Positions 1 through 64,000 of a stretch of 64,000 bases of DNA are shown here, piece by piece. Below the pieces are notes generated by a model. It was not told the origin of the DNA, searched no databases, and saw only the letters and a list, made by a program, of their open reading frames with translations. Positions within the stretch are counted from its first letter, which is position 1; each line of letters starts with the position of its first letter. Both the position numbers and the translations under genes were made by a program. The DNA is from Carnobacterium viridans (GTDB taxonomy: Bacteria; Bacillota; Bacilli; Lactobacillales; Carnobacteriaceae), in NCBI RefSeq assembly GCF_900102725.1, contig NZ_FNJW01000008.1:372001-436000 (forward strand), read 5' to 3'.

Positions 1-573
1 AACGCATTGATGTACCACATCACTGATTTGTCTGGTATCAACGGAACAATACGTCCTGGAATCGTTCATCGTATCGATAAGGATACTTCAGGTTTACTAA
101 TGGTTGCTAAAAATGATGCTGCACATGAAAAATTAGCTGCTCAATTAAAAGACAAAACGTCTTTAAGAGAATACATTGCTTTAGTTCATGGTGTGATTCC
201 TCATGAAAAAGGAACAATCGATGCTCCACTTGGCCGTTCAAAACAAGACCGCAAAAAACAAGATATCATTGATGGAGGAAGATCAGCCGTAACACATTTT
301 ACTGTTCTTGAACGCTTTAAAGATTTTACATTGGTTTCATTAAAATTAGAAACGGGTAGAACACATCAAATTCGTGTGCACATGAAATATATTGGTTATC
401 CTTTAGCAGGAGATCCAATATACGGACCAAGAAAAACACTAGAAGGCAAGGGTCAATTCTTGCATGCAACGACATTAGGTTTTAAACACCCAACGTCTGG
501 TGAATTCCTTACTTTTGAAGCACCATTACCGAAGTTGTTTGAAGATACATTAAATAACTTAAGAAATATGTAA
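1..573 (+). CDS. rluD: RluA/RluD-family pseudouridine synthase, 3' part
   Basis: The reading frame is open from the first base of the window, so the N-terminal part (usually an S4 domain and the start of the catalytic domain) lies outside; about 190 residues remain. The catalytic motif HRIDKDTSGLLM, whose Asp is the nucleophile of this family, is visible near residue 24, and the later GRTHQIRVHM segment is typical of RluA-type enzymes. These enzymes convert uridines of 23S rRNA to pseudouridine. The gene sits directly upstream of the pyr operon, the usual place of an RluD-like gene (ylyB in Bacillus). The subfamily cannot be fixed from a partial sequence. Confidence 0.9.
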   Translation, partial: NALMYHITDLSGINGTIRPGIVHRIDKDTSGLLMVAKNDAAHEKLAAQLKDKTSLREYIALVHGVIPHEKGTIDAPLGRSKQDRKKQDIIDGGRSAVTHFTVLERFKDFTLVSLKLETGRTHQIRVHMKYIGYPLAGDPIYGPRKTLEGKGQFLHATTLGFKHPTSGEFLTFEAPLPKLFEDTLNNLRNM

Positions 574-582
574 TGTTTTTGT

Positions 583-611
583 TTGACTTTTTTAAAGACA
601 TTCTATATAGT
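583..611 (+). promoter_or_regulatory. Predicted sigma-A promoter of the pyr operon
   Basis: TTGACT (583-588) and TATAGT (606-611) are separated by 17 nt, just after the pseudouridine synthase stop codon and upstream of the PyrR-type leader. Read by eye; no start site is known. Confidence 0.7.
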
Positions 612-636
612 CATAAGTGACAGAAAAATAAACTTA

Positions 637-763
637 TCCTTTAATCCTAGTCCAGTGAGACTAAGAAGGAGCATAGTAAGAAAAGGCAAACGTACCTTCT
701 CTTACACTTACTCAACAGTAATATGCCCTCTTTGACCATTAAAGGTTAGGAGGGCATTTTTTA
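637..763 (+). promoter_or_regulatory. PyrR-dependent attenuator upstream of pyrR
   Basis: The segment around 647-670 contains the PyrR-binding hairpin core TAGTCCAGTGAGACTA (compare the consensus loop CAGAGAGGCU), flanked by TCCT/AGGA pairing. It is followed by a Rho-independent terminator: TGCCCTC (724-730) pairs with GAGGGCA (750-756) and is followed by six T. In the Bacillus paradigm, UMP-bound PyrR stabilises the first hairpin, which blocks the antiterminator and allows termination. Confidence 0.85.
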
Positions 764-790
764 TTGGCCAATCCTATTAAAGCGATATGA

Positions 791-1354
<564 letters not shown>

Positions 1355-1365
1355 ACTAAATAAAA

Positions 1366-1513
1366 CTAAGTGAAACTTTAAATTGGTCCTGTGAGACTAA
1401 TAAGGTCACTACTATAATCGTACCTTGATTCCATACTGGAAGAACTGCTCAAGCAGAAGGGAGATTATTCTAGAACCTAAAGTTCTCCACAAAACTTTAG
1501 GTTCTTTTTTTAT
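1366..1513 (+). promoter_or_regulatory. Second PyrR attenuator between pyrR and pyrB
   Basis: A second PyrR-binding core, GGTCCTGTGAGACTAATAAGG (first 20 bases from 1385), lies inside AGTGA/TCACT flanks (about 1369-1409). It is followed by a strong terminator in which AGAACCTAAAGTT (1472-1484) pairs with AACTTTAGGTTCT (1493-1505), ending in a T run. Two successive attenuators in one pyr operon are known in Bacillus and lactic acid bacteria. Confidence 0.85.
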
Positions 1514-1563
1514 ACGAATTTCTAACACACTAAACTTAAAAAAATGACAAGGAGGAAAAGACA

Positions 1564-2508
1564 ATGCAAAAAATTGCTGCAACAATTGCTTTAGACCATT
1601 TTGTCTCAGTAGAAGATCTAACAAATGAAGAGGTTCTAACGTTGATTAAACGGGCCTCACAATTTAAAAAAGGAACGATCTCTGCTCAAGTGATGGAACC
1701 ACTCTATGCGGTGAATTTATTCTTTGAGAATAGTACACGCACTCACAAAAGTTTTGAAATGGCTGAAAAAAAATTGGGCATCGAAATCATTGACTTTGAA
1801 CCTTCTACAAGCAGCATCAAAAAAGGAGAGAGCCTTTACGACACGGTATTAACCATGTCAGCACTTGGAACGGAAATTGCCGTTATTCGTGACAGTAAAG
1901 AAGCTTTTTATACGGAACTGATCAATAGCCCATCCATTAAATGTTCCATTATTAACGGCGGAGACGGAACAGGACAACACCCTAGCCAATGTTTATTGGA
2001 CTTAATGACCATTTACGAAGAATACGGCCATTTTGATGGCTTAAAAGTCGCTATCATTGGAGACTTAAAGCATTCCAGAGTAGCTAAATCAAACATGCAT
2101 ATGCTAAAACGATTGGGTGCTGAGGTTCTTTTCTCTGGTCCGACTGAATGGATGGATGATTCTTTTACAGAGTACGGCCGATATGCGGCATTGGATGACC
2201 TTGTTTATGAAGCCGACGTGATTATGCTCTTACGTGTACAACATGAACGTCATGAATCTTATAATGATGCTCTGATCACCAGCTACCTAGATCAATACGG
2301 CATTAATGAATTACGTGAAAAAAATATGAAACCTTCCGCAATTTTGATGCATCCTGCACCAGTCAATCGTGATGTAGAGTTACAAAGCTCACTGGTCGAG
2401 TGCGAACGATCAAGAATCGTGGCTCAAATGTCGAATGGTGTCTTCGCCAGAATGGCGATTTTAGAAGCCATCATAGCCGGAAGAACAAAAAATAAAACAA
2501 CTTTATAA
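1564..2508 (+). CDS. pyrB: Aspartate carbamoyltransferase catalytic subunit
   Basis: This enzyme joins carbamoyl phosphate and aspartate to give carbamoyl aspartate, the committed step of pyrimidine synthesis, in the cytoplasm. The carbamoyl-phosphate binding motif [11 protein letters not shown] is near residues 55-65, and [10 protein letters not shown] is near residue 261. The 314-residue length fits Gram-positive PyrB, which acts without the regulatory PyrI subunit; no pyrI is present here. The start has AAGGAGG 8 nt upstream. It follows the second attenuator and precedes pyrC by 22 nt. Confidence 0.97.
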
Positions 2509-2530
2509 ATTTACCTCAGGAGATGAAGCC

Positions 2531-3823
2531 ATGACGATCTGGATTAAAAATGCCATTATATTAACTAAAAAAGAAGACTATCAACCCATTGAACTTCTAA
2601 TCAATGGAGAACAAATCCAAGCTATCGGATCAGATTTAACACCGCTTATCCAAGATACGGATGAAGTCATCGATGCTCGCGGAGCATTAGTCGCTCCCGG
2701 CTTGATTGATGTACATGTTCATTTAAGAGAACCAGGATTTTCACATAAAGAAACCATTAAGACTGGAACGATGGCAGCCGCACGTGGCGGATTTACTACA
2801 GTTTGTGCTATGCCCAATGTTCAACCAGAACCGGATACAGCTGAGAAAATGCAAACTCTTCAAGCAAAGATTGCTCGAGATGCTGTGGTAAAAGTCAAAC
2901 AGTATGCACCAATCACAATGGGTCTACGTAGTGAAACATTAACCAATCAAAAAGAGTTATTAGAAGCTGGAGCATTTGCATTTACCAATGATGGAGTGGG
3001 TGTGCAGACAGCCGGTACGATGTATCTAGCTATGAAAGAAGCCGCAAAAAATAACACTATCATTGTGGCACATACCGAAGATGATTCCTTACTATTTGGT
3101 GGTGTCATGCACGAAGGCACACGCAATCAAACATTAGGAATGCCAGGAATCTTAAATGTTGCTGAAGCGAGTCAAATTGCACGTGATGTATTGCTTAGTG
3201 AAGCAACCGGTGCTCATTACCACATCTGTCATGTCTCAACAAAAGAAAGCGTAAGAGTCATTCGTGATGCAAAACGTGCGGGTATTCATGTAACGGCTGA
3301 AGTTTCACCCCACCATTTATTATTGACAGAAGATGACATTCCAAATGACACTAGTATCTATAAAATGAATCCTCCATTAAGAGGGAAAGAAGACCGCCAA
3401 GCATTGCTCGACGGTTTGTTGGATGGCACGATCGATATAATCGCAACCGATCATGCTCCACATAGCAAAGAAGAAAAAGCTGGTGGAATGATGGATTCTC
3501 CGTTTGGAATAGTAGGAAGTGAAACAGCCTTTTCTTTACTCTACACACACCTGGTAGAAAAAGGAATCGTATCACTTACTCAACTCATTGAATGGATGGC
3601 CTATAAACCAGCAAGACTTTTTAACTTAGATGGAGGAACGATTGCAGTTGGTCAAAAAGCCGACTTAGCCTTTTTCGATCTCTCAACGCCTAAAGAGATA
3701 GTAGCTAAAGACTTTCATTCTTTGGCTACGAACACACCTTTTATAGGATGGCGTGTTAAAGGAACGACCACAATGACATTCGTTGATGGAAAATTAGTTT
3801 ACCAGGAGGGTTCCGTACAATGA
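2531..3823 (+). CDS. pyrC: Dihydroorotase
   Basis: This zinc amidohydrolase cyclises carbamoyl aspartate to dihydroorotate. The metal-binding [10 protein letters not shown] motif is near residue 60 and the catalytic [10 protein letters not shown] segment is near residue 305; both are typical of class I dihydroorotases. The 430-residue length is normal. The start is supported by AGGAG 8 nt upstream. The stop codon overlaps the carA start (ATGA), implying translational coupling. Confidence 0.97.
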
Positions 3824-4908
3824 ATCGATTATTGCTGCTAGAAGACGGAAGTATTTTCAAAGGAAGAGGATTTGGGGCTGCAAGTGACGCAACTGGAGAA
3901 GTCGTTTTTTCAACCGGAATGACCGGTTACCAAGAATCGATCACGGATCAGTCATATAATGGCCAAATGTTGGTCTTCACTTATCCATTGATTGGAAACG
4001 CAGGAATTAATCGTGATGATTATGAATCCATTGATCCCACTACAAAAGCAGTCATCGTTAAAGAATTTGCCCGCGTTCCTTCAAACTGGAGAAGCCAAAT
4101 GAGTTTAGATGAATTTTTAAAAAATAAAAAAATTCCTGGTTTAGCTGGTGTAGATACAAGGAAGCTGACACGAATCATCCGAGAACACGGCACTATGCGC
4201 GGCATGATTATTGATGCAGAAGATGATCTTGGACATGCTTTTGATCAATTAAAAGCCACTGTGCTGCCCGTTAATCAAGTTGCTCAAGTCTCGACCACTC
4301 ATTCTTATGTCAGCCCTGGAAAGGGGAAAAACGTCGTTGTCATCGATTTTGGACTGAAGCACAGTATATTGAACGAATTAAACCAACGGGATTGTCACGT
4401 AACGGTTTTACCATACAACACGAGTGCTGAAACTATAATAAGTTTACAACCAGATGGAGTCATGTTGACTAATGGACCAGGAGATCCTACATCATTGCCG
4501 CATGTATTGACCATGATTCAGGAAATTCAAAAAAAATTCCCGGTTTTCGGGATTTGTTTAGGTCACCAATTGATTGCTTTAGCAAATGGAGCCAGTACAT
4601 TTAAAATGAAGTTTGGCCACCGTGGATTTAATCATCCGGTGAAAGAGATTGCAACAGGAAGAATTGATTTCACGTCACAAAATCATGGCTATGCTGTTGA
4701 TGCAGCATCGATTGATAAAGAAAAACTACTTGTGACACATATCGAATTGAATGACGGAACAGTAGAAGGCGTCAAGCACCGCTATCATCCAGTCTTCAGT
4801 GTCCAATATCATCCAGATGCAGCACCTGGGCCACATGATGCAGCTCACTTATTTGATCAATTTATGGAATTAATGGATGCTTGGAAGGAGACAAAAAAGA
4901 ATGCCTAA
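3820..4908 (+). CDS. carA: Carbamoyl-phosphate synthase small (glutaminase) subunit
   Basis: This subunit releases ammonia from glutamine and feeds it to CarB for carbamoyl phosphate synthesis. The N-terminal CPSase small-subunit domain (about 1-140) is followed by a class I glutamine amidotransferase domain with the nucleophile motif [12 protein letters not shown] near residue 245 and the His/Glu-region motif [12 protein letters not shown] near residue 330. The 362 residues match the family. The gene overlaps pyrC by 4 nt and carB by 8 nt. Being inside the PyrR-controlled operon, it is the pyrimidine-regulated form (often called pyrAA). Confidence 0.97.
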
Positions 4909-7900
4909 ACGAATAGACTTAACTAAAATCATGGTTATTGGTTCCGGACCGATCGTTATTGGTCAAGCAGCTGAATTTGATTACGCAGGTACTCAAGCGT
5001 GTCTAGCATTAAAAGAAGAAGGTTACGAAGTTATATTGGTCAACTCAAATCCAGCAACCATTATGACGGATAAAGAAATTGCTGACAAAGTGTATATCGA
5101 ACCCATCACATTAGAATTTGTTTCACAAATCCTGCGTAAGGAACGACCAGATGCCATTGTTCCAACATTAGGTGGTCAAACAGGACTGAATATGGCTATG
5201 GAGTTATCCAATTCTGGCATACTAGAAGAGTTGGGCATCGAATTGCTGGGAACAAAATTAAGTGCTATCGATCAAGCCGAAGACAGAGATTTGTTTCGGA
5301 CATTGATGAAAGAATTGAATGAACCCGTTCCTGAAAGTGAGATTGTTCATACCGTTGCAGAAGCACTGACTTTCGCTGAACAAATCGGCTTCCCCTTAAT
5401 CGTTCGTCCGGCATTTACAATGGGCGGAACAGGTGGAGGAATTTGTGATAACGAGGAAGAATTGAAAGAAATCGTTAAGAATGGCTTGAAATTATCGCCA
5501 GTAAACCAATGTCTAGTTGAGATTAGTATTGCGGGATACAAAGAAATCGAGTACGAAGTGATGCGAGATAAAAATGACAATGCAATCGTTGTCTGCAACA
5601 TGGAAAACTTTGACCCTGTTGGGATTCATACAGGAGACTCCATCGTATTTGCTCCGACACAGACCTTAACCGATAAAGAGCACCAAATGTTGCGTGACTC
5701 CTCATTAAAAATCATTCGTGCTTTAGGTATTGAAGGAGGGTGCAATGTTCAACTAGCACTTGATCCAGATAGTTTTAACTACTACATCATTGAAGTAAAT
5801 CCACGTGTCAGTCGTTCATCAGCTTTAGCGAGTAAAGCAACAGGCTACCCAATTGCTAAGCTGGCCGCAAAAATCGCTGTTGGTTTAACTCTGGATGAAA
5901 TGAAAAACCCAGTGACCGGAACAACATATGCTGAATTCGAGCCAGCTTTAGATTACGTTGTCGCAAAAATTCCGCGTTGGCCATTTGATAAGTTCGAACA
6001 AGGTGACAGAAGATTAGGCACTCAAATGAAAGCTACAGGAGAGGTCATGGCAATTGGCCGGACAATTGAAGAAGCTTTATTAAAGGCGGTTCGTTCACTC
6101 GAAATAGGAGTCTCTCATATCTTGTTGGAAGAAGCTTCGTTAGCAACGGACGAAGTATTGATTGAAAAAACCATCAAAGCTGATGATGATCGCTTATTCT
6201 ATTTAGCAGAAGGCATACGACGTGGGTACACAATTGAAGACTTGGCCAATTTAACTAAAATTGATTTGTTTTTCTTAGATAAAATGCTTCATATTGTGGA
6301 GTTGGAAAATGAACTAAAAGAAAATAAATACACTATTGATACTCTGTCTACAGCAAAAGAGTACGGTTTCTCAGATAAGGCTATCGCACAGTTATGGAAT
6401 ACAGATGAGCGTGAGGTAATGGAGTTGCGCTACGAAAACGACATCGTCCCTGTTTATAAAACAGTCGATACTTGTGCTGCAGAGTTCGATTCCAATACGC
6501 CTTATTTTTATAGTACTTATGAAGAAGAAAATGAAAGTATTGTTTCAGATAAAAAATCTGTTTTAGTACTAGGGTCAGGCCCCATTCGAATCGGGCAAGG
6601 AGTTGAATTTGATTATGCTACGGTCCATTCTGTTAAAGCCATTCAACAAGCAGGATATGAAGCGATTATCATGAACAGCAATCCAGAAACCGTTTCAACG
6701 GACTTCTCCATTTCAGACAAACTCTATTTTGAACCTTTGACACTAGAAGATGTTATGCATGTCATTCGTTTAGAGCAGCCGATAGGAGTTATTGTTCAAT
6801 TCGGAGGCCAAACAGCTATTAATCTGGCAGAACCTCTAACGAAAATGGGGATTACATTGTTAGGAACGAGTGTAGAAGATTTAGATCGTGCAGAAAACAG
6901 AAATCTATTTGAACAAGCAATGAATGAACTACAAGTACCTCAGCCTCTGGGGGATACGGCTACAACCGAAAGTGAAGCAGTAGTCATTGCGGATCGGATT
7001 GGATATCCCGTTTTAGTTCGTCCAAGTTACGTTTTAGGCGGTCGAGGTATGCAAATTGTAGGTACTCAGCCAGATTTAGAAAATTATATGCGAAATGCGG
7101 TAAAAGCTTCTCCAGAACACCCAGTACTAATCGATCGCTACTTAGTAGGAAAAGAAGTTGAAGTAGATGCTATCTGTGATGGCGAATCTGTTCTTATCCC
7201 TGGAATCATGGAACACATCGAACGTTCAGGTGTCCACTCGGGAGATTCGATGGCGGTGTACCCTCCACAGTCCTTATCAAAAGAAATACAAGATACGATT
7301 GTGGATTACACCACTCGTTTGGCACTCGGTTTGAATTGTATTGGCATGATGAATGTTCAATTTGTCCTTCATGATACCACTGTTTACGTTATAGAAGTTA
7401 ACCCTCGGGCAAGTCGGACTGTGCCATTTTTAAGTAAGGTCACAGGGATTCCAATGGCTCAAGTCGCAACTAAAGCTATTTTAGGTCAATCTCTTAAGGA
7501 ACAAGGCTACACTAATGGGTTATATAAAGAGTCGGCTTTGATTCACGTGAAAGCTCCAGTGTTCTCGTTTACGAAACTGCAAAAAGTAGATGCCTTATTA
7601 GGGCCAGAGATGAAATCTACAGGAGAAGTCATGGGAAGTGATACAACGATGGAAAAGGCACTTTATAAGGCCTTTGAAGGAAGCTACATGCATCTGCATG
7701 ATCACGGAACGGTATTATTTACGATTTCCGATGAAGACAAAGAAGAGTCTTTAATTTTAGCTAAGCGATTTTATGACATTGGCTATACGATTGTGACAAC
7801 AGAAGGAACAGGACAGTTTTTTTCCGAACACCATCTGCCGGTTCAAATCGTGGCTAAGCTACAGCAAGATTCAGAAGAAACAGTGTTGGACCTCATTCAA

Positions 7901-8080
7901 GGTAACGTTATTCAAGTAGTGATCAATACGATGACTACCGGAATTGGAGTGGTCAACGATGGGGAAATCATTCGGAAAACAGCCATTGAACAAGGCATTC
8001 CCTTGCTGACGTCACTCGATACTGTATCGGCCATTCTTAATGTGCTTGAATCGCGTAATTTTATGACTAGTCCACTATAA
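4901..8080 (+). CDS. carB: Carbamoyl-phosphate synthase large subunit
   Basis: The 1059-residue protein consists of two homologous ATP-grasp halves, each opening with a GSGPIxIGQ motif (near residues 15 and 563), followed by a C-terminal MGS-like allosteric domain. It makes carbamoyl phosphate from bicarbonate, ammonia and two ATP. The start at 4901 (MPKRIDLTK) is preferred over the in-frame ATG at 4877 because AAGGAG lies 9 nt before it and homologues begin this way. It overlaps the end of carA by 8 nt and forms a heterodimer with CarA. Confidence 0.97.
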
Positions 8081-8130
8081 AGTAAGCATTTTTTGAACAA
8101 GGATAAAAACAACTAAACGGGGGTTAGAAA

Positions 8131-9060
8131 ATGAATCGCTTAGCAGTAAAACTACCAGGGTTAGATTTGAAAAACCCTATTATGCCGGCCAGTGGAACAT
8201 TTGGGTTTGGGGACATCTATTTAGATCAATATGATTACACTGTATTAGGAGCCATTGTCATCAAGTCAACGACAGTTGATGCACGAGAAGGAAATGCGAA
8301 TCCACGTTATCATCACTTGAAAAATGGCGTTTTAAATGCGGTAGGCTTAAAAAATCCAGGAGTGGATGTGATCGTAGCTGAGAAATTACCGCTGTTAGCT
8401 AAATTTGATACACCTGTGATTGCGAGTGTGGCCGGTACAACAATTGAAGAATATATTGAAGTTACAAAAAAACTATGTCAATCACCAATCGTTCGTGCAC
8501 TTGAAATCAATGTATCCTGCCCCAATGTCAAGGAGGGTGGGTTAACATTTGGTTCTAAACCTGAATCAGTATATGACATCACAAAAGCAGTAAAAGCTGT
8601 TTCTACGGTTCCGGTTTATATTAAACTGACACCGAATGTAACTAACATTGTTGAAATCGCTCAAGCTGCCGAAAAAGGCGGAGCAGACGGCATCAGCATG
8701 ATCAATACTTTATTGGGAATGAGCATTGATGTTGAGACAAAAAGACCGATTTTAGCAAATAAAACAGGCGGACTTTCCGGTCCAGCAGTAAAACCAATCG
8801 CTATCCGTATGGTGTATCAAGTATCTCGTGCAGTTTCCATTCCAATAATTGGAATGGGCGGTATTTCAACCGTTGATGACGTGCTTGAGATGTTTATGGC
8901 TGGTGCTAGCGCAGTTGCAATCGGTACAGCTAATTATGCTAATCCAATGATTTGCAAAGAACTGATTGAAGCGTTGCCTAAACGAATGGATGAACTCGGT
9001 ATTGAATCGATTGAATCACTAATGAAAGAAGTAAAGGAGAGGCAAATAGATGGAAAGTAG
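8131..9060 (+). CDS. pyrD: Dihydroorotate dehydrogenase, PyrDB (class 1B) type, without adjacent pyrK
   Basis: This FMN enzyme oxidises dihydroorotate to orotate. The N-terminus ([21 protein letters not shown]) and the later NTLLGM and [10 protein letters not shown] motifs match the class 1B catalytic subunit of Bacillus; the active-site Cys is in [12 protein letters not shown] near residue 130. Class 1B enzymes normally work with the iron-sulfur/FAD subunit PyrK, encoded just upstream of pyrD. Here the gap after carB is only 50 nt and contains no pyrK. The ribosome binding site before 8131 is GGGGG. The stop overlaps the pyrF start. Confidence 0.95.
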
Positions 9061-9775
9061 ACCAATCATTGCCTTAGATTTCTCGACTCTGTCTCAAGTA
9101 ACTCGATTCTTAGACCAGTTTAAGGGTGAATCGTTATTTGTTAAAGTCGGTATGGAACTGTTTTACCAAAATGGTCCTGAAATTGTAACGAGTCTTAAAC
9201 AATTAGACCATGATGTTTTTTTAGATCTAAAGCTGCACGATATTCCGAATACTGTTCAACGATCAATGAAAGGACTAGCAGCTATGGGTGTTGATATGAT
9301 CAATGTCCATGCTGCTGGCGGAAAAAATATGATGGAAGCTGCAATAGAGGGTTTACTTTCTGGCACTCCAACAGGGCATCAACCGCCTAAAATGATTGCA
9401 GTCACTCAATTAACTTCTACAACACAAACTATGATGCAGCAAGACCAGTTAATTCCTGTATCCTTAATGGAAAGTGTTCTTCATTACGCTAAATTAACTC
9501 AGTCAGCTGGCTTAGACGGAGTGGTTTGTTCGGCACTAGAGGCAAAAAGTATCAAGGAAGTTACTGGAAACGAATTTTTATGTGTCACGCCTGGTATCCG
9601 TTTAGCTGGATCAACTGTTGGCGATCAAAAACGAATTGCTACGCCAGCGAGTGCTAGAGAAAGTGGTTCATCTATGATCGTTGTTGGCCGTCCTATTACA
9701 CAAGCAGAGGACCCGGTTGCTGCCTATCATGTGATTAAAGAACAATGGCAAGGAGGCAATAAGAATCATGACTAG
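9050..9775 (+). CDS. pyrF: Orotidine 5'-phosphate decarboxylase
   Basis: It decarboxylates OMP to UMP. The catalytic motif [12 protein letters not shown] near residue 60 contains the conserved Asp-Lys-Asp set, and the phosphate-binding VVGRPIT motif is near residue 215. The 241-residue length is normal for the bacterial family. The start lies inside the last codons of pyrD and the stop lies inside the start of pyrE, so translation of the three genes is probably coupled. Confidence 0.97.
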
Positions 9776-10400
9776 AGAAAAACGTATTGCTGAACAACTA
9801 CTATCGATTGATGCAGTAAGCTTAAATCCAACAGATCCTTTTACCTGGGCTAGTGGACTGAAAAGTCCGATTTATTGTGACAATCGTATTACGATGAGTT
9901 ATCCAGCCGTAAGACGAGAAATAGCGCAAGGATTAGCTGAAATGATTACTACCCATTATCCAGAAGTAGAAGTCATTGCCGGAACAGCTACTGCAGGCAT
10001 TCCACATGCTGCATGGGTAGCTGACTTGCTTGATTTACCAATGGTGTACATTCGTAGTAAGGCAAAAGATCACGGTAAAGGAAATCAAATCGAAGGTCGA
10101 CTATCAGGGAATCAAAAAATGGTTGTAATCGAAGATTTGATTTCTACCGGTGGAAGTGTCATCGAAGCTGCACAAGCAGCAACTAGTGAAGGAGCTCAAG
10201 TTTTAGGAGTTGCAGCCATCTTTAGTTATGAACTGCCACAAGGAAAATATAATTTTACCGAGAACAAGATAAAATTAACGACACTGACTAACTATTCTTC
10301 TTTGATTGAAATAGCATTAGAAAAAGGAATCATTGATGAATCAGAAAGAGACCTTTTAAAAGAATGGAAAAAGGATCCAGTGAATTGGTTGAATAAGTAA
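9768..10400 (+). CDS. pyrE: Orotate phosphoribosyltransferase
   Basis: It couples orotate to PRPP to make OMP, upstream of PyrF in the pathway. The PRPP loop [16 protein letters not shown] is near residues 119-134 and the flexible loop [11 protein letters not shown] is near residue 98. The 210-residue length is typical. The gene overlaps pyrF by 8 nt and is the last gene of the operon. Confidence 0.97.
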
Positions 10401-10432
10401 TAAAGAGCTGTTTAACTAATAGCGTTTCTTCT

Positions 10433-10465
10433 TCAAAATAAAATTCATTCTGGAATTTTATTTTG
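10433..10465 (+). terminator. Long hairpin after the pyr operon
   Basis: CAAAATAAAATTC (10433-10445) pairs perfectly with GAATTTTATTTTG (10453-10465). There is no clean T run on either strand, so it may be an imperfect terminator or an mRNA 3' stabiliser. Confidence 0.4.
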
Positions 10466-10546
10466 AGTTGAACTAATGCACCTTTTTTCTCTTGGCGGCC
10501 TAGTTTTAAAACACATTCTAACACCTATAAACGAAAAGTTATAGGA

Positions 10547-10593
10547 CAAAAAAAGTAACGCACGTCTAATATAAATTAGGCATGCGTTACTTT
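10547..10593 (-). terminator. Rho-independent terminator of rqcH
   Basis: AGTAACGCA and TGCGTTACT form the stem; on the minus strand it is followed by seven T (10548-10554), directly after the rqcH stop. Confidence 0.85.
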
Positions 10594-10597
10594 AGTA

Positions 10598-12307
10598 TTA
10601 TACTTTTAAGCGATTAACTAACTCTTTATCTGGGGTAACATAGACTGTACGTTGACCTTCATAAATCACAAATCCAGGTTTTGCTCCATTCGGTTTCCGA
10701 ATTTTTTTCACGTCGACATAATCTACCGGAACAGATGCAGACAGCTGCGATTTTGAGAAGTAAGCAGCAATATTAGCCGCTTCTAAAATTGTTTCTTCGC
10801 TAGGATTAGCAGACTGAATAATCACATGCGAACCGGGAATGTTTTTTGTGTGCAACCAAACATCTGATTTCCGTGCAGTTTTAAGGGTTAATTGATCATT
10901 TTGCAAATTATTTTTTCCTACTAAAATTGGTGTGCCATCGGAAGAACGGTAAAGATCCGGTTGACTTAATTTAGCTTGTTTTTGTTTTTTCTTGGATTTC
11001 TTTTTCTTCATATAGCCTTGTTGGACCAATTCTTCTTTAATGTCCGCAATATCTTTTGGAGTAGCTAATTCTAGTTGTGTTGAGACAGACTCCAAATAAT
11101 CGATTTCTTCTTTAGTTAAGCGCATCTGCTCATTGACATAGGCAATAGCATTTTTTAATTTTTGGTATTTCGAAAAATATTTTTGGGCATTTTGAGAAGG
11201 TGTTTTTCTAGTGTCAAGAGGAATAGTCATTGGGTTTTCCTCATCATAAAAATTGGTTAAGGTGACTTCTTTTTGTCCTTTAGTCATTGTATAAAGGTAA
11301 GCTGTTAGCAATTCGCCTCGAACTCTGTAATCATCGGCCAGTTCGGTTTCGTCCAATGTGTTTTTGAGTTTTTTCATCTTTTTCTTATTGCGTTGAAGCT
11401 CCGTTTGAATCAAATGAATAAGATCAGAACCTTGTTGTTTAACCCGGTCTCTGTCCGCTTTGCTCTCATAATACTTATCTAACAGTTCACTCAATGTAGG
11501 ATAACCCACATGTTCTCCTTCGATACTTAAATAAGGAAGCGGAGTGAAGAATTCTTTTTTAGAACCGATTGTTAAGGTCGGAGAGATGGTTCCACTGCGC
11601 ACAGTATCAATAAATGAATCAAATAAAACTGATAAATTTTCCACATTATTTTCACTACGGTAAAAGAGTTCTTTAGCCGTATCCGCACCAATCCCTTGGT
11701 AAACATGCTGCAATCTGTTTTCATACGGCGAATTAGGATCTTCAAAAGAAGTCAATAATTCAGTTAATTCAGAACTGCTTGTTTCAAATGGATTCAACTT
11801 ATCTTGGTGAGGTGGAGATTGGTAAGTAGCACCAGGCATAATAAAACGATATGAATTTTGACTCGTTGGTACATGTTTAATCGTATCTAATATACGCTGT
11901 GTATCTTGCTCTATTAGAAGAATATTACTGTGCCGGCCCATCAATTCTACAATCAAGATAACATTTTGAACATCGCCAATTTCATCACGGCTCTTGAACC
12001 TGAAATGAATGACACGGTCATTGCTTACTTGTTGAATATCTTCTAGGATTGCACCTTCAAGATGTTTTCTCATAATCATACAAAAATTTGAAGGAGAGCT
12101 AGGATTCTCATAAGGAATCTCTGTTAGTTGAATACGCGCATAGCTTGGGTGAGCTGATAAGAGTAATTTGTGATTTTTCCCATTTGCTCGCATAACAACA
12201 ATTATTTCGTTTGGATAAGGTTGATGGATTTTTGAAACTCGTCCGTTTTTTAATGCTTCGCTTAACTCATTTACCATCGCATGGGTAAAAATACCATCAA
12301 ATGACAT
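10598..12307 (-). CDS. rqcH: RqcH / NFACT-family ribosome quality control protein (FbpA-like)
   Basis: The 569-residue protein has the NFACT order: an N-terminal NFACT-N domain (about 1-230, starting MSFDGIFTHAMVNEL), a helical coiled-coil middle (about 280-420) and a C-terminal NFACT-R domain with DVWLHTKNIPGSHVII near residues 485-500. Family members bind obstructed 50S subunits and recruit tRNA-Ala to add C-terminal alanine tails; older annotation calls them fibronectin-binding proteins. It stands alone on the minus strand, with its own terminator, divergent from the carbonic anhydrase gene. Confidence 0.93.
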   Translation of the reverse strand: MSFDGIFTHAMVNELSEALKNGRVSKIHQPYPNEIIVVMRANGKNHKLLLSAHPSYARIQLTEIPYENPSSPSNFCMIMRKHLEGAILEDIQQVSNDRVIHFRFKSRDEIGDVQNVILIVELMGRHSNILLIEQDTQRILDTIKHVPTSQNSYRFIMPGATYQSPPHQDKLNPFETSSSELTELLTSFEDPNSPYENRLQHVYQGIGADTAKELFYRSENNVENLSVLFDSFIDTVRSGTISPTLTIGSKKEFFTPLPYLSIEGEHVGYPTLSELLDKYYESKADRDRVKQQGSDLIHLIQTELQRNKKKMKKLKNTLDETELADDYRVRGELLTAYLYTMTKGQKEVTLTNFYDEENPMTIPLDTRKTPSQNAQKYFSKYQKLKNAIAYVNEQMRLTKEEIDYLESVSTQLELATPKDIADIKEELVQQGYMKKKKSKKKQKQAKLSQPDLYRSSDGTPILVGKNNLQNDQLTLKTARKSDVWLHTKNIPGSHVIIQSANPSEETILEAANIAAYFSKSQLSASVPVDYVDVKKIRKPNGAKPGFVIYEGQRTVYVTPDKELVNRLKV

Positions 12308-12449
12308 GTATTTCCCTTCTTTCTTTCATAATCAATTAGGTGAACTGATTCTATTTAACTTTATAAGTAAAGCAAACTTAATCGTGCTGTATTTATCAGT
12401 ATACCATTTTTTTATTAAAAATGGTTAGTAGAAATTCGGATGCAAATAG

Positions 12450-12479
12450 TTGCATAGTAAGAATAAAAAAAGATACAAT
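12450..12479 (+). promoter_or_regulatory. Predicted promoter of the carbonic anhydrase gene
   Basis: TTGCAT (12450-12455) and TACAAT (12474-12479) with an 18-nt spacer, 30 nt before the start codon. The match to consensus is moderate. Confidence 0.4.
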
Positions 12480-12509
12480 AACTATTGGAAACTCTAGGAG
12501 GGAAAACAA

Positions 12510-13208
12510 ATGGAATGGAATTACCAAGGAGATAGAGGTCCAGACAATTGGAAAACCATTTGTTCGGCCTTTTATCAAGCAGAAACAGAAAGTTTGCAAT
12601 CGCCAATCGCATTAGATGATAATCAAACAAACTTAACGAGCTCACAGCATTCACTGAGATTTGATTACAATAGAACGTTATTTGAATCGTCGTTTTTTAA
12701 CCATACGGTTCATTTATCGCCAAAAACAAATGAAAAAGTAAACTTTGTTACCTTTAACCATAAAAAATATTTTTTAGAAGATTTACATTTCCATTTACCG
12801 AGTGAGCATGAAATCAATCAAGAATCTTTTCCATTAGAATTTCATTTGGTGCACCGTTCTGTGAAAAATGATCTTCTCGTTGTAGGAGTCACTGTACTGC
12901 CTTCAGAACGCCCGATGAATACTGTATTAGCAGTAATAGATGAGAAGGCTTTGCATCCGCGTATCGCAGAAAGAGGTTTGACCGTTCCAATCGAATTAAA
13001 ACGTCTGTTGCCAGAAAAAAAACAGTTTTACCATTATACTGGATCATTAACTACGCCTCCAACGTCAGGTCCAGTAGAGTGGATCGTATTCCGGCACCAA
13101 ACATATATGAGACAAGGTTTACTTCAAGCCTTTAAACGAAATGTTGGGAAAACAAATAGACCACTACAACCTAGATCAGGCCGACCAATTTACTTATCAG
13201 ATTGTTAA
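12510..13208 (+). CDS. Alpha-class carbonic anhydrase, cytoplasmic form
   Basis: The 232-residue protein shows the alpha carbonic anhydrase layout: W-x-Y-x-G-x-x-GP-x-NW at the N-terminus, QSPI near residue 31, zinc ligands in HFHLPSEHE near residue 93, and FHLVHRS near residue 112; the family signature SEHEI...EFHLVH is intact. It interconverts CO2 and bicarbonate. No signal peptide is present, unlike many bacterial alpha enzymes, so it should act in the cytoplasm, where it could supply bicarbonate to carbamoyl-phosphate synthesis encoded nearby (inference). The start has AGGAGG 8 nt upstream. Confidence 0.92.
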   Translation: MEWNYQGDRGPDNWKTICSAFYQAETESLQSPIALDDNQTNLTSSQHSLRFDYNRTLFESSFFNHTVHLSPKTNEKVNFVTFNHKKYFLEDLHFHLPSEHEINQESFPLEFHLVHRSVKNDLLVVGVTVLPSERPMNTVLAVIDEKALHPRIAERGLTVPIELKRLLPEKKQFYHYTGSLTTPPTSGPVEWIVFRHQTYMRQGLLQAFKRNVGKTNRPLQPRSGRPIYLSDC

Positions 13209-13235
13209 TGGTTCATGTAATTCTCATTTTATTGC

Positions 13236-13264
13236 TTGACACGTTAGAAGACAACTAGTAAGAT
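13236..13264 (+). promoter_or_regulatory. Predicted promoter of the Trp-type leader and transporter operon
   Basis: A consensus TTGACA (13236-13241) and TAAGAT (13259-13264) with an exact 17-nt spacer, 36 nt before the leader peptide start. Confidence 0.75.
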
Positions 13265-13299
13265 TGTCATAATAGAAAAACAGCAAAGGAGTTCTCAAG

Positions 13300-13362
13300 A
13301 TGCTAAATAACTTATCTTATAATGGACAATTGAATAGCAGTTGGCAAAGCCAAGATAGATAG
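13300..13362 (+). CDS. Putative 20-residue leader peptide with one Trp codon
   Basis: A short frame of 20 codons plus TAG starts 8 nt after a perfect AAAGGAG ribosome binding site (13285-13291) and just downstream of a good promoter. The peptide begins MLNNLSYNGQ and has a single Trp at codon 15 (13342-13344). Its stop codon overlaps the 5' arm of the first of several competing hairpins. This arrangement, ahead of a tryptophan-type ABC transporter, fits a ribosome-sensing attenuator. The coding status rests only on the signals and position; the sequence itself matches no family I know. Confidence 0.55.
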   Translation: MLNNLSYNGQLNSSWQSQDR

Positions 13363-13502
13363 GTTGATCCATGAGAACGCTCATAGATGCAACCTTCAGT
13401 GTACTGAATGTATGTATCTATGTTGGTTTATTTGAAGACAAGCTAGACTTCCAATCCACATAGAGAGAATATTTAATTCTATTTCTATGTGGATTTTGTT
13501 TT
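13361..13502 (+). promoter_or_regulatory. Putative attenuator with mutually exclusive hairpins
   Basis: Four pairings compete. (1) AGGTTG...ATGAG (13361-13375) with CTCAT...CAACCT (13380-13395). (2) CATAGATGCA (13382-13391) with TGTATCTATG (13413-13422), enclosing a small hairpin at 13395-13408. (3) TCTATGTTGG (13417-13426) with CCACATAGA (13456-13464). (4) The terminator ATCCACATAGA (13454-13464) with TCTATGTGGAT (13484-13494), followed by TTTTGTTTT. A ribosome finishing the leader peptide would mask the 5' arm of hairpin 1, allow 2 and thus the terminator; stalling at the Trp codon would allow 1, then 3, and prevent termination. No T-box core sequence was found. Confidence 0.6.
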
Positions 13503-13507
13503 GCATA

Positions 13508-13548
13508 AAAACAGCTTCCACGAATTATTTGTGGCAGCTGTTTTTTTT
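13508..13548 (+). terminator. Second strong terminator in the transporter leader
   Basis: AAAACAGCTTCCAC (13508-13521) pairs with GTGGCAGCTGTTTT (13531-13544) with one mismatch, followed by a run of T. It lies between the attenuator and the transporter genes, so transcription must pass it or restart after it. Confidence 0.75.
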
Positions 13549-13572
13549 ATTTTGATTACTGGGGTGTGTACA

Positions 13573-13614
13573 ATGGAAAAGAAACGATGGCGACTTTGTT
13601 GTAAGGCTAAATAA
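13573..13614 (+). CDS. Possible 13-residue mini-ORF with one Trp codon
   Basis: MEKKRWRLCCKAK followed by TAA, with GGGGTG 6 nt before the ATG. It lies after the second terminator and 29 nt before the substrate-binding protein gene. It is basic, with one Trp codon and two Cys codons in a row. It could be a second regulatory peptide, or chance. Confidence 0.3.
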   Translation: MEKKRWRLCCKAK

Positions 13615-13643
13615 AATTTAATCACTATTGGGGGATGAAGGAT

Positions 13644-14621
13644 ATGAAAAAAATGTTTGGCTTCATTATATGTTTAGTAGCACTTTTAACTGTTGCCTTT
13701 TTTACTACTAAAACTGAGACAGTTACAAAAAAGGAAAAACCGATGGTTGGTATTCTACAACTGACAAGTCATCCAGCTCTTGACCTCATTTATAAAGGAA
13801 TTGTAGATGAGCTAAATGATGCGGGTTATATTGACGGGGAAACAATGACATTGGATTTTCAAAATGCTCAAGGGGACCAAAGCAACTTAAATTCGATGAG
13901 TACTCGATTTGTTAGTAGAGGAGCTGATGTGATGGTCGGTATAGCAACTCCTTCAGCTCAAGCATTAGCGAACAGCTCTCAAGATATTCCTATCGTATTA
14001 GGTGCTGTTACAGATCCTGAGGGGTCTGGATTAGTTAAAAGCAATGAAGCTCCTGGTGGGAATATTACGGGGGTGAGTGACTTAACACCCATTAAAGAAC
14101 AATTTTCTTTGATCAAAGAAATTTTACCAGAAGCTCAAACAATCGGTATTTTATATTCATCAAGTGAAGACAATTCCATTGTACAAGCTGATCAAGCCAT
14201 TGAGATTGCTGAAGAAATGGGATTGGATACTCAAGTCATGACGGTTTCTTCAACGAACGATGTTGCTCAGGTAGCATCTACCTTAGCTGCACAAGTTGAC
14301 GCTATATGGGTACCTACCGATAATACGATAGCTAGTGCAATGAACACATTAGTGTCCGCTGCAGATTCAAATCTGATCCCAGTTTTTCCAGCTGTAGATA
14401 CTATGGTAGAAGAAGGCGGTTTAGCAACTGTTGGATTAGATCAATACGAATTAGGTCGTTTGACCGGTGAAATGGTAGTAGCTATTTTAAATGGTGATGC
14501 AGATCCTTCAACGACTCCTATTCGCTATCTCGATCAAGGGAATATCATTATCAATGAAGAAAAAGCTGAACAGCTTGGTATTACTATTCCAACTCAGGTA
14601 TTGGAAAAAGCTAAAGAATAG
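13644..14621 (+). CDS. trpX: ABC transporter substrate-binding protein, tryptophan (TrpX) type
   Basis: This is a COG2984-type periplasmic-binding-like protein; relatives in streptococci and lactobacilli are annotated as tryptophan transporter binding proteins. The first 20 or so residues form a hydrophobic N-terminal segment (KMFGFIICLVALLTVAFF) without a lipobox, so it is probably held by an uncleaved or signal-peptidase I-type helix rather than a lipid. GILQLTSHPALD and GADVMVGIATPSAQAL are typical of the family. The start at 13644 is preferred to 13635 because the GGGGG site directly abuts the earlier ATG. The operon continues with permease and ATPase. Substrate assignment is by family and leader context. 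Confidence 0.85.
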   Translation: MKKMFGFIICLVALLTVAFFTTKTETVTKKEKPMVGILQLTSHPALDLIYKGIVDELNDAGYIDGETMTLDFQNAQGDQSNLNSMSTRFVSRGADVMVGIATPSAQALANSSQDIPIVLGAVTDPEGSGLVKSNEAPGGNITGVSDLTPIKEQFSLIKEILPEAQTIGILYSSSEDNSIVQADQAIEIAEEMGLDTQVMTVSSTNDVAQVASTLAAQVDAIWVPTDNTIASAMNTLVSAADSNLIPVFPAVDTMVEEGGLATVGLDQYELGRLTGEMVVAILNGDADPSTTPIRYLDQGNIIINEEKAEQLGITIPTQVLEKAKE

Positions 14622-14649
14622 CTTACTTAACTAGAATGGGGGAAATCAA

Positions 14650-15540
14650 ATGGATTTAATTGTTACAGCAACAGCACAAGGATTATTGTGGGGCATGATG
14701 GCTTTAGGCATATTTATTACTTATCGTATTTTAGATTTACCAGATATGACAGCAGAGGGTTCCTTTCCTTTAGGAGCTGCAGTATGTGCTCAACTGATTA
14801 TTTCAGGCGTTCATCCTTTAACTGCAACCGCCATTGCCTTCGTCATAGGAGCTTTGGCTGGTGCAGTTACCGGGTTTCTTATTACAAAAGCTCATATTCC
14901 TGGATTATTAGCAGGAATTTTAACGATGACTGGTTTATATTCTATTAATTTGCGTATTATGCAACGAGCTAACTTGAGTTTACTTGGAGAGGCTAGATTA
15001 ACGGATTTCTTTACTAGATTTAATCTACCTAGCCAATTTGATACGATTTTCTTAGGAATCATTCTTGTTTGTATCGTGATTACATTATTGGTCTTATTTT
15101 TCAAAACAGAATTGGGTCAAGCTGTTATTGCAACCGGTGATAATGAAAAAATGGCACGTTCATTAGGAATTTCTACCAATCAAACTAAAATACTCGGACT
15201 TATGCTTTCAAATGGACTGGTTTCCGCTGCAGGAGCACTTATTGCTCAAGACAATGGCTATGCTGATATCAGTATGGGTATTGGGACTATCGTTATCGGT
15301 CTAGCATCAGTTATTATTGGTGAAGTGATCTTTGGAAACTTATCTTTTGTTAACCGTCTGATTTGTGTCATTTTAGGAGCGATTATTTATCGTTTTATCA
15401 TCATGTTCGTCTTACTGGTCGGATTACAGCCAAATGATTTGAAACTTATTTCAGCAGTCATTTTAGCTTTCTGTTTAGCATTACCAAGTATACGTGCAAA
15501 ATATAATTTGAATTTCTTCCAAAAAAAGGAGTTGTTGTAA
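14650..15540 (+). CDS. ABC transporter permease, TrpY type
   Basis: The 296-residue integral membrane protein has about eight to nine hydrophobic segments and belongs to the COG4120/BPD_transp_2-like permease family that accompanies COG2984 binding proteins. The segment IYRILDLPDMTAEGSFPLGAAV-type near residues 25-45 is characteristic of the group. It forms the membrane channel of the importer together with the binding protein upstream and the ATPase that begins 2 nt after its stop. The ribosome binding site is GGGGG, 7 nt before the ATG. Confidence 0.88.
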   Translation: MDLIVTATAQGLLWGMMALGIFITYRILDLPDMTAEGSFPLGAAVCAQLIISGVHPLTATAIAFVIGALAGAVTGFLITKAHIPGLLAGILTMTGLYSINLRIMQRANLSLLGEARLTDFFTRFNLPSQFDTIFLGIILVCIVITLLVLFFKTELGQAVIATGDNEKMARSLGISTNQTKILGLMLSNGLVSAAGALIAQDNGYADISMGIGTIVIGLASVIIGEVIFGNLSFVNRLICVILGAIIYRFIIMFVLLVGLQPNDLKLISAVILAFCLALPSIRAKYNLNFFQKKELL

Positions 15541-15541
15541 G

Positions 15542-16360
15542 ATGACTACTAGTACACCAGTTTTATCATTAAAAGGACTAACGAAACAATTCAATAAAGG
15601 AACGCCAAATCAAAATACCGTATTAAATGATTTAACCTTAGAAGTAAAAAAAGGTGATTTCATTACGATTATTGGTGGAAACGGAGCTGGGAAATCGACA
15701 TTGCTAAACAGCATTGCTGGCAATTTTATGATCGATAAAGGTTCTATCCTGTTGGGAGAGAAAGATTTAACTCCTTTGAAAGAAGAAAAACGTGCGGGAT
15801 CAATTGGTCGTGTCTTTCAAGACCCAGTTATGGGAACCGCTCCTCGAATGACTGTAGGTGAAAATTTAGCTATTGCCTATCGTAGAGGAAAGAAACGTTC
15901 TCTTCGAAAAGGAACATCGGATAAAGAGCGGGAGTACTTTAAACAGGTCTTAGCTGAATTAGGCTTAGGTTTAGAAAACCGTTTGGATAGCGAAATGGGA
16001 TTGTTGTCTGGTGGTCAACGTCAATCTATTGCACTGTTAATGGCAACGATGAATAAACCAGAACTTTTATTATTAGATGAGCATACAGCAGCGTTAGATC
16101 CTAAAACAGCAAAAGTCGTTTTAGAACTGACTAAAAGACGAATTGAACAAGAAGAGTTGACAGCTCTGATGATCACACATAATATGAACGATGCGTTAAA
16201 ATATGGCAATCGATTGATCATGCTCGATGGTGGAAAAGTGATTGTTGATTTATCTGGAGAAGAAAAGAAGAACTTAACAGTTCCAGATGTACTGGTTCTT
16301 TTTCAAACAGCCACAGACTCTAACAGTCAATTATCGGATGAGCTTTTATTAAGTCGTTAA
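15542..16360 (+). CDS. ABC transporter ATP-binding protein, TrpZ type
   Basis: The 272-residue ATPase has Walker A GGNGAGKST near residue 46, the signature LSGGQRQS near residue 157, and Walker B LLLLDEHTAALD near residue 177. It powers the importer encoded by the two upstream genes (COG1101-type ATPase). It is the last gene of the operon and is followed by a terminator. Confidence 0.9.
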   Translation: MTTSTPVLSLKGLTKQFNKGTPNQNTVLNDLTLEVKKGDFITIIGGNGAGKSTLLNSIAGNFMIDKGSILLGEKDLTPLKEEKRAGSIGRVFQDPVMGTAPRMTVGENLAIAYRRGKKRSLRKGTSDKEREYFKQVLAELGLGLENRLDSEMGLLSGGQRQSIALLMATMNKPELLLLDEHTAALDPKTAKVVLELTKRRIEQEELTALMITHNMNDALKYGNRLIMLDGGKVIVDLSGEEKKNLTVPDVLVLFQTATDSNSQLSDELLLSR

Positions 16361-16394
16361 ACAATTGACACTACCAAAAATATAAGGATAACAA

Positions 16395-16430
16395 ATAGTC
16401 CAAGACAATTGTCTTGGACTATTTTGTTTT
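16395..16430 (+). terminator. Terminator of the Trp-type transporter operon
   Basis: ATAGTCCAAGACAA pairs perfectly with TTGTCTTGGACTAT (16395-16422), followed by TTTTGTTTT. Confidence 0.85.
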
Positions 16431-16431
16431 A

Positions 16432-16487
16432 TTGTACAAATTTAATCGATAGTTGTATAATACACATATATTAGTTGTATGATACAA
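16432..16487 (+). promoter_or_regulatory. MarR gene promoter with two palindromic operators
   Basis: TTGTAC (16432-16437) and TATAAT (16456-16461) are 18 nt apart. TGTATAATACA (16454-16464) covers the -10 box, and a second palindrome, TTGTATGATACAA (16475-16487), lies 22 bp further, centre to centre. The shared half-site TTGTAT and the two-turn spacing suggest autorepression by the MarR protein encoded next. Confidence 0.6.
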
Positions 16488-16511
16488 TTGACCCTAGATA
16501 GGAGCGTTTAG

Positions 16512-16958
16512 ATGGATAATCATCCTGAAATACCGATACATTCGTTGATTCACCGTTTCACGGAATTTAGTCAAAATTATGTCAAATTAGAAAAACAATT
16601 ACTTGCTAAACATAAGATAACTAAATCAGGATTCTTGATTATATCTTTTATAAAAGATGAAAAAATAACTTTAAATGAATTGACCAACCATTCTGAATTA
16701 GATAAATCAACTTTAAGTCGTCAAATTAAAGCATTAGAAAAAAAGGGGTTTATTTTAAAAGAACAAGGAACCGACAAAAGAGTTAGCCAACTCTCAGTAA
16801 CTCCTGAAGCACGACAATTGCTTTTAATGGTTTCATTTGAACTTGAGAAAGCATACAGTACTATTTTTAAAAGTTGGCCTGATGATGAAAAACAACTCTT
16901 ACTTGTTTTAATGGGCAGGGTCAATCGAAGCATTCAATCTTTCCAAGTAGAAAAGTAG
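16512..16958 (+). CDS. MarR-family transcriptional regulator
   Basis: The 148-residue protein has a winged helix with the recognition region LTNHSELDKSTLSRQIKALEKKGFI near residues 57-82, typical of MarR. Such proteins bind short palindromes as dimers and often repress themselves and a neighbouring gene. Two matching palindromes overlap its promoter. The next genes downstream are a small unknown protein and a DJ-1/PfpI protein, which might belong to its regulon (inference). The signal molecule is unknown. Confidence 0.85.
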   Translation: MDNHPEIPIHSLIHRFTEFSQNYVKLEKQLLAKHKITKSGFLIISFIKDEKITLNELTNHSELDKSTLSRQIKALEKKGFILKEQGTDKRVSQLSVTPEARQLLLMVSFELEKAYSTIFKSWPDDEKQLLLVLMGRVNRSIQSFQVEK

Positions 16959-17028
16959 AAGATTTTTGCAATTCACTCAAAAGCAGTTACAATTATGAAT
17001 GAAGTATGAAACCAAAGGAGACGAATAC

Positions 17029-17343
17029 ATGGATCCAAAAACACTTAATGGTTTATCGAAAGATGAATTGATAGAACTTATCATCAGTCAGAGTGAAGAG
17101 CTGAAAGAGCAAGATATTCATTTAGAAGCCGAAGTAGAAGAAAATCGATTTATAAAAAGTTTAGGATTTGTAGATGGATACAAAAATTATCAAAATTATT
17201 TTATTCGCTTTTTTGAAGATGAAAGTGAAGGAACAGCTAAAAAAGGAAGCATCTTTTTAGGTATCTTAGAAGATTTTATCAACGATTATGGAAGCGAACC
17301 CGTTCGGGAATTAACGGAAGAGTTTATTGAAGATCAGATTTAA
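17029..17343 (+). CDS. Small acidic protein of unknown function
   Basis: I do not recognise this 104-residue protein. It is acidic, with a predicted helical N-terminal part (LSKDELIELIISQSEELKEQD) that could form a short coiled coil and an aromatic middle (GYKNYQNYFIRFFEDE). No signal peptide, membrane segment or metal motif is visible. The start at 17029 follows AAAGGAG by 8 nt and is preferred over the ATG at 16999. It lies between the MarR gene and the PfpI gene, same strand. Confidence 0.7.
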   Translation: MDPKTLNGLSKDELIELIISQSEELKEQDIHLEAEVEENRFIKSLGFVDGYKNYQNYFIRFFEDESEGTAKKGSIFLGILEDFINDYGSEPVRELTEEFIEDQI

Positions 17344-17425
17344 GTTATCCAAGATTTGCACTCCTTTAGTAGAATTGATAAACTAGTGCTAGTCATATAT
17401 TGAATTGTTGAGGAGGAATAAAGAG

Positions 17426-17944
17426 ATGTCTGTAGAAAACAAAAAGATTATTGCTTTAGTCAGTGATGATTTCGAAGATTTAGAATTATGGTATCCTGTC
17501 CTTCGTTTAAGAGAAGCTGGAGCCGTCGTTCATTTAGTAAGCGAGAATAAAGATACCGTTTATCATGGGAAGTATGGAGTGCCGGTAACGTCTGATTATA
17601 GTTTTGAAGAGATTATTAAAGAGGAATACGATGGCATTTTAGTTCCTGGAGGATGGTCGCCAGATAAATTAAGACGTTTTCCAAAAGTTATTGAATTTGT
17701 TCAATATTTTGATCAACAAAAGAAACCTATCGGACAAATTTGTCACGCTGGTTGGGTATTGATCTCAGCTGGAATTCTTAATGGAGTCAATGTTACGAGT
17801 ACTCCTGGAATTAAAGACGATATGACCAATGCTGGAGCTATTTGGCATGATACACCAGCTATTACAGACGGACATATCGTTTCAAGTCGCAGACCACCAG
17901 ATCTTCCTGACTACATGAAACAGTATATTGCATCATTTGAATAA
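17426..17944 (+). CDS. DJ-1/PfpI-family protein
   Basis: The 172-residue protein has the class I glutamine-amidotransferase-like fold of the DJ-1/PfpI family: an N-terminal ALVSDDFEDLELWYPVLRLREAG with the conserved Glu region, and the nucleophile elbow GQICHAGW near residue 111 containing the reactive Cys. Relatives include glyoxalase III-like deglycases and stress proteins (YraA, YhbO). The start at 17426 has AGGAGG 9 nt upstream. Exact activity is not decidable from sequence. A long terminator follows. Confidence 0.88.
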   Translation: MSVENKKIIALVSDDFEDLELWYPVLRLREAGAVVHLVSENKDTVYHGKYGVPVTSDYSFEEIIKEEYDGILVPGGWSPDKLRRFPKVIEFVQYFDQQKKPIGQICHAGWVLISAGILNGVNVTSTPGIKDDMTNAGAIWHDTPAITDGHIVSSRRPPDLPDYMKQYIASFE

Positions 17945-17947
17945 ACG

Positions 17948-18007
17948 AACTCAATAGAAAAAGGAACCTGACAAAGCGTCATGTTCCTTTTTCTATTGAG
18001 TTTTTTT
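17948..18007 (+). terminator. Long terminator after the PfpI gene
   Basis: AACTCAATAGAAAAAGGAAC (17948-17967) pairs with the segment starting GTTCCTTTTTCTATTGAG at 17983, followed by seven T. Confidence 0.9.
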
Positions 18008-18384
18008 AGTGCCCTAGATTATGTAATAATAAGAAAAACTGAATCCAATTTACTAAAGCATTAGTATTCTTTATTTACTCTACACTAAGCATTAGTACTT
18101 TAAAAAATATATAAAAACAATATTGTTTTTATTAAATCTTCTTTTAGAAAAACAAACTCCACAAAAACGCTCTGTTTCAAGTTTTACTAAATTATGTTTT
18201 TTTATCCATTTAAATAATTAATCCTTTTATTGCTTCTAATTTTAAAAAAAACTATACTAATTTTTGTGTGAAAGAACAGAATGCTACTTAAGTTCTCTAG
18301 TTTAACGAGATGAAATGACTCTTGCGCTAGTTATCTATCTTAATGAACAGGAACAATTTCATAACAATAGGAGGCGTTTCTGAA
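18008..18384. other. AT-rich intergenic stretch upstream of metN
   Basis: No reading frame with a ribosome binding site and no S-box, S-MK box or T-box core was seen. The sequence is very AT-rich. The ATG at 18343 is in frame with metN but lacks a ribosome binding site. Confidence 0.5.
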
Positions 18385-19122
18385 TTGATTGAATTAAAAG
18401 GGGTCTCAAAAGGGTTCATTGGACAAAATGGTGCATTCAAAGCCGTTGATCAGGTGAGTTTGTCTATTGAAAAAAATGAACTTTTTGGTGTTATTGGAGA
18501 AAGCGGAGCAGGAAAGTCAACCCTATTGCGCTTTATTAATGCTCTAGAACAGCCGGACGAGGGACGGATAATTGTTGACAATGTAGATGTTCAGCAACTA
18601 TCTAAAAAAGAATTGCGACTCTATCAAAAAAAAATTAGTATGATTTTTCAACAATTTAATTTACTCAGCAATAAAACGGTTGAAGAAAACATCCTGTTGC
18701 CGTTAGAATTATATGATTACAAACAGACTTTACCGATTGAAACCGTATTGGATTTTGTCGGATTGAATGATAAACGCACCAGTTACCCTGCTGAGCTTTC
18801 TGGTGGACAAAAGCAGCGTGTCGGTATCGCGCGTGCATTGATTACACGGCCGACAATCCTGCTTTGTGATGAACCAACTTCTGCTTTAGACCAGGGAACA
18901 ACGAAGGAAATCGTCGATGTGCTAAAAAGAGCTCATCAAGAATTCGGAATGACTGTAGTAATTGTGACGCATGAGTTAGAAGTGATTAAAGAATTATGCT
19001 CACGTGCTGCAGTGATCGAAAAGGGACGATTGATTGATACTATTCAAGTAACCCGTAAAAATGAGCAGAAAATCTTTAAGTCATATCACCAACGGGCGTT
19101 GGAGGTGTTAGGTAATGTCTGA
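18385..19122 (+). CDS. metN: Methionine-type ABC transporter ATP-binding protein, short form
   Basis: Walker A GESGAGKST is near residues 38-46, the signature is LSGGQKQRV and Walker B is ILLCDEPTSALD. It energises the MetI/MetQ importer encoded next. The TTG at 18385 is taken as start because AGGAGG (18369-18374) lies 10 nt upstream. The product is about 245 residues, whereas typical MetN is near 340; the C-terminal NIL domain, which binds methionine and inhibits transport, is absent. It overlaps metI by 8 nt. Confidence 0.85.
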   Translation: MIELKGVSKGFIGQNGAFKAVDQVSLSIEKNELFGVIGESGAGKSTLLRFINALEQPDEGRIIVDNVDVQQLSKKELRLYQKKISMIFQQFNLLSNKTVEENILLPLELYDYKQTLPIETVLDFVGLNDKRTSYPAELSGGQKQRVGIARALITRPTILLCDEPTSALDQGTTKEIVDVLKRAHQEFGMTVVIVTHELEVIKELCSRAAVIEKGRLIDTIQVTRKNEQKIFKSYHQRALEVLGNV

Positions 19123-19801
19123 TTCGTTGGAAATTTATTTTGAGCGCGTGATTGATCATGCTCCAAATTTGATAGAAAGCCTCTATGAAACCGCCATTAT
19201 GATGGGATTTTCTATGGTTGCTGCTATTCTTTTAGGACTGCCTTTGGGAACCTTGCTCTTTTTAACGGCAAAAGGAAAACCAATGGAAAATAATTGGCTC
19301 TATCAATTAGCCAATATTTTTGTCAATATTATCCGTTCATTTCCCTTTTTATTATTAGTGATTGCCATGCAGCCAGCTATTCGTCACTTCTATGGACGTG
19401 CAACAGGAGATCCAATTGCTGCATCATTTCCAATGATGCTTATTGCAATCGTACTTTATGCACGTTTTGTTGAGCAGTCCCTGCTTGATGTGCCTAAAGG
19501 CGTAATAGAAACGGCTCAGTCTATGGGCGCAACTATCCCTCAACTGGTTTGGAAATTTTTATATGTAGAAGCACGGAGTTCATTATTGATTGGGTTCACT
19601 ACAGCTTTTGTTAGTTTTATTTCCTATTCTACTATTATGGGAGTTGTTGGGGGAGGGGGAATTGGAGATTTTGCGATTCGCTATGGCTATCAACGATATG
19701 AAACCGATATTATGTATACAGCAATCATCATTATTATTATTTTTGTCGTCTTAGTGCAATGGTTAGGACTAAAAATTGCGCACAAGATCGATAAGAGGTA
19801 A
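19115..19801 (+). CDS. metI: Methionine-type ABC transporter permease
   Basis: The 228-residue membrane protein has five or so transmembrane segments and the MetI-type coupling region ETAQSMGATIPQLVWKFLYVEA near residues 130-150. It forms the homodimeric channel for MetQ-delivered substrate. The start overlaps the end of metN and metQ follows after 30 nt. Confidence 0.92.
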   Translation: MSDSLEIYFERVIDHAPNLIESLYETAIMMGFSMVAAILLGLPLGTLLFLTAKGKPMENNWLYQLANIFVNIIRSFPFLLLVIAMQPAIRHFYGRATGDPIAASFPMMLIAIVLYARFVEQSLLDVPKGVIETAQSMGATIPQLVWKFLYVEARSSLLIGFTTAFVSFISYSTIMGVVGGGGIGDFAIRYGYQRYETDIMYTAIIIIIIFVVLVQWLGLKIAHKIDKR

Positions 19802-19831
19802 CAAAATTTATTTTCAAAAGGAGAGAGTTTA

Positions 19832-20692
19832 ATGATAAAAAAAGGTTTATTTTTAAGTAGTTTGGCATTAGTTCTAGCAGCATGCGGTACAGGGAATTCA
19901 GATTCAAATAGTTCATCAGAGGTTGTTACTACTGATGGATCGGCTGAACAAGAAGAAATCGTCATTAAAGTAGCATCACATTTGCCACCGATGACAGACA
20001 TTGTTGAAATAGCTGGAGAGGTTATTGCTGAACCCTATAAAGTGGATTTAGTCGAAGTATCCGATAATATCCAATACAATGAAGCTTTACTTAATGATGA
20101 GGTAGATGCCAACTTTGCACAGCATAAACCATTTATGGAAAAATTCAATACTGAACGTGAAGGAAATTTGGTGGCTCTTCAAACGATTTATAATCCAGTT
20201 GTAGGTTTTTATTCTCCTGTTTACGATACAATCGAAGAACTTGAAGATGGAGCTGAGGTAGCGATTCCTAGCGATGTTTCTAATGAAGCTAGAGCTTTGT
20301 CTATATTAGATCACTACGAAGTGATTACACTGGATCCTGAAATAGACAACCATGAAGCGACTGTAGAAGATATTACAGAAAATCCTAAGAATTTAACATT
20401 TACACACATTGATTTATTAAACTTAACAGGTGCATATGAAGATGGAGTAGAACTGGTCTTTAACTACCCAACTTACATTGACAGTATTGGATTGAAAACA
20501 GAAGATGCTGTTTTATTAGAAGATGATGATGAATATACCTTTGCGCTACAATTGATTGCACGTGAAGACAATCAAGATTCTGCTGAAATTCAAGCGTTGC
20601 TCGAAGCTTTTACATCTCAAGAAGTTTACGATTACTTGGATGAATTATCAAAAATCGGACATTTAGAGCCAGCATTTGAGCCAGCTAAGTAA
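19832..20692 (+). CDS. metQ: Methionine-type ABC transporter substrate-binding lipoprotein
   Basis: A lipoprotein signal peptide with lipobox LAAC ends at Cys 20 or so, followed by a Ser/Asn-rich linker and a NlpA/MetQ domain (KVASHLPPMTDIVEIAGEVI, then VDANFAQHKPFMEKFN). MetQ proteins capture methionine or methionine-containing compounds outside the membrane. The 286-residue length is normal. It is the last gene of the metNIQ operon and is followed by a terminator. Related NlpA lipoproteins can bind other ligands, so substrate is by family and operon. Confidence 0.9.
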   Translation: MIKKGLFLSSLALVLAACGTGNSDSNSSSEVVTTDGSAEQEEIVIKVASHLPPMTDIVEIAGEVIAEPYKVDLVEVSDNIQYNEALLNDEVDANFAQHKPFMEKFNTEREGNLVALQTIYNPVVGFYSPVYDTIEELEDGAEVAIPSDVSNEARALSILDHYEVITLDPEIDNHEATVEDITENPKNLTFTHIDLLNLTGAYEDGVELVFNYPTYIDSIGLKTEDAVLLEDDDEYTFALQLIAREDNQDSAEIQALLEAFTSQEVYDYLDELSKIGHLEPAFEPAK

Positions 20693-20725
20693 ATAAAAAT
20701 AAAAAAATAATTTTTTAATAAAATG

Positions 20726-20809
20726 GGAAAAGTTCCTAGATTTATGCTTCAAAAATATAAGCAAATGCTTAATTTTGAAGCTCAATACATTAGGACTTTT
20801 CTCTTTTTG
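20726..20809 (+). terminator. Branched terminator after metQ
   Basis: GAAAAGTTCCTA (20727-20738) pairs with TTAGGACTTTTC (20790-20801), enclosing a second hairpin built on GCTTC/GAAGC, then a T run. Confidence 0.7.
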
Positions 20810-21011
20810 TATGCGCAAAGACATTGTTTGCTTAATAAAAGAGTAATATTAACGGCAGAAATGAATAGTTAAATCATACTCAGATAGGGAATAACTCATT
20901 CTTTAAATGAGTTGAAAACTAGAGAGATTTATAATGATATTATTTACCAAATAATGTAAAATAACAGTATATACACAGAATATCGGTTTTTCCAAAGAAA
21001 GAAGGGTTAAG
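20810..21011. other. Leader region of the ECF S-component gene
   Basis: About 200 nt with a small perfect hairpin AACTCATT/AATGAGTT near 20890-20915. It matches no riboswitch I can recognise; a regulatory leader is possible but unsupported. Confidence 0.25.
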
Positions 21012-21617
21012 ATGTACCAAAAAAATAGGAGCGCTTATCGAACAGCTATCTTAGGTATTCTTACAGCTATTATTATTATTCAAAATTTTGTACCATTATT
21101 AGGATACATTCCTATTCCTCCCTTAAATCCTACAATCATTCATATTACGGTTATTGTAGTATCCATTACACTTGGAACAAAAGATGGAATGATTATTGGG
21201 TCTGTTTGGGGAATTACGCGTATGATTAAAGCCTTTACGATGCCAGCTTCACCGTTTGATTATTTTTTATGGAGGAATCCTATTATTGCGATCCTTCCGC
21301 GTATTCTTGTTGGTTTTGTAGCTGGGTACACGTATAATGTATTAAAAAAAAGAGTAGCTAAAGATTCAACAGCAATGATTATTTCTTCTATCTTAGCTTC
21401 ATTAACAAATACAATAATGGTATTAGGATTGATTTATGTTATCTATGGTGAGACTTATGCTTCACTGTTAGAAGTAGACTATTCAAATTTGCTGGGAGTT
21501 TTAGGGACAGTTGTGTTAACAAATGGAGTAGGCGAAGCGATAGCTGCTGCTGTTATTGCACCTATTATCGCACGTCCTTTAAAGAAATTTAGTATGCAAA
21601 ATTTAAAAAAACCGTAG
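21012..21617 (+). CDS. ECF transporter S component
   Basis: The 201-residue protein has five to six transmembrane segments and the N-terminal pattern of ECF S components that bind vitamins with high affinity and share an energy-coupling module encoded elsewhere. The segment PPLNPTIIHITVIVVSITLGTKDGMIIG and the FDYFLWRNPIIAILPRILVG part resemble the pantothenate/folate-type subgroup, but the ligand is not certain. The ribosome binding site is AGAAGGG, and the gene stands alone between two terminators. Confidence 0.82.
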   Translation: MYQKNRSAYRTAILGILTAIIIIQNFVPLLGYIPIPPLNPTIIHITVIVVSITLGTKDGMIIGSVWGITRMIKAFTMPASPFDYFLWRNPIIAILPRILVGFVAGYTYNVLKKRVAKDSTAMIISSILASLTNTIMVLGLIYVIYGETYASLLEVDYSNLLGVLGTVVLTNGVGEAIAAAVIAPIIARPLKKFSMQNLKKP

Positions 21618-21647
21618 AAGAGATAAAATCTTCTACGGTTTTTTTTC
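21606..21647. terminator. Bidirectional terminator
   Basis: AAAACCGTAGAAGA pairs with TCTTCTACGGTTTT between two convergent genes, with T runs on both strands. Confidence 0.88.
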
Positions 21648-21649
21648 TA

Positions 21650-22627
21650 TTAGAGTAATTCTTTTCTTAATTGTGCAGGAGATTTATCTGATAGGTAAGT
21701 CATTGGAACATCCAATACACTAAAAGCGCCCGTTTTTCCTTCTTGCTTAAACTTAACTGCGGCTCTTGCATAAGCCACCAAGATAGAAGAAGTAAATTCA
21801 GGGTTACTTTCTAATTCAAGTTGGAATTCAGCTTTTTGCTTACTTCCGGTCTCAGATTCTCCAGTTCGAATAACAAATCCACCATGAGGCATTTTTTGGT
21901 GGTCTTGTTCAAATTGTTCTTCGGTAATAAAATGGACAACTGTTTCGTAAGGTTCAAAATAATTTGGCATGGTTTTAATTGTATGCTCGATCTCTGATTG
22001 ATTTGCTCCTTCGTCAGAAACGATGTAACAAATCCGCATATGTTTTTCTCGAGTGGTAAGTTCAGGATTTTCACCTTTACGGACTTCGTTTAAAGCTTGA
22101 TCAAGAGGAACAGTATATTGAACCCCTTTATTTACTCCAGCAATACGACGAATAGCATCTGAATGTCCTTGACTAAGGCCTTTTCCCCAGAAAGTATACG
22201 TTTGTCCAACGGGTAGAACTGCTTCAAATAATGCACGGTTAAGCGAAAATAAACCTGGGTCCCAACCTACTGAAATAATGCTAATATTTTGACCGCTATT
22301 AGCAGCAAGATCTATTGCATCAAAATATGCTGGAATTTCCCCATGATTATCATAACTATCAATGGTCGAAAAATGTTTTGCCAGTTCTGGTCCTTGTTGC
22401 GGCAAGTCAGTGGCTGATCCGCCGCATAATAGTAAAACATCAATCGCATCTTTGTAATCTAAAATATCGTCTATACTTACTGTAGGCAAGTTTGAGTCTA
22501 CATCTGCAGGATTACGTCTAGTAAAGACCGCAACACCTTCCATATCTTTAAATTGACTAATGGCTAGTTCAACCCCTCTACCAATATTGCCGTAGCCGAC
22601 TAAACCAATTCGAATTTTTTGAGTCAT
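21650..22627 (-). CDS. ddh: Meso-diaminopimelate D-dehydrogenase
   Basis: The 325-residue enzyme catalyses reductive amination of tetrahydrodipicolinate to meso-diaminopimelate with NADPH, a one-step variant of the lysine/cell-wall precursor pathway. The Rossmann motif GLVGYGNIGRGVE is near residue 9, and SVGWDPGLFSLNRALFE and TFWGKGLSQGHSDAIRRI are highly characteristic. The start at 22627 has GGAGA 8 nt upstream; the earlier in-frame start at 22702 lies in the promoter. It is monocistronic with its own promoter and terminator. Confidence 0.93.
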   Translation of the reverse strand: MTQKIRIGLVGYGNIGRGVELAISQFKDMEGVAVFTRRNPADVDSNLPTVSIDDILDYKDAIDVLLLCGGSATDLPQQGPELAKHFSTIDSYDNHGEIPAYFDAIDLAANSGQNISIISVGWDPGLFSLNRALFEAVLPVGQTYTFWGKGLSQGHSDAIRRIAGVNKGVQYTVPLDQALNEVRKGENPELTTREKHMRICYIVSDEGANQSEIEHTIKTMPNYFEPYETVVHFITEEQFEQDHQKMPHGGFVIRTGESETGSKQKAEFQLELESNPEFTSSILVAYARAAVKFKQEGKTGAFSVLDVPMTYLSDKSPAQLRKELL

Positions 22628-22673
22628 GTCAGTTATCTCCAATCTATAGTTGAAATGTTGTCGTTCACTTTTT

Positions 22674-22702
22674 AGTATAATAGATATTAAACCATATTCC
22701 AA
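22674..22702 (-). promoter_or_regulatory. Predicted ddh promoter
   Basis: On the minus strand TTGGAA (22702-22697) and TATACT (22679-22674) with a 17-nt spacer, about 47 nt before the ddh start. Confidence 0.55.
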
Positions 22703-22777
22703 TAAAGGAATTAAAAATATGAAGCACTGATGTTTGCATTAGCTATTGCAACTCTTGTTTTAAAAATCTCGTCAAAC

Positions 22778-22900
22778 AAAAAAAGTAACCGTCTAAGCTT
22801 TAGCGAGTAGGACGATTACTTTTGTATGATGTTCTATAGTAGCTGCCGTCTTTAACGGTTCTATTCTAAAGAGGGGTATGTTGATGCATATCTCTCTTTT
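22778..22900 (-). ncRNA. Candidate small RNA with three hairpins and a terminator
   Basis: The minus strand reads as three hairpins: AAAGAG...CTCTTT (22899-22868) holding a C-rich side, CCGT...ACGG (about 22858-22846), and AAAGTAATCGTC...GACGGTTACTTT (22822-22782) followed by seven T. There is no gene just upstream on this strand that needs a terminator, and ddh has its own promoter downstream. A short transcript or a ddh leader are both possible; no convincing promoter was found. Confidence 0.35.
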
Positions 22901-23100
22901 CATGTATAATTTAGCATGGTTTGTTGGCTTTTTCAAATGAAATCACTATTTTAACCTTATTACAAATAAATTAAAAATTACAAACGAAACAGAATAGTAA
23001 TACTAGCTTAACGTATTTAATCCATTTCAATGGTATACTACTTAAGTAGTTTTCAAAAACGAAGACAAAGTAAATCATTTCAAAGATTGGGGAAATAAGT
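22901..23100. other. Intergenic region before the YrrS-like gene
   Basis: AT-rich; no frame with a ribosome binding site was seen. It should contain the promoter of the gene at 23101, but none stands out. Confidence 0.3.
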
Positions 23101-23766
23101 ATGAAGGACTCTAAAGAAAACAAAAAAAATACTCGTTCAAATAAATACGATAAGGAAAGAAAGACGATAAAAATATTAACTTTTGCAGTTGTGATTGCTG
23201 CATTGGTAGTAGTATTACTAATCGTTATGTCACTTTTTAGTGGGGGAGATGAACCTCAAGAAAGTGCAACTGAAAGTTCCAGCTTAATAATTAAAGACAG
23301 CGTCGAATCAACCCAAAATGAATCTCAAAGTTCTGAGAGCAGTTCTGAAAGTAGCTCTGAATCAGAATCATCCGAAAGTGAATCGAGCGAGTCAGAAGAA
23401 AGTGAAGAATCTGATTCAGAGTCGGTTGAAACAAATGAAACAGAACCTTCAGACGATAATGTATCAGAAGCATACACAGGTGACTGGAAACCGGTAGCAA
23501 CAGAACAACAAGGAGATCATACGACAGATTTTAGTAATGGTTCTCAAGATCGTATTGAAATCAAAAAAGCTGCTTCAGTTGCAACAGGTTTAAATGAATC
23601 AGATATGATTGAATGGTGGGTTGAAAATGGTGGGGCAGAGCAAGTAGTAGCGACTGTTTCAGATAGTAGCCAAACAAAAACGTACCGTGTTTACTTGAGT
23701 TGGGTAGATAATCAAGGATGGCAGCCAACAAAAGTAGAACAACTAAAACAAAATGATAAACAATAA
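23101..23766 (+). CDS. YrrS-like DUF1510 membrane-anchored protein
   Basis: A basic cytoplasmic N-terminus is followed by one transmembrane helix (about residues 24-46), a low-complexity Ser/Glu-rich linker (about 55-125, dominated by SES and SSE repeats), and an extracellular DUF1510 domain (about 125-215, with YTGDWKPVATEQ and MIEWWVENGGAEQVVATV). The DUF1510 protein YrrS of Bacillus is associated with cell wall or division functions; the function is not established here. The start follows GGGGAAATAAGT. It is monocistronic with a terminator. Confidence 0.85.
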   Translation: MKDSKENKKNTRSNKYDKERKTIKILTFAVVIAALVVVLLIVMSLFSGGDEPQESATESSSLIIKDSVESTQNESQSSESSSESSSESESSESESSESEESEESDSESVETNETEPSDDNVSEAYTGDWKPVATEQQGDHTTDFSNGSQDRIEIKKAASVATGLNESDMIEWWVENGGAEQVVATVSDSSQTKTYRVYLSWVDNQGWQPTKVEQLKQNDKQ

Positions 23767-23770
23767 ATTT

Positions 23771-23818
23771 AAAAGCTGGTATTAAAGCGAATGATTGCTT
23801 AGTACCAGCTTTTTTTTC
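23771..23818 (+). terminator. Terminator of the YrrS-like gene
   Basis: AAAAGCTGGTA pairs with TACCAGCTTTT (23771-23813), followed by T. Confidence 0.88.
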
Positions 23819-23952
23819 GTGTATTTTAATCTGATCTATTGAATAGGGATAATAAGAAGCTTAACAAGCGCTTTTTATTTCTGTTCTGAGTAGAAAAAAT
23901 GATATGATAGTCTCAAGTATCGATAACTTAAATGTATGGGAGGAATGAGACT

Positions 23953-24822
23953 ATGCGCTGGAAAGATAGAAGAAAAAGCAATCATGTAGAAGATCGTAGA
24001 GGAAAAAGTACTGGTGGTAAGACGTTAGTTGGGGGTGGAATAGGCGGGGTCCTTATTCTGTTGGCGTTCACATTTTTAAGCGGCGGAAATTTTGGTGATT
24101 TTTTAAATTCCGTTGTATCGGATCCTGGTGGAAATACAGCGACCATTTCCTATCAAGAAACCGAAACAGAATCTGAGCGAGCTGATTTTGTTTCGGTAGT
24201 CCTAGCAGATACAGAAGAGGTTTGGACGGATGTTTTTCAAGAGTATGGATATGAGTATCAAGAACCAACTTTAGTGCTTTTTTCTGGATCAGTTCAGTCA
24301 GCGTGTGGTGTCGCAGGTTCTTCAACCGGTCCGTTTTATTGTCCAGGAGATGCTAATTTGTATATTGATTTAAGCTTTTATGATGAATTAAGCCAACAGT
24401 TCAACGCTCCAGGAGATTTTGCAATGGCTTATGTCATTGCTCATGAAGTAGGTCATCATGTTCAAACGCAGTTAGGACTGACAGAGCAACTAAATATCTT
24501 ACGAAACGAGTTAAGTGAAACAGAATTTAATAAATACCAAGTTCGTTTTGAGCTACAAGCAGATTATTTTGCAGGAGTTTGGTCAAACTATGCTCAAGGG
24601 TTAGGCTACCTAGAAGAAGGAGACTACGAAGAAGCTATTAACGCTGCAGGTGCAGTAGGAGATGATCGTCTTCAACAACAAGCACAAGGATACGTTGTTC
24701 CTGAAAGTTTTACTCATGGTACTTCTGAGCAAAGAATGTATTGGTTTGAACGCGGATTTGAATCTGGTAATTTAGAAGATGGAGATACATTTGACGGAAA
24801 TGCTAAATTTAAACTTCCATAA
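23953..24822 (+). CDS. YpfJ-like neutral zinc metallopeptidase
   Basis: The 289-residue protein starts MRWKDRRKSNHVEDRRG, exactly as YpfJ/KPN_02809-family proteins do, has one transmembrane helix (about residues 24-45), and carries the zinc-protease motif HEVGHHVQTQLG near residue 166 with a downstream ELQADYFAGVW motif giving the third ligand. Catalytic domain faces outside. Substrates are unknown. The start at 23953 has GGGAGG 9 nt before it and is preferred over 23932. Length is normal. Confidence 0.9.
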   Translation: MRWKDRRKSNHVEDRRGKSTGGKTLVGGGIGGVLILLAFTFLSGGNFGDFLNSVVSDPGGNTATISYQETETESERADFVSVVLADTEEVWTDVFQEYGYEYQEPTLVLFSGSVQSACGVAGSSTGPFYCPGDANLYIDLSFYDELSQQFNAPGDFAMAYVIAHEVGHHVQTQLGLTEQLNILRNELSETEFNKYQVRFELQADYFAGVWSNYAQGLGYLEEGDYEEAINAAGAVGDDRLQQQAQGYVVPESFTHGTSEQRMYWFERGFESGNLEDGDTFDGNAKFKLP

Positions 24823-24866
24823 AAAAATTCTAAATTTCAGTGTAAAGTCAAACTAGGGAGGTTAAG

Positions 24867-26105
24867 ATGAAAAATTTAGATAAGAATTTTAATATGGTAC
24901 AAGACATCTTAAATAAAACAGAAGAAGAATTAAAAAAAATGAACCCAGTCAATATTATGGTAGTAGGAAAGACTGGGGTAGGCAAGAGTACCTTAATCAA
25001 TAATTTATTTAGAGAAAACCTTGCATTAACCGGTATCGGAAGACCGATTACGAAACACTTAAGGCGTATTTCTAAAGAAGGAGTCCCATTAGTGTTATAT
25101 GATACTAGAGGACTGGAATTAAGTCTTGAAGTACAAAAAGAAATCAAAAGCGAGATATTTGACACGATTAAAGAAAATAAAAAACTAGGCATCCAAGGAG
25201 AAATACACCTTGCTTACTACTGTATAAATGCAAATTCTTCACGTATAGAATCAACAGAACTTGAATTAATCAGCGAATTGAGTGAAAAACTTCCAGTTGT
25301 CATTGTTTTAACACAATCAATTGGTGAACCGGCAGCAACATTTAAAACATATATTGAAAATCTTAATTTGCCGATTTATGGGGTAGTATCTCTTATGGCC
25401 GAAAATTTCAAATTAACGGAAGAAATGTCGATACCAGCATTTGGATTAAAAGAATTGCTTGAATTAAGTTTTGAAATCATACCAGAAGAAGCAAAAAAGG
25501 CTTTTAACAATGCCCAACAAGTAGATATTGCACGAAAAGCGAACTCTGCTCGCAGTTGGGCAACGAGATATATTGCTACTTCATTTGGAGTAGGATTTTT
25601 ACCGATTCCTTTTTCTGACGCATCTGTTCTTGTACCTATGCAAGTAACATTATTGGCTCATATTACGGCTATCTTTGGTATTTCAATGGACAAAGCCACT
25701 ATTGCAAGTCTTGTAGCAGCAATAGGAGGGACTGGGGGAGCTACTTTTGCTGGAAGGTACATCGTTTCAAATGTGATAAAATTGATTCCTGGAGCTGGTA
25801 CAGTTGTTGGAGGACTCATTAGCGGTTCAACAGCAGCAATCATGACTACAGCTCTTTCTATGAGTTATATCGAGGTGTTAGCAATCATAGCTGCCGGAGA
25901 AAAAGATGGAAAATACCCAGATCTTAAAAATATTGAAAAATTAATGAAAGAAAAATTCCAAGCACGTCTTAAAAAAGGCGCTAAAATCAATAAAAACCTT
26001 GATTTAACAACTGATTTGTCAAAAGAAAACTTAGAATTAGGCGATGTAAAAAAAAATCATTTTTTAAGTAAATTTAAAAGGTTAACCAAGCGAAAAAAAT
26101 CTTAA
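24867..26105 (+). CDS. GTPase with C-terminal DUF697 domain
   Basis: The 412-residue protein has an Era-like GTPase domain (about 28-200) with P-loop GKTGVGKSTLINNLF near residue 32 and DTRG at the G3 position, followed by a DUF697 domain (about 220-350) with hydrophobic, Gly/Ala-rich stretches that probably insert in or contact the membrane, and a basic tail. Usual G4 NKxD is not obvious; VIVLTQS may occupy it. The family is poorly characterised. The ribosome binding site is GGGAGG. It stands alone, with a terminator. Confidence 0.85.
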   Translation: MKNLDKNFNMVQDILNKTEEELKKMNPVNIMVVGKTGVGKSTLINNLFRENLALTGIGRPITKHLRRISKEGVPLVLYDTRGLELSLEVQKEIKSEIFDTIKENKKLGIQGEIHLAYYCINANSSRIESTELELISELSEKLPVVIVLTQSIGEPAATFKTYIENLNLPIYGVVSLMAENFKLTEEMSIPAFGLKELLELSFEIIPEEAKKAFNNAQQVDIARKANSARSWATRYIATSFGVGFLPIPFSDASVLVPMQVTLLAHITAIFGISMDKATIASLVAAIGGTGGATFAGRYIVSNVIKLIPGAGTVVGGLISGSTAAIMTTALSMSYIEVLAIIAAGEKDGKYPDLKNIEKLMKEKFQARLKKGAKINKNLDLTTDLSKENLELGDVKKNHFLSKFKRLTKRKKS

Positions 26106-26158
26106 AATGATTCATAAATACATTTTGTCTTAAGTTAAAAAAATAGCAAAAATACTTT

Positions 26159-26190
26159 AAAACCAAAATAATTATTTTGGTTTTTTCTTT
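26159..26190 (+). terminator. Terminator of the GTPase gene
   Basis: AAAACCAAAATAA pairs perfectly with TTATTTTGGTTTT (26159-26184), then T-rich sequence. Confidence 0.8.
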
Positions 26191-26376
26191 AATTATACTA
26201 ATTCAGCGGTATATTGAACGGTATTTAAAATTTTCCAAAGCATTCTTACGCTTATTTAACGTAAACTCAGCATATATGTAGTTAACCATAATTTAATTAT
26301 GTTAACTAAGTTGAATAATTTATCACTAATTAATAAAATCTACTCTAAAGATGCAGTCTTAGATGAATGTTATATA

Positions 26377-26410
26377 AAGATTCATTTTGAAGTGAATCTT
26401 ATGGTATAAT
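26377..26410 (+). promoter_or_regulatory. Palindrome overlapping the satD promoter
   Basis: AAGATTCA (26377-26384) and TGAATCTT (26393-26400) form a perfect 8-bp inverted repeat with an 8-nt spacer, directly before TATAAT (26405-26410). A TTCATT 18 nt upstream of the -10 box is inside the repeat. The position suggests a repressor site. The 190 nt between the preceding terminator and this site shows nothing else. Confidence 0.45.
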
Positions 26411-26429
26411 CAAAAAAAGAGGTGATTAG

Positions 26430-27116
26430 ATGACCAGACAAACTGTGGGGACTCCATATGCAGCCATTATAGGAGATATTAAAGACTCTCGTAAAATTTC
26501 GAATCGAAAAGAAGTACAAGAACAATTTTATTCTATTTTACAAATAATAAATGAGAAATATGCAGAGGACATTGCTTCTAATTTCATTATTACTTTAGGA
26601 GACAGCTTCCAAGGATTACTAAAAAATAAACAAGTGATTTTAAGTATTATTTTTGAAATCGAATTGGCCATGGCTCCCATTGAATTACGATTTGGCATTG
26701 GCTTAGGCAATATCAGTACAATGATCCAACGAGATAATTCTATGGAGATGGATGGCACAGCCTACCACCGCGCAAGGCAAATGATTGAAACCATTGAGGG
26801 AAATGAAAATAAATATACCACAAGCGAGACCAATATGATGATTTGTTCCGGAGAAAGCTACCAACAAACAGATCAGCTATTGAATACTATTCTGTCACTG
26901 GCCACAGCATTGAAATCAAAGTGGTCTGCTAGACAAAAAGAAGTTATGTATGTTTATTTCACGCATGGAGAAAATCAATATAAGACAGCTGAAGAATTAG
27001 GGATTGGCCAATCTAGCGTTAACAAAGCTCTGAATACAGCGAAATACTATACCTATAAAACAGCTTTGATACACGCTAGCCACTTTTTAATACAGGATAT
27101 TGAGGATGATGAGTAG
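26430..27116 (+). CDS. SatD-family protein with C-terminal helix-turn-helix
   Basis: The 228-residue protein begins with the SatD pattern (AAIIGDIKDSRKISNRKEVQEQF) and has LGDSFQGLL and FGIGLG motifs reminiscent of nucleotide-cyclase-like folds. The C-terminus (about 175-215, QKEVMYVYFTHGENQYKTAEELGIGQSSVNKALNTAK) looks like a sigma-4-type helix-turn-helix. Family members are named from a Streptococcus acid-tolerance locus; biochemical function is unknown. The start follows GAGGTG. It touches the next gene, with which it forms a recurrent pair. Possible autoregulator at the palindrome upstream (inference). Confidence 0.82.
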   Translation: MTRQTVGTPYAAIIGDIKDSRKISNRKEVQEQFYSILQIINEKYAEDIASNFIITLGDSFQGLLKNKQVILSIIFEIELAMAPIELRFGIGLGNISTMIQRDNSMEMDGTAYHRARQMIETIEGNENKYTTSETNMMICSGESYQQTDQLLNTILSLATALKSKWSARQKEVMYVYFTHGENQYKTAEELGIGQSSVNKALNTAKYYTYKTALIHASHFLIQDIEDDE

Positions 27117-27863
27117 TTGAATCAAGTCGTATGGATAGTATTATTTATCGGACATATCTTGGGAGACTTTTATTTCCAAACGTCTGCGTTAGCTAGAGAA
27201 AAGGAAGCATCTGGTAAGAAATTAGTGCTCCATTGTTTTATCTATTTGATCACTATGGTAGGGGTGATTATTCCTATTTTTAGTTGGCCTTTATTAAAAG
27301 TGGTCATAGGAATTTCAGTGCTGCATTTCATGATTGATGGTCTAAAATTTGTGATAACGAATTGCTTTTTCATTCATAATAATAAAGATACGATTATCTT
27401 TCTAGTAGACCAAGGGTTACACATCCTTGTGTTACTTGCGGCAGTTGTTTCTATCACAGTATCTTCTATAAAGATTGAATATATGCTAGGATTAGAAACC
27501 TTGTCGAGCAGTTTAGGTTTGGATATGAACACTATTTTATCCTGGATACTGATTCTATTGGTGATGATCCGGCCATGCAGCATCACAATAAAAAAAGTAT
27601 TGAATCACTATCGTCCAACCAATGAAGAACAAGTAGATGAGGGAATCCCAAGTGCGGGAGCATTGATAGGTATTTTTGAACGTTTCTTTATTTTGCTGAT
27701 GCTGTATGCTAATCAATTTACTGCTATTGGATTTGTTCTGACAGCGAAGTCTATTGCTCGGTACAATAAAATTTCAGAAAATCCTCAGTTTGCGGAATAC
27801 TATTTACTGGGAACCTTATTGAGCACTTTGTTGATTATCGTCAGTTACTTTTTTATTTTCTGA
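27117..27863 (+). CDS. DUF3307-family membrane protein
   Basis: The 248-residue protein has about six transmembrane segments. The N-terminus GHILGDFYFQTSALAREKE, with a conserved His/Asp pair, is diagnostic of DUF3307. It begins with TTG immediately after the satD stop, so translation is probably coupled. Function is unknown; the consistent pairing with SatD suggests a two-component system of sensor/regulator and membrane partner (inference). Confidence 0.85.
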   Translation: MNQVVWIVLFIGHILGDFYFQTSALAREKEASGKKLVLHCFIYLITMVGVIIPIFSWPLLKVVIGISVLHFMIDGLKFVITNCFFIHNNKDTIIFLVDQGLHILVLLAAVVSITVSSIKIEYMLGLETLSSSLGLDMNTILSWILILLVMIRPCSITIKKVLNHYRPTNEEQVDEGIPSAGALIGIFERFFILLMLYANQFTAIGFVLTAKSIARYNKISENPQFAEYYLLGTLLSTLLIIVSYFFIF

Positions 27864-28031
27864 TGATGCAACTGTAAAGGAATTAATTGATGAGATTCGT
27901 TTGATGTTGAATTATTGGACTCTGGAATAGGTATTTAAATAATCAAGGTAGCTTTTGTTCCCTTATGTATTATAAACTATAAGGACAAGGTGTAGAATAA
28001 AGTTATTATGCATAAGGAAAAGGAGAATTCT

Positions 28032-30926
28032 ATGGTATTTAAACAAATTGAGACACAAGAGTTACCGGATATTCAATCCGTGGGAACCATTTATGAACAC
28101 GTTGAGACAGGAGCAAAGGTTCTTTATCTAGCAAATGACGATTCCAATAAGGCATTTACGATAGGGTTTAAGACACCTCCGTATAACGATAACGGAATTG
28201 CTCATATCATAGAGCATTCCGTTTTAAATGGATCTGAAAAATACCCTTCAAAAGAACCATTTGTTGAATTAGTCAAAGGGTCATTGAATACGTTCGTCAA
28301 TGCAATGACTTTTTCAGATAAGACAATTTATCCAGTTGCTTCTACGAATAAAAAAGACTTTATGCATTTAATGAGTGTTTATTTAGATGCTGTGTTTAAG
28401 CCGAACTTTTACGATAATGCACAAATATTAGCGCAAGAAGGTTGGCATCATCATTTAGAGTCAGCAGAAGATGACCTGATTTATAAAGGCGTTGTTTACA
28501 ATGAAATGAAAGGGGCGACAGCCTCTCCTGAAAGACAAGTTCAACAGCATTTGACTCATCAGTTGTACCCCAACAGTATTTATCGTCATGAATCTGGTGG
28601 AAGTCCAAAAGCCATCCCTAGTTTAACACAAGAGGAATTCGTTGCTTTCCATCAAACTTGTTACCACCCAAGTAATTCTCTGACTGTCTTATATGGAGAC
28701 ATTGAGGAAAAAGAAACTTTTGCTGCATTAGAGGACTATTTCAGTGGCGCAGGCAAACAGAGTGAAAAAGTCAACTTATCTTTTGAACCAACTGTTCCTG
28801 ATGATGCTGTATTTGAAGATACTTACTCAATAACTGCAGGGGATAACCCTGAAGGAAAAGATTATTTGGCTTTAGGGTGGCATGTGTCTGAACCGAATGA
28901 TGTACTGGATATGTATGGACTAGAGGTTTTGGAAAAGATTTTATTTGGCAATAATCAATCACCGCTTAAAAAAGCTTTGTTGGATGCGGATATAGGTGGG
29001 GACATAATAGGTGGCGTTGCTGATTTTGGTTATCCAACGGGATTTATGATTACTGCTAAATATTCTGATGCTTCTAAGATGACTCGATTCAAAGAAGTTG
29101 TTCAAGAGACTTTAAAACAGTTAATGACTGAAGGGATCGATGAAGGGCTGATTGATGCAGCGTTGAATAAAATAACTTTTCAAACGAAAGAAGCGGCTAT
29201 TTCGGAAGACAACCCACGTGGAGTCATTTATGCCATCAATGCTTATCAATCTTGGTTGTATGACAAGAGTCCTTATGTGAACTTGCAATTCTCGGGCTAT
29301 TTGAAAGAACTAGGAGAATTGGCAGGTAAGGGGTATTTTGAGCACCTGATCAAAGAAAAACTAGTAAACAATCCTTTGCGTACTGCAGTGATTTTAAAAG
29401 CTGAGCCGGGTAAAAGCGATCAATTGGAAGCAGAATCTCATCAGCAATTGCAAGAATATAAAGCTAATCTATCAAAAGAAGAAATCGACAAAATGGTAGC
29501 TCAAACACAAGAGTTGATCAAGCGTCAAGAAGCGCCGGATAAACCGGAAGATCTAGCAAAGATTCCAACACTGACGAAAGAAGATTTAAGCACACAGGTA
29601 GAAGAATATCCACTAACAGTAATTCCTTTTAATGAAGGAACTCATTTTTATCAGGCTGAACAATTCACTTCCGGCATTGACTACCTTAGCTTGTACATTG
29701 ATTTGAAAGATGTTGCAGCTGAAGAATATCAATGGTTGAGTTTATTGAGTCATCTGCTGGGTAAGCTAGCCACTGAGAAATATGATGTCGCAACTTTGCA
29801 GCGTCAAAAAGATCTGTACACAGGCGGCATTTACGGAAAGATAGACATTTATGAAGATAAAGCAGGACAGTTGCAGCCTTATTTTATTTTACGTGGAAAA
29901 TCTTTGGAATCTTCTTTTGAGGAGTTGGTTTCATTGCTGCATGAAATCGTGTGCCACACGCAATTTGATAATAAAGATGAGATTTTGAAAATCACTCAAC
30001 AGCTGATTTCTAATTTCGAACGACGCATTAATTCCAGTTCCCATGCTTTAGCTGCAAATCGAGCATTGAGTCAAGTAAAATCTTCGGCCAAATTAAATGA
30101 ACGGATCAGTGGAATGGATCAATTCCAATTTTTGAAAGACATTCGTGCTGATTTGCAATCCGATAAGTCAAAAGAGGTAACAGAGCGTATCATGCAGACA
30201 GTAAACGGTTTGCTGAATAAAAAGCGCTTGAACATTTTATACGTTGGTGAGAAAGATCGAGGAGTAGTGGTCAAAGAAAAATTACAAGCAGCATTTTCTG
30301 AGTTGACTAGTGCTGAATTAGGTGAACCAGCCGTTATTAAGCCGGGTGCAAAGCAACATGAAGCTTATGTCACTGCTCAAGACGTGAACTATGTAGCTGT
30401 TGCTTCAAATGCCAACGATAAATTTGACTACACTGGTGCGGCGAAAGTATTGGCAACAGCTATTCGTTACAGTTACTTGTGGAATGAGATCCGTGTCAAA
30501 GGTGGTGCTTATGGTTCGCTTTATAACCATCAACGAACTGGTCAATTTGCCTTGAGTTCTTATCGTGACCCCAATATCCGTAAAACGTTGGAAACATATA
30601 AAGGTTTGCCTAACTATGTAGCACAAATGGAGTTGTCTGACAGCGAGTTATTAAAATACATTATTGGCACGATCAGTCCCATGGAACAGCCGAAATCAGC
30701 TTTCAGCAAAGGTTTAACTGCATTCAATCGTCTAAAAACAGGCGTGACTCGTGAAGAGTTGGTTCATTTGAAGGAAGAGATTCTAGCAGTTGATTCAAAT
30801 GCCTTACAGATGCTTAATAAGGGTCTAAACAGTGTGTTGGAAGAGAGCACGGTGGTCGTAATAGGGAATAAGGCCCAAATCGAAATTGAAAAAGACTTAT
30901 TTGATAAGGTATACGAACTGTATTAA
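28032..30926 (+). CDS. M16C-family insulinase-like zinc peptidase
   Basis: The 964-residue protein has the inverted zinc motif HIIEHSVLNGSEKYPSKEPF near residue 62 (HxxEH) and the downstream Glu in VVYNEMKGA near residue 157, and matches presequence-protease-like M16C enzymes in length and in the peptidase M16C-associated region. These are large clam-shell enzymes that degrade peptides in the cytoplasm. The start at 28032 has AAGGAG 6 nt upstream, better than 28008. It is monocistronic with a terminator. Confidence 0.93.
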   Translation: MVFKQIETQELPDIQSVGTIYEHVETGAKVLYLANDDSNKAFTIGFKTPPYNDNGIAHIIEHSVLNGSEKYPSKEPFVELVKGSLNTFVNAMTFSDKTIYPVASTNKKDFMHLMSVYLDAVFKPNFYDNAQILAQEGWHHHLESAEDDLIYKGVVYNEMKGATASPERQVQQHLTHQLYPNSIYRHESGGSPKAIPSLTQEEFVAFHQTCYHPSNSLTVLYGDIEEKETFAALEDYFSGAGKQSEKVNLSFEPTVPDDAVFEDTYSITAGDNPEGKDYLALGWHVSEPNDVLDMYGLEVLEKILFGNNQSPLKKALLDADIGGDIIGGVADFGYPTGFMITAKYSDASKMTRFKEVVQETLKQLMTEGIDEGLIDAALNKITFQTKEAAISEDNPRGVIYAINAYQSWLYDKSPYVNLQFSGYLKELGELAGKGYFEHLIKEKLVNNPLRTAVILKAEPGKSDQLEAESHQQLQEYKANLSKEEIDKMVAQTQELIKRQEAPDKPEDLAKIPTLTKEDLSTQVEEYPLTVIPFNEGTHFYQAEQFTSGIDYLSLYIDLKDVAAEEYQWLSLLSHLLGKLATEKYDVATLQRQKDLYTGGIYGKIDIYEDKAGQLQPYFILRGKSLESSFEELVSLLHEIVCHTQFDNKDEILKITQQLISNFERRINSSSHALAANRALSQVKSSAKLNERISGMDQFQFLKDIRADLQSDKSKEVTERIMQTVNGLLNKKRLNILYVGEKDRGVVVKEKLQAAFSELTSAELGEPAVIKPGAKQHEAYVTAQDVNYVAVASNANDKFDYTGAAKVLATAIRYSYLWNEIRVKGGAYGSLYNHQRTGQFALSSYRDPNIRKTLETYKGLPNYVAQMELSDSELLKYIIGTISPMEQPKSAFSKGLTAFNRLKTGVTREELVHLKEEILAVDSNALQMLNKGLNSVLEESTVVVIGNKAQIEIEKDLFDKVYELY

Positions 30927-30988
30927 TAAAAGAGTGTCTATTAGTTACTGAAATAAAAACAAGCATAAAAGTTAGATGAAAGTAAGGG

Positions 30989-31024
30989 GAGAGAGGAGAG
31001 AAGGCTATTTCTCCTCTCTTTTTA
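30989..31024 (+). terminator. Terminator of the M16 peptidase gene
   Basis: AGAGAGGAGA pairs with TCTCCTCTCT, followed by five T. Confidence 0.85.
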
Positions 31025-31047
31025 CGTCGAATAATAGGCGAGAGCAT

Positions 31048-31313
31048 CACTAATTAAGGAGTCTTATCGTTATTGTACAAACAGAAGACCGATTTTCAGA
31101 TGTTCCATATCATTGTAGTAAAGTCGATCTTAATCATTTGGCTTTCCATACAAAATCACGGCTTTAGATCGATAAAATGACAAAAAACTGGAAGAAAAAG
31201 GCATAATAATTCTGTATCCTAAAAAACACCCATTTGCAGGAGGAACAAATTATTAGGCTGTTTTCCTTGAAGATCCAGATAGAATCAAATTAGAGTTGAT
31301 AGTTCCTGAATAA
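31048..31313 (+). pseudogene. Decayed VOC/glyoxalase-family gene fragment
   Basis: Frame 31075 onward reads as VQTEDRFSDVPYHC then VDLNHLAFHTKSRL and a stop; after one frameshift around 31200, another frame reads GIIILYPKKHPFAGGTNY, stop, AVFLEDPDRIKLELIVPE and a natural stop. NHLAFH and AVFLEDPDRIKLEL are the hallmark strands of the vicinal oxygen chelate (glyoxalase/bleomycin resistance) superfamily, carrying the His and Glu metal ligands. At least two in-frame stops, one frameshift, and no start codon or ribosome binding site make it a relic. The first strand of the domain is mostly missing. Confidence 0.75.
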
Positions 31314-31943
31314 AAAGCCATAAAGAAAGCTAAAAATAAATTGATATTTATAGCTTTTTATAACAGTTTAATCTAGATAAGCTTATCCAAAGAATAATTA
31401 GCCGTTTTACTATTTCTTGAAGTTCGTAAATCTATCAAAATTAATTTCAATACTAAAACGTAAACCTAAGTCAGCAAATTATAAAAAGATTTAAAACTAC
31501 AGGAATCAGTCTGTAGCTAAATTGAAGTAAATTTAAAGCTGTCTAAAGTTTTAAGTAAAGAGAAAGTTGTTTGCAACATTTTTCTCGTTAGCATAAGTTT
31601 GTTTATCCAAGTATTATAAAAACCAAATTCATTTTTGGACTAATTTGAATTCGGTTTTTATAAAAAGGATTGTTTATGACTAAAAGAGAGAAGAACTAGA
31701 ATAATTGGACTGCTAATCATTTTGCTAATTTTATCTTTTTTCTAGTTTACATAATATATATTATACAAAGTAGGTATTTGGTTTAAATTTAAGATTCAGC
31801 CTATTTCCGTGTCGATTTTGAGCACTTTTAAGACTCATTAGCATTCTTTTGTTGATTATTGTCCGTTAATTGCTTTTAAATGACTTTTAGTTCTTATTCT
31901 TTTAATACACAAACCGTTTAAGTATGTTTCTTCCTTTATAAAA
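31314..31943. other. Gene-free AT-rich stretch
   Basis: No credible reading frame. It contains a weak hairpin after the pseudogene (AAAGCTAAAAATAAAT with ATATTTATAGCTTT, about 31334-31370) and another near 31616-31665 (AAAACCAAATTCA with TGAATTCGGTTTT), both followed by T. These look like terminators left from lost genes. Confidence 0.4.
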
Positions 31944-31988
31944 CGAAAAAAGCTAACTCATAACTAAATTAGTCATGAATTAGCTTTT
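31944..31988 (-). terminator. Terminator of ppaC
   Basis: AAAAGCTAATTCAT and ATGAGTTAGCTTTT form the stem on the minus strand, followed by T. Confidence 0.85.
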
Positions 31989-31994
31989 CTTTTA

Positions 31995-32924
31995 TTATTT
32001 TGTTAATGCTTCAGTTAATTGTGGCACAACTTGTTTTTTCCGTGAAACCACACCTTTTAATAAAGCACGATTATTTTCTAAAGAAATATTAAAAGCTTCT
32101 TCTACTGCATTGATTGGATTTCCTAATGCTAAGATTACTGAATCACTGTCTAAGATGTTTGTCACAACTAAAATAAATAAATCATAATTTTTAGCTTGAT
32201 TTTCGTTTAACATCTCTTGTTCCAACTCTGATTGGATTGAAAGAACATCATTCACATCTACTACATTAATTTGTGCAATACGAACATTTTTATCAGCCAT
32301 TGGGAAACTTTTAGCATCCATATCTAATAATTCTGCTGCTGACTTATCGCTTAAGTTTGTTCCAGCTTTCAACATTTCTAAGCCATATGTGTCAATGTCA
32401 ACATCAGCAATAACTGCAAGTTCTTTTGCAATAGAAATATCTTCATCTGTACATGTTGGTGATTTGAATAGTAATGTATCTGAAACAATGGCAGATAACA
32501 TTAATCCAGCAATGTCTTTAGGAATTGTGATGTCTTTTTCTTTAAATAATTTAGCAATGATTGTATTTGTACATCCTACAGGTTCTGCACGATAATACAA
32601 TGGATTTGCTGTTTCGAAATTAGTAATACGATGATGATCGACGACAGATAAAACTTCCACATCTGCAATGTCATTTACACTTTGTTGAAATTCGTTGTGA
32701 TCTACAAGCATAACTTTATCCGTTTCATTTGCAACTGTCTCTACAACACGTGGAGCGTCAACTTTAAAATAATCTAAAGCATATTGTGTCTCCTCACCTA
32801 CTTCTCCTAATGCGACGGCTTCTATTTCAAAACCTAGTTGTTTTTGCAGGTAAGCAAATGAAATTGCAGATGTAATCGCATCTGTATCTGGATTTTTATG
32901 ACCAAAAACTAAAACTTTACTCAT
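31995..32924 (-). CDS. ppaC: Manganese-dependent (family II) inorganic pyrophosphatase
   Basis: The 309-residue DHH-family enzyme hydrolyses pyrophosphate. The metal-binding motifs [10 protein letters not shown] (near residue 8), VDHNE (near 74) and VVDHHR (near 95) and the C-terminal substrate motif [10 protein letters not shown] are all present. Length matches the simple form without CBS domains. Ribosome binding site AGGAGAG precedes the ATG. It is a single-gene unit. Confidence 0.97.
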
Positions 32925-33069
32925 ATTATTATCTCTCCTTTAAACTATAACTAACATTAAAATTTTATCTCAAATGAGCGAGTTTAGCTAGTATTATGTT
33001 TATTTTCATAAAAAAATGAAAAAGAAGAAATAAAACTGAAAAGCATCAGCCTATTTCTTCTCTTTGTCT

Positions 33070-33831
33070 CTATAGTGTTTGATAGCCTGTATACTCGTGT
33101 ACACGTAGTAGTCGATTCGCATTTTCTACACGTTCAAGAGTTGGTGGCTCAATATCTTTTAACTTATAAGGAATATTTAAAGCAGCATATTTATAAACAC
33201 CAAGTTTATGGTAAGGCAATATTTCAACTTTATAGACATTTCCCAAAGAACAAATAAAATCGCTTAAACGGATCAAGTCATCATCATCATCTGAACGCTC
33301 AGGAACCAATACATGACGGATCCAAACGGGTTTATTTATTTTTGATAAATAACTAGACATATTTAAAATATTTTCATTACCGTGCATCGTTAAACGTTTA
33401 TGTTTTTCATTGTCAATGTGTTTGATATCAAATAAAAGCAGATCAGTATATTTCATGAGTTCTTCAAAACGGCTAAAAAAAGGTTCGTCATAGGTGAACG
33501 GTTGTCCGCAAGTATCTAAAGTTGTGTGTATCCCCTCTTCTTTGGCTTTTCTAAAGTACTCAATAAGAAAATCGATATGCAAGAGCGGCTCTCCGCCACT
33601 TACTGTAATACCACCCTTTTTGCCCCAATAATCTTTATAGGATAATGCTTCTTCTAATAATTGATCTGCTGTATAAGGTGTTCCGCCTCCCATGTTCCAT
33701 GTATCAGGATTATGGCAAAACTCGCACCTCATACGACATCCTTGCATAAAGGTTACAAAACGAATACCTGGTCCATCAACCGATCCAAAACTTTCAGTTG
33801 AATGGACGTACCCAATTACTGGCTCAGTCAT
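33070..33831 (-). CDS. pflA: Pyruvate formate-lyase activating enzyme
   Basis: This radical SAM enzyme installs the glycyl radical on PflB under anaerobic conditions. The [4Fe-4S] motif GCRMRCEFCHNPDTW (C-x3-C-x2-C) is near residue 28 and the GGEPLL motif follows. The start at 33831 (MTEPVIGYVH) has AAGGAG 8 nt upstream and gives 253 residues, the usual length. It lies 30 nt downstream of pflB on the same strand, so the two are co-transcribed. Confidence 0.96.
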   Translation of the reverse strand: MTEPVIGYVHSTESFGSVDGPGIRFVTFMQGCRMRCEFCHNPDTWNMGGGTPYTADQLLEEALSYKDYWGKKGGITVSGGEPLLHIDFLIEYFRKAKEEGIHTTLDTCGQPFTYDEPFFSRFEELMKYTDLLLFDIKHIDNEKHKRLTMHGNENILNMSSYLSKINKPVWIRHVLVPERSDDDDDLIRLSDFICSLGNVYKVEILPYHKLGVYKYAALNIPYKLKDIEPPTLERVENANRLLRVHEYTGYQTL

Positions 33832-33861
33832 ATCGATGACTCCTTCTTTCATTTTTAAACG

Positions 33862-36090
33862 TTACATGCTATCGTGCATGGTACGATTAATAACATCTAA
33901 TTGTTGTTCACGTGTTAATTTAATGAAGTTAACGGCATAGCCTGATACACGGATCGTTAATTGCGGATAATTTTCCGGATGATCCATCGCGTCAACTAAA
34001 GTTTCGCGGTTAAAGACATTAACATTTAAATGGTGACCGCCTTTTTTAGCATAACCATCTAATAGACTAGCTAAATTTTCTTGTTGAATGTTGTCTTCTT
34101 TGCCCAATGCTTTAGGAATAATAGAGAACGTATTTGAAATACCGTCTAATGAATATTTATAAGGGATCTTAGCAACAGAAGTTAAGCTTGCTAAAGCTCC
34201 ATGTGTATCTCTGCCATGCATTGGATTCGCACCAGGTGCAAATGGTTCTCCAGAACGACGTCCATCTGGTGTATTTCCTGTCTTTTTACCATAAACTACA
34301 TTAGATGTAATCGTTAAAATTGAAGTAGTATGAACAGCATTACGGTATGCTGGATGTTTTTTCACTTTTGACATAAATGTTTTTAACAACCAGATTCCAA
34401 TATCATCTACACGGTCATCATTGTTCCCAAATTTAGGATAATCGCCTTCAATTTCATAATCGACTACCAATCCATTTTCATCACGAATCGTTTTTACTTT
34501 TGCGTGTTTGATTGCAGATAACGAGTCGGCTGCTACGGAGAATCCTGCAATACCTGTAGCCATTGTTCTCATGATATCACTATCGTGTAATGCCATTTCA
34601 ATGCGTTCATATGAATATTTATCATGCATAAAGTGAATGATATTTAAAGTATTTAAATATAATCCGGCAATCCATTCTAATAATACATCGTATTTTTCCA
34701 TTACTTCGTCATAATCTAAGTATTCTGAAGTAATAGGTTGGTATTTTGGAGCAACTTGATCCTTCGTTTTTTCATCTACTCCACCGTTGATTGCATACAA
34801 GAGCGTTTTAGCTAAATTAGCACGTGCTCCAAAGAACTGCATTTGTTTCCCAATACGCATAGCTGAAACACAACAAGCAATCCCGTAATCATCGCCCCAT
34901 TCTAAGCGCATGATATCATCATTTTCATATTGAATTGCACTTGACGCAATAGAAGCTTTTGCACAAAACTTTTTAAAGTTCTCTGGAAGTCTTGTAGACC
35001 ATAATACCGTTAAGTTCGGTTCTGGAGCAGGACCTAAGTTAGAGAGAGTGTGTAAGAAACGGTAACTATTTTTTGTTACCAAATGCCTTCCATCGTCACC
35101 TACTCCTGCAATGGCTTCTGTTACCCATGTAGGGTCACCAGAGAATAAATCATTGTATTCTGGAGTACGTGCAAATTTTACTAAACGTAATTTCATAATA
35201 AAATGGTCTGTGATCTCTTGTGCTTCAGCTTCTGTAAGGATGCCTTGTGCTAGATCACGTTCAATGTAGATATCTAAAAATGTAGAAGTACGTCCTAAAG
35301 ACATAGCAGCCCCATTTTGTTCTTTAACTGCAGCTAAATAACCAAGATACAACCATTGGAAGGCTTCTTGTGCCGTTTGAGCTGGTCGTGAAATATCAAA
35401 TCCGTAAATCCTTCCTAACTCATTCAATTCATTCAAAGCGCGTGTCTGTTCATTTAATTCTTCACGATCGCGTATGATATCCTCACTCATAGTACCGTAA
35501 CCTTTATTGGCTAAATCTTTTTTCTTTTCTTCAATCAAACGATTGACACCATATAAAGCAACGCGTCTATAATCACCAATGATACGTCCACGTCCATAAG
35601 CATCTGGCAATCCAGTAATGACACCACTACGTCTTGCGGCACGGATTTCAGGTGTGTAAGCATCGAATACACCTTGATTATGTGTTTTACGGTACTCTCT
35701 AAAAATATGAGAAACTTCCGGATCGATTTCATATCCATATGATTCTGCTGCTAGCTCGCTCATTCGGATACCGCCAAAAGGTTGTAGCCCACGTTTAAAT
35801 GGTTTATCAGTTTGGAATCCAGTAATACGTTCTAATTCTTTATTTAAGTAAGCGGATTCATGAGAAGTTATAGTGGAAACAACTTTAGTATCCATATCTA
35901 ATACTCCGCCTGCATCACGTTCTTTAGTATTCAATTCCATTACTTGTTTCCATAATAATTCAGTAGCTTCTGTAGGATCTTCTAAAAATTCATCTGTCCC
36001 CTCATAAGGTTTGTAATTCTGTTGAATAAAGTCACGTACATTGATTTCTTCTTGCCACACTCTTCCTTTAAAGCCTTTCCATTGTTCCAT
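33862..36090 (-). CDS. pflB: Formate C-acetyltransferase (pyruvate formate-lyase)
   Basis: This glycyl-radical enzyme converts pyruvate and CoA to formate and acetyl-CoA in anaerobic mixed-acid fermentation. The adjacent catalytic cysteines are in [14 protein letters not shown] near residue 405, and the glycyl radical site is in [10 protein letters not shown] near residue 717. The start at 36090 is supported by AAGGAGG 10 nt upstream; 742 residues is normal. A consensus promoter and a perfect palindrome precede it. Confidence 0.97.
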
Positions 36091-36111
36091 AGTCAATTTT
36101 CCTCCTTTTTA

Positions 36112-36133
36112 TCTGTTAGATCAATCTAACAGA
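36112..36133 (-). promoter_or_regulatory. Perfect palindrome in the pflB 5' leader
   Basis: TCTGTTAGAT and ATCTAACAGA form a 10-bp inverted repeat with a 2-nt spacer. It lies between the pflB promoter and the ribosome binding site, so it is either an operator or a 5' mRNA hairpin. It does not match the Rex site TTGTGA-N6-TCACAA. Confidence 0.55.
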
Positions 36134-36144
36134 TTCTTCATGCT

Positions 36145-36173
36145 CATTATAACACGAACTTAAAACAAATCAA
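36145..36173 (-). promoter_or_regulatory. Predicted pflB promoter
   Basis: On the minus strand TTGATT is followed after 16 nt by TATAAT (about 36151-36146), just upstream of the palindrome. Coordinates are by eye and may be off by a base or two. Confidence 0.55.
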
Positions 36174-36319
36174 TTAATTTCGGTGATTAAAATTATATTT
36201 AATCCAGATGAAACATTAATTTAAAGAGGTTTAAAATTTTAAAATATATTTCATTATCTGTGAATTATTATACAAATTTAAATAAAACACAAACTGTACT
36301 ACTAATTTATAAAACAGAC

Positions 36320-36351
36320 AAAAAAAGGCGTAGCTGTTAAGCTACACCTTT
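36320..36351 (-). terminator. Terminator of the parE-parC operon
   Basis: AAAGGTGTAGCT and AGCTACGCCTTT form the stem on the minus strand, followed by T, directly after parC. Confidence 0.8.
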
Positions 36352-36354
36352 ACT

Positions 36355-38808
36355 CTATTTCGGTTCATTAATTAATAAATCTTTTTTGATTTCGATAGGT
36401 GTTCCATCTGCCACTTCATCTAAAATAAATGATCCGTTTGAATAACGGTCACTTATAGCGTAAGAAGTACTAGATAGTGGTATTTCTTTCCCTTTCGAAG
36501 TTAAGATAACAAAATGGTCTTCTTTAGTCGCTTCAAAAGAAAAAGCTACACGATGAGGATTTTTCTTTAATTCTCTTAAGAGTAATAACCCTCGTTTAGC
36601 TCTGCCTAATGATTCAAAATCAAGAATGTTCATTTTTTTTATCGATCCACGATGCGTTAAAATCATTAGTTCTTTTTTAGCAGCTTCAACATCTATTAAA
36701 ACGCCATTTACAACGTAGTCGCCTTCTTTAAGATTGATTGATTTTACACCTGCTGCTTTTGAACCGACAACCGGAACTTCTTCTAAAGAATAACGTAAAC
36801 CAAATCCTCTATGAGTGACTAAAAAGACATCTTTTAACACTGGATTTTCTGTATAAATAATGTTTATCAGTTCATCGGTACTTGTTTTAAGTTTGATCGC
36901 TGAAAATGATTTATTCTTATAGTTGCGTCCAATAACGTACTCTGAAACAGCTGTCTGTTTAATGTACCCTTCTTTAGTAATGAAGGTAAAGGTCGCTTGA
37001 GGTAATTGCTGTGTAATACCAAAAACATTCACAACTGTTTCATCGCCAGAAAAAGCAATATTTTGTGATAAATGCTCTCCCATGTCCTTCCATCTCAAAT
37101 CAGAAATTTCATTAACTGGACGATAAATGATATTCCCTTTGCTGGTAAAGATCAAAAGATAATTCAATGTATTCAGCTGTTGAATGTAGAGTGGATAATC
37201 GCCTTCTTTAATTCCTATTTCATTAGGTTTAGAAGCACCGTATGAACGTAGGCTGGTTCTCTTAATGTATCCTTCTTTTGTAACAGAAACCATAACCTCT
37301 TCAGATGCAATCAGAACTTCAGTATCAATTTTCAATTCTTCAATTTGATCCTGAATAATGGTCAATCGAGGTGAAGCATAATTTTTCTTCACTTCGGCTA
37401 ATTCTTTTTTCATCACTTTATCTAGTTCTTTAGAACTGGATAAAATTTTGTTATAAGATGCGATTGCTTTATCTAAAGCAGCGGCTTCATTTTCTAATGC
37501 TGTAATATCCGTATTCGTTAATCGATACAGTTGCAAAGAAACAATCGCTTCAGCTTGGATTTCAGTGAAATCAAACCGTTCAATCAGATTTTCTTTTGCA
37601 TTTTTCTTATCTTTACTGCTACGAATAGCATCAATTACTTGATCTAGAATAGATAAAGCTTTAATTAAACCAGCAACGATGTGTTGTCTACTTTCAGCTT
37701 TACGAAGATTGTAATTTGTTCTTCTGGTAAGCACTTCTCGTTTATGCTCTAAATAAGCCTCAAGCATTCTATTGATTCCAGATTGTTTAGGTCTTTGTTT
37801 ATCAATCGCAACCATATTAAAATTGTAAGCAACTTGTAAATCAGTATTTTTCAATAAATAATTTAAAATTCCTTTTGCGTTTGCTTCTTTTTTTAATTCA
37901 ATGACAATTTGAAGACCGTTACGATCAGATTCATCACGGACTTCAGCAATGCCGTCGACTTTTTTATTCAACCGAATCTCATCCATTTTACGAACTAAAA
38001 CAGCTTTATTTACTTCATATGGAATTTCATTGATTACGATTTGTTCTTTACCGCCTCTAACTTCCTCGATTCGGGTTTTAGAACGGACAACGATTTTTCC
38101 TTTTCCAGTTTCATAAGCTTGTTTTATTCCAGCTACACCTTGTAGAATAGCTCCAGTTGGAAAATCAGGTCCTTTAATGTGCTGCATTAAATCTGTTACA
38201 GATGCATCTGGATGATCAATTAAGTGAATCGTCGCATCAATCACCTCTCCTAAATTATGAGGAGGGATATCTGTTGCGTAACCCGCAGAGATTCCTGTAG
38301 CCCCATTTACAAGTAAATTAGGGTAGCTAGCTGGAAACACGGTTGGTTCTTCATCTGTATCATCAAAGTTTAGAACAAAATCAACGGTTTCTTTGTCGAT
38401 ATCTCTTACTAACTCAGCAGATATTTTTGACAAACGTGCTTCAGTATACCGCATAGCTGCTGGTGGATCTCCATCCATACTCCCATTATTTCCGTGCATT
38501 TCAATCAAAACTTCTCGTTGTTTCCAATCTTGACTTAATCGAACCATCGCCTCATAAACACTGCTGTCCCCATGTGGGTGATAATTCCCGATTACATTTC
38601 CGACTGTCTTAGCCGACTTTCTAAAGCCTTTGTCTGCCGTATTGCCTTCTACGTTCATGGCATATAAAATACGGCGTTGAACTGGTTTTAAACCATCCCG
38701 AATATCTGGTAAAGCTCGTTCTTGAATAATATATTTTGAATAGCGTCCAAAACGATCTCCCATTACTTCTTCCAGGGTCAACTCCTGAATATCCGCTCTA
38801 TTCTCCAT
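36355..38808 (-). CDS. parC: DNA topoisomerase IV subunit A
   Basis: ParC performs strand breakage and rejoining to decatenate daughter chromosomes with ParE. The active Tyr region [14 protein letters not shown] is near residue 120 and the quinolone-resistance region [19 protein letters not shown] is near residue 80; the C-terminal half is a beta-pinwheel. The start at 38808 ([10 protein letters not shown]) overlaps the end of parE and has GAAGGAAG upstream; an in-frame ATG at 38826 is less likely. About 817 residues, normal. Confidence 0.96.
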
Positions 38809-40798
38809 CTTCGACACTTCCTTCATCTACTGTTTCAATTTGATCCATAATTTGACTGTTTTCTAAAATGCTGCCGCCTTCTTCGAACGTAAACTCTACA
38901 TGAGATTCGATCCACTTACGTCTAGGTTCAACTTTATCTCCCATTAAGACAGAGACACGTTTTTCAGCTTGGGCAGCATCATCGATTTTCACTCGAATCA
39001 ATGTGCGCGTATCTGGGTTCATTGTTGTATCCCACAGTTGGTCTGCATTCATTTCACCCAGCCCTTTGTAGCGTTGCAAAATATAATTTTTGCCAAAGTC
39101 TTTTGTGACTTGAACCAATTCGTCATCTGTCCATGCATAAGCAATCTTTTCTTTTTTCCCAATACCCCTAGATAATTTGTATAATGGCGGTAAAGCTAAA
39201 TAAACTTTTCCCGCTTCAAAAAGAGGTTTCATGTATCGATAAAAGAACGTTAGCAATAGTGTTTGAATATGCGCTCCATCGGTATCCGCATCCGTCATGA
39301 TGATGATTTTATCGTAGTTGCAGTCTGCAATATCAAATTCTGGCCCAACACCGGCACCAATCGTATAGATCATCGTGCTGATTTCTTCATTTTTCATCAC
39401 GTCTTGTAATTTAGCTTTTTCCGTGTTGATTACTTTTCCACGAAGAGGTAGGATGGCTTGAAATTTACGGTCTCGTCCTTGCTTTGCCGAACCACCAGCT
39501 GAATCTCCCTCTACCAAGTACAATTCATTCCGTTTTGCATTTTTACTTTGAGCTGGTGTTAATTTACCAGACAAGAGGGTGTCATTTTTTTTGCGTTTTT
39601 TTCCATTACGACTTTCTTCACGCGCTTTTCTAGCCGCATCACGCGCTTCTCTTGCTTTTAAAGCCTTACGGATCAATTGTTGGCTAAGATCGCCATTTTC
39701 AATCAAATAAAAGCCTAATTGATCACTGACAACTGTCTCTACAGCAGATCTTGCTTGCGGAGTACCCAATTTACTTTTCGTTTGACCTTCAAATTGCAAA
39801 AGATTCTCTGGTATACGAATGGAAATAACGGCTGCTAATCCTTCTCTAAAATCTGTACCCTCTAAGTTTTTATCTTTTTCTTTCAGTAAATTAACTTTAC
39901 GCGCATAATCATTAAACGTCTTCGTGATGGCTGTCTTCATACCCGCTTCATGGGTACCACCATCTTTTGTCCGTACGTTATTAACAAAAGATAAAATCGT
40001 TTCAGAATAACCGTCATTGTATTGAAAAGAAAACTCAACTTCAATCTCGTTATTTTCACCTTCAAAATAAGCTACAGGAGTTAGATTGTCTTTGTCTTCA
40101 TTCAAATAACTGACAAATTCTTTAATCCCTTCTTCGTAATAAAAAACTTCTGCTTGTTCGCTTCGTTCATCAGTTAAGGTTATACGCAACCCCTTTAATA
40201 AGAAAGCTGATTCTCGTAAACGTTCTGCTAACACATCGTACGATAAATTTGTCGTGGTAAAAATCGTAGGATCAGGTTTGAAATGGACAATGGTGCCATT
40301 TTTTTCATTATTGGTTTTGATTTTCTTTAGCGATCCTTTAGCTTTTCCACCTTCAACAAATTTTTGTTGGTAATGGATGCCTTCACGAATAATGGTAACC
40401 GTAAGCCATTCAGATAGTGCATTAACCACACTTGCTCCCACACCATGCAGGCCTCCTGAAGTCTTATAACCGCCTTGACCAAATTTACCACCTGCATGCA
40501 ATACTGTAAAAATAACTTGGACAGTAGGGATTCCAGATGAATGCATTCCAATTGGCATACCGCGTCCATTGTCTTTGACACTGATGCTGTTGTCTTTGTG
40601 TAAAGTGACATCTATCTCAGTTCCAAAACCGGATAGCGCTTCATCAACTGAATTATCCACTATCTCGTAAACTAAATGGTGTAACCCACGAGCATCCGTA
40701 GACCCGATATACATACCTGGTCTTTTTCGTACCGCTTCTAATCCTTCTAATACTTGGATCGAATCATCATTGTAATCTTTATTCAACTCTTTTGGCAT
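38798..40798 (-). CDS. parE: DNA topoisomerase IV subunit B
   Basis: The ATPase subunit of topoisomerase IV. The GHKL ATP site ([37 protein letters not shown]) is in the first 130 residues and the Toprim motif [21 protein letters not shown] is near residue 425. The start at 40798 ([10 protein letters not shown]) has AAGGAG 7 nt upstream; the longer frame from 40885 is not supported. 666 residues. It is first in a parE-parC operon divergent from plsY, a common Gram-positive arrangement. Confidence 0.96.
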
Positions 40799-41355
40799 TC
40801 TAAAACTCCTTAAGGCTTTAAACATAAAGTGATTCCTACTTATCTGTTCAACAAAAAAATGGGTCTTATTTTTAACTGGACACAAGTAGTTTCCTGCTTT
40901 AGCTTAAAGTTTTCTCTAATCTCTTTTTATTTCTCTAGCAAGGTTAATCCATGCCAGCATCAATCAACTGCTTCATTTTAATGAAGCACCTTTTTAATCA
41001 TACTCTATATTTTAAGGAATAGAAAGCACTAAACAGTAGTTTCTTTTATAAAAACCGAAAATACGTTCGCCTTAAAACAAGAAGAATTCTCTTCTCATTA
41101 AACTATTTTTTTTTTTGAATTGCAAGTTAACGAAGAAATAAGAAAATTTAACAACTAGTGCTGACAGAATAAAATAAATTTCTTCTGGAATGGACGATTT
41201 TGCTTGTGGAAAGCCATGAAACCAGAAATAATCCTTGGTTAGTCTTGGTTGGGGTTTGTGAATAAAACGGTTTTATCTAGCCTTCTAATACGATAAATGG
41301 TAAAATAATGAATGCATTATTCTAACGATGTATACTGCACTTCAAGGAGAGAAAT
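40799..41355. other. Divergent parE/plsY intergenic region
   Basis: No gene found in about 560 nt. It holds a perfect hairpin TGCTTCATTT/AAATGAAGCA-type palindrome (40968-40987) followed on the plus strand by TTTTT, and a partial copy of a repeat element (41178-41224) also present at 56771-56946. Confidence 0.5.
41178..41224. repeat. Partial copy of a dispersed palindromic repeat
   Basis: The segment starting ATTTCTTCTGGAAT and containing TTTTGCTTGTG and AGCCATG matches, with a few changes and a short gap, the reverse complement of 56905-56947. Only one arm of the element is present here. Confidence 0.6.
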
Positions 41356-41976
41356 TTGTTGATTAAAATCACACTCATGTTTATTATTGCTTATTTATTA
41401 GGCTCAATCCCTTCAGGTGTTTGGGTCGGGAAAAAGATTTACGGAAAAGATATCCGTCAGTTCGGTAGTGGAAACTCTGGAACAACGAATACATTTAGAG
41501 TACTAGGAAAAACTGCCGGCACGGTGGTATTGTTGGCTGATGTATTAAAAGGAACACTGGCTGCTTGTTTGCCTTTATTGTTTCAAGTGCCAATCAACCC
41601 AATGGTTATCGGTTTAGGAGCTATACTGGGCCATACTTACCCTCTATTTGCTCAATTTAAGGGTGGAAAGGCCGTTGCTACAAGTGCAGGTGTTTTGTTA
41701 GCTTACAACCCACCATTCTTTATTTATAGTGTCTGTTTATTCTTAGTCTTGTTATTCTTAACCAGAATGGTAAGTCTGTCCAGTATGATTTCATTACCAC
41801 TTATTACCCTTTCGAGTTTATTTATTGGGGATTGGATTTTAACAACCATTGCGTTTATCTTAACCCTCTTTATTATTTATAGACACCGAGAAAATATTAA
41901 ACGGATTCGGAACGGTACAGAAAGTAAAGTTCCATTTGGTTTAGGGTATAAAAAAGACGATAAAGATTCTTTTTAA
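41356..41976 (+). CDS. plsY: Acyl-phosphate:glycerol-3-phosphate acyltransferase
   Basis: This membrane enzyme acylates glycerol-3-phosphate from acyl phosphate, the first step of phospholipid synthesis in Gram-positives. The motifs [47 protein letters not shown] are the three conserved PlsY loops; five to seven transmembrane segments are present in 206 residues. The start is one of two tandem TTG codons (41356 or 41359), with AAGGAGAG just upstream. It is divergent from parE. Confidence 0.95.
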
Positions 41977-41990
41977 TCGCACATAACATC

Positions 41991-42025
41991 AAAGGAACTG
42001 AGACAGTATATCTCAGTTCCTTTTT
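41991..42025 (+). terminator. Terminator of plsY
   Basis: AAAGGAACTGAGA pairs perfectly with TCTCAGTTCCTTT, then T; it lies between convergent genes. Confidence 0.88.
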
Positions 42026-42033
42026 GTCTGCAT

Positions 42034-42909
42034 TTAAGTTAGAGAAATCGTATAGTTTGCAGAAAAGGACTCTGTGCCCTCTAGTTGTTGTATACCAAGT
42101 TTGTCATTCAACTCTCCTGTAAACTCACTCGAATCTGCAATCCCATACCAAGGTTCAATACAAACAAAAGGAGCCTCTTTTTTAGGAGGAGACCAGATAC
42201 CTGTATAAGGGAAACCTTCAAAAGCGATTGATACGGAACGAGTCGTTTTTTCAGAATGGATTGAAAAAGTATTTTTCCCTTTTGTTTCATAAATCAGAGC
42301 ATCATTATCAAATAAGGATCTTTTTAAGTCGATCTCTGTATTGGTTTGAGCTAAAGTGGTGCTTTCTAAATCTAAGTATGAACCGACTAATGGAATTTGA
42401 CGACGAGATCGTCTAGGTAAGAACGTTAAATAGTAATCTTCAAACGTGGTATCACTGGCAAGTGGAACATTGAAACCAGGATGGCCTCCAATAGAAAAAT
42501 ACATTGTTTCAGTTTCATGTGTATTTTTTACAAAATAGCTGACAGTAACCGTGTTTTTTTCTAGTGTATACGTTAACGACAATTGAAAATCAAATGGGTA
42601 GTGTTCTTTTGTCTGCAATGAAGATGTGGTCGTTAACCGCACAGTTGTCTCTGTTTGTTCTTCGACGTGAAAGTCGCTATCTCTTGCAAATCCATGTTGA
42701 TTTAATGGGTATGTCTTTCCATTGTACCGGTATTCATCATTTTTTAACCGCCCAACGATTGGAAATAAAACAGGCGCTTTTCTACCCCAAAAAGTTGGAT
42801 CACCTTGCCATAAGTATTCTAATCCTTCATCTGTACGTTTGATACTTTGAAGTTCAGCACCTTTTGGAGAAATCGATACCGTTAACAGATCATTTTTTAA
42901 TGTAATCAC
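42034..42909 (-). CDS. Aldose 1-epimerase family protein (LacX-like)
   Basis: The 291-residue protein belongs to the galactose mutarotase-like superfamily: GAELQSIKRTDEGLEYLWQGDPTFWGRKAPVLFPIVGRLKN near the N-terminus, with GGHPGFNVPL (conserved His) near residue 150, and the late CIEPWYGIADS segment. Homologues named LacX or YeaD-like interconvert sugar anomers or act on sugar-6-phosphates. GTG at 42909 is taken as start since AGGAGG lies 9 nt upstream and homologues begin VITLKND. Substrate unknown. Confidence 0.87.
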   Translation of the reverse strand: MITLKNDLLTVSISPKGAELQSIKRTDEGLEYLWQGDPTFWGRKAPVLFPIVGRLKNDEYRYNGKTYPLNQHGFARDSDFHVEEQTETTVRLTTTSSLQTKEHYPFDFQLSLTYTLEKNTVTVSYFVKNTHETETMYFSIGGHPGFNVPLASDTTFEDYYLTFLPRRSRRQIPLVGSYLDLESTTLAQTNTEIDLKRSLFDNDALIYETKGKNTFSIHSEKTTRSVSIAFEGFPYTGIWSPPKKEAPFVCIEPWYGIADSSEFTGELNDKLGIQQLEGTESFSANYTISLT

Positions 42910-42964
42910 TTTTGTTTGCCTCCTCATTTGCAACTCAATCTATTTTTACGAAATATACGGATGT

Positions 42965-43006
42965 AAAAAAGCAATCCTTTACTAATGGTAAGCTAAAGGA
43001 TTACTT
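42965..43006 (-). terminator. Terminator of the xerC-hslV-hslU-codY operon
   Basis: GTAATCCTTTA and TAAAGGATTGC form the stem on the minus strand, followed by six T, just after codY. Confidence 0.85.
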
Positions 43007-43023
43007 AGTAGAGGTTAAAATCA

Positions 43024-43833
43024 TCAATAAATCGATTCTTTCTCCAATGCATCAATAAATTTTTCATTTTGTATTTTAATGTAGGTGCCTTTCATTCCTA
43101 ATGATCTGGATTCGATAATGCCGCCAGATTCTAACTTCCGCAAGGCATTAACAATGACCGAACGGGTGATACCGACTTTATCCGCTACATTAGAAGCTGT
43201 TATGCGACCTTCAGTTCCATCTAATTCTTCAAAAATGGCCTTGATAGCCTTTAGTTCACTATAAGACAGCGTCTTGATTGCCATCTGCACAGTTGCCGTA
43301 TTACGAGCAGATTCAGCGATTTGAGTCGATTTCTTAAACAAAATCTCTATTCCAACAACCGTTGCCGCATGCTCACCTAAGATTAAATCAGTATCGTCAA
43401 ACACGGGCTGCAAACGTGCGAGTAAAAGTGTCCCTAATCGCTGCCCTGCTACAAAAACAGGAATGACAGTTGTCAAGCCTTCTACAAACATGTCTCTTGT
43501 TTCAATTGGGAAGACGGTATAATCACTTTCAATATCAATATTGGCTCTTGTTTCATAAATTTCTAACATGCTGCGAGTGTATTTTTCGGGAAACATTTCA
43601 TCCACTAACATTTGTTTCACACGTTCGTTATTGATTTCATGCTTTTCATGATAGCCGAGTAAGTTTCCAGCATCATCAATCAAATACGTGTTTGCATTCA
43701 GAATATCGCCTAATACAATCGCCATATCAGTGAAAGCTAATTCTCCATCCGGTGAAGAATCCGTCTTTACTACGCCACCCTTTGTTTGTAATAGGTAATT
43801 AATTTTTCGCATTTTTTGCAGTAAATCATTCAT
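43024..43833 (-). CDS. codY: GTP-sensing global repressor CodY
   Basis: CodY represses amino-acid and stationary-phase genes when GTP and branched-chain amino acids are high. The 269-residue protein has an N-terminal GAF domain (about 1-155) and a C-terminal winged helix with ASNVADKVGITRSVIVNALRKLESGGIIESRSLGMKGTYI near residues 205-245, nearly invariant in the family. The metal/ligand loop is conserved. It is the last gene of the codV-like operon, the standard Firmicutes location. Confidence 0.97.
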   Translation of the reverse strand: MNDLLQKMRKINYLLQTKGGVVKTDSSPDGELAFTDMAIVLGDILNANTYLIDDAGNLLGYHEKHEINNERVKQMLVDEMFPEKYTRSMLEIYETRANIDIESDYTVFPIETRDMFVEGLTTVIPVFVAGQRLGTLLLARLQPVFDDTDLILGEHAATVVGIEILFKKSTQIAESARNTATVQMAIKTLSYSELKAIKAIFEELDGTEGRITASNVADKVGITRSVIVNALRKLESGGIIESRSLGMKGTYIKIQNEKFIDALEKESIY

Positions 43834-43853
43834 GAGAAGCCTCCATCATTTTT

Positions 43854-45278
43854 TTATAAAATGTAGCGACTTAAATCTTTGTCCTCTACAATGTGTTCAA
43901 TTTTTTCATTGACATAATTTTCAGTAATGGTAATGTCTCCCATTTGCATATCCGGGGCTTCAAATAATAGATCTTCTAATAATTTTTCTAAAATCGTATG
44001 CAACCGTCTGGCTCCGATGTTATCCGTTTCATGATTGACTTGATACGCAATTGCGGCTAAGCGTTCAATCGATTCATACGTAAAAGTGATATTGACATTT
44101 TCAGTTCCTAACATTGCAATATATTGTTTGAGTAACGCATTATTGGGTTCTGTTAGAATTTTTACAAAATCTTCCTTGGTTAAATCATCTAACTCTACAC
44201 GAATAGGAAATCTTCCTTGTAATTCTGGAATCAAATCACTTGGTTTGGAAACATGAAATGCTCCAGAAGCAATAAATAAGATATGGTCAGTTTGAATTGG
44301 ACCATATTTCGTGCTAACTTGCGATCCCTCAACGATTGGCAATATGTCTCGTTGGACACCTTCTCGAGAGACAGTTCCACTATTTTCATTTTTAGAGGTA
44401 ATTTTATCAAACTCGTCTATGAAGATAATACCGGCATTTTGTGCAAGATCTACAGCCATCGATTGGATGTCTTCTTGATTGACTAATTTAGCCGATTCTT
44501 CTTGCGTAAACAATTCAATCGCTTTCTTTACAGTAACCGTTCGTTTAACTTTAGATTTCGGACGTAAAGCACCTAATGTTTCATTTAAATCAATTCCCAT
44601 TTGTTCCAATCCGGCACCCATAGGAGAATTCATTGATTTTTTTTGACTTTCTACTTGTATCGTCAATTCTCTTTCATCTAAAAGCCCATTACGAATTTGT
44701 TGTTTCATTTTTTTTCGGTCTGTTGAAATGGCTTCCGTTATTTCTTCTTCCTCTTCTTCAGCTTGTGGAGCTAATTGATTGGGATCTACACCCATGTTTT
44801 TAAACATCGATTCAAAAGGGTTGCTACTTGTACTTTGTCGATTTTCTTTTTTTATTCCCGGTATCAATAGTTTTACAACACGCTCAATGGCATTTTTTTC
44901 CGCTCGAGAATAGACTTGTGAGTACTGTTGTTTTTCTACAATTTGAATCGACGCTTCTACTAAATCGCGCACCATAGATTCAACATCTCGTCCAATATAT
45001 CCGACTTCTGTAAATTTAGTGGCTTCCACTTTTACAAATGGCGCTTGAACAATGGTAGCTAAACGTCGCGCAATCTCTGTTTTACCAACCCCAGTTGCAC
45101 CAATCATTAACAAATTTTTAGGTGTGATTTCTTTTTGCATAGCTTCATCTAATTTCAAACGTCTTTGTCGGTTGCGTAAGGCAACAGCCACAGACTTTTT
45201 AGCCATTGTTTGTCCAATAATGTATTTATCTAACTCAGCGACGATCTCTCTGGGAGTCATATCTTCTTTAGTCATCAT
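43854..45278 (-). CDS. hslU: HslU (ClpY) ATPase of the HslUV protease
   Basis: This AAA+ unfoldase feeds substrates to HslV. Walker A GATGVGKTEIARRLA is near residue 61, the pore GYIGRDV motif near residue 90, and Walker B IIFIDEFDKI near residue 285; the I-domain with a Glu-rich insert (about 165-185) lies between. The start at 45278 (MMTKEDMTPREIV) has AAGGAG 8 nt upstream. Length about 474 is normal. It lies between hslV and codY. Confidence 0.96.
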   Translation of the reverse strand: MMTKEDMTPREIVAELDKYIIGQTMAKKSVAVALRNRQRRLKLDEAMQKEITPKNLLMIGATGVGKTEIARRLATIVQAPFVKVEATKFTEVGYIGRDVESMVRDLVEASIQIVEKQQYSQVYSRAEKNAIERVVKLLIPGIKKENRQSTSSNPFESMFKNMGVDPNQLAPQAEEEEEEITEAISTDRKKMKQQIRNGLLDERELTIQVESQKKSMNSPMGAGLEQMGIDLNETLGALRPKSKVKRTVTVKKAIELFTQEESAKLVNQEDIQSMAVDLAQNAGIIFIDEFDKITSKNENSGTVSREGVQRDILPIVEGSQVSTKYGPIQTDHILFIASGAFHVSKPSDLIPELQGRFPIRVELDDLTKEDFVKILTEPNNALLKQYIAMLGTENVNITFTYESIERLAAIAYQVNHETDNIGARRLHTILEKLLEDLLFEAPDMQMGDITITENYVNEKIEHIVEDKDLSRYIL

Positions 45279-45290
45279 CTTGTTCACTCC

Positions 45291-45830
45291 TTATAGTTCT
45301 TCAACAATAATATTGTGATTTGTAAATACGCAGATGTCTGCAGCAGTTGTTAAGCTTTCTTGGGCAATTTGAGCTGCTGTTAAATCTTTCCCAAGTTTTT
45401 TTAATGCTCGTCCAGCAGCAAGAGCAAAGTTCCCACCCGAACCAATAGCTAAGATGCCATCATCTGGTTGGATAACTTCCCCTCCACCCGATACCATCAA
45501 CATCTCTTCTTTGTTCATTACAATCAGCAATGCTTCAAGTTTTTGCATAGCACGATCTGAACGCCATTCTTGAGCCAATTCTACAGCTGCACGAGTTAGA
45601 TTTCCTTTGTACTCATGTAATTTAGCTTCAAATTTTTCTTCCAGAGTAAAAGCATCTGCCACACTTCCAGCAAATCCGACCAACACTTCATCGTTGTAAA
45701 TACGTCGAACTTTACGAGCAGTACCTTTCATGATGACTTGTTCACCCATCGTTACTTGACCATCTCCGGCCATGGCACATTTCCCATTATGCTGAATAGC
45801 AAAAATCGTTGTTGCATGAAATTCTGTCAT
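45291..45830 (-). CDS. hslV: HslV (ClpQ/CodW) protease subunit
   Basis: This N-terminal-nucleophile peptidase forms the proteolytic core with HslU. It begins [27 protein letters not shown], so removal of Met exposes Thr as N-terminal nucleophile, with the Bacillus-type N-terminal extension. [14 protein letters not shown] near residue 125 is typical. 179 residues. A GGAGG site precedes the start. It is second in the operon. Confidence 0.96.
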
Positions 45831-45859
45831 TTTTTTTTCCTCCAGTCAATTATCCAAAC

Positions 45860-46759
45860 TTAAGCTCTTGGATGAAATTGGCGATAATTTTTTTGTAATA
45901 AATCCTTAGTTACATGAGCATATATCTGAGTTGAAGATAAACTCGCATGACCCAATAGTTCTTGCACAGTCCGCATGTCAGCCCCATTATTCAGTAAATG
46001 AGTCGCAAAGGAATGACGTAACATATGTGGATGGATATCGGACGTTAAGCTGCTTTTTTTTATGACTTGGTTTAATACATATTCGATTCCAGTAGCTGTA
46101 ATAGGGTCACCGTGATGATTAACAAATAAATAATCATGAATTCGTTTGTGTTTTTTCATTAAAGGGGTACGACTTTTTTCCATATAATCGCGGATAGCAA
46201 TAGCGGCATAATGGCCAAATGGAACATACCGCTCTTTATTGCCCTTACCGTGAATCAATAAGACACTTAATTCAAAATCAATGTCTTTTAGCCTAATTCC
46301 ACTACATTCGCTCACTCGTATACCAGTACCATACAATACCTCGAGTATAGCTTCATTGCGGAAATCTAGTGGTCTTTCTCCTTTTACTGCTTCAAATAAA
46401 GCATCCATTTCTTTTTCATAAAAAAACTTAGGCAAACGAAGCGTTTTCTTTTTGAGATGCACATAAGAAAACGGATTATCTTTAACCAACTGATTTTTTA
46501 ATAAGAATTGATAAAATGCACGTAAGCTCGAAATTTTTCTTGAAACACTGTTCCGACTTAGTCCTTGTTCATTTAATTCACCTAAATAGATACGTACATC
46601 TTGAAGAGTGACATTATTAAAATCTGTATCCCCTGTTTGATCTAAAAATAATTCAAAGTGAGTAATATCTTCTTGATACGCTTTTTTAGTCAGCTCAGAA
46701 TAATGTCTTTCAGTGATCAAATACTGTAAGAAAGTCTTTTTAATCGTTTGATCTACCAA
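45860..46759 (-). CDS. xerC: Tyrosine recombinase XerC (CodV-like)
   Basis: XerC resolves chromosome dimers at dif together with a partner recombinase. An N-terminal SAM-like domain (about 1-90) precedes the catalytic domain with Arg in GTGIRVSECSGIRLKDI, HPHMLRHSFATHLLNNGAD, and the Tyr in STQIYAHVTKD. TTG at 46759 is chosen as start, with GGAGGG 7 nt upstream; 299 residues. It opens the hslV-hslU-codY operon, as codV does in Bacillus. trmFO, which often sits between topA and this gene, is not present here. Confidence 0.93.
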   Translation of the reverse strand: MVDQTIKKTFLQYLITERHYSELTKKAYQEDITHFELFLDQTGDTDFNNVTLQDVRIYLGELNEQGLSRNSVSRKISSLRAFYQFLLKNQLVKDNPFSYVHLKKKTLRLPKFFYEKEMDALFEAVKGERPLDFRNEAILEVLYGTGIRVSECSGIRLKDIDFELSVLLIHGKGNKERYVPFGHYAAIAIRDYMEKSRTPLMKKHKRIHDYLFVNHHGDPITATGIEYVLNQVIKKSSLTSDIHPHMLRHSFATHLLNNGADMRTVQELLGHASLSSTQIYAHVTKDLLQKNYRQFHPRA

Positions 46760-46921
46760 GAATAATCCCTCCACTCCTACAACAAAGTTACTTTATCATA
46801 CAACTATTTAGATTACAATCGATTAAGATTTAAATTAATTGAATTTTAAAACAATTCAACTATTTCTAAACAACCGTTATTAAATTTGGCTGAATTTATG
46901 AAAGACTCTTGACTTAGATGC

Positions 46922-46970
46922 AAAAATACTAGTTAAGCGAGAGCCGTTTCTTCTCGAACTTAACTAGTAT
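46922..46970 (-). terminator. Terminator of topA
   Basis: ATACTAGTTAAG and CTTAACTAGTAT (46926-46937, 46959-46970) form a 12-bp stem, followed on the minus strand by five T. Confidence 0.85.
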
Positions 46971-46987
46971 TTATTTTAGTTAGCGTA

Positions 46988-49066
46988 TTATTTTTGCACT
47001 TCTTCTTTATAATCACAATTGCTGCAGATGACTTGCTTGCTGCCTTTTGCTTTTTTCTCTACTAAATAATGTTCGCATTTCGGACAGTTGCGTCCAACTG
47101 GTTTATCCCATGATACAAATTCACACGTAGGGTAACGATCACAACCATAAAAAATACGATTTTTTTTCGATTTTCGTTCAATGACATGTCCTTCACCACA
47201 CACAGGGCAAGCAACACCGATTTCTTTTACAATTGGTTTGGTATTTCGGCAATCCGGAAAATTGCTACATGCATAGAATTTTCCATAGCGACCCAACTTG
47301 ATCACCATTGGATGTCCGCAAAGCTCACAGTCAAATCCAGCTGGTTCGTCTTTGATTTGAATTTTTTCCATATTCTCTTCCGCTTTTTCGACTTCTACAG
47401 CAAATGGTTGATAGAATTGATCGATAACTTTTTCCCATTCTTTATTGCCTTCTTCCACTTCATCCAGATTTTTTTCCATATCTGCAGTAAAGTGAACGTC
47501 TACGATCTGAGGGAAAAACTCATTGATGAGTCCATTCACAATTGCCCCTAGTTCAGTTACTTCAAAACGTTTGTTTTGGAGTTTAACGTAATACCTACGT
47601 TGAATGGTTTCCAAAGTTGGAGCATACGTAGAAGGACGACCTACACCGTTATCTTCCAACACACGAATCAATGTCGATTCAGAGAAACGAGCAGGTGGTT
47701 GAGTGAAATGTTGTTTTGGTTCGATATCGATTGACGTAACTTTATCGCCTTTTTCCATTTCGGGCAATACATTTTCTTTTTCTTCTTTACCTTCATCATT
47801 GCCTTCAATATAAACTTTTTGGTAACCAGGGAATTTCACTTTAGAGCCATTTGCTCTAAAATAAATATCTTTTTGAGCAATATCGACCTTCATTGTATCG
47901 AATACAGCAGGAGTCATTTGACTGGCTACCAATCGTGACCAGATCAGATTGTATAATTTATACTGGTCTTTTGTCAGGTACTTTTCAACTTCTTTTGGAG
48001 TTCGTAACACACTGGAAGGACGAATCCCTTCATGAGCATCTTGGTCGCCTTCAGCTTTTTTCCCTATTCGAGGTTTAGAAGCTGCGTATTCTGGTCCAAA
48101 TTCTTTGATAATGTATTCCGCGGCTTCATTTTTAGCTGAAAGAGCAATCCTGGTGGAATCCGTACGCATATACGTAATCAAACCGACAGCCCCGCCACGA
48201 CCCAATGAGATTCCTTCATAAAGCTGTTGCGCAACCATCATGGTTTTACGTGTTCTGAAATTTAGTTTTCTTGCGGCTTCTTGTTGTAGACTACTTGTCT
48301 TAAATGGAAGGGCCGGATTTCTTAACCGTTCTTTTTTCGTAACAGACAGGACTTCAAATTGATCGCCATCTAGTTCTTTAATAATTTTTTGGACATCTTC
48401 AGCATTACCCAAAGCTTGTTTCTTTCCTTTTATACCATAAAAATTAGCTTTAAATTTCTTTTTGTCTTTTTTGAAATTAGCACCGATCGACCAATACTCT
48501 TCCGGTTCAAATCGATTGATTTCATCTTCTCGCTCACAAATCAGCTTTAACGCTACAGATTGTACTCTTCCTGCACTTAAGCCTTTTTTAACTTTTTTCC
48601 ACAAAATTGGACTAATGGTATATCCAACAAGTCGGTCTAGTATTCTTCGAGCTTGTTGTGAATTCACCAAATCCATATTAATGGAACGTGGTTCTTTAAA
48701 GGCGTTCTTTACAGCGTCTTTTGTAATTTCATTAAAAACCACACGATTTTTATCCGTTACATCAAGTCCTAATAAAAAGCTTAGATGCCATGCAATTGCT
48801 TCTCCTTCTCTATCCGGGTCAGCTGCGAGAAAAACTTTTTCAGCTTTTTTTGCATATCTTTTTAGTTCCTTGATTAAAGGACCTTTGCCTCGTATAGAAA
48901 TGTACTCAGGCTGGTAATTATTTTCAACATCGACTGCCATACGACTTTTTGGAAGATCACGAATATGTCCTAGGCTAGCAACAACTTTATAATTTCGACC
49001 TAAATATTTTTCAATTGTTTTTGCTTTAGCAGGTGATTCTACAATCACCAGATATTTATATGCCAA
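46988..49066 (-). CDS. topA: DNA topoisomerase I
   Basis: This type IA enzyme relaxes negative supercoils. The Toprim motif [17 protein letters not shown] is at the N-terminus, the active Tyr in [13 protein letters not shown] is near residue 296, and three CxxC zinc-ribbon repeats (CELCGHP, CPVCGEG, CPKCEHY, each with a second CxxC-type pair) fill the last 120 residues. 692 residues is normal. It lies downstream of dprA and ends with a terminator. Confidence 0.96.
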
Positions 49067-49283
49067 TGAAATGCTCCTCTCAAATGTGCGTAATTTTTTA
49101 CTAGTTCAGTCGTTCTCTAATCTATAATTGAAATCGTTAATCATCTTATGCTATCTTTAGGCACTTTGTCAACCATCCTTATTTATATTTGTGAAAATAG
49201 ATAGTATATAATAGAAGAAAAAAACAGTTTTCTCCCTTTGAAAACCTTTCCTTTTTATCATTTCACACTTTTATTCTTAGTAT

Positions 49284-49324
49284 TAAAAAAACTTCAAAAA
49301 AACAGATGCGCTGTTTTTTTGAAG
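49284..49324 (-). terminator. Terminator of dprA
   Basis: CTTCAAAAAAACAG and CTGTTTTTTTGAAG form a 14-bp stem followed by T on the minus strand. Confidence 0.85.
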
Positions 49325-49331
49325 CCTTTTT

Positions 49332-50201
49332 TTATCTATTTAGTTCTTCTAAAATATGCTGTGGCGATAAGACACATTTTGCGCCATGTAGGATTAGATC
49401 ATTGGTACCTTCTGAATAAGGATTTGTAATATTTCCAGGTACAGCAAAAACTTCACGCCCTTCTTGCAGGGCTAGATTAGCTGTAATCAAACTACCGCTG
49501 CGATATTTAGCTTCAATGACCAAAGTACCTAATGAAAGGCCCGCAATAATTCGATTGCGCATAGGAAAATGGTGTTTCAACGGTTTAGTTCCTAAGGGGT
49601 ATTCAGAAATTAGCAAGTGGTTCCTAGCAATATCTCTTTGTAAAGATTCATTTTCAAATGGATAGAAATAATCCAACCCCGTCCCTATAATGCCAATCGT
49701 CCGTCCGCCTAGTTCAATAGTTTTCTGATGAACTTCTTTATCTATTCCTTTAGCTAACCCGCTTACCGTTGCAATCTCATGACTAATCAACTCAGGCAAT
49801 AAAAGTGTTAAAGCTTTCTCGCCATATGAACTGGTCAAACGCGATCCAACAATGGCAAGCAATTGTTGATTGAACAATGAAAGATCTCCTTGGTAGAATA
49901 ACAACGCCGGTGGATTATAGATGTGCTTTAAGTATTCAGGGTAGGTTTTATCCAAAATAGAAATCCATTTAATTTGCTTACTATCGTACTCGTTCAAGCT
50001 CTTTTCTAAATCAACAGAAACAAAACTATCCATAAATAATCTTGTATTGGTTGAATTCAATTGAGCATATCTAGCTAGCTCATAAGCGGTTAGATTGGGG
50101 TTATCTATTAAGGCTGAGAGCATACGAATCCGGCTCGTTGCACCGATCCCTTTACATAAAGTTAAATGAAATAGCATCTGGTTTAGATTTGTTGTTTGCA
50201 T
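49332..50201 (-). CDS. dprA: DNA-processing protein DprA
   Basis: DprA protects incoming single-stranded DNA and loads RecA during natural transformation. The 289-residue protein has the Rossmann-like core with AIVGSRLTSSYGEKAL near residue 118, SGLAKGIDKEVHQKTIELGG near 150 and the SGSLITANLALQEGREVFAVPGN motif near 238. A short N-terminal SAM-like region precedes it. It lies upstream of topA in the usual order. Its presence alone does not prove competence. Confidence 0.95.
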   Translation of the reverse strand: MQTTNLNQMLFHLTLCKGIGATSRIRMLSALIDNPNLTAYELARYAQLNSTNTRLFMDSFVSVDLEKSLNEYDSKQIKWISILDKTYPEYLKHIYNPPALLFYQGDLSLFNQQLLAIVGSRLTSSYGEKALTLLLPELISHEIATVSGLAKGIDKEVHQKTIELGGRTIGIIGTGLDYFYPFENESLQRDIARNHLLISEYPLGTKPLKHHFPMRNRIIAGLSLGTLVIEAKYRSGSLITANLALQEGREVFAVPGNITNPYSEGTNDLILHGAKCVLSPQHILEELNR

Positions 50202-50273
50202 GTCACACTCTCCTTATTCATTGCAAAACGCTGATACTCTTTAGGTAACTTCCGCATTGAAAAGAGAATAACT

Positions 50274-50281
50274 TTTTTTAA
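50274..50281. repeat. Target site duplication, left copy
   Basis: TTTTTTAA directly abuts the left inverted repeat of the IS1595-type element; the identical octamer abuts the right end at 52523-52530. Confidence 0.85.
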
Positions 50282-50312
50282 GGCTCTGTTAAAGTTTAAT
50301 GTTGATATTATA

Positions 50313-50348
50313 TAAAAAATTAGAACTTCCAAATATATGGAAGTTCTA
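50313..50348 (-). terminator. Terminator of the passenger acetyltransferase gene
   Basis: TAGAACTTCC and GGAAGTTCTA form the stem, followed by T on the minus strand; it lies inside the IS element. Confidence 0.8.
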
Positions 50349-51260
50349 TTGCGTAATATAGTCTTCTTCTTCTTCAACTAAAGCACCATATAGTTTAAGA
50401 GTATAGCTTATTAAAGTATCTTTAGTTTCGAATCCAGCTTTCCTATATACGTGATTTGCTTGGCTGTTCGTATTTTCTACCGTTAATTTTATTTCTTTAA
50501 TTTGTGGATATGAAAACATCTCTGTAAGTGCTTCTTTCATCATTATTGTACCTAACCCTTGATTTCGAGCTTTTGAGGAAACACCAATATATTCTAGTGA
50601 GGCATCTGATATTTCAGTATCTATTTCAAAATATACATAGCCTAGCAATTCATTAGTTTCGGTTTTAATAACTCTTAGATTATTTCCATTTCCAAGTCTC
50701 TCTGTAATCGTTCTAGCATCATAGTAAGTGTTTGGAAAGGTTTCGTTATGTAATTTTTCAAAAGCATTAAAATCACTTTGTATAAATGGAACACTTTTCA
50801 ACTTACCACTAACTCTCTCAAAATCTTGTTCTTTAATTTCTAGGATAAGGTGTTCACCAGTATTTTTTGCCTTTATTTCATCCATAAACGTTCGTTGCTG
50901 TATGTTCTCTTTATTGATAAAGAAATAAAAGGTTTGAACTGCTGGATTCTCATTCACTAACTGTTCCCATAATTGATATTGTAACTTAACAGAAGATGTT
51001 TTATTAAAGGGCCCCCATACTTCCGCACTCGTTTCATCTATGTCAAACCCAATTCCTGCTATAATTTCCCCTGTACTATTTCTTGCAATAATAAATTTTA
51101 TATCACTATCACTGGCAACAAAATCTTCCTTTAATGATTGATGGATTCCCTCTGCCTTTTCACCACAATAACCTATATGTGATCTTTTACGTTTGTTTAC
51201 TTCAGATAAAAAAGCACTTAATTCATCAAGGTCTTTTGCTTTTTCTATTGTCACGTTCAT
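50346..51260 (-). CDS. GNAT-family N-acetyltransferase, IS passenger gene
   Basis: The 304-residue protein appears to hold two GNAT-like halves; the C-terminal one (about 165-290) has the acetyl-CoA loop ARNQGLGTIMMKEAL (pattern R-x-x-G-x-G) near residue 235 and NxxANHVYRKAGFE near residue 268. The N-terminal half is diverged. The start at 51260 (MNVTIEKAKD) has GGGGG 7 nt upstream. It lies 130 nt downstream of the transposase on the same strand, inside the inverted repeats. Substrate unknown; a resistance or detoxification role is speculation. Confidence 0.85.
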   Translation of the reverse strand: MNVTIEKAKDLDELSAFLSEVNKRKRSHIGYCGEKAEGIHQSLKEDFVASDSDIKFIIARNSTGEIIAGIGFDIDETSAEVWGPFNKTSSVKLQYQLWEQLVNENPAVQTFYFFINKENIQQRTFMDEIKAKNTGEHLILEIKEQDFERVSGKLKSVPFIQSDFNAFEKLHNETFPNTYYDARTITERLGNGNNLRVIKTETNELLGYVYFEIDTEISDASLEYIGVSSKARNQGLGTIMMKEALTEMFSYPQIKEIKLTVENTNSQANHVYRKAGFETKDTLISYTLKLYGALVEEEEDYITQ

Positions 51261-51390
51261 ATAGGTTCCCCCACAATTCTGTAAATTCTTATCCAACTAA
51301 ACTCTCCGTTTAGTAAATTCAACAACAAAGGATGTTTATCCTTCTCTTACCTTATTCAACCAACCTGCCCCGTTAGTTGAATAAGATATG

Positions 51391-52440
51391 TTATATCGCA
51401 AATTTAGTTATTCTAATTGTATCATAAGTTTCCGAATTTTGTATTAGATTACCCCGAATAATTAAGTCGTTCATAGTTACTTCATTTCTTTGATGTTGAA
51501 TGCTTTCTAACACCTGAAACCAAGCAAGATAATTGTTCAGATACTTAGTGGCAACACCATTAAATCGTTGAATCCACGCTTTAAGTCTACGATGGTAATT
51601 GTTAACGTTCTGAATGTGGTATAGCCCTTTCGTTCGAACCATTCCATCTGATTTAAATTGGTAAATATCCATACCCTTTTCGGCAGCATAGGTCTTAAAG
51701 GCACGCCAAGAATCAGTACATAATATATTATCACTTGATAGTTTATGACCGATTGCTTTATCCAGTTGCTCTTTTGTTAATCTTCCCATTCCTAATACTT
51801 GCGAGAAAGTCATCTTGTCACGGTCCCTTGCAACTAATACACATACTTGTTCATTGCTGATACCACGTTTCTTGGCAGAACCACCACGCTTACGTGATTT
51901 TCTATCTTTTATCTTTCTTTGCCCTTTTTCAGAGTATAGGAAATAGGTCTCGTCCATTTCAACGATACCTTCGAAGTTTGGGATTTCTATCTGTTTTAAT
52001 GATGCTAAGAGCTTGTTTCTCCAGTAGAACAGAGTGACGTGAGTAACATTACCAACTAATTCAGCAGATTTTCGCAAAGAATAGCCCTCTATCATACACT
52101 CGATAAATTTTATCCATTGGTTGAGACGACGTGTTCGATATAGAGCTGTATTTGTAAGGTCAGTAAATGTCTTTTTACACGCTTTACAGCGATAGCGTTG
52201 CTTTTTCACTTCTTCTCCTTCAACAATAGTCGAATATGTTCCGAAACGGACGATATGCTCCGATTCACAATCTGGACATCGATAACCATTCTTATTTTTA
52301 CGCTCAGATATTTCTTGAAGAACAGTTCCTGTCGAAGAAGATGCAGTAAGTGCATCAATTAAATACTCTCGTAGTCGATGTTTCTCTGCTGGATTTAGTT
52401 TTTGGATGGCTTTTAGTATATCGGTTGCTCTCACGGTCAT
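51391..52440 (-). CDS. IS1595-family transposase
   Basis: The 349-residue protein has an N-terminal zinc-binding region with CPDC near residue 55 and CKAC near residue 84, a helix-turn-helix (SLRKSAELVGNVTHVTLFYWRNKLL), and an ISXO2-like catalytic domain: VEMDETYF (first Asp) near 163 and LCTDSWRAF (second Asp) near 243. The third position lies in HIQNVNNYHRRLKAW near 279, where Asn appears in place of the usual Glu, a variation found in part of the family. Full length, no stops. Start at 52440; a weak GTTGGTG site precedes it. Confidence 0.92.
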   Translation of the reverse strand: MTVRATDILKAIQKLNPAEKHRLREYLIDALTASSSTGTVLQEISERKNKNGYRCPDCESEHIVRFGTYSTIVEGEEVKKQRYRCKACKKTFTDLTNTALYRTRRLNQWIKFIECMIEGYSLRKSAELVGNVTHVTLFYWRNKLLASLKQIEIPNFEGIVEMDETYFLYSEKGQRKIKDRKSRKRGGSAKKRGISNEQVCVLVARDRDKMTFSQVLGMGRLTKEQLDKAIGHKLSSDNILCTDSWRAFKTYAAEKGMDIYQFKSDGMVRTKGLYHIQNVNNYHRRLKAWIQRFNGVATKYLNNYLAWFQVLESIQHQRNEVTMNDLIIRGNLIQNSETYDTIRITKFAI

Positions 52441-52522
52441 CACCAACTTCTATAATGATACACCCATTATAGAACATCCGTTCCGTTTGGTCAAATTATC
52501 AACAACTACCTTTAACAGAGCC

Positions 52523-52530
52523 TTTTTTAA
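52523..52530. repeat. Target site duplication, right copy
   Basis: TTTTTTAA, identical to 50274-50281. Confidence 0.85.
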
Positions 52531-52749
52531 AAAAATGGCACAAAAAAAGAGAGTGGGAGAAAAAGCGTTTAGACCCGAATCACTGGAACGAATAAGCGCA
52601 GTATGGTCATCGACCATCGAGCATTAAACAGAAGCACTGTAGGCTTGTACCTAAGTGTATCATGTCTGTACGTAGCTAAAGCAACTACATCCATGACAAA
52701 GTGGACGTCGGGTTTGCTTTGGAGCATGTTTTAGAATAAATAGTCGTAT
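52531..52749. other. Unexplained segment between the IS and apt
   Basis: About 220 nt, less AT-rich than its surroundings, with small hairpins (TGGTC/GACCA near 52605; GTAG/CTAC near 52675). No credible reading frame. The part with TGGACG and TTTGCTTTGGAGCATG near 52700-52730 faintly resembles the repeat at 41178 and 56771. Origin unknown. Confidence 0.35.
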
Positions 52750-52791
52750 AAAAAGAAGAGGCTGGAATTTTTATCCCAACCTCTTCTTTTT
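52750..52791 (-). terminator. Terminator of recJ-apt
   Basis: AAAAGAAGAGG and CCTCTTCTTTT form the stem; followed by T on the minus strand, after the apt stop. Confidence 0.8.
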
Positions 52792-52802
52792 ATTAAATAG
52801 CA

Positions 52803-53315
52803 TTAATACTCCATTAAAGCTAAAATATCGTACCCTTTGATTTTGTCACGACCATTCAAGTCTTTTAATTCAACTAGAAAAGCAGTCCCAACAACTATTC
52901 CACCAAGTTTTTCAATCAACTCGATTGTTGCAGCAATTGTTCCACCAGTAGCTAATAAATCGTCACAGACAAGAACTTTTTGCCCAGGTTTGATGGCATC
53001 TTGATGAATCTGTAAGGTATCTTTTCCGTATTCTAAACCATACGTAACTTCAATCGTTTCACGAGGTAACTTCCCTTTTTTGCGTGCAGGAGCGAAGCCG
53101 ATTCCCATTTCATAAGCTACTGGGCAACCCACAATAAAGCCACGCGCTTCAGGTCCAACAATCATTTCAACGCCTTTGTCTTTTGCGTATGTCACAATTT
53201 CGTTCGTAGCAAAGCGGTAAGCTTCCCCATCCGCCATTAAAGGGGAAATGTCGCGAAAAACAATTCCCTTTTCAGGAAAATCAGGGACATCTGCAATATA
53301 TTTTTTTAAATCCAT
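52803..53315 (-). CDS. apt: Adenine phosphoribosyltransferase
   Basis: Salvages adenine to AMP using PRPP. The PRPP motif [26 protein letters not shown] is near residues 118-143, and [30 protein letters not shown] near residue 60 is typical. The start at 53315 ([10 protein letters not shown]) has GGAGG 10 nt upstream; the longer frame to 53372 runs into recJ. 170 residues. It lies 23 nt downstream of the recJ stop, the usual recJ-apt pair. Confidence 0.96.
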
Positions 53316-53338
53316 TGAAACTTTTCCTCCATTCAATT

Positions 53339-55392
53339 TTAAGGTGTTGCTTTTATTTGTTGTTTCATCCAATTCTCCAACTCAGAAAAATGACTGTAAA
53401 CAAAAAAGTTTTCAGATTGAATTTGTTTTAGTCGTTTTTGATAAGCTGCTGCTTGCTCTAATTCTTTTTTCTGAACGTCTTTAACGACATTCATAACACC
53501 ATTTGTTATTGTAACAAATCCTATCTCTAAAAACACTGAAATAATAAAAATTAAATTATTTTCCTTTATTTTTAAATGAGCAGCTAATAATTTCAGTTTG
53601 TTCCGAACATCAATATCGACATGTGTTGCCGTATACTTAAAGACTTGTCCAAATTGACTTCGATTTGGCATCCCATTTAAATACAAATCTTCTCGACTAT
53701 AAAAACAAGCAATAATTTTTTCGGGACTTGATTGAGCTAAGAGCTCTTTGACCGAATCAATATCAGAAGGGCAATCGACAAAAATCAATTGAGTCGTTCT
53801 CATTTCAAATTGCGAAAAAGAATCAGGAGTCGTTAATACATGACGATAGCTATTCTCTGATAAAAGATGTGCATACTGTTCACTATTTTGTTGATCAAAA
53901 AAGACAAAGTCTGCTTCTTCAATTTTCCATAACGATGAAGGTATCTGAGTACTTCTAGAATCAAAGACTTGTACGCCTTCAATAGCTAAATCTTCTAACA
54001 TCAATTGTGTTTTGCGTGAACCATTCCATTCATTGATAGCTAACTTCCCAACTACAGAAACAGTTGAGTGTAATCCTATTTCTTCCGCAACAGGTCCAAA
54101 TTGAAAACCAATCACATCTAGAAAAACGTTTCCTTCTGCCAGTTTCATTTTTAGATGAGCTTGGTCTCCGCCAATTTGACGAACATCTTGAGACTCAAGA
54201 TGTTTAAAAAGGAAAGTCGGTTTAAGATTGTCTGTACCAAATGGAGCTAAACGGTTCAATTCTTCCACTACTTCCACAGTTGCTTCTTCGATGGTCAACT
54301 GGCTGTCTATTTGTGTTTCTTCACCCAATTCTTGTGCTGCACCATTTTCAACAGCATATTGATTGAGTTCATTTTGGATACGTTCGATATTTTCTAAAGG
54401 AACAGTTAAACCAGCGGCCATATGATGCCCACCAAATGTAGTAGTAAATTCTCGAACAGCATCTAACGCATTATACAGATTAAATGCCGGTATACTCCTA
54501 CCAGAACCTTTAGCCAAACCTTTAGCTGGATCAATGTTCATCACTAAAGCTGGTTTTCCAGTTTTGCCTACAATTTTACTAGCTACGATACCTAAGACAC
54601 CTTCATGCCAGTCTTCTTTTGCTAGAACATAAACATCTGAATCTACATCACTTTTTTCAATCATATCAAATGCTTCATTCGTTATCGTTGAAACATAAGC
54701 TTGACGTTCAGTATTTTTTTCTTGGACCAACTGTGCTAAAGAAGCTGCTTCTTCATCATCAAAAGTCGTCAACAATTCGACGGCTGGAGAGGCATCTCCT
54801 AATCGTCCAACAGCATTCAGACGCGGTCCTATAATAAATCCAACAGTTTCTTCATCAATTTCTTCCCTTTTTATTTTTGCTAATTGAAATAAAGCGGATA
54901 AACCGACGCGTTGGGTATTTTGTAATACAGCCAATCCTTGCATCACTAAAGCACGATTTTCATTCGTTAACGAAACTAGATCGGCTATCGTTCCTAAAGC
55001 AACCAAATCTAACAACTCTACCGGTATTTCTCCTAATAATGCCGTTGCTAATTTAAAAGCAACTCCCACTCCAGATAACTCTCCAAACGGGTACGAACCT
55101 TTTGGGTGTCTGGGATGAATGACAGCATAAGCCGAGGGCAATGTACTTGGTAATTCATGGTGATCCGTAACAATGACATCTATTCCTAACGCTTTTGCTC
55201 GATTAATGGCATCATGTCCAGCAACACCATTGTCACAAGTGACAATCAATTGTGTACCTTGTTCGATTAAACGTTCGAAAGCTGCTACATTGGGTCCATA
55301 TCCATCAGTAAATCGATTTGGAATATAGTAGTTGACTTCTCCACCAATCATTTCAATCGTTTCTTTTAAAACGGCTGTACTTGTGACGCCAT
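53339..55392 (-). CDS. recJ: RecJ single-strand exonuclease, 3' exon
   Basis: This is the larger exon, read from 55392 down to the stop at 53339. It resumes in the middle of an Asp codon (AT of GAT) and continues [17 protein letters not shown]. It holds the DHH motif [25 protein letters not shown], the DHHA1 motif [12 protein letters not shown] and the Firmicutes C-terminal domain. RecJ is a 5'-3' single-strand exonuclease in recombination and repair. Joined to the 5' exon (56548-56269), the frame is 778 codons including stop, matching RecJ of Bacillus-like bacteria. In the unspliced DNA, the frame continues upstream only into the intron and has no proper start. Confidence 0.93.
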
Positions 55393-56268
55393 ATAGTGAT
55401 AGGTAACCTCTTGAATCATTCTCCAGGTTTTCCCCCACTCCACACCGTGCGTGAGACTTTCACCTCACACGGCGTTCCATCGTTCTAGACCATCCCGACT
55501 TAAAGTTGCCTATAGCAAATTAAATAAAAAGTATCATTGCTTTATGCTTATGGTTAGAAAAAAATTTATCTAATCACTGTGCAACTCTAGTTTATTAAAA
55601 TAATCTAAATCGATTCGAGCCCCTCCCTCCACTATTTGTTATCATAGCTTCATCGGTACTATGGCTCTACTTTCACTTAGACAAATTAGCTTATTTTTCT
55701 CTTACGAGATTTTCGTCTAAACTGCTTCGTTTGCTGGTAAAAGCATCCACATCCTAAGCTTCATACGTTCCAATCCAATTATCTTGTTCTATATATCCTT
55801 AGGTTTCTTCTATGGGCCGTTGCACTTGATTATCCCTTTAAGATAATATGGTATTTCATAACGTCAGATTTTTACTCTACCACATGCAATAAGATTGACT
55901 CAAGGCGCAATCCTAGCGCTGCATTTCTACATCGCTTACGTATCGACTCGTACATTCAAAGATTCGTCAGTTTCTTTTAAGAAACATTCTAACCATAGAT
56001 AATTTCTAAGACCCCCAGCCTATCAAAAACAAAATCCACCTCTGGATTTTTTTCGTGTAAGGAACATACCCTACTTACGGCTTTTTTCAGCTGACTTCAC
56101 CGAGCTTTATACTTTCGAGTTTTTTACCTGCCCAAAAGCATATCGGAGGATTAGGGGAGTCGTTTCAAGACGTTACTCTCTCATTCCAACTCTCATTAGA
56201 TCAGTTCTCCATATCTTAGTACAACTAAAGACATGTGCACAAACTTTTCACTTGTGAACGTATCGCAC
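55393..56268 (-). mobile_element. ORF-less group II intron inserted in recJ
   Basis: The minus strand starts GTGCGATACG at 56268, matching the GUGYG consensus, and ends ...CACTAT at 55393. Domain V is at 55475-55442: exactly 34 nt, an 8-bp lower helix beginning ACGCCGTG (CGC at the catalytic triad position), a 2-nt CG bulge, a 6-bp upper helix and a GAAA tetraloop. Domain VI follows, with a candidate branch-point A at 55400, 8 nt from the 3' end. Candidate exon contacts are IBS1 ATGCAG (56274-56269) with UUGCAU (55889-55884), and IBS2 CGACT (56282-56278) with AGUCG (55948-55944). No reverse transcriptase frame is present; about 130 nt remain in domain IV. It needs a maturase in trans, or self-splices. 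Confidence 0.92.
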
Positions 56269-56548
56269 CTGCATCATAGTCGCCATAAATCGTTATCTGT
56301 TCTCCTTGTTCAACCGCATTTGTGATCCTAGAAACTGCACTTTCCATGTCATACATCAAATAAGGGTCATAAATCCATGATTCATCAGGTTTGATAAATC
56401 GTTCTATTTTTTCTCTAGAATCTAGGCCTCTTTGTAAACACAATTCAATAAACAAAGAAGATAAGTTTAATGTTTTACTTAAATCTGCTGCAATTTCAGT
56501 ATTCGTGTTTCCTTCTTTTAATTTCCATTTTGTACGAGACTTCAACAA
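56269..56548 (-). CDS. recJ: RecJ, 5' exon
   Basis: Codons 1-93 and the first base of codon 94. The exon encodes the N-terminal part of RecJ (KEGNTNTEIAADLSKTLNLS, IKPDESWIYDPYLMYDM) up to ITIYGDYDA, where the intron splits the next Asp codon of the DYDADG phosphoesterase motif I. If unspliced, translation runs 14 codons into the intron and stops at 56225, giving a dead 107-residue fragment. Confidence 0.92.
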
Positions 56549-56770
56549 ATTACCTCACTCCTAACTGCACCATTATATCAAAAATAATAGGTATAGATAT
56601 AGTATTTCTTCCTTTTAAAATGAATGAATTGTCATTCAAAAAACTTAACTTAGCCCAACTACCTGATGAATCATTACTGGAACAACAAAAAAAGATCGGA
56701 CAGGTTGTCACGATCTCTTAATGGCTCTATACTTTTTAGTGTTGATAGCTTAGTTAAATTGGTTACAGGA
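56549..56770. other. Region upstream of recJ
   Basis: It should contain the recJ promoter. A 33-codon plus-strand frame (56620-56721, MNELSFKKLNLAQL...) lacks a ribosome binding site, and I do not call it a gene. Confidence 0.3.
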
Positions 56771-56946
56771 TATTTCTGGAAGAATAGGGTTTGCTTGTAG
56801 CCATGCATTGGATTCAATGCGAATGATAAAGCGTTAGCGCTTCAGCGATTATGCTTTATTTGAAGCTTGAAAGCTCTGAAGAATACAGGCTTCAGACGTT
56901 CCCATGGCTCTTCTCACAAGCAAAACCGTCTATTCCAGAAGAAATG
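56771..56946. repeat. Palindromic MITE-like repeat element
   Basis: About 176 bp. The left arm (from ATTTCTGGAAGAATAGGG to TTTGCTTGTAGCCATG) is an imperfect inverted copy of the right arm (CATGGCTCTTCTCACAAGC to CTATTCCAGAAGAAAT), so the whole can fold into one long hairpin. One arm recurs at 41178-41224. No coding frame. It sits between recJ and degV. Confidence 0.6.
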
Positions 56947-57009
56947 TTATTTTCTTCTATCAACATCATTTGACGAATAGTCTTTTTAATTGACTCATCT
57001 AACTCGTTG

Positions 57010-57876
57010 TTAATCTTCTATAATATGAACACCGATTCCAATTAATCCTGGACCCGTATGCACTCCTAGAGCTGGACTGATTTGATCTTCAAATATGGTA
57101 ACAAAGTTTGGCAATTTCTTTTTAAGTTCTAGTCGAATGTCATCAACTTGGACCTCAGCTGTCTTGCCACCATAAGCGATTGCTAAATGATATTTTTTTG
57201 CATCCCCTGCAAATTCAGTAGCTAAATCAATAGCTCTTTGGATACTCTTTTTATTTCCGCGCACTTTAGCAACCGTATAATAGATTCCATTATCATTACA
57301 AGAAATAACTGGTTTTAAATTTAAAACATTCCCTAAAATAGAAGATACTAATCCGATGCGTCCACCTTTTTGCAAATAGTCTAAAGTTGGCACATGGAAG
57401 AATATTTTAGATTTTTTTACGTCCTGCTTTAATCTTTCTTTAATAACTTCCCATTTCAGTTCTTTTTCAACATACTCTGCAGCCTGAATAGCCAAAAAAC
57501 CACTACCGATTCCAATATTCTTAGTGTCTAGAGTAAAGACATCTAAACCTTCAATATTTTCAGCCATTAAACGAACCATGTTATTTGTACCACTTAGTCC
57601 GCTTGAAATGGTAACGGCAATAACTTTTTCATAACCTTCATTTTTAAATTCTTGTAACATTTCACTAATCACTTCACCACTGGGTAAAGAAGTTTTTGGT
57701 ATTTCTTGTTCTAAACGATCGTATACATCTTGCGCATGAATATTTACCTTATCAGTATATTCTTTATCTTTATAGATAATTTTTAAAGGAATGACTTTCA
57801 TATCGGCTTTATTGACAACCTCTATAGGAACATCCGAACCTGAATCAACTAAGAACCCTATTTTTTGTTTGTTCAT
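57010..57876 (-). CDS. DegV-family fatty acid-binding protein
   Basis: DegV/FakB-type proteins bind a fatty acid and present it to the kinase FakA. The 288-residue protein has the two-domain DegV fold: LVDSGSDVPIEV near residue 10, TSLPSGEVISEML near 59, TISSGLSGTNNMVRLMAE near 90, and the late ISPALGVHTGPGLIGIGV motif, which contacts the fatty-acid head group. It begins 2 nt after the stop of the DUF1836 gene, so the two are co-transcribed. Which of several FakB-like roles it has cannot be told. Confidence 0.9.
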   Translation of the reverse strand: MNKQKIGFLVDSGSDVPIEVVNKADMKVIPLKIIYKDKEYTDKVNIHAQDVYDRLEQEIPKTSLPSGEVISEMLQEFKNEGYEKVIAVTISSGLSGTNNMVRLMAENIEGLDVFTLDTKNIGIGSGFLAIQAAEYVEKELKWEVIKERLKQDVKKSKIFFHVPTLDYLQKGGRIGLVSSILGNVLNLKPVISCNDNGIYYTVAKVRGNKKSIQRAIDLATEFAGDAKKYHLAIAYGGKTAEVQVDDIRLELKKKLPNFVTIFEDQISPALGVHTGPGLIGIGVHIIED

Positions 57877-57878
57877 GT

Positions 57879-58466
57879 TTATTCCTCCAACTTTTTGGTT
57901 TTATTTTTCTTCTTCTCACTCTCTTCTTGCTGTATATGAGCTAAATAGAGAACTTTTTCAGTGACAATTTTTGTAGCAACAGCTATTGTGGCTGTTCGAA
58001 CGATTAGAGTAGTATTATCTGTACTATCTGGCAATAACGGTTTCTTATCCGTTTGCTTGATATGAGAAGCAACAGCTCTTAATGCATACTCTTGCTCGGT
58101 ACAAAATAAATCATACGCTTCTCTGATCCCGCTTATGGATGCTTGATATAAGATTCCTTCTTTTACATCTGGAATCGTGACCACTTGTTTTAAAATCGAA
58201 ATAGCAATTAAATAGGCTAAATGTTTTTTTGTGTATCGTTTCTTTACTGGAGGAGGAATCAACCCTAATTTAACATAATTATTAATCATTGATGAAGTAA
58301 TAATTTGTTTTTGGTCACTCACTTTAAAAATAGCTAGATAGCGTTCAATTAGATTTAACACTTGGTCCATATAAAGATCAAAATCAGGTAATTCTTCCCA
58401 TCTTGGAAAAGTATATTGGCTTATTTCATTTGACCACTCTAATAAATCTTCCTCAATTTTCTGCAT
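57879..58466 (-). CDS. DUF1836-family putative regulator
   Basis: The 195-residue protein has the DUF1836 core, ELPDFDLYMDQVLNLIERYL then ITSSMINNYVKLGLIPPPVKKRYTKKHLAYLIAISILKQV near residues 58-98, which reads like a MerR-type winged helix. A basic Lys-rich tail follows (EEESEKKKNKTKK). The family often sits next to degV, as here, where it lies directly upstream. Likely a DNA-binding regulator of the fatty-acid-binding gene (inference). Confidence 0.85.
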   Translation of the reverse strand: MQKIEEDLLEWSNEISQYTFPRWEELPDFDLYMDQVLNLIERYLAIFKVSDQKQIITSSMINNYVKLGLIPPPVKKRYTKKHLAYLIAISILKQVVTIPDVKEGILYQASISGIREAYDLFCTEQEYALRAVASHIKQTDKKPLLPDSTDNTTLIVRTATIAVATKIVTEKVLYLAHIQQEESEKKKNKTKKLEE

Positions 58467-58628
58467 ATAATCACCTTTTTATCTCATTTCTGTTAGTAAT
58501 AGTTTAACACAATTGTTTTCACTAGACAAACTAGTTTCCCATACTAGATTGCTGAGTTAAAAAATAAATTCAGCACAAAAAAAATAAACACTAAAGTTTA
58601 TTTTTTTTTCGAAATAATTTTATTTTTA

Positions 58629-59057
58629 TTATTTTGGTACTGAATCAATTGGTCCGTTTGAAGAGGTAACTGTAGATTGGGTCATTCGATTGACCAATTC
58701 TCTTTCTAAACTGCTGATTTTATTTGTTTTCTCACTAATAATAAAATCTTTTTGAGTTAGTTTATCTTCATATTCTGCTCTGACTCGAGCAACAGCTTCT
58801 TCTTTTTTGTTTTCTGCATTCTCTAATTCTTTTTTGTTATTCTTCAACTCTTTTTTGTTTCTATAGGCTGTACTTGTAGAAATTAGAACAGTTGTTAAAG
58901 CTCCGATAAATAAGGAACCTAAAATAATCATAATCAAAGGCCAAGTTACTTCTGTAAAGCCAAAATTAACTGGAACTGACTCGACATTTAAAACAGCAAA
59001 TAACGCTACAATTACAATAAGTATAAGTGCTACAATTGTTCCCCATTGCTTTTTCAT
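58629..59057 (-). CDS. LapA-domain membrane protein
   Basis: The 142-residue protein has two transmembrane helices (about residues 5-25 and 40-62) around the NVESVPVNFGFTEVTWPLI loop, diagnostic of the LapA (lipopolysaccharide assembly A/DUF1049) domain, followed by a Lys/Glu-rich coiled coil (about 65-125) in the cytoplasm. Such proteins are common in Gram-positives, with unknown function. ATG at 59057 is preferred over TTG at 59078; GGGG lies about 12 nt upstream. Confidence 0.85.
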   Translation of the reverse strand: MKKQWGTIVALILIVIVALFAVLNVESVPVNFGFTEVTWPLIMIILGSLFIGALTTVLISTSTAYRNKKELKNNKKELENAENKKEEAVARVRAEYEDKLTQKDFIISEKTNKISSLERELVNRMTQSTVTSSNGPIDSVPK

Positions 59058-59156
59058 AGAGTGTATATCCCCTTTCAAATAGATTCATTCGTTCTATTGT
59101 ATGGTGTTATTTTAGCACAATAGCTCATAAAAACACTACGAAAAGGCTTGCGCTCT

Positions 59157-59960
59157 TTATTTATTGTTAAACAAATCGCCAGCTAAGTAATCTCCAATAC
59201 GTGGAAAGAGAGTATAGAATTTTCCAGCAATTTCTAATAGTGCAGGCATGTTTAGTTCTCTTCTAGGTGTACCCATCAAAGAAACTATACGGCCAGCAAC
59301 AACTTCAGCATTTAATACCATATGTCCCACTTTTTCTAAATAAGTTCCACTTTCATCTGCAATATCAAAAAAGTTTGTTTCAATAGGACCTGGGTTGACT
59401 GTTGTCACAAAAATATTTAATGGTTTTAATTCTAGACGCAATGCATTAGAATAACCAATAACTGCAAATTTACTTGCCGAATAAATAGTTGATTTAGGTG
59501 TAGCCATTTTTCCAGCTTGAGAAGCAATATTAATAATGTGACCTTGGTGTCTTTCAGCCATTTCAATTGCAACTAATTGAGTTACATACATCAGACCTAA
59601 AACATTTACACGAAACATTCTTTCTGCTACGTCCATATCAAAAGTTAAGGCTTCTTCAAAGTGACCAAATCCTGCGTTATTGACCAGAACATCTACTGTT
59701 CCTACGGTCTGATAAATTTCAGTAATAACTTTTTTTACTTGTTCGGGATCTGAAACATCTAACCCAAAAGCAAAAGCTGGTTTACTGGATAGTTGTTCAC
59801 ATTTTTCCTTAACTTGTAAAAGCAAGTCTTCTCTTCTAGCACTAACAACCACAATAGCCCCTTTTTTTGCAGCTTCATAAGCGATTTTTTCGCCTAATCC
59901 AGTTGAAGCGCCTGTAATAAAAACAACTTTATTTTTAAGTGTATCGGTCTTTTTTCTCAT
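59157..59960 (-). CDS. Short-chain dehydrogenase/reductase
   Basis: A classical SDR of about 267 residues: cofactor motif TGASTGLGEKIAYEAAKKGA near residue 17, NNAGFG near 93, and the catalytic YSASKFA near 157 with a preceding Ser. It resembles YqjQ/DltE-like SDRs that lie beside rnz in many Firmicutes. The start (59960 or 59963, tandem ATG) follows AAGGAG; its mRNA overlaps the rnz 3' end region. Substrate is unknown. Confidence 0.88.
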   Translation of the reverse strand: MRKKTDTLKNKVVFITGASTGLGEKIAYEAAKKGAIVVVSARREDLLLQVKEKCEQLSSKPAFAFGLDVSDPEQVKKVITEIYQTVGTVDVLVNNAGFGHFEEALTFDMDVAERMFRVNVLGLMYVTQLVAIEMAERHQGHIINIASQAGKMATPKSTIYSASKFAVIGYSNALRLELKPLNIFVTTVNPGPIETNFFDIADESGTYLEKVGHMVLNAEVVAGRIVSLMGTPRRELNMPALLEIAGKFYTLFPRIGDYLAGDLFNNK

Positions 59961-59979
59961 CATAAGCTCCTTTTCATGT

Positions 59980-60918
59980 CTATTTATCTGTTCTAATAGG
60001 TGGGATATCAATTTCATCAAAATCATTCGCAACTTGAGTATTAGGAAATACTTTTCGGGCTTCCTTTTCTAGTAAATAAAGGTCTCTACCTAAATAGCGA
60101 GCGCTAATGTGAGTCAACACTAATTTAGCGACATGTGCTTCTTTAGCAACTTCTGCAGCATCTAAATTTGTAGAATGGTTATAGTCTCTTGCCATTTTAC
60201 GACTTGCCCCGTCAAATGTGCTTTCATGAACCAGAACAGAGGCGTTTTCAGCGAGCAATACGTTATTTTTTGTTTTTTTAGTATCGCCTAAAATGGTCAC
60301 AATACGACCCTTTTGAGTTTCACCGATGAAATCCTTCCCGTTAAATGTCCGACCATTTACTAAAGTGACTGTTTCACCTTGTTTTAACTTTCCGTACATT
60401 GGACCAAAAGGAATACCGGCTTCTTTTACCTTATCTGCTTGTAACATTCCCGGATGATCTGCCTCTTCAATGCGATAGCCAAAAGACTGGATGCCATGTT
60501 TTAATTTGCGGCAAATGACTTTGAATTTCTGATCTTCAAAAATCACTCCTTCTTCGGTAATTTCATGAATATGCAGCGGGTACTTCAAAATAGTTCCTGA
60601 AGTTTTTAAGCACACTTGGACATAATTTTTAATTCCTACAGGACCATAAATAGTTAATGGGCCATCTCCTCCTTGAAAAGAACGACTGCTTAAAAAACCA
60701 GGAAGTCCAAAAATATGGTCTCCATGTAAATGTGTAATAAAAATCTTATCGACTTTCCGCGGCTTTAAAGTGGTGTGTAAAATTTGTTGCTGTGTTGCTT
60801 CTCCACAATCAAAAAGCCAAATTGAGTTTCGTTCTTCTAATAATTTCAGTGCAATACTAGTAACATTTCGTTGCTTTGCGGGTACACCTGCACCGGTACC
60901 TAAAAATAATAATTCCAT
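59980..60918 (-). CDS. rnz: Ribonuclease Z
   Basis: This zinc endonuclease of the metallo-beta-lactamase fold trims 3' ends of tRNA precursors. The motif [15 protein letters not shown] near residue 60 is the HxHxDH zinc site; [16 protein letters not shown] at the N-terminus and the late VLTHISARY motif complete the active site. 312 residues is normal. It lies between obg and the SDR gene, a conserved order. Confidence 0.96.
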
Positions 60919-61029
60919 TTCATCCTATCCTAACCATTAAAGTATCGTTCATTTAACCTCAAAATTGTACTTGACCGTTCGACATATTTTACCAAACTTT
61001 TCTTAAATAAGCGATAATGAGGTGAAAAG

Positions 61030-61069
61030 AAACGACCAAGCAATCAACTTGTTGATTGCTTGGTCGTTT
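61030..61069. terminator. Terminator after obg
   Basis: A 19-bp perfect stem (AAACGACCAAGCAATCAAC with its complement at 61051-61069) followed by T-rich sequence on the minus strand. Confidence 0.88.
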
Positions 61070-61080
61070 CAGTTTGATTT

Positions 61081-62394
61081 TTATTCAACAAATTCAAATT
61101 CGTATTTCAGGATACGGACTAAGTCTCCATCTTTTGCTCCACGTTCGCGCATCTCTTCATCAATTCCCATCGTTCTTAACTGACGAGCAAATCGTAAAAC
61201 AGAAGCATCGTGATCAAAATTGGTCATCTTGAATAATTTTTCAAGTTTGTCTCCGCTTAATACCCATGTAGCATCAGGGTCTCTTGTAATAGCATAACCT
61301 TTTTCTTCAGGAGTATGTTTATACATAACGGTATCTTCTTCTTGATCCAATTCATATAAAGGAAATTCTGGTGTTACATCTAATATATCAGCTGTTGCGT
61401 TTAGTAAGTTTTGTGTTCCTTTATGCGTAATAGCTGAAATAGCAAATACTTGAAGATCTTCTTCATATTCATCTTTCTTAAGAGCTTTAATTTTTTCTTT
61501 AAATTCAATTAAATGTTCTTCTGCTCCAGGCATATCCATTTTATTAGCAACAATAATCTGTGGACGCTCCATTAAACGTAGATTATGTGTTTCTAATTCT
61601 TTGTTAATGGCAACGTAATCGTCGTAAGGATCACGGCCTTCACTACCACTCATATCGATAACATGTAAAATAACACGAGTCCGTTCTATATGGCGCAAGA
61701 ATTGTGTTCCTAAACCAATTCCTTGAGAAGCTCCTTCAATTAATCCTGGTAAATCTGCCATAACAAAACTACGTCCGTCTGGCGTTTGAACCATTCCTAA
61801 GTTGGGCACTAAAGTCGTGAAATGGTAAGCACCAATCTTAGGACGAGCAGCTGAAACAACGGATAGCAGTGTTGATTTTCCAACAGAAGGGAAACCAACT
61901 AATCCTACATCAGCTAAAACCTTTAATTCCATTTCAATTTTATACTCTTCTCCGGGTTCACCGTTTTCAGCGATTTCAGGAGCTGGGTTTCTAGGAGTAG
62001 CAAAACGGCTGTTCCCACGTCCACCACGTCCACCTTTAGCTACCACAAGTTTGTGTCCATGGTGAACTAGATCGCCTAAAATTTTGCCTGTTTCTGCTTC
62101 TTTAACTGTTGTACCAGGTGGAACTTTGATGACATTGTCTCCTGCTCCACGACCATGCATGTTTTTACTCATACCATTTTCGCCATCTTCTGCTTTAAAA
62201 TGACGGTTAAATCGGAAATCCATTAATGTACGTAAACCTTCGTCTACAATAAAAACGACATCCCCACCTTTACCACCATCTCCACCAGCTGGGCCTCCAT
62301 CGGGCACAAATTTTTCACGGCGGAAAGCTACCATTCCATTTCCGCCATTTCCGGCTTTTACGTTAATTGTTACTTGATCTAAAAACATTGACAT
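61081..62394 (-). CDS. obg: GTPase Obg (CgtA)
   Basis: Obg is an essential GTPase linked to ribosome assembly and the stringent response. The glycine-rich Obg fold ([35 protein letters not shown], in part) covers residues 10-158, the G domain has [12 protein letters not shown] near 168 and [16 protein letters not shown] near 213 and NKMD near 283, and the C-terminal OCT domain follows. The start at 62394 has GAGGAGG 9 nt upstream. 437 residues. Confidence 0.96.
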
Positions 62395-62824
62395 TTTTAT
62401 TTTCCTCCTCATTTTTAAGTGTATGAGATTTAGTTATTTTCTAGGTTACACAATGGATCTGGCGCTGCATCTTAATATTACATTTGTTCCAAGATGTAAA
62501 CAAGAAAGCCAATTATCACATATCCTCTAAAAATGAAATACGTTCAGTATACCCAATTTTAGTCCATTATCTATTGTACGTCTATTTGATGATTTTGTCT
62601 ATTTTTAAATGAGGATACTGCCAGATTTACTTCTATATAACTCAAACTGAAATTATTCATTTTTATATTCACTCATTATACCATCATTTTATTTTAACTA
62701 TTTAATTATTCTCTCATTTGTAGTATGATTCATTAGGACGTTTTCTATCTGAATACTTATTTAGACAGAAAAGTGAATTCTTACTATTAAGCGAAACGGC
62801 TTAAAGACTAAAAGGACGTGCACC
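62395..62824. other. Divergent obg/cyclophilin intergenic region
   Basis: About 430 nt, AT-rich. No reading frame, riboswitch or L21-type leader was recognised. It should contain divergent promoters for obg and the cyclophilin gene; none is convincing by eye. Confidence 0.35.
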
Positions 62825-63574
62825 ATGAAAAGAAAAAAAAGTTTCATTATCGGATCCACTTTATTTATCATTGCAATAGGTTTGATGATTTTTGGGACTC
62901 ATACGTTATCAAAGAGTACTGGAGCAAGTTTCACAACTATGTTTAATCCTGAAAGCTCTCTTAGTCAATCCACCTCTTCTAATGACCATCCATTAGACTT
63001 GCCACAACTGACAAATGATGTAAGTGAAAATGAGATTGAAGTTCATATCACTACCTCTCTTGGTCTGATTAAGGTTAAACTATTTCCGGATTTGGCACCA
63101 AAAGCAGTGGAAAATTTCATTACACACAGTAATGAAGGTTACTATGATGAGACAACCTTCCACCGAGTTTTAGCTAACTTTATGATTCAAGGCGGAGACC
63201 CTAAAGGCGACGGTACTGGTGGAAAGAGTATCTGGGGCGAACCGTTCGAAACGGAAATATCCCCTCAGTTATTCCATATTCGTGGAGCTTTAGCAATGGC
63301 AAAAACAAATGCTCCCGTTTCAATAGGCAGTCAATTTTACATTGTTCAAAATCCGGTAGATGTGAGTGCGTCGGTTGACCTTGCTACAACACCTGATGAT
63401 ATAGTAGAAGCCTATACTTCAGGAGGCTATCCTTCCCTTGATCAACATTACACCGTTTTTGGTCAAGTAATTGAAGGTATGGATGTAATTGACGCCATAA
63501 GCGAAGTTGAAACGGATTCACTTGATAAGCCTTTGCAAGAGGTTAAAATTGAATCTATTGAGGTAATAGACTGA
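62825..63574 (+). CDS. Cyclophilin-type peptidyl-prolyl isomerase, membrane-anchored
   Basis: The 249-residue protein has one N-terminal transmembrane or signal-anchor helix (about residues 7-25), a Ser-rich linker and a cyclophilin domain (about 73-245): FHRVLANFMIQGGDPKGDGTGG near residue 118 with the catalytic Arg, ALAMAKTNAPVSIGSQFYIV near 155 and the late FGQVIEGMDVIDAI. It should catalyse proline isomerisation outside the membrane, helping secreted proteins fold. No lipobox is seen. The ribosome binding site AAGGACG precedes the start. It stands alone, with a terminator. Confidence 0.9.
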   Translation: MKRKKSFIIGSTLFIIAIGLMIFGTHTLSKSTGASFTTMFNPESSLSQSTSSNDHPLDLPQLTNDVSENEIEVHITTSLGLIKVKLFPDLAPKAVENFITHSNEGYYDETTFHRVLANFMIQGGDPKGDGTGGKSIWGEPFETEISPQLFHIRGALAMAKTNAPVSIGSQFYIVQNPVDVSASVDLATTPDDIVEAYTSGGYPSLDQHYTVFGQVIEGMDVIDAISEVETDSLDKPLQEVKIESIEVID

Positions 63575-63623
63575 AAATTAGAGGATTAGTCGTTATCCTA
63601 ATTAAACAGTCATTAAATTAGGA

Positions 63624-63651
63624 AAGAAATCTAAATGATTTCTTTTTTTTT
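63624..63651 (+). terminator. Terminator of the cyclophilin gene
   Basis: AAGAAATC pairs with GATTTCTT, followed by a long T run. Confidence 0.8.
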
Positions 63652-63892
63652 GCGCTCAAGTTTTACATACCGTTATTTTTTTAGTTAATTTTGATTATGT
63701 TGAACTGGTATACAAGCTACTATTTTAAAAAACACTCAGCTTTTACTTTTATTGCTCTGTTTGGTATATGCTGCTTGTATCTGTTTTTGGCATTATCTTG
63801 TTTGTAAAGCAATTAAAAAATGATGAAATCGGTTTATTTTTGATTGCTTTTGACTGTTTTTGGTGGTAAAGTAGCGCTATTGGAGGGATATA

Positions 63893-64000
63893 ATGCTTAC
63901 TGAAGAACGTTACAACTTCATATTAGAAAAATTAAACCAGTATGGAGTGATTAAGTCCCAAGAACTGATGGTAGAAATGGATTGTTCAGAGTCCACTATA
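63893..64000 (+). CDS. DeoR-family transcriptional regulator, 5' part
   Basis: The first 36 codons read MLTEERYNFILEKLNQYGVI then KSQELMVEMDCSESTI, the N-terminal helix-turn-helix of DeoR-family sugar-operon repressors (FruR/LacR-like). A GGAGGG site lies 6 nt before the ATG. The gene runs out of the window, so the sugar-phosphate-binding part is not seen. The preceding 240 nt are AT-rich, with repeated TTTTGACTGTTTTTGG-like motifs near 63838-63865 that could be operators. The fructose regulator FruR is a possible identity but not proven. Confidence 0.85.
   Translation, partial: MLTEERYNFILEKLNQYGVIKSQELMVEMDCSESTI

Follow-up and report, generated by a model that had tools for sequence, protein, structure and literature searches.

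An ORF-less group II intron that splits recJ in Carnobacterium is probably inherited with the gene and spliced without a group II maturase

The recJ gene of Carnobacterium viridans is interrupted, within an aspartate codon of its DADG motif, by an 876-nt group II intron without an open reading frame (ORF), and intron DNA is present, in one copy each, in all 6 genomes of the genus that were searched (in C. jeotgali, genome G003, as two pieces). The explanation that we favor, with a probability of roughly 0.85, is that this intron belongs to a lineage homing to recJ that lost its RT/maturase gene (IEP) in Carnobacterium and turned into a resident, splicing-only intron that is inherited with recJ and spliced without a group II maturase. 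The window, that is, the whole stretch of 64,000 nucleotides that was analyzed, comes from a genome of 2.76 Mb (G000; 9 contigs, 99.9% complete). On its minus strand, recJ extends over 56548-53339 and is interrupted by 876 bases at 56268-55393, so that the gene consists of the following parts:

56269..56548, minus strand: recJ exon 1, with a TTG start, 93 codons and the first base of the split Asp codon (ORF list, joined translation)
55393..56268, minus strand: ORF-less group II intron, 876 nt (Rfam matches and introns of relatives)
53339..55392, minus strand: recJ exon 2, the remainder of RecJ including the stop (ORF list, joined translation, RecJ search)

Joining 56269 to 55392 produces GCA-G/AT-GGC and a 777-aa RecJ with DADG in frame, exactly as the first-pass annotation had predicted, and the joined protein scores well above the equivalog cut-off of TIGR00644 (592.4 bits vs 396.9; NCBIfam). 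The split codon is that of the Asp following Ala in DYDADG, residue 94. If left unspliced, the recJ frame stops after 107 aa (ORF list), and the RecJ protein search of this genome yielded no second, intact RecJ, which the first-pass annotation had named as a possible refutation. The intron holds neither a 70-codon stop-free stretch nor an internal ORF of 60 aa; accordingly, the reverse transcriptase that a mobile group II intron would carry in domain 4 is missing, as had been claimed. Elsewhere in the window, there are a RatA-like RNA antitoxin just above the Rfam cut-off (22820-22913, minus strand; 51.5 vs 49 bits), a PyrR binding site barely over its cut-off (634-764, plus strand; 55.4 vs 54 bits) and, beyond the ORF next after recJ, a 351-aa ORF (51391-52446, minus strand) that we take to be an IS1595/ISXO2-type transposase.

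The identity of the intron is secured by covariance models and by a consensus fold. Two Rfam models exceed their gathering thresholds on the minus strand: RF02004 covers 56209-56004 with 173.3 bits (E 2.8e-39), and RF00029 covers 55477-55393 with 62.7 bits (E 6e-10). These are the only matches to either model in the 64-kb window, so there are no extra D5-D6 copies near the intron. The RF00029 match ends on exactly the 3' base that had been predicted, 55393, and covers the 34-nt domain V hairpin; the intron ends, GTGCG on the 5' side and ...CTAT on the 3' side, conform to the GUGYG/AY ends of group II introns. The consensus fold, which was built from the seven ORF-less recJ introns of the family, comprises six domains in the group II order, with the domain names being our assignment on that fold:

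56264..56268, minus strand: 5' consensus GTGCG, identical in 7/7 aligned ORF-less family introns
55763..56263, minus strand: assigned domain 1 (consensus fold, pair counts)
55861..55867, minus strand: candidate EBS1, seven bases in or at the edge of a domain 1 hairpin loop, intron positions 402-408
56269..56274, minus strand: putative IBS1, the last six bases of exon 1 (pairing scan with candidate EBS1)
55675..55759, minus strand: assigned domain 2 (consensus fold, pair counts)
55617..55667, minus strand: assigned domain 3 (consensus fold, pair counts)
55479..55614, minus strand: assigned domain 4, basal stem retained, loop variable and without ORF (consensus fold)
55442..55475, minus strand: domain 5, the 34-nt catalytic hairpin (Rfam, pair counts)
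55395..55439, minus strand: assigned domain 6 (consensus fold, pair counts)
55400, minus strand: bulged A of domain 6, unpaired in the consensus fold, eighth base from the 3' splice site

The bulged A thus lies where group II introns have it, 7-8 nt from the 3' end, and is the presumed branch point. Of the 228 consensus pairs, 53 are changed on both sides with the pair kept, compared with 5-9 when the partners are slid and a mean of 22.5 (sd 3.1) in shuffles, none of 500 of which reaches 53; the fold derives from the same seven sequences, which favors it over the slid versions, and kinship alone can exceed shuffles, but the two-sided changes nevertheless go far beyond the shuffled level. Pairing is found in 97.9% of the cells of the consensus fold vs 37-42% with slid partners. 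In domain 5, all cells of the 14 pairs are paired and 13 pairs are invariant across the 7 sequences. Domain 4, the location of the IEP gene in the introns of relatives, varies in sequence and length outside its basal stem. The open frame of exon 2 runs into the 3' end of the intron (53339-55438, minus strand), and automatic annotation may therefore mistake a site within domain 6 for the start of a 699-aa protein; all six members of the genus have a frame that is open over 706 aa (RecJ search).

The exon-binding sequences are less clear-cut. The candidate EBS1 pairs with the six last bases of the exon in 18/18 recJ introns, allowing at most one bulged base and a one-base slip, and the bulge is required in 17 of them; 55867-55861 is the only place in the alignment that reaches 18/18 for those exon bases, but a second place reaches 17/18, and the assignment is therefore tentative. 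The simple six-base complement UUGCAU (intron 380-385), exact in 7 introns, was rejected as EBS1 because it is located within a predicted domain 1 helix (helix 21). Pairing scans of the recJ introns found no EBS2. Under the mechanism that we propose, the recJ pre-mRNA would fold into the six-domain ribozyme and excise itself in the usual two steps, by branching from the presumed branch A at 55400, and GCA-G would be joined to AT-GGC to encode the full RecJ.

Within the family, a RecJ protein search divides the 18 genomes into 8 with an interrupted recJ (G000-G005, G010 and G017, with two matches each corresponding to the two exons) and 10 with a continuous one. The comparison with intron-free relatives, which had been suggested as a check of the predicted join, bears it out: all 10 continuous genes have an uninterrupted junction, DYDADG in nine and DYDSDG in G012, and the same codon is the intron site in all 8 genomes that have the intron. 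Some match to intron DNA occurs in 11 of the 18 family genomes; for RF02004, the recJ intron is the single match of every genome from G000 to G005, whereas the other D1-D4 models were run on the window alone. Among 395 genomes sampled from the order, a junction pattern consisting of the exon codons GDYD[A/V] and GTGYGM matches exactly the eight that the RecJ search had identified, with 0 matches for the reversed control. In GTDB r220, this pattern recovers 65 stretches, 16 of which are recJ with the intron as judged by RecJ tblastn on one or both sides: C. jeotgali, Pisciglobus halotolerans (G017) and 14 further records from Sporosarcina, Kurthia, Lysinibacillus, Caryophanon, Metalysinibacillus and Bacillus, six genera that we take to belong to the order Bacillales. 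A further 47 stretches were set aside. Two stretches from metagenome-assembled genomes, L092 (Clostridium) and L095 (Firmicutes), show an intron-like start after GDYDV/A, with little sequence past the junction and no RecJ match at 1e-4. In a plasmid collection, 221 records, 180 of them from Enterococcus, partially match the intron RNA, and none covers 80% of it in one place.

Eighteen introns can be read end to end, 8 from the family and 10 from the 14 further records (L064, L080, L094 and L112 were dropped as having no 3' splice site in the stretch examined), and, within the extent of the stretches, every one of the 18 restores the frame at the same codon. The recJ introns of Sporosarcina, Lysinibacillus and Bacillus resemble those of Carnobacterium in the codon, the ends and an alignable ribozyme but differ in coding capacity. 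An intact frame of 637-640 aa is present in 7 of the 18, all among the 10 Bacillales introns and none in Carnobacterium; the one of these seven that was tested, from L. mangiferihumi, is a group II RT/maturase (TIGR04416, 353 bits). The IEP is broken in 2 introns, those of G010 (two internal stops) and K. huakuii (1657-nt intron), and the remaining 9 introns, of 664-896 nt, are ORF-less.

Both recJ exons are under purifying selection in Carnobacterium. Across the 15 pairs of the 6 species (NG86), w is 0.08-0.20 for exon 1 and 0.07-0.11 for exon 2, values that are rough because dS is near or above 1 in most pairs; for the soundest pair, G000-G005, dS is about 0.4 (0.39-0.40) and w is 0.19 and 0.07, respectively. 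In the same pair, the ribozyme core, D1-3, differs by 0.064 (JC), about six-fold below the dS of recJ. The intron and RecJ trees share the genus clade, the grouping of G000 with G005 (100/100 in both) and that of G001 with G004 (100/100 and 86/83), with G002 and G003 unresolved in both trees and long-branch warnings for K. senegalensis in the intron tree and G016 in the RecJ tree. Selection combined with matching trees is the pattern to be expected of a working intron inherited with recJ; a dead insertion would not keep the exons. The alternative that recJ is a pseudogene and no RecJ is made could appeal to the stop after 107 aa, but we reject it as extremely unlikely given the selection on both exons, the conservation of the catalytic core and its base pairs, the lack of a second recJ and the exact in-frame join in every intron of the set. 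From these joins and the selection, we infer that the recJ intron splices, and does so efficiently enough.

How the intron came to occupy this site is suggested by comparing its divergence with that of the host protein. In five chosen cross-genus pairs within Bacillales, the D1-3 regions differ by a p distance of only 0.08-0.12, whereas the RecJ proteins are 29-52% different (the lowest value being based on just 392 aa), a contrast indicative of horizontal homing to a single site; the ORF-less intron of K. senegalensis departs from this pattern, at a distance of 0.28 from that of K. huakuii with RecJ 22% different. Within Carnobacteriaceae, G010 and G017 sit among intron-free species in the RecJ tree, and the G000-G010 intron distance of 0.19 is near the 0.06-0.15 found within the genus (five pairs), yet their RecJ proteins are 42% different, as opposed to 7-19%. 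These observations weigh against the presence of the intron in three genera of the family being a product of old vertical inheritance with many losses, a scenario that would fit the intron tree, where the 8 family introns cluster in a single clade separate from the 10 of Bacillales, but that we regard as rather unlikely; separate entries of one intron lineage into the family are more likely than one old gain followed by many losses. Since both clades contain ORF-less copies and the IEPs of G010 and K. huakuii are broken, IEP loss apparently occurred at least twice. Thus, judging from the distribution of the introns, the IEP-bearing form would be mobile and, in Bacilli, spread by homing to the recJ codons for DADG, and in the Carnobacterium lineage, gain of the intron would have been followed by loss of the IEP, leaving a splicing-only copy passed on with recJ.

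The loss of the IEP raises the question of how the intron is spliced. The first-pass annotation left a choice between splicing in cis and a maturase encoded elsewhere; the former stands, and the latter is now unlikely because the genome yielded no group II IEP in searches that covered RT-type proteins. The single RVT_1 match in the C. viridans genome (G000:C8:630683-631318, L002) is a 468-aa DRT2 reverse transcriptase (PADLOC E 3e-130), which functions in anti-phage defence and was not counted as a maturase; that a maturase gene was missed in this 99.9% complete assembly is conceivable but unlikely. A search for related IEPs gave no match in G000, G001, G002, G004, G005 and G017, and an RVT_1 search gave none in the last five, which are 5 of the 7 other recJ-intron genomes of the family. 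Nor was there an IEP match in K. senegalensis or in a Caryophanon metagenome-assembled genome (completeness not stated), both with an ORF-less recJ intron; the same search was positive in 14/16 genomes. Altogether, a group II IEP went undetected in 8 of the 9 genomes whose recJ intron is ORF-less. The remaining one is G003, in which RVT_1 has three matches, all of a distant group II-like type with 38-39% identity to the query IEP, and help in trans from these RTs is possible in this species. In G010, RVT_1 matches nothing but the broken IEP within that genome's recJ intron. Among the genomes of the four dropped introns, those of L064 and L080 encode a complete close IEP (88-89%), that of L094 has broken pieces of a close IEP, and that of L112 (Lysinibacillus macroides) yields only a 46% IEP match.

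Splicing of the recJ intron with help in trans from a group II RT/maturase encoded elsewhere would conform to the rule that ORF-less bacterial introns sit with related IEPs, as stated in the available text of PMC4424553, and the RT genes of G003 could be cited in its favor. Considering the eight genomes without an IEP match and the single RF02004 match, the recJ intron itself, in each of G000-G005, we deem such help very improbable. If the genome encodes no group II maturase, the ribozyme must splice alone or with a non-RT host factor; most likely, splicing is autonomous or helped in this way, such that the ribozyme would fold and react unaided or with a general host RNA-binding factor.

The arrangement indicates dependence of RecJ on splicing only; regulation by splicing is a proposal. 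In one version of it, the intron would be a condition-dependent switch, responsive to temperature, Mg2+ or growth, and would be maintained because it determines how much RecJ is made. Every RecJ molecule depends on splicing and the one site is retained in all 6 genomes of the genus, but retention is also expected if precise intron loss is rare, and 10 family genomes have recJ without the intron; we consider this role quite improbable. The Ll.LtrB intron, reported to lower host-gene expression, might be adduced in support; it does so by decreasing host-gene mRNA via mRNA targeting, an effect mentioned alongside the rarity of such introns in housekeeping genes (PMC6003770, available text). By analogy, an intron that has lost its IEP would spare the host gene this cost, and an ORF-less copy in recJ could then be tolerable.

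Group II introns also split other genes in the family. Starting from intergenic Rfam matches, ORF-less introns of 812, 818 and 806 nt were located in the tRNA-Arg(CCU) genes of G014, G015 and G017, respectively:

L024, minus strand: tRNA-Arg(CCU) intron of G014
L025:4157-4974: tRNA-Arg(CCU) intron of G015
L023:6012-6817: tRNA-Arg(CCU) intron of G017

The insertion site directly follows the third base of the anticodon, and ARAGORN identifies the joined sequence as tRNA-Arg(cct) in 3/3 cases. With the joined tRNA as query, copies of at least 69/74 bases at 92-99% were retrieved from 11 of the 18 family genomes, and only weaker or partial matches from another four; in the three genomes with the intron, the two halves match best, and the remaining matches, at 76-80% over parts, are taken to be other tRNAs. 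By this similarity search, as distinct from a full tRNA scan, the split gene looks like the only tRNA-Arg(CCU) gene in these genomes. RVT_1 matches are present in G014 and G015 and absent from Pisciglobus halotolerans. For bacterial tRNA genes, the available text of one paper lists group I introns alone (PMC4033280), and another notes only broadly that Bacteria have introns of groups I and II (PMC4390854). A BsrC-family sRNA lies downstream of the tRNA-Arg intron at L024:3214-3301 (some 460 bases away) and L025:5700-5787 (some 730). On a 64-kb plasmid-like contig of G008 (C1, L021), a related group II intron with an intact 628-aa RT/maturase, starting at 3460, splits a topoisomerase gene just after DSDREGEN, presumably the toprim motif; the joined frame stays open, with the 3' end of the intron not fixed to the base. 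As with the recJ intron, this target is an acidic active-site motif.

Group II introns in housekeeping contexts comparable to recJ have reportedly been described before, in recA of Geobacillus kaustophilus (Chee and Takami, 2005) and in a heat-shock operon (Adamidi, 2003). ORF-less bacterial introns, according to the available text of PMC4424553, are rare and nearly always found beside related IEPs, with C.te.I1 of Clostridium tetani as the sole stated exception. Presented by its authors as the first bacterial example of this kind and capable of self-splicing in vitro, this intron is a close parallel in that it is ORF-less and resides in a genome without an IEP, as the C. viridans intron appears to do; it differs in interrupting a surface-layer protein gene, undergoing four alternative splices and not being found in other Clostridium genomes (PMC3919590, available text), whereas the recJ intron, with one D5 in the window, lies in a repair gene, has one exact join and occurs in every genome of the genus searched. 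A pipeline count of ORF-less introns names no recJ case in its available text (PMC8919778), and six ORF-less introns have been reported in phages, with trans help suggested for some (PMC12350094, available text). Our literature searches, including one for 'group II intron' with 'Carnobacterium', did not find the recJ intron; the Zimmerly-lab intron database and most subscription papers were outside their scope, and a listing there is possible.

The ORF-less introns of plant organelles are likewise splicing-only, located in housekeeping genes and vertically inherited, but are served by many described host splicing factors (PMC4424553, available text), whereas none is known for the recJ intron, the host of which is a bacterium. 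With the IEP lost and the intron kept at one site genus-wide, the recJ intron appears to behave like mitochondrial and chloroplast introns, which is rare in bacteria. A broader proposition is that some Carnobacteriaceae have become organelle-like, with ORF-less introns in housekeeping genes (recJ throughout the genus; recJ and the seemingly only tRNA-Arg(CCU) in Pisciglobus), no group II RT, splicing by RNA alone or with a recruited host factor, and splicing gating RecJ under cold or low Mg2+; taken as a whole, this is speculative and in our judgment doubtful.

The prevailing view of group II introns in bacteria is that they persist through mobility and reside mostly outside housekeeping genes, and that those without an ORF require a related maturase, with one stated exception (PMC4424553, available text). 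A single recJ codon presents the full series, with the IEP intact, broken and absent, and the ORF-less copies are kept genus-wide without a detectable maturase. Whether maturase-free splicing can suffice for a host gene thereby becomes testable in culturable bacteria, as does the possibility that loss of the IEP is the step that would convert a selfish intron into a resident that the host tolerates, as has been presumed of organellar and spliceosomal introns.
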